Virus record (IMG/VR): IMGVR_UViG_3300021963_000782
Location: 1-21,000 of that record
Strand: one strand, 5' to 3'
Length of the DNA: 21,000 nt
From: a virus
This document shows, in pieces, positions 1-21,000 of the stretch. The translations under genes were made by a program, and so were the position numbers. A model generated the notes under the pieces. The model saw nothing but the letters and a program-made list of their open reading frames with translations. It was not told where the DNA came from and ran no database searches. Every line of letters begins with the position of its first letter. Position 1 is the stretch's first letter.

Positions 1-137
1 TGGCGCATAGCATCATCAAACACAACGTTCTGACTGATAGTTGTTGTAACATAAGCAGTAGCAATAGCGTTATAAGTTGTTTGTCCTTGTGCTCCAAGGC
101 AGAACAGCAATACAAAAATTAATAGTAAACGTTTCAT
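1..137 (-). CDS. Exported protein of unknown function, truncated by window edge
   Basis: Only the first 45 codons are present; the gene runs off the left edge. It starts MKRLLLIFVLLFCLGAQG, a clear Sec signal peptide (two basic residues, about 12 hydrophobic residues, likely cleavage near AQG-Q), so the product is exported. The mature start is rich in Thr, Ala and Val. The ATG overlaps the stop of the preceding 57-aa gene as TAATG, so translation is probably coupled. It is the last visible member of the curli-type cluster. A CsgE-like periplasmic factor would fit the position, but the visible residues do not convincingly match CsgE, so I leave it unassigned. Confidence 0.75.
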   Translation of the reverse strand, partial: MKRLLLIFVLLFCLGAQGQTTYNAIATAYVTTTISQNVVFDDAMR

Positions 138-310
138 TATTGGGGCCTTTCAAACCATCTATAGCGTTGCAGAACCTGCATCACAGCGTCTGGAGTGGAT
201 TTGTTCCAAGTAGCCGCCCACTCTACAAAACGATACCAATCGTAAATGTAATTGTCCTGACCTTGTTGCCATGCTTGATACATGTGACGAAGTTCGCTTT
301 CGACCATCAT
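137..310 (-). CDS. 57-aa aromatic-rich protein in the curli-type cluster
   Basis: This 58-codon frame starts with two consecutive ATGs. The first forms an ATGA overlap with the stop of the FecR-domain gene, and its own stop forms TAATG with the next gene, so it fits exactly between its neighbours. The product has no signal peptide or membrane segment. It contains five Trp and several Tyr (for example YIYDWYRFVEW and RYRWF) and could be a small helical cytoplasmic protein. I recognise no family. Exact coupling on both sides is the main evidence that it is real. Confidence 0.7.
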   Translation of the reverse strand: MMVESELRHMYQAWQQGQDNYIYDWYRFVEWAATWNKSTPDAVMQVLQRYRWFERPQ

Positions 311-1413
311 CTGCGTAGTACTCCAAGGTTTTGTTTGATATACACTGTGTTACCACCGCCTCCCCCAGCACCAATTAGTTCACTAGCACTGGCATCGTTA
401 TGTACAATTGTGATGGCAGTGTTGCTACTGTAACCTTGTGTTTTTACTTCAGCATAGTGATCTTCGTTGCTTCTAAAAGCAGTACCACGGCCGCGGCTTT
501 GAATTTCTTGTGCTTCTGGATTGGTCCATGTAACGCAAATGTTAGTGCTGGAATTACAACCAGTCTTACCTGAGGCTTCAGCCATGGCCAATACTCTTGC
601 TCGTTCAATGTCGTCTGCACTTTCTCGAACACGTTGAGCCAAACGACGAGCCGCTTCAGCTTCAATCTCAGCTTCTAATTCTTCGCGTTTGGTTCGACCT
701 GTGTTGTCACGAATAGCACGTTCAACTTCATGCGGACGAACAATGATCAAATTGTTGTTAATTTTGCTTTCAATGGTATGAATTACAGTAGGAGCGGTAG
801 GACGCATATCTGCACTTGATATAAAGGTAGCTTCAAATGCTTTGTCTAACACCACAGTACCTGCGGCAGTGGAAACAGAAATCTCTCCTACTCGGCAACG
901 ATTTTCTTCTAACTCGTATTTCTTTTGTTCGCTTTCTTCTTTGCAACTGGGCAACAGCACCACAAGGCTTTGACCTGTTTCATCTACTGTCATTGAAAAG
1001 TCAGTGCCACGAACAGCAATGTTGGCTGTTGGTGTTTTAACTGCAACTTGTTGTGGATTGTTCTTGGCAATTTGTCCCGAAGCATAACGAACAGTGCCCA
1101 TTGTTACTTTCATTGCTAACTTACCTGCGTCTGATTGCTTGGGATCAAATACAAACTCGTCAATTACTAATTTTGAATTTTCTGTTACTTTTACTTTTGT
1201 ATCGTCTCGAAAAGTAATGTTACTGGCACAGGCTTGTGTTAGGTAGGTATCCATGCTTTCGATACTAGCACCTTTTACGCCTGATGTTTTTGTCTTGCCA
1301 CGTTGCACTTCACATTGTGATCCTTTGTTGTCGGATACAACTCCAATACTACCACTGGCAAAAATGGTAGTATTGGTTAACGTTAAAAGTGTGGCTAAAA
1401 GCAATCGCCACAT
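307..1413 (-). CDS. Exported FecR-domain protein with C-terminal curlin-like strand
   Basis: The 368-aa product has a signal peptide (residues 1-20, ending FAS-G). A FecR-type domain spans about residues 23-160, with its most typical segment around 125-140 (KTPTANIAVRGTDFS). FecR domains are periplasmic beta-rich ligand or scaffold modules. A charged helical stretch (about 228-280, rich in Glu, Arg and Ala) suggests a coiled coil. Four Cys (C34, C62, C157, C173) and a C286/C293 pair could form disulfides. The last 20 residues carry a Gly5 linker and GNTVYIKQNLG, resembling one curlin strand of the neighbouring fibre protein (PNKVYIEQIGNSN). It starts 5 bases after the curlin stop, in the same operon. 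I infer a role in anchoring or nucleating the fibre, as CsgB does, but this is unproven. Confidence 0.85.
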   Translation of the reverse strand: MWRLLLATLLTLTNTTIFASGSIGVVSDNKGSQCEVQRGKTKTSGVKGASIESMDTYLTQACASNITFRDDTKVKVTENSKLVIDEFVFDPKQSDAGKLAMKVTMGTVRYASGQIAKNNPQQVAVKTPTANIAVRGTDFSMTVDETGQSLVVLLPSCKEESEQKKYELEENRCRVGEISVSTAAGTVVLDKAFEATFISSADMRPTAPTVIHTIESKINNNLIIVRPHEVERAIRDNTGRTKREELEAEIEAEAARRLAQRVRESADDIERARVLAMAEASGKTGCNSSTNICVTWTNPEAQEIQSRGRGTAFRSNEDHYAEVKTQGYSSNTAITIVHNDASASELIGAGGGGGNTVYIKQNLGVLRR

Positions 1414-1418
1414 TGGTT

Positions 1419-2234
1419 TTATCTCGCGATTGCAGTGCCTGGGCTAACAATTGCACTACTGCTTGTTCGTACAGTGATTGTATTGTTGCTACCTGTTGCA
1501 CGGATATCAACAGTGGTATCATTGGTACCTTGTTGTTGAGTTGTGATACTGTTGAAGCTACCAGCAATTACTTGCTTCAAGTAGTGACCATTGGCACCGG
1601 ACGCATCTGTTTGTTGAATGTTTAATACGTTGCTGTTACCTGTGATTTCAATATCACTTGTACCGTTTGAACTTTTTAGTTCTTTTGTAACTTGGTTTAA
1701 ATTACCAGCAATGGTAGTAGAACTTGTGATGTCGCTGCCAACTAACTGTTGAATAATCAAGTTAGTGTCGCCAGTGACGGATTCTGTTACTGTGTTACGC
1801 AAGTTACTTGCATTGTTTACATCACCAATTGTCAAACTAGTTTGGTTGCTGTGACCAGTAACTGTGCTAGTATAAGCGTTGTTGTTACCTTGCATGTCGT
1901 ATTGAGCACTGTTGCTGTTGCCAGTTTGTGTCAATGCAACCGTGTTACTGCTACCAGTAATAGTGGCATAGTTTGAAGAACCAGGAGCAGCCGGCGTGAA
2001 TGTGGTAATACCACTTGCGCTAACGCTAGTTGGTGTGCTTAATGCAACGCCACCAACATTGTTAGTGCCACCCACTTGTTGAATAGTAACTGTATTGCTG
2101 TTACCAATTTGTTCAATATAGACCTTGTTTGGTCCAGTAGACGCTTGCGCACATACAACACCAGTGGATGTTAGCAATGCTACGGCAAGAAAACTTTTTG
2201 TTAGCTTGCCAATGCTTGTCATACTATTATTCAT
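1419..2234 (-). CDS. Curlin-repeat fibre protein (CsgA/CsgB-like)
   Basis: The 271-aa product has a signal peptide (about 1-30, ending VVCAQA). The rest is Asn, Thr, Ser, Gly and Gln rich, with about eleven degenerate curlin-type repeats of the pattern G-x-x-N-x-hydrophobic-x-hydrophobic-x-Q-x-G: IGNSNTVTIQQVG (43-55), SSNTVALTQTG (95-105), then copies near 116, 128, 157, 178, 199, 225, 238 and 249. Curlin repeats form stacked strand-loop-strand units in extracellular amyloid fibres exported through CsgG. E. coli CsgA has five repeats and about 151 residues, so this is considerably longer and more irregular. An insert at 60-88 (Ser/Thr/Pro/Ala rich) interrupts the repeats. The leader contains three hairpins. 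The first ATG has TAGG seven bases upstream; an alternative ATG at 2222 lacks a ribosome site. Confidence 0.85.
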   Translation of the reverse strand: MNNSMTSIGKLTKSFLAVALLTSTGVVCAQASTGPNKVYIEQIGNSNTVTIQQVGGTNNVGGVALSTPTSVSASGITTFTPAAPGSSNYATITGSSNTVALTQTGNSNSAQYDMQGNNNAYTSTVTGHSNQTSLTIGDVNNASNLRNTVTESVTGDTNLIIQQLVGSDITSSTTIAGNLNQVTKELKSSNGTSDIEITGNSNVLNIQQTDASGANGHYLKQVIAGSFNSITTQQQGTNDTTVDIRATGSNNTITVRTSSSAIVSPGTAIAR

Positions 2235-2378
2235 CTTAAAACCTAAACAGATTATTTTTCTCTGTTTAGCTCCTTGGGATACTTCCCGTTAATTTACCCT
2301 CTTTGATCTTACCAGAGAGTGTAGAGTCTCTGCACCTACACACTATACAAGCAAGATCTATGCACAGTTTTCTTAAAC
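2235..2378 (-). promoter_or_regulatory. Structured leader between csgG and the curlin gene
   Basis: The 144-base gap holds no gene. In transcript order it has an inverted repeat at 2313-2332 (CAGAGA/TCTCTG), one at 2276-2287 (GGGA/TCCC, 4-base loop) and one at 2243-2269 (CTAAACAGA/TCTGTTTAG, perfect 9-bp stem, 9-base loop). The last ends one base before the G of the presumed Shine-Dalgarno TAGG, so it may limit ribosome access. A weak -10-like TATAGT lies at about 2343-2348 without a convincing -35. No T-run follows any hairpin, so none is a clear terminator. Confidence 0.55.
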
Positions 2379-3251
2379 TTATTGTGCTGTTTCTACTTTC
2401 TTAGCTTCTTCAGTTACTGGAACTGCGACAGCTGGTTTATCTTCTTTAAAACTCCAGTGTCCTTTACGAGCACCTTCGTGAATCGTGTTTACCACAGCAG
2501 CTTGCACAGCCAAATTAACCGCCTTGTTGATGCTTTCGTTAATGCTGGCACCAGTCTCAGCTTCTACGCTTTGTGTGCCACTGTCTACAAACTTTAACAC
2601 ACCAAACTTGTCCATGTAGCTTAAAACTGTTTTTGTAACTGTTACGCTGGTCAACACTTCGCCTGTGCTTACGCTGACTGTTCGTAGGTTAACTGTAACC
2701 GTATCGCTTTGATACTGGGTGCTTGCACCAATACCCAATAGTCTTACACCCGAGCCGCCTGTTAGCGTGTTGCTGTCATAACCAATGATACCACCTTCTA
2801 CAATAATACCAGCAAACATCATTGGGTTTAATGGCTTGGCTTCTTTGCCCTGATACTGTTCGCGAGCTTGACGAATCATTTGACGCTCTTTGATTAAGTT
2901 TTCCAAGCCCACACGTTCCAACACTGTGAACCAACGAGCTTGGCCAACATCTTGTAAGGCCTTGATTAAGTAGCTTTCGGCACCCTGTGTAACTGCTGAA
3001 CTTAAACTGGCAATGTTAGGAATACTCTTGCGCTGACCAGTTTTGTCTTGAAAGCCATATACAGCAACTGGGATAGGACCAGTAGCAGGTGGAAGCAAGT
3101 TGCTGGATTGATCTTTTAAGAATATGTTTTGTTCAACTACAGGAGCATCAAACTGCTTGCCTGTTGCTTTTTCACGCATGGCACTGCCTGTAGCACATCC
3201 GCTTAGGGCCAATACTGCCAATACTGCAAGTGATAAAATTGTCTTTTTCAT
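2379..3251 (-). CDS. csgG: Curli secretion pore lipoprotein CsgG
   Basis: CsgG forms the nonameric outer-membrane channel that exports curli subunits. The 290-aa product (E. coli 277) has a lipoprotein signal with lipobox LSGC (C19). Strong family blocks follow: VYGFQDKTGQ, WFTVLERVGLENLIKER, IIVEGGIIGYDSN, GIGASTQYQSDTVTVNLR, and VSTGEVLTSVTVTKTVLSY. In a hand alignment, the E. coli constriction residues Tyr51, Asn55 and Phe56 correspond to aliphatic or small residues here (segment KSIPNIASLSSAV). A Pro, Val, Glu and Lys-rich tail extends the C-terminus. The ATG lies 9 bases after the csgF stop, with AAGGA just upstream, so the two are co-translated in one operon. Confidence 0.95.
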   Translation of the reverse strand: MKKTILSLAVLAVLALSGCATGSAMREKATGKQFDAPVVEQNIFLKDQSSNLLPPATGPIPVAVYGFQDKTGQRKSIPNIASLSSAVTQGAESYLIKALQDVGQARWFTVLERVGLENLIKERQMIRQAREQYQGKEAKPLNPMMFAGIIVEGGIIGYDSNTLTGGSGVRLLGIGASTQYQSDTVTVNLRTVSVSTGEVLTSVTVTKTVLSYMDKFGVLKFVDSGTQSVEAETGASINESINKAVNLAVQAAVVNTIHEGARKGHWSFKEDKPAVAVPVTEEAKKVETAQ

Positions 3252-3260
3252 GTCATGTCC

Positions 3261-3740
3261 TTAGATATCAAATGCGGCATACGGCATTGTTAATTCTGTA
3301 TAGTTGTTAGGGTTTGCAACTTCTACAATTCTAACAACGATGTTTGTACCTTGGATTCTCCAAGTGATGTTTTGGCCGCCAATGTCAATGTCACCACATG
3401 GGCCACCAGATGTTGTTGGTGTGCATGAGGGTGCATTAGGGCTAGATCCAAACAAGCTATCACTGATACGCTTGGCTAATTCGCTATAAATGCGAGTCTC
3501 CATGCTGGCTTTAAAACGTGCCTGCGGAGTATTTGCGGCTTCGCGTTCAGCAGCCGCTTTAAGTGCATCAGCGGCTTGTTTGTTTTTGTCTTTTTGCTGA
3601 TCTTCTAATTGTTTTAGAGTCAGCACATGCGACGAATAGCCCAAACCACTAAAGGCTGGGCTATTAAAATTGTGTTGTAGTTCAGCGGCACTTGCGCTTA
3701 GTGCAATGCTGGCTAATAATGCTAAAGTTGTCTTTTTCAT
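3261..3740 (-). CDS. csgF: Curli assembly factor CsgF
   Basis: CsgF binds CsgG at the cell surface; its N-terminal peptide inserts into the pore and its body helps couple secretion to fibre nucleation. The 159-aa product (E. coli 138) has a signal peptide (1-18, ending ASA). The mature N-terminus HNFNSPAFSGLGY resembles the conserved FxFxNPxFGG peptide. A Lys, Ala and Glu-rich helix follows (about 45-75), then the C-terminal domain with ETRIYSELAKRISDSLFG and DIDIGGQNITWRI. Two Cys in a Gly/Pro loop (CTPTTSGGPC) could form a disulfide absent from E. coli CsgF. No Shine-Dalgarno is seen next to the ATG; instead a strong hairpin ends three bases before it. Confidence 0.9.
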   Translation of the reverse strand: MKKTTLALLASIALSASAAELQHNFNSPAFSGLGYSSHVLTLKQLEDQQKDKNKQAADALKAAAEREAANTPQARFKASMETRIYSELAKRISDSLFGSSPNAPSCTPTTSGGPCGDIDIGGQNITWRIQGTNIVVRIVEVANPNNYTELTMPYAAFDI

Positions 3741-3743
3741 AAT

Positions 3744-3773
3744 CTAAAGTAGGGTCCAAATTCCCTACTTTAG
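3744..3773 (-). promoter_or_regulatory. Perfect 11-bp hairpin abutting the csgF start codon
   Basis: CTAAAGTAGGG and CCCTACTTTAG form a perfect 11-bp stem with an 8-base loop. In the mRNA the hairpin ends three bases before the csgF ATG. No T-run follows, so it is not a typical intrinsic terminator. The only purine-rich ribosome-site candidate (TAGGGA) lies in its 5' arm. TTTAAATA, one mismatch from the T4 late-promoter core TATAAATA, lies immediately upstream (3774-3781), so a late transcript could start within or just before the stem. The role is inferred: translation control, processing or RNA stability. Confidence 0.6.
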
Positions 3774-3813
3774 TATTTAAAAGATTGCTCTAGATTAAAA
3801 AAGTGCTAGTTAA

Positions 3814-5319
3814 TTATTTTAGTTGGCGTACAGAAGAAGTAGTAGTCATTGCAGGCTTATCCTTGGGCACAATCTTCTTGGCCTTAGGTACCGCTACAGG
3901 AGCTTCTGTGTCGCCCGCTACTTCGACATCCTTAGCACCATTCTTAAGAATCTTAAATGTAAAGTTGCCTTTACCTTGCGTGCTCATGTATGCTTTACTA
4001 GCATCAAGTAAAACGCCTGTAACTGTTTCACTTGGATAAACAGCATTAAAGCTGTCAATGCTGATTGTGTCCTTGGTTTCGGAACAATTTGTGTACATTT
4101 GTACCAATGCAGAGTGGTTTAAAATGTCAGAAGCTGCCTTGCCAAAGTTTGTGTTTTCATTAACATAATCAGCAATCTTATAAGCAATAGCACTGATCAT
4201 GTGTTCCATTGGAATAATAACACGCATGTCACGTGCCTTACGACCGTTGTACAATGTTTCTAATGCTGTGTGACCTTCCCAATCAATTTGATCATCAGGA
4301 CCGTACTTCTTTAAGGTCATTGCAAATGTAGCATCTTCGGCTGTAATCATCTTGTAGTCTACTGCCAATTTTAACGGAGCTCCAAAGTGACCCTTGGCAT
4401 CAATATCTTTCAAGATTTCAACAACTACTTTGTGCTTTTCAAGCAAAGCCGCACCCTTAGGAGCAACTTTTAATTCGTTAATACTCTTTAACAAGTTAAC
4501 AACACTTGCACTAGCACCGCTTGCACCTTTACTTGATAATTTGATTTGCTTGCCTTGCGGGTTAACAATTAGACTATCATACAAGCCACCTGTTACACTG
4601 TTGTTAAAGCTGATAGTGCAGTCGTTGTATCCGCCCTTGCCAAAGAAAATGTCAGCCGCTTCGCTGGCATTACCCTTAATTGGCTTGTCCATTAACAATG
4701 TTAATGGTTGTAGCATTTCGCAGAAGTAATCGCGGAACGCTGTCATGTTCATGTTGCCCTTAGGGAACGTAATAGGAAACTTGTTAGCAGTTAAGAAAGC
4801 ATTTAGTGCAACAACTTCGTCACTACCTTGTCCAAACTTAGCAATGATTTGTCTAGAGATAGAATCAACATCATTATTTTGGAACTGTGTTAATACTTCA
4901 CTTGGCTTATAACCAGTGTTTTCTTTTTGTCCTGCCTTGCTTTGATACTTAAAGCCACCAGGAATGTCATTGTGTTGCCAGTCGTTTTGAATACGGTTAG
5001 CAGAGATAGTTTTGTAGTAACGACCCAAGAAATAATCTTTTTTATTAGCATCAGTGAATTTAGCAACAGCAAATGCCAATGTACCTGAGTTTGACTTGTT
5101 GGTCCAATGAATGTTTTTACCTTTGGCTTCGGCATCAATTGCAGCCTGCATTTCTTCAGCTGAAGCAAATTGGCCACGCTCAGGAAAGAAGTCTAAACTT
5201 TGAAATGTGATAACATCACCAGCTGGATTTTTAAATTGCTCGCCAGGAACACGAGCAGCCAATCCACGGCCCTCAATTAATACTTCAATTCTAGTTTCAA
5301 ATATGTGACGTAATAACAT
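3814..5319 (-). CDS. 501-aa protein of unknown function, possible restriction-like nuclease fold
   Basis: I do not recognise a named family. The start at 5319 lies one base after the nucleotidyltransferase stop; a longer frame from 5361 would overlap that gene by 41 bases. There is no signal peptide or membrane segment, so it is probably cytoplasmic or packaged. A striking block at about residues 243-276 contains GGLYDSLIVNPQGKQIKLSS followed by KGASGASAS. The D248 and SxK264 spacing on adjacent strands is reminiscent of the PD-(D/E)xK nuclease core, but that is only a pattern guess. The C-terminal 40 residues are Pro/Lys/Thr/Ser rich and look disordered. Pairing with a nucleotidyltransferase suggests that the two may act together. 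Confidence 0.8.
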   Translation of the reverse strand: MLLRHIFETRIEVLIEGRGLAARVPGEQFKNPAGDVITFQSLDFFPERGQFASAEEMQAAIDAEAKGKNIHWTNKSNSGTLAFAVAKFTDANKKDYFLGRYYKTISANRIQNDWQHNDIPGGFKYQSKAGQKENTGYKPSEVLTQFQNNDVDSISRQIIAKFGQGSDEVVALNAFLTANKFPITFPKGNMNMTAFRDYFCEMLQPLTLLMDKPIKGNASEAADIFFGKGGYNDCTISFNNSVTGGLYDSLIVNPQGKQIKLSSKGASGASASVVNLLKSINELKVAPKGAALLEKHKVVVEILKDIDAKGHFGAPLKLAVDYKMITAEDATFAMTLKKYGPDDQIDWEGHTALETLYNGRKARDMRVIIPMEHMISAIAYKIADYVNENTNFGKAASDILNHSALVQMYTNCSETKDTISIDSFNAVYPSETVTGVLLDASKAYMSTQGKGNFTFKILKNGAKDVEVAGDTEAPVAVPKAKKIVPKDKPAMTTTSSVRQLK

Positions 5320-5320
5320 T

Positions 5321-6136
5321 TTAAATTTCAACCCCTTCGCGGCCCAATGTTTCTCTTGCATCAGCTATTAATGCTTCACGCTGGGGATTATTTTCCAGTG
5401 CTTTAAGTACAGCTTCAACACTTGTTAAGCTGGTACGATCAAATCCCGGACCAAACAACAATTCAGCAATATGATCTGGGTTCTCGCCATTGTCTACTAA
5501 CTTCTTAGTAGCCCGGTCAATTAGACCAGTAGTTGGATTCCATGTAAAACCTTTTACTTTAGCAATGCTACTTAGTAGAATTTGTTTATGGGCTCCGCGA
5601 TACTTACTGTGTGGGTCAGCTGCCATTGCAAACTTTGCAAAGTCCAAATTAGGAACAAACATAAAGTCTGTTTGCACATAACCACGTTCAGGACTACCGC
5701 CAATTGGTGTTTTAAAGTGTACGCTGATACCAGACTTTCTAATAAAAGCCTTTGAATCTTCGCCATGCTGACTGCACCATTGACTTAATTTGGCAACCAA
5801 TTCTTCTTTGGTAATGCCAGCTGGGATGCCAATGTCCAAGTCACCACTGGTGGGTGTTTTACCTGTAGTACCTAGTGCATGTTCAAAATGCGGGATACCA
5901 GTAATTTTTTCAAGAAAGCGGATAGTTGGTTCTACATCAGCTTGGTTAATACGCTGTGTTAGTTCTTCGCCTTCTGCGCTCTTGAAAACATTACCGCCTT
6001 CGACGATGACAGTATTGTCACCGTGATAGTACTCCACGACTGTATTGGTTTCCGTGTTAACACGGGCCCAACGTCCGTTTACTTGACGAAGGGATTCATA
6101 TACAGTAACTCGCGGAGTAATATCACTTAAGAACAT
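5321..6136 (-). CDS. Nucleotidyltransferase-fold protein
   Basis: The 271-aa product carries a polymerase-beta-type nucleotidyltransferase signature: GTTGKTPTSGDLDIGI at about 89-104, giving the paired acidic residues D99 and D101, with a third candidate Asp in VQTDFMF (D157). Such enzymes transfer nucleotide groups to protein, RNA or small molecules; the substrate here is unknown. The central region SVHFKTPIGG through KYRGAHKQILLSS would form the rest of the catalytic palm. The ATG lies two bases after the stop of the lysine-rich gene (TAATAATG), and its stop is one base from the next ATG, so three genes form one translational unit. A toxin, an RNA-modifying enzyme or a virion enzyme are all possible. 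Confidence 0.8.
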   Translation of the reverse strand: MFLSDITPRVTVYESLRQVNGRWARVNTETNTVVEYYHGDNTVIVEGGNVFKSAEGEELTQRINQADVEPTIRFLEKITGIPHFEHALGTTGKTPTSGDLDIGIPAGITKEELVAKLSQWCSQHGEDSKAFIRKSGISVHFKTPIGGSPERGYVQTDFMFVPNLDFAKFAMAADPHSKYRGAHKQILLSSIAKVKGFTWNPTTGLIDRATKKLVDNGENPDHIAELLFGPGFDRTSLTSVEAVLKALENNPQREALIADARETLGREGVEI

Positions 6137-6138
6137 TA

Positions 6139-6387
6139 TTAGGCCTTAGGAGCTTTCTTGGCACGTGGCTTCTTTTCAGTAGTTGGCTTCTTGGCACGTG
6201 GTTTCTTGGCTGGTGCTGTAACTTCAGCGGCAGCTGGGACTACGACGTCAACGATTGGAGCAACAACTGGGGATTCTGTGGCATCAGTTACAATGACCGG
6301 AGCAACTTCTGGAGCTTCTACTTTGTATGGGGCAACCGGAGCTGGCGTACTACCAAAACCAAATAGCTTCTTTAAAAATGAGAACAT
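6139..6387 (-). CDS. 82-aa protein with H1-like lysine-rich tail
   Basis: It starts MFSFLKKLFGFG, a short amphipathic or hydrophobic segment, followed by a Pro, Val and Ala-rich linker. The last ~25 residues are highly basic, with KKPRAKKPTTEKKPRAKKA resembling histone-H1-type or bacterial histone-like tails. This suggests nucleic-acid binding through a flexible tail, possibly tethered by the N-terminal segment to a membrane or protein shell. The ribosome site AAAGGA lies seven bases before the ATG. A promoter-like -10 and an 18-bp dyad lie upstream, so this gene may begin a transcription unit continuing into the nucleotidyltransferase. No named family is recognised. Confidence 0.8.
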   Translation of the reverse strand: MFSFLKKLFGFGSTPAPVAPYKVEAPEVAPVIVTDATESPVVAPIVDVVVPAAAEVTAPAKKPRAKKPTTEKKPRAKKAPKA

Positions 6388-6430
6388 TTCTTTTCCTTTA
6401 ATGTAGTCATAGACTCATCTACAACTGTGT

Positions 6431-6468
6431 ATTATATTTAGTTTTTTGGCTGAACTTTGTACAGTTCA
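6431..6468 (-). promoter_or_regulatory. Candidate regulated promoter: TATAAT with 18-bp dyad in place of a -35
   Basis: A perfect TATAAT (6431-6436) followed by ACACA resembles the -10 and initial sequence of other promoters here. No good -35 sits 16-18 bp upstream. Instead, an inverted repeat TGAACT-TTGTAC-AGTTCA (6451-6468) occupies the -35 area, about 26 bp centre to centre from the -10. This arrangement suits a dimeric activator or repressor. It could alternatively be an RNA hairpin after the endolysin gene, though no T-run follows. Confidence 0.45.
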
Positions 6469-6477
6469 AAATACCAC

Positions 6478-7710
6478 TTATCTCATGGCAACTTGCATGT
6501 AATTATCAAAGTTATCTTTGCGTTGTTCTAGACCACGCATACCAGGATTAACTTGTTTTGTAACACCAACAGTATCTTTAAAGTTATCTACGTTTGGTTG
6601 AACACGATGCTTCCAAAACCAAACAGATACTTGGGCTGCAATTTCTGGCTTTTCAAGCAACTCTGGATGCTTTTCTAAAGGTAGTCCAAGTTCTTCACCA
6701 GCTTGCTTGTAATTCCAACGTCCTGTAATTTGAATAAAGCCACGGCCTTTATATCTTGCACCATCGCCGACTACTTTATTGCCTAATGCTTTGGCTTTTC
6801 TTGGAGCATACTTTGGATCATACTTGCGGAAGTCCAAGCTACCACCAAACTCTGTTAGTCGCTTGAAGTCTAAAGTTTCGTGAGCACATTGAGCCATAAA
6901 TGCCGCAAGTTCGGCACCATGTAGGCCTGATGCTTTTGCAAACTTTAATAATGTATTTTCCAGAGGATTTCCGGTAATTGGTTTAACATCAATTTTCTTT
7001 TGTGCCTGTGGTTGCTTTGTAGCAGGTTCTGCTTTGACAGCGGCTGGAGCACTTGGTGCAGATTTGGCTTGTGCAAATGTCTTTGGCACTGCTGGTGCTT
7101 TTGTTGTTGCTTGTGCAACCGCGGCAGTGGGCTCTTTGAAGTAATCTTGTGCGGCTTGTTTAGCAGCCATACCACCCATACCGCCTGCGGCAATACCACC
7201 AGCAACGGCCAAGTTGGTAATTGTATCTTTCCAACCTTCTTCTAAGTCATCTTCAAATAGCGGACCAGCAACAACATTGGTTGCTTTTTCAGCTTGTAAT
7301 CCACGTACCAAGGCAGCACGGAATTCTGTAGTAATGTCTCTGCTACGATATCCACCGCGTGGGAAGATATGTACTTCAATTGGATTATCACCTTCTAGCT
7401 TTTTAATAGCTGTCATACGATTGCGACCTTCGTGACTTGCAACTTGTGCAGGCTTGCTAAAGTCACCATCGTCCCACTCCATTGGGATTTTGATTTCTAA
7501 GAATGGAGCACCAATTGCCCCACCGTCGGCAATGTATTTTTCTAACTCGGCGCTGTGTTCTTGTCCCAGTGGTGCAGCCAGACGTAGGAATGTGCTGGGC
7601 TTCATCATAACTCGCAGACCAAAGTAGTCTACATCTTGGTTATAAGGTACTGCTCCAGCACCGTCTTTGTTGTCAATTTTAACTTCGGATAATAGTTCAC
7701 GTAAACGCAT
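6478..7710 (-). CDS. Endolysin: ParB-like N-terminal domain plus GH19 chitinase/lysozyme domain
   Basis: The 410-aa product has two parts. Residues about 15-135 resemble a ParB/sulfiredoxin-like fold, with HEGRNRMTAIKKL at 93-105 after a strand-rich segment. Residues about 250-410 are a GH19-type lytic domain: AQCAHET (catalytic Glu278, second candidate Glu287) and YKGRGFIQITGRWNY (320-334), typical of phage enzymes that cleave peptidoglycan glycan strands. Between them lie a Gly/Ala-rich hydrophobic stretch (165-185), possibly a membrane anchor or signal-arrest-like segment, and an Ala/Pro/Lys linker (195-240). Typical GH19 endolysins are about 200 aa, so the N-terminal half is an addition. 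A ribosome site AGGT lies about ten bases before the ATG. Confidence 0.88.
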   Translation of the reverse strand: MRLRELLSEVKIDNKDGAGAVPYNQDVDYFGLRVMMKPSTFLRLAAPLGQEHSAELEKYIADGGAIGAPFLEIKIPMEWDDGDFSKPAQVASHEGRNRMTAIKKLEGDNPIEVHIFPRGGYRSRDITTEFRAALVRGLQAEKATNVVAGPLFEDDLEEGWKDTITNLAVAGGIAAGGMGGMAAKQAAQDYFKEPTAAVAQATTKAPAVPKTFAQAKSAPSAPAAVKAEPATKQPQAQKKIDVKPITGNPLENTLLKFAKASGLHGAELAAFMAQCAHETLDFKRLTEFGGSLDFRKYDPKYAPRKAKALGNKVVGDGARYKGRGFIQITGRWNYKQAGEELGLPLEKHPELLEKPEIAAQVSVWFWKHRVQPNVDNFKDTVGVTKQVNPGMRGLEQRKDNFDNYMQVAMR

Positions 7711-7747
7711 CAGATATTTACCTGAAATGCCTTTTACGGTAACTACA

Positions 7748-7948
7748 TCATTTGCCGTTGATAGACTTCATCTTTTCACGTTTTTCGTGAGTGTCTCTGC
7801 AATCAACGCAACAGAATGTAAACTCCGTTGGTTCCTCGCATTCAATGCAAAAGCCTGTCCGAATTGGTACAAACTCTTTTGCTGTGGCTCGGCGAAGCTC
7901 TTCGGCTGCTTCCATTGCTTCTTGAGCGTCATCGATAATATCTGCCAT
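7748..7948 (-). CDS. TraR/DksA-like C4 zinc-finger protein
   Basis: The 66-aa product begins MADIIDDAQEAMEAAEEL, like TraR-family N-terminal helices. A Cys cluster follows: C34-x2-C37, then C46, C47 and C50, fitting a C4 zinc finger, and a basic C-terminal helix. TraR-type proteins are half-length DksA homologues that enter the RNA polymerase secondary channel and alter promoter choice without ppGpp. Phages and plasmids often carry them. The Asp-rich tip normally formed by the N-terminal helix fits DxxDDA here. The ATG is preceded by AAGGGA. It probably helps shift host transcription during infection. Confidence 0.75.
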   Translation of the reverse strand: MADIIDDAQEAMEAAEELRRATAKEFVPIRTGFCIECEEPTEFTFCCVDCRDTHEKREKMKSINGK

Positions 7949-7957
7949 GTTATTCCC

Positions 7958-8203
7958 TTATTGTTTTACTTCGACAATTTCAAAATCATCTGCGTCGAAG
8001 AATGTTACTTGATATTCTTCATCTCCATACTTATAGTAATCGGTGATGAATCGTTGGTTATTGGTTGATTGATATGATTCTAGAAATTGCAAGATAAGCC
8101 ACATGTCAGCCTTTTCTTGTCCTTCTAATGTTCGTTCATTGGGGCGAACAATACCTGCACGTACCAAAAAGTCATATGCTTCTTCCTTGGTCTTAAAGTC
8201 CAT
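7958..8203 (-). CDS. 81-aa acidic hypothetical protein
   Basis: I do not recognise a family. The product is acidic and mainly helical for the first 50 residues (KTKEEAYDFLVRAGI, EKADMWLILQFLESY), then strand-like (YQVTFFDADDFEIVEV). It has no signal peptide or membrane segment. It overlaps the end of the upstream gene by 11 bases and lacks a strong ribosome site, so it is probably translated by coupling. It belongs to a run of small early-type phage genes between 7748 and 8775. Confidence 0.8.
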   Translation of the reverse strand: MDFKTKEEAYDFLVRAGIVRPNERTLEGQEKADMWLILQFLESYQSTNNQRFITDYYKYGDEEYQVTFFDADDFEIVEVKQ

Positions 8204-8459
8204 TGGTCAGCACCCACATAAACACATCAGGACCATCAAGGATGACCATGTCGCTGGCATACTTTAGTCGCTTGGAGCGATACTTGCCTCCAACCTTTTC
8301 CACTTCGACCATTTTAGGAGTAAAGCGAAGCACCTGTGCAATATACAGTCCATTGTCTGCTACAGCGACATATTGACCTTCTTTAAACTCTCGTCCCATC
8401 AAGTCATAGTGCAACTCAGTTGGCGTTACACTTTTGATAGGCTTTTTAACAGTTGTCAT
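8193..8459 (-). CDS. 88-aa small beta-barrel-like phage protein
   Basis: The sequence has a central beta-rich segment, DLMGREFKEGQYVAVADNG followed by LYIAQVLRFTPKMVEVEKV. It resembles the small SH3/KOW-type proteins common in phage genomes that begin with a 'GREI-x-VGD-x-V' block. The remainder includes a basic stretch (KYRSKRLKYAS). No enzyme motif is visible. It overlaps the preceding gene by 14 bases and the next by 11, supporting a compact operon. The fold assignment is tentative and the function unknown. Confidence 0.75.
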   Translation of the reverse strand: MTTVKKPIKSVTPTELHYDLMGREFKEGQYVAVADNGLYIAQVLRFTPKMVEVEKVGGKYRSKRLKYASDMVILDGPDVFMWVLTNGL

Positions 8460-8775
8460 CTTCTGCTTCCTCTTTTAGCTGGCTCTTGTAGAATTCCAAC
8501 TGATCAATCAGGCTTTGAACGCCTTCGCTGTTCATACTGACTTCACCGTAGTACATGCTGAGTGCTACACGATTGTTTTCGGTTAGTCCCAAGCGATAAT
8601 ATACACGACCAAAATCTTCTTTTGGCTGTGTTACTTCTGGCACAGGGGGAACAGATTTGAGCTCGGGAAACTGAAGGACCTTGCCCATGTCAGTGCCAAT
8701 TTTTTCCATATCAGACGCTATGTTTCCTGTAGAGTATTCACGCCGCCCAAATGTTTTTCCAAACCAATCAAACAT
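8446..8775 (-). CDS. 109-aa hypothetical protein following the pilin-like gene
   Basis: It starts MFDWFGKTFGRREYSTGNI, with an aromatic amphipathic N-terminus. A Pro/Val linker follows (about 38-50), then a beta-strand-containing domain (GRVYYRLGLTENNRVALSM) and a C-terminal helix (EGVQSLIDQLEFYKSQLKE). The ATG overlaps the pilin stop as TAATG, with AGGAGG six bases upstream, one of the strongest ribosome sites in the window. That implies high expression. No family is recognised and there is no signal peptide. Confidence 0.8.
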   Translation of the reverse strand: MFDWFGKTFGRREYSTGNIASDMEKIGTDMGKVLQFPELKSVPPVPEVTQPKEDFGRVYYRLGLTENNRVALSMYYGEVSMNSEGVQSLIDQLEFYKSQLKEEAEDDNC

Positions 8776-9032
8776 TAAAAACCTCCTGGCTTGTTAGCCT
8801 CACACTTGACACCCTTGCCAAACTCGTCCATGACTTGTCGTGTGCCACCATGCTGGCTAACAACAAACTTATATCCGTCAATGCATCGCATTTCAGTCAT
8901 ACCGTTTACGCCGTAGCTGATGGTATTGCCTTGCCCGGCCCCGCCCATTACACCCAGACCAATTGAAGCCACAACCATGATCATTACAAATACAACCATC
9001 ATTTCAATTAAGGTAAATCCACGTTGTTTCAT
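8775..9032 (-). CDS. Type IV pilin-like protein (short prepilin)
   Basis: The 85-aa product has a textbook prepilin leader and N-terminal helix: MKQRG then FTLIEMMVVFVMIMVV. Cleavage by a host prepilin peptidase would follow Gly5, leaving Phe at +1 and the diagnostic Glu at +5. The globular part is very small (about 55 residues) and has two Cys (C50, C78), consistent with a minor pilin or pseudopilin with a D-loop-like disulfide. It overlaps the upstream lipoprotein gene by four bases. A pilin without any visible assembly machinery probably exploits or disturbs the host's type IV pilus or type II secretion system. Confidence 0.8.
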   Translation of the reverse strand: MKQRGFTLIEMMVVFVMIMVVASIGLGVMGGAGQGNTISYGVNGMTEMRCIDGYKFVVSQHGGTRQVMDEFGKGVKCEANKPGGF

Positions 9033-9277
9033 TTGTCGTTTATCACAGTAGTTGTTACAGTTTTACGAGTCTTACCGTTTGGTACTTCGTACGTTACAGT
9101 AGTATCGCTCTTGGGGCACCGCATCACACGCACATCTTCGATTTTGATGTAAACACAATCCGCCAGTTCGGGAATGTTTGACATTGAAGTCTTAGAGTAG
9201 TCACGCTGGTCTAAGGGCCGTTTATCACAAGCGGTGAGAGCAACCACCGCTAGTGCCAAGATGATTGCTCTCGTCAT
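9029..9277 (-). CDS. Small lipoprotein
   Basis: The 82-aa product has a lipoprotein signal peptide ending LTAC (C17), then an acidic and Thr-rich mature domain. The domain has two further Cys (ADCVYIKIE and VMRCPKS) that could form a disulfide, and beta-strand character (TTVTYEV, RKTVTTTV). It should be anchored in the inner or outer membrane. It lies between the Band-7 lipoprotein (one-base gap after its stop) and the pilin-like gene (four-base overlap), so the three probably act together at the cell envelope. The family is not recognised. Confidence 0.8.
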   Translation of the reverse strand: MTRAIILALAVVALTACDKRPLDQRDYSKTSMSNIPELADCVYIKIEDVRVMRCPKSDTTVTYEVPNGKTRKTVTTTVINDK

Positions 9278-9278
9278 A

Positions 9279-10073
9279 TTACTTCATCATCAGTGCGTTA
9301 AAGTTAGCAGGCACAACAATGGTCTGTACCTTGCCGTTCTTGATGCCTTCGGAAATATTCATCATGGCCTGTGCTTGCATGTATGCAATACTTTGAGCAC
9401 CTTGATTACTTAGAGCTTGCATACGCTCTGCTTCCATTTTGGCAGTCTTAACTTCAACTTCTTTCTGCTTGAGTTCGTTCTTGGCACGAACCAATTCGTT
9501 GGCACTTGCTACGACTGAATCAGCAGGAACAACATTACGAATCAACACTTGACCAACAACCAAACTACCATCTAGTTTTTCGTCAGCCAATGACTTTTGA
9601 ATCTGCTCTTTGATGGCCGCTTCCATTGCTTGACGATTGTCAGCCATATCCAGTGCTTCGTACTTACGTGCTTCTTTGTAGATGGCATTACGAGCAGCCT
9701 GAGTGATGTAGTTGTACATCAGATAAATGTCGCCGTTGTGACGAGCATGGAATGCTTGACTCTTTGTGCTGTACAGTTCAGCAACCTGTGCTTGGTTGAT
9801 GTTGTAGATGACCACAGCATCAAAGTCTTTCATTGTTGAGTTGTCTTTGGCAACAGGAGTCATGTCATCCAGCTTGACGTTGACGTCCTTGATTGGAAAT
9901 GTCAGCACATCACCCACCAAGACTTGATTGAACGAGCCGGGCAATAGCTCGCCACTTTGCACTTGTTTGTCAAAGCCTACGCGAACACCAACTTCACCTG
10001 TCTCAATTCGAGTACAAGCAGATGTTAGAGCCACTGCCGCAGCCACGATAGAAAGTTTAATAACACGATTCAT
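9279..10073 (-). CDS. Band-7/prohibitin (SPFH)-domain lipoprotein
   Basis: The 264-aa product starts with a hydrophobic signal ending LTSAC (C20), a probable lipobox. The SPFH pattern follows: TGEVGVRVGFDKQV, then VLTFPIKDVNVKLDDMTP and MKDFDAVVIYNINQ. There is a long helical region (about 175-235, NELVRAKNELKQKEVEVKTA) typical of prohibitin coiled coils that drive ring assembly. Such proteins form membrane microdomains and regulate membrane proteases. Phage copies could protect or remodel the host membrane, or block superinfection. The ATG has GGAG about nine bases upstream. Two tiny membrane-protein genes precede it. Confidence 0.88.
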   Translation of the reverse strand: MNRVIKLSIVAAAVALTSACTRIETGEVGVRVGFDKQVQSGELLPGSFNQVLVGDVLTFPIKDVNVKLDDMTPVAKDNSTMKDFDAVVIYNINQAQVAELYSTKSQAFHARHNGDIYLMYNYITQAARNAIYKEARKYEALDMADNRQAMEAAIKEQIQKSLADEKLDGSLVVGQVLIRNVVPADSVVASANELVRAKNELKQKEVEVKTAKMEAERMQALSNQGAQSIAYMQAQAMMNISEGIKNGKVQTIVVPANFNALMMK

Positions 10074-10160
10074 TTAAAGAACTCCAGTAGAAAAAAGAAA
10101 GAAACACACAGAAAAGCCCAGTGTAAAGTAAATTACACGCAAGACTGAATTTGAAAACAT
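10074..10160 (-). CDS. 28-aa single-pass membrane peptide
   Basis: A 29-codon frame starts at 10160 with AAGGA six bases upstream of the ATG, and its stop lies directly before the Band-7 ATG. The product is MFSNSVLRVIYFTLGF then SVCFFLFSTGVL, almost entirely one hydrophobic helix, so it should insert in the membrane. Placement between two membrane-protein genes, a good ribosome site and the lack of spare bases support it. Its function is unknown; candidates are a small regulator of a membrane complex or a lysis-timing peptide. Confidence 0.6.
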   Translation of the reverse strand: MFSNSVLRVIYFTLGFSVCFFLFSTGVL

Positions 10161-10169
10161 AACTGATCC

Positions 10170-10346
10170 TTAGAACAGAACAACAATAAAAATCAGCAAC
10201 CCGGTTGCTAACAGTGAACATAGTATAGCATAGGCTGTGAGCTTTGTCAATGCCCATGCTTCCTTTCCGGACAAACTTCTAAGGGTCTTGAACCCAAAAA
10301 AGAACAGGGCAAAAAGGATCAACCAAAATAGAATTACGCGAATCAT
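10170..10346 (-). CDS. 58-aa two-helix membrane protein
   Basis: A 59-codon frame overlaps the upstream stop as ATGA. The product has a hydrophobic helix at 3-18 (RVILFWLILFALFFFG), a basic loop (FKTLRSLSGKEA) and a second helix at 38-58 (AYAILCSLLATGLLIFIVVLF). The hairpin topology with a positively charged loop suggests that both ends are outside if the loop stays in the cytoplasm. Two-helix phage proteins may be holins, antiholins or superinfection-exclusion factors. A promoter-like element lies inside this gene. Confidence 0.7.
   Translation of the reverse strand: MIRVILFWLILFALFFFGFKTLRSLSGKEAWALTKLTAYAILCSLLATGLLIFIVVLF
10222..10250 (-). promoter_or_regulatory. Intragenic sigma70-like promoter
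   Basis: TTGACA (10245-10250) and TATACT (10222-10227) are separated by exactly 17 bp, inside the 58-aa membrane protein gene. It would start transcription near 10215, ahead of the 28-aa peptide and Band-7 genes. The match is 11 of 12 consensus bases, but the sequence is also constrained by coding, so chance cannot be excluded. Confidence 0.5.
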
Positions 10347-10573
10347 TGTGCAACTCCAACAGCCTTCTTGATTTCGTAGCGAGCAATCTTCTCGTCAAAG
10401 TACATGCGAGTACCTTCATTATAAGGACTTGCTACTACAATCTCGCCTAGCTCTACGGCAAGAGTTTGGACAAAGCGAGTAAGAATAGCTTGAGTGTCTT
10501 CCATTTGGTCCAATGGATCTCGATCCAAAATTGCAGTGTATTCGTTTATAAGTTTTTGTACAGATTTGTTCAT
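10343..10573 (-). CDS. 76-aa hypothetical protein
   Basis: The chosen ATG at 10573 follows the upstream stop by two bases and has GGAG at a suitable distance; an upstream in-frame ATG at 10588 lies inside the previous gene. The product is mostly helical: NKSVQKLINEYTAILD, then MEDTQAILTRFVQTLAVEL, followed by a short strand and basic end (DEKIARYEIKKAVG). It has no signal or catalytic motif and no recognised family. It is probably an early protein from the promoter at 10885-10913. Confidence 0.75.
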   Translation of the reverse strand: MNKSVQKLINEYTAILDRDPLDQMEDTQAILTRFVQTLAVELGEIVVASPYNEGTRMYFDEKIARYEIKKAVGVAQ

Positions 10574-10575
10574 AA

Positions 10576-10860
10576 TTACATGCTCCAATAAGTTTCGCTA
10601 GCAGGATTGCAGGACCAAGGTGTGTCGCGATCAATTTTCACATCCTTGCCAGTCATCAAGTTCTTGACAGTTTTCATTGTGGGGTGAAATTCAATGCGGT
10701 AACCTTTACTCGCAGGCCACAGTTCGTATTGCAGTTCACGAACTTCACGCTTCATTTCAGCTTCATCACGATGTTGCCAAACTGTAGTACTAACAAGACG
10801 CTCACCGCTTTTGGTACGACGGTCTGTTTTGTAAATGTACATGGTGTGTGTCTGTTTCAT
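10576..10860 (-). CDS. 94-aa early-type hypothetical protein
   Basis: This is the first gene after a near-consensus promoter, with AAAGGA before the ATG. The product is basic at first (YIYKTDRRTKSGERLVSTT), then has a helix (DEAEMKREVRELQYELWP) and a strand-rich C-terminal half ending in an aromatic SETYWSM. It has no signal, membrane segment or known motif. Strong promoter control and small size fit an early host-takeover protein, but I do not recognise a family. Confidence 0.8.
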   Translation of the reverse strand: MKQTHTMYIYKTDRRTKSGERLVSTTVWQHRDEAEMKREVRELQYELWPASKGYRIEFHPTMKTVKNLMTGKDVKIDRDTPWSCNPASETYWSM

Positions 10861-10884
10861 CTTGAATCCTTTGTTGATGTGTGT

Positions 10885-10913
10885 ATTATACGCTCAATTT
10901 GGCTCAATGTCAA
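10885..10913 (-). promoter_or_regulatory. Near-consensus sigma70 promoter (P3)
   Basis: TTGACA (10908-10913), a 17-bp spacer and TATAAT (10885-10890) match all 12 consensus bases. The -35 overlaps the stop codon of the upstream 79-aa gene. The sequence after the -10, ACACACATCAACA, matches the pattern at the two other strong promoters. The spacer contains GGCTCAAT-type motifs in inverted orientation. Confidence 0.85.
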
Positions 10914-11149
10914 GCCGCTTGCTTGGCTTCCATCATTTCGCTCAGGATGAACTTGGCAACGTTCATCTGCTTACGAACATACTCTACTGAGCGAGGACCA
11001 GTACCCATTGCCATCATTTCTTGGCAGTCGGACATGATGCCCATAACAACCATTTCAAGACCGGAAAACTTAGCAGTGATGCTTTCCATGTACTGAGTAC
11101 GGATATCTGCTTCTGACATACCGTAGCACTTGCTTTCAAATTCTGTCAT
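10910..11149 (-). CDS. 79-aa methionine-rich early-type protein
   Basis: The ATG at 11149 is the first one downstream of a strong promoter and has AAGGA at -12. The longer in-frame start at 11254 lies upstream of the promoter and is rejected. The product has about ten Met, many in a helical segment (LEMVVMGIMSDCQEMMAMG), followed by SVEYVRKQMNVAKFILSEM. The Met-rich amphipathic helix could bind a hydrophobic surface. No family is recognised. Confidence 0.8.
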   Translation of the reverse strand: MTEFESKCYGMSEADIRTQYMESITAKFSGLEMVVMGIMSDCQEMMAMGTGPRSVEYVRKQMNVAKFILSEMMEAKQAA

Positions 11150-11158
11150 TTTGGGTTC

Positions 11159-11278
11159 CTTTTTGCTGTTTATGTGTTTATTATACATGTCCAGGGCCAA
11201 ATGGTCAACCTTTTTTTGGTGTTTTGAGCCAGATTTTTGGTGTTTTTGGCTCAAAAAGTGTTGTATTTTTGCAACAAA
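11159..11278 (-). repeat. Promoter module copy A (120 bp, related to 18788-18907)
   Basis: This stretch aligns without gaps to 18788-18907, at about 84 of 120 identical bases by hand count. Shared blocks are CTTTTTGCTGTT, ATTATA (the -10), GTCAACC (the -35), an exact 19-base TTTTGAGCCAGATTTTTGG, and GTTGTA-x-TTTT-x-CAACAAA. The promoter spacer is the least conserved part. Copy A also has a second inverted GGCTCAAAA at 11248-11256, forming a 9-bp stem with 11222-11230. The duplication carries a whole regulatory unit rather than just a promoter. Confidence 0.8.
11180..11208 (-). promoter_or_regulatory. Near-consensus sigma70 promoter (P1)
   Basis: TTGACC (11203-11208), a 17-bp spacer and TATAAT (11180-11185) match 11 of 12 consensus bases. 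An A-rich tract lies upstream like an UP element. The initial transcript AAACACATAAACAGC is shared in pattern with the other strong promoters. It drives the 79-aa gene. Confidence 0.85.
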
Positions 11279-11294
11279 AAGGTAATACTTAATA

Positions 11295-11963
11295 CTACTC
11301 TTTTAAAAGTAAGCTAAAAGCCCACATATCTGAAAAATTTGCATCTGAGTACTCGTACGGGATCCAAAAGTACCCGCCTTCGCCCCAATCGTCCCCAAAA
11401 CTATTTCGTAGCAAGAACTGTTGCTTTGAATCGTCGTAGCCAACTATGCACATGGCATGGCTTCCAATGGGCTCTTCGGTTGCAGTGGGCATTTTTAATA
11501 TTGTGGAGTGGTTGTTGATTCGGTCAAAGTCAGAGTACACTGCAACTCCAACTACTACAGGATGCTGGCGATCAAGCATATCAACAATTTCTTCATGTGA
11601 AGTTATTTCATATACCTGGTCTATGGTTCTCTTGCGAGCATCACGATAACATTTGTAGCCAGGCTCTACATCAAACTTGTTGGGATCGTAAGGCCATAAA
11701 TCCTCTCGGCATAGTCCGTAGGTTTTGACTGCTTCAATTGCAGTTGAAATATAAGCACCAATATCTTCATTTATATCACCAGAAAGTTTTCGAGCATTGT
11801 AGTACAAAAACAATCTGCTGAGATCAACAAACTGGTCTGGGTAGTGCATCTTAGTCAATAGTTCGTACGCACCAATTACTGCCTGTGCAGTGCAACTACC
11901 CAGTTGCCTTTGCTCCTCAACAGGACTGGCCCATTCTCGGAGATCAACTCGCCTTTTGGGCAT
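11295..11963 (-). CDS. Papain-like (C1 family) cysteine peptidase
   Basis: The 222-aa product preserves the full papain catalytic set: oxyanion Gln18 and nucleophile Cys24 in EEQRQLGSCTAQA, His169 in IGSHAMCIVGYDD, and Asn187 in LLRNSFGDDWGEGGYFWIPY, the classic C1 signature. No propeptide or signal peptide is present, so it begins directly at the mature domain. Its ATG overlaps the preceding gene's stop (TAATG), placing it at the end of the structural cluster. It may process virion or fibre proteins, or act on the host. Intact residues argue for an active enzyme. Confidence 0.92.
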   Translation of the reverse strand: MPKRRVDLREWASPVEEQRQLGSCTAQAVIGAYELLTKMHYPDQFVDLSRLFLYYNARKLSGDINEDIGAYISTAIEAVKTYGLCREDLWPYDPNKFDVEPGYKCYRDARKRTIDQVYEITSHEEIVDMLDRQHPVVVGVAVYSDFDRINNHSTILKMPTATEEPIGSHAMCIVGYDDSKQQFLLRNSFGDDWGEGGYFWIPYEYSDANFSDMWAFSLLLKE

Positions 11964-12610
11964 TAGGCAGTAAACAATTCAGGGAATTGCTGAAGCACAC
12001 CATTGGCTAGATAGTTCGATAACTTTGGTCCAGCGGCTGCAATGCGGTCCAATGCGGCAGTTTCGTTGGCTTTATTTTTAGCCAATTTGGCATTGCCTAA
12101 GTTTAGAAACTCACCAAAGAAATCATCTAGTAGTGTCATGGCAATATCTCTATCCCAAAAGTTATTGTACTGATTCATCATTGTTGCCAAGGTAAAGTTA
12201 TTGCGTTTTATAGTTGCTACTGTTTCCTTGGTATCAAATTTACGAAGTATGCCTCTCCAGTAGTACAGAAATTGCATAATTACATTTCCAATGTTTTGAT
12301 TGAAACGTTCTTGAAATTCAGTGTCGTAGTATTTCCCCAACATGTTTCCTAATGTTTCAAAGTCCATTGCATTGGCAAGTGCTGATTGAAAATCAAGAGA
12401 ACTGTCAAACGTTGCGTTTGCAAATTCAATTAGTTTGTCTTCTGTTTCTATAAAGTAGTTGTCAACATAAGATTTAAACTGTCCACTTGACATAATCTCA
12501 GTGATGGTATTACGAGCAAATTTTGGCTTACCTACGTTAGCCGCAATACCAACTCCCATTGGGTGATCGAAGTGCTCTTCTACGATCGTATGTGTGATTT
12601 TTTTATACAT
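11963..12610 (-). CDS. 215-aa probable structural protein, likely paralogue of the 222-aa protein
   Basis: The start at 12610 has AAGGA just upstream; a longer frame from 12637 would overlap the previous gene and is rejected. The N-terminus MYKKITHTIVEEHF resembles MYTVTHTITREQY of the 222-aa protein encoded at 15054-15722, and both end alike (GVLQQFPELFTA versus GIIAQSPLEFTE). Their sizes match. Most of the chain is helical and rich in Phe and Asn. No signal peptide or enzyme motif is seen. Its location among fibre-like genes suggests a virion or baseplate role, by inference. Confidence 0.8.
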   Translation of the reverse strand: MYKKITHTIVEEHFDHPMGVGIAANVGKPKFARNTITEIMSSGQFKSYVDNYFIETEDKLIEFANATFDSSLDFQSALANAMDFETLGNMLGKYYDTEFQERFNQNIGNVIMQFLYYWRGILRKFDTKETVATIKRNNFTLATMMNQYNNFWDRDIAMTLLDDFFGEFLNLGNAKLAKNKANETAALDRIAAAGPKLSNYLANGVLQQFPELFTA

Positions 12611-12621
12611 ATTTTTCCTTA

Positions 12622-13092
12622 TTAAATGACGTTCCATCGTGTACCGTCAAATACAACTATAACACTGACATCGGTGCCTAGTGTTTTATCCGAAGAAGTA
12701 TCAATCTTTTGGCTACCTGAGGTTTTAACTTTGATGTTCCCTGAGACTTGATTTTTGACAACATAAACCTTGCCAACTACTCCCATTGGCAAAGTTATTT
12801 CTATATCTTTTTTAGTAGCACCAATATAGTAATCAGCGGCTGTAGCAGTATAGTCAACTGCGGTAAGTTTTACATTGATTAAACTACTGCCTCCACTTGT
12901 TGCTGATAATATGCCGTCGGGTGTAATAGACAAGCCACTGCCAACTTGAACTACTCCAAGTCCGGTGGTAGTTGCTACATCAACGTCTAGTGTCACTGGT
13001 ACAATACCTGCAGGAGAAGTACCACTGGGCAACGGACTTTGTTTAATTGCAGTACCTGCTAATACTGTTTGTGGTTGTCTATTGTAAGCCAT
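12622..13092 (-). CDS. Tail-fibre-like protein, 156 aa
   Basis: The segment GLGVVQVGSGLSITPDGILS (about 44-63) is typical of phage tail-fibre and tail-associated repeats. The C-terminal half is beta-rich and ends VIVVFDGTRWNVI, matching the terminal pattern (strand, x-G-x-x-W, two hydrophobics) of the next two fibre-like genes. The N-terminus MAYNRQ also resembles MAYTRQ of the HiPIP-like protein. No signal peptide is present. It probably contributes to receptor binding or a capsid/tail decoration; which structure it belongs to is unknown. Confidence 0.8.
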   Translation of the reverse strand: MAYNRQPQTVLAGTAIKQSPLPSGTSPAGIVPVTLDVDVATTTGLGVVQVGSGLSITPDGILSATSGGSSLINVKLTAVDYTATAADYYIGATKKDIEITLPMGVVGKVYVVKNQVSGNIKVKTSGSQKIDTSSDKTLGTDVSVIVVFDGTRWNVI

Positions 13093-13098
13093 ATCAGT

Positions 13099-13500
13099 TT
13101 ATAGTAATTTCCACTCTACACCAGAATAGACTAGCGTTAATGAACCATATGGTGCATTGATTGTGGCAGTGGCTGCACCGTCAATAGTACCCGCAGCCGG
13201 AGTGATAGTGATAGGTGTTGCAGGTGCAGCCAATCCTAGACCGTCTTTGATATAGAACACTTGTCCTGTTACGCCAGCTGGTAAGTTTACTGCTACGGCA
13301 ACTGGACCTGGTACTTCTACGCTGACAACTTCGTCAGTGGCGGCGACTACTGTTACTGGCGTAGCCACTGCAATACGAACGCCTAGGATCTCTGGGCCAG
13401 TTGTGCTGATTGTGATAGTGGTTGCACCTGTAGCAGTAGTTGGTGTTACTGTAATGCCTGCTCCTGCGGCAATTGATAGAGAGTTATTAGTATATGACAT
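13099..13500 (-). CDS. Fibre-like beta protein, 133 aa
   Basis: The chain is Thr, Ala, Val and Gly rich, with alternating polar and hydrophobic residues typical of beta-solenoid or trimeric fibre proteins (NSLSIAAGAGITVTPTTATG). The last 40 residues (TPITITPAAGTIDGAATATI then PYGSLTLVYSGVEWKLL) closely match the end of the collagen-repeat protein, so the two share a terminal domain. AAGGAG precedes the ATG. It has no signal peptide. This is probably a virion surface protein. Confidence 0.8.
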   Translation of the reverse strand: MSYTNNSLSIAAGAGITVTPTTATGATTITISTTGPEILGVRIAVATPVTVVAATDEVVSVEVPGPVAVAVNLPAGVTGQVFYIKDGLGLAAPATPITITPAAGTIDGAATATINAPYGSLTLVYSGVEWKLL

Positions 13501-13512
13501 AGTGTCTCCTTG

Positions 13513-13569
13513 TTAACTAATTTTGTAGGTATCATCTTGACACCTTGGGTTACGGTCTTCCTGACTCAT
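13513..13569 (-). CDS. Possible 18-aa mini-ORF
   Basis: A 19-codon frame starts by ATGA overlap with the stop of the HiPIP-like gene and encodes MSQEDRNPRCQDDTYKIS. It fills most of the 65-base gap before the next gene. There is no ribosome site of its own apart from coupling. It is hydrophilic with one Cys. It may be real, a translational-coupling leader, or chance. Confidence 0.3.
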   Translation of the reverse strand: MSQEDRNPRCQDDTYKIS

Positions 13570-13793
13570 ACGTTTGCTGGCCAAATAGTAGTCCATGCTT
13601 TGCACCACCACTTGGGCTTTACTGGTGCGTCCCACTTGGTGCAGTAACGTGTTGAAGTATTCAATCTAAAGTGGGCACATGTAAAGCAGTTCTGCCCTGC
13701 TGGTGCGCCATATGCGGCCGGCATATAACTGTCAGGCAAATTGCTTGGAATAGGATCTCCATCGGGATAAACATTTTGTCTTGTGTAGGCCAT
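13566..13793 (-). CDS. HiPIP-like cysteine protein, 75 aa
   Basis: Cysteines occur as C36-x2-C39-x11-C51-x12-C64 in NCFTCAHF, RYCTKWDAPVKP and KWWCKAW. High-potential iron-sulfur proteins end with a similar C-x-x-C, C-L-F-x, GWC-x-x-W pattern, so a 4Fe-4S or metal site is plausible, though spacings are shorter than usual. There is no signal peptide. The chosen ATG overlaps the previous stop (TAATG) with GGAG nine bases upstream; an earlier ATG at 13808 lies inside that gene. The N-terminus MAYTRQ resembles the tail-fibre-like neighbour. In this cluster it may be a virion protein. Confidence 0.7.
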   Translation of the reverse strand: MAYTRQNVYPDGDPIPSNLPDSYMPAAYGAPAGQNCFTCAHFRLNTSTRYCTKWDAPVKPKWWCKAWTTIWPANV

Positions 13794-14260
13794 TATACTA
13801 TGCTCCATTCTGTTCCGTTGAATATAAAAGTCAAACTACCATAGTTGGTGTTGATTGTAGCAGTAGGCGAACCATCTATGGTTGATCCTAAACCTGCTAC
13901 AGTAATTGGGTTTGTGGCAGCATCGCCGTCAATGTCCTTGACCACAAATACTGTTCCATTGGGTGCAATTGGTAATACGATACTGGCAGGTGCGCCAACA
14001 TCAACAGCCAACATGTAATCTGTAAACAACACATTGTATGGTGTCGTTACAACTGTAGTAACTGCCACTGGACTAGGGTTCCCTGGCGGCCCCGGAGGTC
14101 CCGGTGGACCGGGTGGTCCCGGAGGTCCCATACCACCATTGATAAAAAAGTCTTGTCCGCCGCCACCAAATTGCTGAATGATAGGTCGCAATCTGCGAAC
14201 AGGGTACCCTCTTCTACGTACTGGCGGACGGACTAAAAATCCTAAATTATTGAATATCAT
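13793..14260 (-). CDS. Collagen-like repeat fibre protein, 155 aa
   Basis: The start at 14260 follows AAGGA and excludes an earlier ATG inside the upstream gene. Residues 11-28 are Arg/Pro rich (RPPVRRRGYPVRRLRP). A Gly-rich turn follows, then five GPP triplets plus GNP at about 45-62, a collagen-like stretch that can trimerise. The C-terminal domain is beta-rich and ends YGSLTFIFNGTEWSIV, homologous to the 133-aa protein. Collagen triplets plus a trimerising end are typical of phage tail fibres and capsid fibres. Only six triplets are present, so the rod is short. Confidence 0.85.
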   Translation of the reverse strand: MIFNNLGFLVRPPVRRRGYPVRRLRPIIQQFGGGGQDFFINGGMGPPGPPGPPGPPGPPGNPSPVAVTTVVTTPYNVLFTDYMLAVDVGAPASIVLPIAPNGTVFVVKDIDGDAATNPITVAGLGSTIDGSPTATINTNYGSLTFIFNGTEWSIV

Positions 14261-14268
14261 ATTGTTCC

Positions 14269-14811
14269 TTAATAATTTCCTTTGCCGCCCCACTTGGTGA
14301 ACAGGCTTTTAAATTTGTTTTCCAGAAGTGAATCAGTTACAGTTAGTTCAGCTTCAACTGGCAAATCTTCTTTTGCTACTACGTCTGTTACTTCGTCAGT
14401 TGAATCAACAGGCACAGTTTCTTCTGGCACTTCGGCAATGACAAAATCGCCGCCTGCTTGTAAAATCCCAGTTGTTTGCTCAATCTCAACGGCTTCAACT
14501 ACATCCACTGGGTCTGCTGTTATAACCGGTATAGTTGCAGGCACTGGAGCCGCAACAGGTGTAACAGTCTTTTGTGTTAGTCTGTTGTAAATTTCAACGC
14601 CACGAGCAACTACTTCTTCCTCTGTGGGATAGACAAATTTGGTAGTAAATGGAAGTAGTGTACCGGTAGTAGTCCATGCTGTTCGTGCTCCAGTAATCCA
14701 AGCAGTATGTGCTATAGAATGCTGTTTCATGTATTCTTCGTTGAGTTGCATACGAGCCAGCTTTAATATTTCTGACAGGCGTTGCTGTTCTGCTAATTGT
14801 TCATTGGTCAT
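14269..14811 (-). CDS. 180-aa protein with acidic Val/Pro/Glu-rich region
   Basis: The first 90 residues are mixed, with a helix (EQLAEQQRLSEILKLARMQL) and an aromatic segment (TAWITGARTAWTTTG). From about 85 to 160 the chain is dominated by Val, Pro, Ala, Glu and Asp (VTPVAAPVPATIPVITADP), likely disordered. The end is basic and aromatic (FKSLFTKWGGKGNY). It overlaps the holin-like gene by four bases (ATGA). No family is recognised; it could be a linker or scaffold in the virion. Confidence 0.8.
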   Translation of the reverse strand: MTNEQLAEQQRLSEILKLARMQLNEEYMKQHSIAHTAWITGARTAWTTTGTLLPFTTKFVYPTEEEVVARGVEIYNRLTQKTVTPVAAPVPATIPVITADPVDVVEAVEIEQTTGILQAGGDFVIAEVPEETVPVDSTDEVTDVVAKEDLPVEAELTVTDSLLENKFKSLFTKWGGKGNY

Positions 14812-15050
14812 GACAGCAATCCATGTTTTAATAGCACGGCAAATATTGTACCGGCAATACCAGCAGCCAACGAAATAAACCCACCTAACAAAATGTTACG
14901 CACACGGTCGTTGCGTTCATCAGCTAGTGCCAGTTTGTTTTCTAATCTTTCAATTCGTAAGTCCGTTGCCGTACGGCGTTGAGCACATAACGCAACATGC
15001 GTTTCTAAATCTATTAGTTCCATATCTTTGCCAGAGCTCAATACTGCCAT
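14808..15050 (-). CDS. Holin-like protein: coiled coil plus one membrane helix
   Basis: The 80-aa product has an amphipathic, charged helix (residues 10-50, DLETHVALCAQRRTATDLRI to ALADERNDRVRN) with heptad-like leucines. One transmembrane helix follows at about 52-73 (ILLGGFISLAAGIAGTIFAVLL) and a short basic tail. The layout resembles XhlA-type hemolysin or holin-associated proteins. GGAG lies six bases before the ATG. It is about 7 kb from the endolysin, unlike compact lysis cassettes, so a structural membrane role remains possible. Confidence 0.75.
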   Translation of the reverse strand: MAVLSSGKDMELIDLETHVALCAQRRTATDLRIERLENKLALADERNDRVRNILLGGFISLAAGIAGTIFAVLLKHGLLS

Positions 15051-15053
15051 GTG

Positions 15054-15722
15054 TTACTCCGTAAATTCCAGCGGCGACTGTGCAATGATCCCTCGGCTAA
15101 TTGTATCAGCAATGCTGGTATAACCTTTGTTGATATGATTAGGAATACCCGAGACAGCCACCTTGACAATATTATCAAGTGCTATTGAATCAGCCACAAA
15201 GTCTTTGTTTAGACGAGCACGAAAGTCGTCAACCCACAATGCTGTTAGATTGATAAACATTTCGGCCAGTGTGTCCTTGGGCCAGTGCTGAGGGTTAAGC
15301 TCGTTTAAGTAAGTGGCCAGCTCGTCAATTTGTTTGTCCCAAATAGTTTCATAAGCCGCAATATCTCTTTTGGCTTCAAGTGCCTCAGCGACCTTACTGC
15401 CATTAACTGCAATAACAACCAGCAGGCTGCTGATTTTTTTTGCGGCATTGAAACCATAATATGGTGCAAAGTAGTCACCACACGCCGCAGCCGCTTTTTT
15501 TAAATTTTCTAAAACATTTTCACTGCCCATGTTGCCGTACAATGCAACTGAAAAGTTAATCATGCCTAAACTATAACGTGTCCATAAAGTTCGATTGTCC
15601 ATGCGAAACGTCATAGTTTTTTCGTTAATGACCACAGTTGGCAATGATTCAGTTGCCATTGGCTTGACTAGCTTGCCATTAACGTATTGTTCTCTTGTGA
15701 TAGTATGTGTTACAGTGTACAT
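15054..15722 (-). CDS. 222-aa probable structural protein, likely paralogue of the 215-aa protein
   Basis: It begins MYTVTHTITREQYVNGKLV and ends GIIAQSPLEFTE, both matching the 215-aa protein encoded at 11963-12610. The middle is mostly helical (VLENLKKAAAACGDYFAPYY, AAKKISSLLVVIAVNGS). No signal peptide or enzyme motif is seen. The ATG follows the 55-aa gene's stop by four bases, with no strong ribosome site, so coupling is likely. Two distant copies within one cluster suggest duplication and specialisation of a virion component. Confidence 0.8.
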   Translation of the reverse strand: MYTVTHTITREQYVNGKLVKPMATESLPTVVINEKTMTFRMDNRTLWTRYSLGMINFSVALYGNMGSENVLENLKKAAAACGDYFAPYYGFNAAKKISSLLVVIAVNGSKVAEALEAKRDIAAYETIWDKQIDELATYLNELNPQHWPKDTLAEMFINLTALWVDDFRARLNKDFVADSIALDNIVKVAVSGIPNHINKGYTSIADTISRGIIAQSPLEFTE

Positions 15723-15726
15723 TCGA

Positions 15727-15894
15727 TCACCATATGACCGTAGGGGTAGAGATTTGATTTACTCCTATTGCGGTTCCTGTGTTTACAAAGTCTTGATTAG
15801 ACACTGCACTGCCAATAACATTGCTGGTGTTGTAACTCCATGGCATAGGATATACAAAACTTCTATAGTATGGATAATAATAACCTGAAAACAT
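15727..15894 (-). CDS. 55-aa Tyr-rich protein sharing a C-terminal tail with the 184-aa protein
   Basis: AAGGA lies nine bases before the ATG. The N-terminus MFSGYYYPYYRSFVYPMPW is packed with Tyr and Pro, like its Gly-Tyr-rich neighbour. The last 26 residues (AVSNQDFVNTGTAIGVNQIS then TPTVIW) align with the 184-aa protein's end (AISSQGLVNTGTMTGTTQTS then TPTSIS), 15 of 26 identical by eye. This shared tail suggests a common docking or assembly signal. An intrinsic terminator-like hairpin lies immediately before its ribosome site. Function unknown. Confidence 0.75.
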   Translation of the reverse strand: MFSGYYYPYYRSFVYPMPWSYNTSNVIGSAVSNQDFVNTGTAIGVNQISTPTVIW

Positions 15895-15904
15895 TTTTGT
15901 TCCT

Positions 15905-15938
15905 TAAAAAAATGGGTTGACCTTTTGAGCCAACCCAT
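15905..15938 (-). terminator. Intrinsic terminator between the Gly-Tyr-rich and 55-aa genes
   Basis: ATGGGTTG and CAACCCAT form a perfect 8-bp stem around an 11-base loop, followed on the transcript by seven Ts. The T-run runs directly into AAGGA of the next gene, so termination must be partial, or a promoter is hidden, for the 55-aa gene to be expressed. The loop contains GGCTCAAAA. Confidence 0.75.
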
Positions 15939-15947
15939 GTGCTCATT

Positions 15948-16157
15948 TTATAACAAGCCGCCTGATATGCCACCGTAGTAGCCACCATAGCCATAGCCTG
16001 GGTAGCCATAACCATAGCCCGGATAACCGTAGCCATAACCATAACCATAACCTGGATAGCCCCAGCCGCCTAGTACGCCGTATGGATAACCAATACCTGC
16101 GCCCAAGTAGCCACGACGTGCTCCAAACCCAAGACCTACAATACCGGATCTATACAT
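15948..16157 (-). CDS. Gly-Tyr repeat protein, 69 aa
   Basis: More than half of the chain is Gly or Tyr. After an N-terminus MYRSGIVGLGFGARRGYLGA come tandem YPGYGYGY-like units (residues 34-58) and an end GGYYGGISGGLL. The DNA shows matching short repeats of CCATAACCATAGCC type at about 15980-16065. AGGAGG precedes the ATG, a strong ribosome site. Gly-Tyr-rich chains tend to be flexible, adhesive or self-associating. It lies between the 184-aa and 55-aa proteins, and the three probably work together. No family is recognised. Confidence 0.75.
   Translation of the reverse strand: MYRSGIVGLGFGARRGYLGAGIGYPYGVLGGWGYPGYGYGYGYGYPGYGYGYPGYGYGGYYGGISGGLL
15980..16065. repeat. Short tandem repeats encoding Gly-Tyr units
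   Basis: Degenerate copies of a 12-14 base unit (CCATAGCCATAACC and variants) run through the 69-aa gene. They encode YGYG and YPGYG units. Such repeats can expand or contract by slippage, changing product length. Confidence 0.7.
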
Positions 16158-16173
16158 AATAGAGTCCTCCTAA

Positions 16174-16728
16174 TTAACTAATGCTAGTAGGTGTAGAAGT
16201 TTGTGTAGTACCTGTCATGGTACCTGTGTTAACTAGACCTTGGCTAGAAATTGCGCTTTGTAATGCGTTTACTGCGCTTAATTGATTTGCACTTTGGTAA
16301 GCAGAAACTGCACCACCGTATGCAAGACCTAAACCACCGAATTGAACGCCCAAACCAGTCAATGCTGTGTTTGTGTTGATCAATGCTGTGTTTAAGTTTT
16401 GTGTGTTCAAGTCTACGATCAAGCGACGAGTAGCTTCGGCTTGCTCCATTACCAAGCGTTGGTTAGCGGCGCTTGTGGCACCGATTGCCGCATCTGTACG
16501 AGCCGCAGCCAACATTGTTTGTAGCGTACTGTTAGCAATTTCTTGCTTGATGTTTGCTAGTTCTGTTGAGTCGTGCAATGCAACTTGCATAGCGCGGTTG
16601 TTGATGTCGTTAGTTTGAGCGACTTGTAGTTTGTAGTTTTCAAAAATTGAATCAGAAACCTTTTCACGTACACCAGCTACCTGGTTTGTCAAAGCGAAGA
16701 AGGGATCAGTTGTTAGCATATCAGCCAT
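16174..16728 (-). CDS. 184-aa helical protein with Thr/Ser-rich tail, probable structural
   Basis: The first 110 residues are a long helix with no Cys or Pro-rich break (KVSDSIFENYKLQVAQTNDI, then ANIKQEIANSTLQTMLAAAR, then QAEATRRLIVDLNTQ), likely a coiled coil. A Gly/Ala patch follows (GLGVQFGGLGLAYGGAVSAY), then a Thr/Ser-rich tail shared with the 55-aa protein. AAAGGA precedes the ATG. There is no signal peptide. Leader hairpins and a strong ribosome site suggest high expression. A virion or fibre-core role is inferred from the neighbours. Confidence 0.8.
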   Translation of the reverse strand: MADMLTTDPFFALTNQVAGVREKVSDSIFENYKLQVAQTNDINNRAMQVALHDSTELANIKQEIANSTLQTMLAAARTDAAIGATSAANQRLVMEQAEATRRLIVDLNTQNLNTALINTNTALTGLGVQFGGLGLAYGGAVSAYQSANQLSAVNALQSAISSQGLVNTGTMTGTTQTSTPTSIS

Positions 16729-16888
16729 TTTATTTTCCTTTAAAGTAAAATTCTAGGCTGTATGTTTGCCTAGGATTGTTCAACAACAGATTCGATTCTG
16801 CCGTTGTACAAAATTAGTTAAAGGAAAAAATGTCTATTACTCAGCGGCAAAAGTATTAGCTTGTGCGTCAGTGGTAGAAGGTACCGCC
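16729..16888 (-). promoter_or_regulatory. Structured leader of the 184-aa gene, no gene seen
   Basis: The gap holds an inverted repeat CTAGGC/GCCTAG (16753-16773, 9-base loop) and TTGTT-C-AACAA (about 16778-16788), all upstream of the 184-aa ATG. I find no convincing promoter. On the plus strand AAAGGAAAAAATG begins a 9-codon frame that I do not accept as a gene. Confidence 0.4.
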
Positions 16889-16921
16889 AAAAAATAACCT
16901 ATAGCCATTGCAACTATAGGT
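16889..16921 (-). terminator. Intrinsic terminator after the LuxR-type regulator
   Basis: ACCTATAG and CTATAGGT form a perfect 8-bp stem (16897-16921, 9-base loop), followed on the transcript by TATTTTTT. It lies 22 bases after the regulator's stop, so the regulator gene forms its own unit. Confidence 0.85.
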
Positions 16922-16943
16922 CATTGAATAATAAAAGTGTTGC

Positions 16944-17633
16944 CTACGCTCGCAATCCTTTTTGTCCCGACAATGCCAATTGTGTTCTGTTACGTACACC
17001 ATATGCTCGTAAAATAGAACTGATGTGTACTTTTACAGTACTTTCACTGATATTTAAAATCTGTGCTATTTTTTTATTGCTTAGTCCTCGATTTGAAACC
17101 AGGGCCATAATTTCTCGTTGACGGTTAGTGAGTCGAATACCATATTCCACTGTGGCTCTTGTGGATGCTTTGACCTTGGGTACAATATATTCTTCGGGCC
17201 AATGCGTTGCCCCCGACAAAAGTACATTTAGTGCGTCAAAGAAATCGGCATTACCAAAACTACTGTAGTTTGGAACAATGCCGCTTATATTACTTTTCTT
17301 TAAATCTTGAATGAACTTTTGTTCACATTTATCGTTTACCAAAATGCCCACACTGACTTTTTTTGATCCTGCTACTGTGGAAATTGTTGTTAGTGCATCA
17401 ACGATTTCATTTATAGTAGTACCTGGGAACAACAGTGCATCTTTGTCAAAAATTACCAATATGATATCATTTTCAGAATCTGTATCAATGCATAACTCTT
17501 GACAAAGTAAACTCATAAGTCCTGGCCATGAATCAACAATGTTGATAGAGCCGTCAGTGACTTCCCCGATTGCAATTAGTGCATCTTCGCTAAATTGTTT
17601 GTTTGTGCTGTCAAAATAAATTGTCCGTTTCAT
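16944..17633 (-). CDS. LuxR-family transcription regulator with degenerate receiver-like domain
   Basis: The 229-aa product ends in a clear LuxR-type helix-turn-helix (about 167-218): LTNRQREIMALVSNRGLSN, then KKIAQILNISESTVKVHISS, then ILRAYGVRNRTQ. The N-terminal 140 residues look like a response-regulator receiver (ILVIFDKDALLFPG, Asp63 candidate), but the usual Lys and switch region are replaced (GIVPNYSS), so phosphorylation is doubtful. CsgD, the curli master regulator, has the same overall layout and size (216 aa). The gene has its own promoter, an AGTACT array in the leader and a terminator. Regulation of the curli-type cluster is an appealing inference but not shown. Confidence 0.88.
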   Translation of the reverse strand: MKRTIYFDSTNKQFSEDALIAIGEVTDGSINIVDSWPGLMSLLCQELCIDTDSENDIILVIFDKDALLFPGTTINEIVDALTTISTVAGSKKVSVGILVNDKCEQKFIQDLKKSNISGIVPNYSSFGNADFFDALNVLLSGATHWPEEYIVPKVKASTRATVEYGIRLTNRQREIMALVSNRGLSNKKIAQILNISESTVKVHISSILRAYGVRNRTQLALSGQKGLRA

Positions 17634-17648
17634 TTAAGTGCCTCCAAT

Positions 17649-17761
17649 AGTACTTAACGCGGCCAATAACACATTTAGACCTGCTCATGTACTAACAAGC
17701 ACTTCAGTACTATAAACCGCTAGTACTAACTTTGATGCCCCGTGCATAAAAATTTAGTACT
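17649..17761 (-). promoter_or_regulatory. Array of AGTACT palindromes in the regulator's leader
   Basis: Perfect AGTACT sites lie at 17649, 17706, 17722 and 17756, and a degenerate TGTACT at 17688. Four perfect copies in 113 bp compare with about five expected by chance in the whole window. They run from the predicted transcription start to just before the ribosome site. They could be operators for autoregulation. Confidence 0.5.
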
Positions 17762-17767
17762 GTGCTG

Positions 17768-17796
17768 ATTGTAACAATTTTTACAACAATTGTCTA
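17768..17796 (-). promoter_or_regulatory. Promoter of the LuxR-type regulator
   Basis: TAGACA (17791-17796), a 17-bp spacer and TACAAT (17768-17773) match 10 of 12 consensus bases. The predicted start (near 17761) falls at the first AGTACT. Two exact copies of ATTTTTACAACAAT (17777-17790 and 17830-17843) surround the -35. Confidence 0.6.
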
Positions 17797-17842
17797 CAAA
17801 CATTTACAATTTTGGATAACATTTTTATTATTTTTACAACAA

Positions 17843-18004
17843 TCAGCGTACAAATGCTTGAAAGTAGTAGGTAGTGGGTTGTGTCAAGTATTCGCGAACA
17901 ATGGCAACTCCGCCTTGAGGTTGCCATCCGTCTGCCAACAACTCTGCCACACGCCTGTGAAATTCATCGTGTGTTGCATTGATGACACAATATTCGCGGA
18001 TCAA
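17843..18004 (-). CDS. DUF1737-like small protein, 53 aa, TTG start
   Basis: The frame encodes MIREYCVINATHDEFHRRVA, then ELLADGWQPQGGVAIV and a tyrosine-rich YYFQAFVR end. This matches the small DUF1737 pattern (a helix, LL-x-x-GWQPQGG, then aromatic QA-x-V). The only start with a ribosome site is TTG at 18004, overlapping the upstream stop as TTGA, with AAGGAT before it. No ATG is available. The function of this family is unknown; it is common in phages and bacteria. It ends the operon of the GIY-YIG gene. Confidence 0.75.
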   Translation of the reverse strand: MIREYCVINATHDEFHRRVAELLADGWQPQGGVAIVREYLTQPTTYYFQAFVR

Positions 18005-18240
18005 TCGTAATCCTTTTTTCCGCCATGCTGTTCATTGTAGTCGTAACCAGCCTGGTATGCTTCAATTTCAAATGCTGTCAAATCATCAATGCGTGGACCG
18101 CTGTCACCGCCAACCCCACCTTTGTGCGGGTTACGATTGCGTCCATAATAGCTGTCAGCTGAACCACGATCAAAAGCATTGCCATGTTTCTGATTATATG
18201 TTTTGCCGTTAAACTCAATTTTAGTAACTTGATCAAACAT
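18001..18240 (-). CDS. 79-aa conserved-type phage protein
   Basis: The product contains FDRGSADSYYGRNRNPHKGG, then DLTAFEIEAYQAGYDYNEQHG and ends KKDYD. The RGxADSYYGR plus EIEAYxAGYDYN pattern is one I associate with small hypothetical proteins in many phages. It is hydrophilic, with no signal peptide or known catalytic site. It lies in an operon after the 69-aa gene and overlaps the DUF1737-like start by four bases. Confidence 0.8.
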   Translation of the reverse strand: MFDQVTKIEFNGKTYNQKHGNAFDRGSADSYYGRNRNPHKGGVGGDSGPRIDDLTAFEIEAYQAGYDYNEQHGGKKDYD

Positions 18241-18249
18241 AACTATTCC

Positions 18250-18459
18250 TTAAATGTAAAAGGGGGAATTGAAACCACAAGCATCGTAAACACATTCGCG
18301 AACTGCTGTATCAGTGGCTTCACTGAAACGTTCGTCTTCACTTAGTGCTGAAAGCATGGAGTATGCAATGCCCCAATTTAGCCCCTGGCGTTTAACCAAT
18401 GCAACAATGTCTTTAACTGCGGCATTGCCAGCATCAGTGAACATAGCATAATCAGACAT
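18250..18459 (-). CDS. 69-aa acidic hypothetical protein
   Basis: The ATG at 18459 follows TTAAAGGAAAC and is preferred to an earlier in-frame ATG inside the GIY-YIG gene. The product is helical and acidic (AMFTDAGNAAVKDIVALVKR, LSEDERFSEATDTAVRE) and ends with CGFNSPFYI. It has no recognised domain. It belongs to the short operon starting at the promoter at 18809-18837. Confidence 0.75.
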   Translation of the reverse strand: MSDYAMFTDAGNAAVKDIVALVKRQGLNWGIAYSMLSALSEDERFSEATDTAVRECVYDACGFNSPFYI

Positions 18460-18469
18460 AGTGTTTCCT

Positions 18470-18802
18470 TTAAAGAGTGTTAAGGGCAGGTTGCAATTCT
18501 GCAATCAATTCACGTTCGCGAGCATGAGCCGCTGTCTTGCCACGCACCACTTCCAGCAAGTAGGGAGTAAAGCCTTCACGGCCATAAGTGCGAAGTGCTG
18601 TACACAAGTTCCAGTTCTTGCTTTCTGTGTTAGCACGGCTCAAATGACGGTTAAAACGTCCACGCACAGAACCCAATGCAGTGCCATCAACTACAGTGAT
18701 ACCAATATAGCTTTCACCGGTTACTTCGCAAAACAGTTCGTAGATTGCATGGTTACGATCTGTACGGCGCTTGCGTTGTGTAGTTGGCTTTTTGCTGTTC
18801 AT
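18470..18802 (-). CDS. GIY-YIG nuclease-domain protein, 110 aa
   Basis: The module runs from AIYELFCEVTGESYIGIT (19-36, the IY and YIG motifs) through RGRFNRHLSRA and WNLCTALRTYGREGF to ARERELIAELQPALNTL, where Glu98 is the candidate metal ligand. Family members cut DNA as homing or repair enzymes. The N-terminus is very basic. No separate DNA-binding domain is present, so it is a stand-alone nuclease module. The ATG lies only six bases after the promoter's TATAAT, so the mRNA may be leaderless. It may degrade host DNA or act in homing. Confidence 0.8.
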   Translation of the reverse strand: MNSKKPTTQRKRRTDRNHAIYELFCEVTGESYIGITVVDGTALGSVRGRFNRHLSRANTESKNWNLCTALRTYGREGFTPYLLEVVRGKTAAHARERELIAELQPALNTL

Positions 18803-18907
18803 GTATGTATTATACGGCGATCTGGACCAGAAGTCAACCGGTTTTAAGCATTTTGAGCCAGATTTTTGGGCTATTTTTGTATACTTTTGTTGTACTTTTA
18901 CAACAAA
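18788..18907 (-). repeat. Promoter module copy B (120 bp, related to 11159-11278)
   Basis: It aligns gaplessly with the other copy, including the promoter and the exact 19-base block at 18851-18869. It has a 9-bp stem TTTGTTGTA/TACAACAAA (18886-18907) where copy A has only a weaker one. The GIY-YIG start codon and first codons fall in the part that is untranslated leader in copy A. Confidence 0.8.
18809..18837 (-). promoter_or_regulatory. Near-consensus sigma70 promoter (P2)
   Basis: TTGACT (18832-18837), a 17-bp spacer and TATAAT (18809-18814) match 11 of 12 consensus bases. It drives the GIY-YIG operon and predicts a start at or next to the ATG. The rest of the 18803-18969 gap holds the module's upstream part and AT-rich sequence without a gene. 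Confidence 0.85.
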
Positions 18908-18969
18908 TCAATATCTACTGGTAATAATCAACTCGATAATTAAGCTAATTTAGGGTTTAATATCATTAT

Positions 18970-19800
18970 TTAAATATTAAAAGTTAATCGCTTTAATAAA
19001 CGATCAGATTCACCGGGTGCTAAACTAACTTCAGTGCGTTTATGTACCGAATTCCAATTATCATAAACAATTAAATCGCCATCATCCCAAGTATGAGAAT
19101 ATACAGTATTACTTTTGCTTTCGCATAATCGATAAACAGATTCAATAAATGCACCAGAATCTTTAAGAGGACGATGGCCATTTTCTACATGATGAATCCA
19201 AGCCACTTGATTTTTGCCAGGTGTTGTGTAGCAGTTAACTCTAGGACTAAATTTTCCAGACTTGGGATTGGCTTTTAAAAATGGATATCTAATTAAATTA
19301 GTGCCAGGTTTGTACATATCCTGTTGGACAACATAATAATCTTTAAATTGATCACGTTCTTCTTGTGTAAATTGTGCCCAAGCCGCTTCCAAGTTTAACC
19401 ATGCAGTTTCTCCACTGCGATTCACTGCGCCGCGCACCATGTACAAAGCTCGTGCTGGATAGCTATTCTCACCTACGTGTGCCATATCAGCGTGATACTT
19501 CATATCACGAGCGCCCCACATATTATTGGTTTGAAAATAGCTTACCGGAGTAGTGTCGCGATGTTTGATAGTGGTGTCAGTGGGAGTACGTTTATAATCT
19601 TCTCGAGTCCACACACGACCAAATTGTTCACCAATGGAATGATATTCAGCGTCAGTTAGATTCGGCCCTAGACCTTTTAATACAAGTAGTCCACGTTCAA
19701 CCAAAATACGTTGTAGTGTGGCTTTATCCTCAGCAAGAAGCTGATCCAGCGTAACACTGTATTCTGTGCCCCACTCGGGGAAAATGTTTTTACCGTCCAT
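18970..19800 (-). CDS. TauD/TfdA-type Fe(II)/2-oxoglutarate-dependent dioxygenase
   Basis: From the ATG at 19800 the product is 276 aa, the usual family length; a longer frame to 19923 runs deep into the lipoprotein gene and is rejected. The facial triad is present: H103-x-D105 in KYHADMAH, and distal H253 in DGDLIVYDNWNSVHKR, with R267 or R271 as candidate 2-oxoglutarate ligand. The enzymes hydroxylate small molecules such as taurine or carnitine precursors; the substrate is unknown. It overlaps the lipoprotein gene by 11 bases. Local GC drops to about 30-40% on many lines, lower than its neighbours, hinting at separate acquisition. As a phage auxiliary gene it may alter host metabolism. Confidence 0.88.
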   Translation of the reverse strand: MDGKNIFPEWGTEYSVTLDQLLAEDKATLQRILVERGLLVLKGLGPNLTDAEYHSIGEQFGRVWTREDYKRTPTDTTIKHRDTTPVSYFQTNNMWGARDMKYHADMAHVGENSYPARALYMVRGAVNRSGETAWLNLEAAWAQFTQEERDQFKDYYVVQQDMYKPGTNLIRYPFLKANPKSGKFSPRVNCYTTPGKNQVAWIHHVENGHRPLKDSGAFIESVYRLCESKSNTVYSHTWDDGDLIVYDNWNSVHKRTEVSLAPGESDRLLKRLTFNI

Positions 19801-20104
19801 AACCTGCACGGAATGCTTCATTATCACGACGTCGCTGTTCTTCGTAGTAGCGTTGACGAGCACCACGTTCGCATGCACTGCGTTCATTGTGCGTGGGATA
19901 TCGAGTACAGGTGTCATTGACAATGATCACTTGTTCATGCGTGACAACTGGGGCTTCTCGAACTACTACTGTTCTGGGATGTGCCATTGCATTACCAATA
20001 ACCATACCAGCAGTTCCTGCTACAATAGCAGTTCCAGTTCGTGTGGCACATCCGCTCAATGCAACCAGTGCCAATACTGCAATTAAAAGTTTAATCCTCA
20101 TCAT
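19790..20104 (-). CDS. Glycine-zipper lipoprotein, 104 aa
   Basis: The ATG at 20104 (or the adjacent one at 20101) follows GAGGA. A lipoprotein signal ends ALSGC (C19). A short Gly/Ala-rich segment, TAIVAGTAGMVIGNAMA, resembles a glycine-zipper membrane motif. The C-terminal half is highly charged and Arg-rich (RGARQRYYEEQRRRDNEAF), with two further Cys. Related small envelope lipoproteins are common in proteobacteria. It should sit in the outer membrane; a role in exclusion or envelope remodelling is possible. Confidence 0.8.
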   Translation of the reverse strand: MMRIKLLIAVLALVALSGCATRTGTAIVAGTAGMVIGNAMAHPRTVVVREAPVVTHEQVIIVNDTCTRYPTHNERSACERGARQRYYEEQRRRDNEAFRAGYGR

Positions 20105-20246
20105 ATTCCTCAGTTTCAAGTTCAATTCGTAAATCACCGTAAATGGTCAATAACTCAGCATTACTTATGTTATTCCAATTTGTGTCCAATTCCTCGCCTA
20201 ACTCTGCGGCCAAACGATGACACTCTTTAATAACCATATCACGCAT
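20091..20246 (-). CDS. 51-aa acidic hypothetical protein
   Basis: The ATG overlaps the upstream stop as TAATG, and the stop lies 11-14 bases inside the lipoprotein start region. The product (MRDMVIKECHRLAAELGEEL then DTNWNNISNAELLTIYGDLR) is acidic and helical, ending in ETEEYDED. No family is recognised. The exact fit between two genes supports it. Confidence 0.7.
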   Translation of the reverse strand: MRDMVIKECHRLAAELGEELDTNWNNISNAELLTIYGDLRIELETEEYDED

Positions 20247-20635
20247 TATCGACGCATCCTTGCAATATCTTCTGCGTCTTCATTCCTAAATACAGGTACT
20301 GCGTTTGACTTATGAAGTTGTCCAATGCCAATCATTTTGTCACCAGTATACATTGGAATTGGTTTTAGTGTAGCATTACCGCCGCCACTGTCGCGACTGG
20401 GAATACGAGCCTGTTCCGCACCACGATGAGTTGGCTTGGGGGCAACATACGCTTCAGCCTTCATGGCACGAGTACGCTTTTTATCTTCTGCTTCGACACC
20501 CCAACGCTTCTGAAGCTCTCGCCATTCAGCATCTAGCTCGCGGGCCTTTCTAGCTTGCTCTGCACTTGCAAACTTTTTCTTACCTTTACGCTTGCCCATG
20601 GTAGAAAGCCATGGACCTTCCAGATGCATAGTCAT
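20246..20635 (-). CDS. 129-aa conserved-type phage protein (MHLEGPWLST family)
   Basis: The start at 20635 lies just downstream of the predicted transcription start and has AAAGG upstream; the longer frame from 20695 begins at the -35 and is rejected. The N-terminus HLEGPWLSTMGKRKGKKKF and the C-terminal KPIPMYTGDKMIGIGQLHKS with PVFRNEDAEDIARMRR are blocks I associate with small conserved proteins of large phages. The N-terminal third is strongly basic. No catalytic motif is seen. It opens the operon leading to the dioxygenase. Confidence 0.8.
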   Translation of the reverse strand: MTMHLEGPWLSTMGKRKGKKKFASAEQARKARELDAEWRELQKRWGVEAEDKKRTRAMKAEAYVAPKPTHRGAEQARIPSRDSGGGNATLKPIPMYTGDKMIGIGQLHKSNAVPVFRNEDAEDIARMRR

Positions 20636-20666
20636 TGTGGACCTTTTAAGTTGTACTAATACCTGT

Positions 20667-20695
20667 ATTATAGCATCGTTTTCTTGCCCTGTCAA
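20667..20695 (-). promoter_or_regulatory. Consensus sigma70 promoter (P4)
   Basis: TTGACA (20690-20695), a 17-bp spacer and TATAAT (20667-20672) match all 12 consensus bases. It drives the 129-aa gene and probably the genes down to the dioxygenase. Confidence 0.9.
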
Positions 20696-20847
20696 CCAAT
20701 ACTTTAGTACGCAAAATTGCCGCTTACTTTATACGGCGCTGAATTTATTAAGGCTCAGCAGTGAAATTTCGCCGGCAATTTACGTTTGCTAGACGGACGC
20801 TTGCCCGGGGGCTAACCGTTACGACAACGGCCCTAAGGTGGGTTCTG
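20696..20847 (-). other. Structured non-coding gap upstream of P4
   Basis: No gene is seen. A stable hairpin core, CCGTT-ACGAC-AACGG (about 20816-20830), is flanked by GGG and CCC that can extend it with a bulge. No T-run follows it on the minus strand. It could be a 3' structure of the upstream gene or a small regulatory RNA; nothing recognisable as a tRNA or known riboswitch. Confidence 0.4.
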
Positions 20848-21000
20848 TTAGTTCCAAATTACCATTTTGAAACGTTCTTTAACTATACCAAAGTATTTAC
20901 ACTTCCAATCTGATTGTGCAAAGAAATCAAGGTCAAACCATTCACTTTTGCGCTTTAGTAATTGTTTGGCGGCATCGGCCCAGTCAGTGTTCAACAACTT
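20848..21000 (-). CDS. C-terminal 50 residues of an unknown protein
   Basis: An open frame enters from the right edge and ends TAA at 20848. The visible part is rich in Lys, Trp and Phe (KLLNTDWADAAKQLLKRKSE, then WFDLDFFAQSDWKCKYF, then KERFKMVIWN). It could be a small helical or barrel domain. No family can be assigned from this fragment. Confidence 0.65.
   Translation of the reverse strand, partial: KLLNTDWADAAKQLLKRKSEWFDLDFFAQSDWKCKYFGIVKERFKMVIWN

What the first reader, a model, noticed from the sequence alone, without database searches (positions are those of the whole stretch)
1..3740. Curli-type secretion and fibre cluster on a phage-like contig
csgF, csgG, a curlin-repeat protein, a FecR-domain protein and two small genes lie in one direction, surrounded by phage genes. 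CsgG and CsgF homology is strong. The usual CsgE is not identifiable and the order differs from bacterial csg operons. From memory, curli-related clusters of unclear function occur in some SAR11-infecting T4-like phages; this GC content suggests a different host. A virus-built export pore and amyloid could serve cell-to-cell attachment, superinfection exclusion or slow lysis.
Basis: partly seen in the sequence, partly recalled or inferred. Interest (0 to 1): 0.85.

Follow-up and report, generated by a model that had tools for sequence, protein, structure and literature searches.

The report
Phage curli module with lectin-headed fibre
This phage fragment carries a known but unexplained kind of viral gene set for exporting curli (amyloid) fibres, and its relatives show that the fibre carries interchangeable sugar-binding heads, which suggests that infected cells are made sticky and gives the function a direct test.

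Summary
Window 1-3740 (minus strand) encodes csgF, csgG, a curlin-repeat protein, a FecR-domain protein, a 57-aa ORF and the first 45 codons of a second curlin protein cut off by the contig end. The module is not new in kind: the same gene order is in Pelagibacter phage HTVC008M, Methylophilales phage Melnitz and published pelagiphages (PMC7029224, PMC9004378, PMC9599517). In 80 viral contigs fetched here it is nearly invariant: csgF-csgG-curlin1-FecR-curlin2-CHASE2/cyclase. Six records of 202-372 kb that carry it also have a T4-type capsid gene. Not found in the papers read: (1) curlin2 is a fibre subunit with a variable head (F5/8C-CBM32, PA14 or GLEYA sugar-binding domains, other domains, or none), swapped or lost while the rest stays alike; (2) the 'FecR' protein lacks the anti-sigma and membrane parts of a FecR regulator, has a signal sequence, and ends in a curlin-like strand in 40 of 40 divergent homologues; (3) all parts are under strong purifying selection. 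Best reading: the infected cell builds an outer-membrane pore and a surface fibre displaying lectin-like heads, most likely for adhesion, not a bare lysis pore. Nothing was tested experimentally; the host is unknown.

The parts
3261..3740 (-). csgF homologue, 159 aa, signal sequence; keeps an FxxPxFxG-type N-terminal stretch
   Evidence: Pfam CsgF 7.5e-8; PHROG 35372 7.8e-26; 36% to HTVC008M CsgF; dN/dS 0.06-0.12
2379..3251 (-). csgG homologue, 290 aa, lipobox LSGC; outer-membrane secretion pore
   Evidence: Pfam CsgG 2.4e-53; 1.8e-51 to solved E. coli CsgG; 47% to Melnitz and HTVC008M; dN/dS 0.05-0.07
1419..2234 (-). curlin-repeat protein 1 (fibre subunit), 271 aa, signal sequence
   Evidence: Pfam Curlin_rpt 4.6e-5; present in 67 of 68 viral loci with room; dN/dS 0.06-0.10
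307..1413 (-). secreted FecR-fold protein, 368 aa, N-terminal signal sequence, no anti-sigma domain, C-terminal curlin-like strand (GGGGGNTVYIKQN)
   Evidence: Pfam FecR 1.4e-9; AlphaFold model pLDDT 78 matching PupR signalling domain at Z 14.4; tail motif in 40/40 homologues; hydropathy
137..310 (-). small ORF, 57 aa, between FecR gene and curlin2; function unknown
   Evidence: homologues at the same place in L004, L007, L010 (67-98%) and L016, L018, L022, L023 (35-42%); no Pfam hit
1..137 (-). 5' end (45 codons) of curlin-repeat protein 2, the lectin-headed fibre protein, cut off by the end of the contig
   Evidence: translation MKRLLLIFVLLFCLGAQGQTTYNAIATAYVTTTISQNVVFDDAMR matches the 637-aa gene of L004:10994-12907

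Best explanation
A phage-encoded type VIII (curli) secretion and fibre module. Shown here by sequence and models: CsgG and CsgF homologues, two curlin-repeat proteins, a secreted FecR-fold protein with a curlin-like tail, and (in relatives) a CHASE2-domain nucleotide cyclase, in fixed order and under purifying selection. Inferred mechanism: during infection CsgG forms the outer-membrane pore and CsgF docks on its outer face. Curlin1, curlin2 and perhaps the tail of the FecR protein pass through and assemble into an amyloid-like fibre at the cell surface, without CsgE. Curlin2 carries the business end, a variable sugar-binding head on a curlin beta-solenoid. The FecR-fold protein most likely stays at the pore as an anchor or nucleator whose tail joins the fibre, and may report assembly to the CHASE2 cyclase. 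Most likely use: to make the infected cell stick, to neighbours carrying the right glycan or to particles, so that progeny are released next to new hosts. Masking of surface glycans against competing phages is the next most likely use.
For: Module order csgF-csgG-cur1-FecR-cur2-AC in viral contigs: csgF 79/79, cur1 67/68, FecR 62/62, cur2 51/59, cyclase 48/50 where the contig is long enough. CHASE2 found once in each of 15 large records; CHASE2 + cyclase domains in HTVC008M and Melnitz. Curlin2 heads: of 41 proteins scanned, 10 F5/8C, 9 PA14, 4 GLEYA. The F5/8C head of L004 is modelled like CBM32 galactose-binding modules, Z 13-15. Head exchange: L007/L010 csgG 98% but head absent in one; L039/L046 csgG 91%, cyclase 94%, heads unrelated; L013/L033 csgF 50% but shared head domain 90%. 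dN/dS 0.02-0.12 for csgF, csgG, cur1, FecR and cyclase in close pairs. FecR tail motif 40/40 against 5% in other windows of the same proteins and 8% in shuffled tails. No CsgE in 16 records.
Against: No expression, secretion or fibre data. PMC9004378 reports no clumping of OM43 cells infected with Melnitz under their culture conditions. Eight of 59 loci lack a detectable curlin2, and several curlin2 proteins are headless, so the head is not essential everywhere. Pfam's curlin model does not itself hit the FecR tail, so that link rests on a short motif, and homologues share it partly by descent. The cur2 model is confident only in the solenoid and parts of the heads (mean pLDDT 61.8). F5/8C and PA14 folds do not always bind sugars. 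Curlin2 lies almost wholly outside the window.
Confidence: 0.6

Rival explanations
1. Superinfection exclusion: the fibre and its sugar-binding heads coat or cap the glycan receptors of the infected cell, or mesh cells so that competing phages cannot adsorb.
For: Head swapping among close relatives is what an arms race over receptors would give; proposed in outline in PMC9599517.
Against: No adsorption data; large lytic phages have cheaper exclusion proteins; the same domains fit adhesion equally well.
Confidence: 0.22
2. Lysis timing: CsgG/CsgF form a gated hole or pinholin-like pore, and the fibre genes are passengers (PMC9004378).
For: CsgG pores alone permeabilise the outer membrane (established knowledge of CsgG); no CsgE gate is found.
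Against: Curlin1, FecR and cyclase genes are kept in nearly all loci and are under strong purifying selection; an outer-membrane pore does not breach the inner membrane as a holin must; the window has its own GH19 endolysin. The statement that Melnitz lacks fibre genes conflicts with two curlin-repeat proteins annotated in its own GenBank record.
Confidence: 0.06
3. Uptake: the open pore lets in siderophores, cofactors or large nutrients for phage replication.
For: No CsgE gate; solute-binding protein genes (TctC-like, DctP) in the nearby relative G002.
Against: Does not explain the curlin fibre genes, the heads or CsgF; CsgG has no energy-coupling partner here.
Confidence: 0.05
4. The FecR protein and CHASE2 cyclase are a sensor pair and the main purpose is signalling: pore or fibre status sets cAMP/cGMP in the infected cell.
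For: FecR fold matches the cell-surface signalling domain of PupR (Z 14.4); CHASE2 is an extracytoplasmic sensor domain joined to a cyclase; the two genes are linked in nearly all loci and in the bacterial relative L090.
Against: Catalytic residues of the cyclase and any FecR-CHASE2 contact were not tested; does not account for the lectin heads. It can be true together with the best explanation.
Confidence: 0.15
5. Bacterial or chimeric contig, or recent pick-up from one bacterium.
For: Six short MAG contigs labelled as bacteria fall inside the virus clade; the bacterial contig L090 joins at its base.
Against: At least 80 viral contigs share the module (537 relatives confirmed before the cut-off); Gp23, Portal_T4 and terminase on records with the module; T4-type DNA polymerase on the nearest relative's contig; virus clade separated from the other bacterial rows at 100/99.
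Confidence: 0.02

Closest known systems
Curli (T8SS) module of Pelagibacter myophage HTVC008M and Methylophilales phage Melnitz (KC465899, MZ577097; PMC7029224, PMC9004378)
   Same: Gene order csgF-csgG-curlin-FecR-(curlin2)-cyclase; CsgG 47% identical, CsgF 31-36%, FecR 46%; no CsgE; HTVC008M curlin2 also carries a head (PA14).
   Different: Separate CsgG clade; G+C about 42%; flanking genes differ; close relatives of the window mostly have larger, F5/8C-type heads and a small ORF between FecR and curlin2.
T8SS of HTVC023P-type pelagi-podophages (PMC9599517)
   Same: CsgF, CsgG, CsgA/B, FecR, second CsgA/B and adenylate cyclase in conserved order; no CsgE or CsgD.
   Different: That paper describes one or two histidine kinases just upstream; the two genes upstream here have no Pfam hit. 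Different virus group.
E. coli curli operons csgBAC/csgDEFG
   Same: CsgG pore, CsgF-type plug protein, curlin repeats.
   Different: No CsgE found, no linked CsgD shown; extra FecR-fold protein and CHASE2 cyclase; lectin-headed curlin; residues at the pore constriction differ (E. coli FKPYPASNF against RKSIPNIASL).
csgF-csgG-curlin-FecR-cyclase set in Hyphomonas sp. TMED17 (L090, NHBW01000006.1)
   Same: Same order of five genes on a 705 kb contig; CsgG joins the base of the virus clade.
   Different: No second curlin gene, no clear curlin-like tail on FecR, longer curlin (504 aa).
FecR/PupR anti-sigma regulators
   Same: FecR fold (Pfam 1.4e-9; Z 14.4 to the PupR signalling domain).
   Different: No cytoplasmic anti-sigma domain and no internal membrane helix; an N-terminal signal sequence and a curlin-like tail instead.

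Membership tests
Phage-encoded curli (T8SS) module as in pelagiphages | CsgG homologue | tested here: met
   Pfam 2.4e-53; 47% to Melnitz and HTVC008M
Phage-encoded curli (T8SS) module as in pelagiphages | CsgF homologue immediately upstream | tested here: met
   79/79 viral loci
Phage-encoded curli (T8SS) module as in pelagiphages | curlin-repeat gene then FecR-domain gene, same strand and order | tested here: met
Phage-encoded curli (T8SS) module as in pelagiphages | second curlin gene and cyclase after FecR | tested here: inconclusive
   window holds only the first 45 codons of curlin2; both genes present in close relatives L007 and L011 and CHASE2 in 15/15 large records
Phage-encoded curli (T8SS) module as in pelagiphages | histidine kinase upstream (podophage version only) | tested here: not met
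   ORFs 3814-5361 and 5321-6136 have no Pfam or PHROG hit
Phage-encoded curli (T8SS) module as in pelagiphages | lies in a phage genome | tested here: met
   IMG/VR record; T4-type polymerase on the contig of near relative L007; Gp23, portal and terminase on larger records with the module
Bacterial curli system (E. coli type) | CsgE periplasmic gate | tested here: not met
   0 of 16 records, E. coli control found
Bacterial curli system (E. coli type) | CsgD-type regulator linked | tested here: inconclusive
   a LuxR/GerE regulator lies at 16944-17633 but is found only in the two closest of 15 relatives
Bacterial curli system (E. coli type) | secreted amyloid fibre | not testable with these tools
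   needs expression, Congo red and microscopy
FecR iron-signalling anti-sigma regulator | FecR/PupR periplasmic fold | tested here: met
FecR iron-signalling anti-sigma regulator | N-terminal cytoplasmic anti-sigma domain and membrane helix | tested here: not met
   signal-like N terminus at residues 2-17; no membrane-like stretch after residue 40
Holin or pinholin lysis system | inner-membrane pore timing lysis | not testable with these tools
   CsgG family is an outer-membrane lipoprotein pore (established); lipobox present

The most novel reading that the evidence does not exclude
Many T4-type phages, including genomes above 200 kb, build a viral amyloid fibre on the infected cell that displays exchangeable lectin heads. 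A FecR-fold protein with a curlin tail anchors the fibre in the CsgG pore and reports to a phage CHASE2 cyclase. This would be a virus-made, retargetable cell-adhesion organelle.
Probability: 0.35. Interest if true: 0.8.

Novelty: new member of a known kind. Interest (0 to 1): 0.55.

Why it matters
Why phages carry curli genes has been open since 2020, with ideas ranging from sibling capture to lysis pores and nutrient uptake. The exchangeable sugar-binding heads on the second curlin protein point to adhesion or receptor masking and can be tested directly. The curlin-like tail on the FecR protein recasts it from 'iron regulator' to probable fibre or anchor part. The module also reaches viruses outside the SAR11/OM43 phages described, including records of 202-372 kb.

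Tried and rejected
T4 late promoter TATAAATA: 16 one-mismatch sites against 26.6 expected by chance, so no signal; one TTTAAATA lies 34-41 bases upstream of csgF but means little. LuxR regulator at 16944-17633 as a CsgD counterpart: only in close relatives, so not part of the module. Pfam curlin model on the FecR tails: no listed hit in 37 proteins, so the tail claim rests on the motif count alone. CsgF against solved structures: no real hit from a three-sequence profile. T4 structural families in the 60-163 kb relatives: almost none found; I read these records as fragments of larger genomes with csg far from the structural genes (in G013 csg lies about 100 kb from the capsid gene), not as non-phage. 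Bacterial origin of the contig: rejected. Host: not resolved; TctC/DctP solute-binding genes in G002 hint at a proteobacterium but are no proof. tRNA: none in the window. Habitat of the IMG/VR contigs was not looked up. I first took the sequence before window position 137 for a second small gene; comparison with L004 showed that it is the start of curlin2.
Full report
Check of the observation. All reading frames of interest lie on the minus strand. Pfam identifies CsgF (3261-3740), CsgG (2379-3251), a curlin-repeat protein (1419-2234) and a FecR-domain protein (307-1413); E. coli CsgG structures match at 1.8e-51. A 57-aa ORF follows (137-310). Window 137-1 reads as the first 45 codons of another gene, which contig L004 (98.5% identical) carries in full as a 637-aa curlin-repeat protein.

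Known kind. Among annotated phages, the window's CsgG, CsgF and FecR proteins hit only Pelagibacter phage HTVC008M and Methylophilales phage Melnitz, plus a 1.5 kb Salmonella phage record for CsgG. Their gene order is the same. Papers already describe such modules in pelagimyophages (PMC7029224), Melnitz (PMC9004378) and pelagi-podophages (PMC9599517). Proposed uses there: sibling capture, superinfection defence, uptake and lysis control; I saw no experimental test of them in the passages read, beyond the absence of clumping noted for Melnitz.

Extent. A scan of viral contigs found more than 500 relatives of CsgG; the best 80 were kept. Where the contig is long enough, csgF is present in 79/79, curlin1 in 67/68, FecR in 62/62, curlin2 in 51/59 and the cyclase in 48/50, in one order. 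The cyclases of HTVC008M and Melnitz carry an extracytoplasmic CHASE2 domain, and CHASE2 occurs once in each of 15 large records. CsgE is absent from all 16 records searched. Records of 202-372 kb with the module also carry the T4-type capsid protein Gp23, and one has Portal_T4 at 3.9e-101. The contig of the window's near relative L007 has a T4-type DNA polymerase. One search for curli in jumbo phages found no earlier report in the library held, which leaves out most subscription papers.

Ancestry. In a CsgG tree, viral sequences and six short MAG contigs form one clade (100/99) against 70 bacterial rows, mostly Alphaproteobacteria. With Hyphomonas sp. TMED17 added, this bacterium joins near the base of the virus clade; its 705 kb contig has csgF-csgG-curlin-FecR-cyclase. 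So the FecR and cyclase genes do occur in a bacterial csg cluster, which qualifies the statement in PMC9599517 that they are not within bacterial T8SS operons.

New reading of curlin2. Across 41 curlin2 proteins the C-terminal curlin part is conserved, but what precedes it varies. Pfam finds F5/8 type C in 10, PA14 in 9 and GLEYA in 4; others are headless or have unassigned heads. The set is not fully dereplicated. In the model of the L004 protein the curlin part is a beta-solenoid at pLDDT about 80-90, and residues 260-420 match CBM32 and related galactose-binding modules at Z 13-15. Heads change while the module stays: L007 and L010 share csgG at 98% but only one has a head; L039 and L046 share csgG at 91% and cyclase at 94% with unrelated heads; L037 and L067 differ in the middle of the head; L013 and L033 have divergent csgF (50%) but share one head domain at 90%. 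The whole csg module also moves: L039 and L046 have flanks about 90% identical to the window's but CsgF only 51-53%. Neither PA14, lectin nor adhesin occurs in the text of PMC9599517.

New reading of the FecR protein. It has the FecR/PupR periplasmic fold (Z 14.4 to 6ovk; model pLDDT 78), but begins with a signal-like sequence and has no anti-sigma domain or later membrane-like stretch. It ends in a curlin-like strand: [VILFMA]x[VILF]xQ lies in the last 22 residues of 40 of 40 homologues below 80% identity, against 5% of other windows in the same proteins and 8% of shuffled tails. Pfam's curlin model does not reach significance there. A weaker match is a 'cell surface anchoring domain' (5ix9, Z 6.3), too low to build on. 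I infer an anchor or nucleator at the pore; a sensing role with the CHASE2 cyclase is compatible.

Selection. dN/dS in close pairs is 0.02-0.12 for csgF, csgG, curlin1, FecR and cyclase, as for other phage genes. Curlin2 is somewhat looser (0.05-0.18) where it can be aligned. The fibre genes are therefore maintained, which counts against a pore-only role.

Judgement. Steps shown by sequence: gene content, order, conservation, head variability, viral context. Steps inferred: export through CsgG, fibre assembly, sugar binding, adhesion. The window is a new member of a known kind. The lectin-headed curlin2 and curlin-tailed FecR are features of the kind that I did not find in the papers read.

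Noticed in passing
window 16944-17633 (-): LuxR/GerE-type regulator with a degenerate N-terminal part (GerE 2.4e-16), 97% and 83% identical in the two closest relatives' contigs, with a second diverged copy beside it in G002.
   Followed up: partly
L165:6838-7749, 7947-8867 and 9018-9962 (G002, relative of the window): Phage contig carries two TctC-like and one DctP-type periplasmic solute-binding protein genes, unusual cargo for a phage.
   Followed up: partly
window 11295-11963 (-): Papain-family cysteine protease (Peptidase_C1 1.4e-18) among phage genes.
   Followed up: no
window 8775-9032 (-): Short protein with a type IV pilin-like N-terminal methylation motif (2.7e-8), near a band-7/SPFH lipoprotein gene at 9279-10073.
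   Followed up: no
window 18970-19923 (-): TauD/TfdA-family dioxygenase (7.2e-21), with what looks like a homologue in relative contig G002 (L165:11094-12047).
   Followed up: no
L084, L085, L086, L088, L092, L126: Short contigs binned as Rhodobacteraceae, Flavobacteria, Pirellulales or Pelagibacter whose CsgG falls in the virus clade: probably misbinned phage DNA in MAGs.
   Followed up: partly
L003 (MZ577097.1): Melnitz is described in PMC9004378 as lacking csgA/csgB, yet its record annotates two curlin-repeat proteins (gp101, gp103).
   Followed up: partly
OR851715.1 310-954: A 1.5 kb unannotated record named Salmonella phage encodes a CsgG 45% identical to the window's; possibly host or contaminant DNA.
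   Followed up: no
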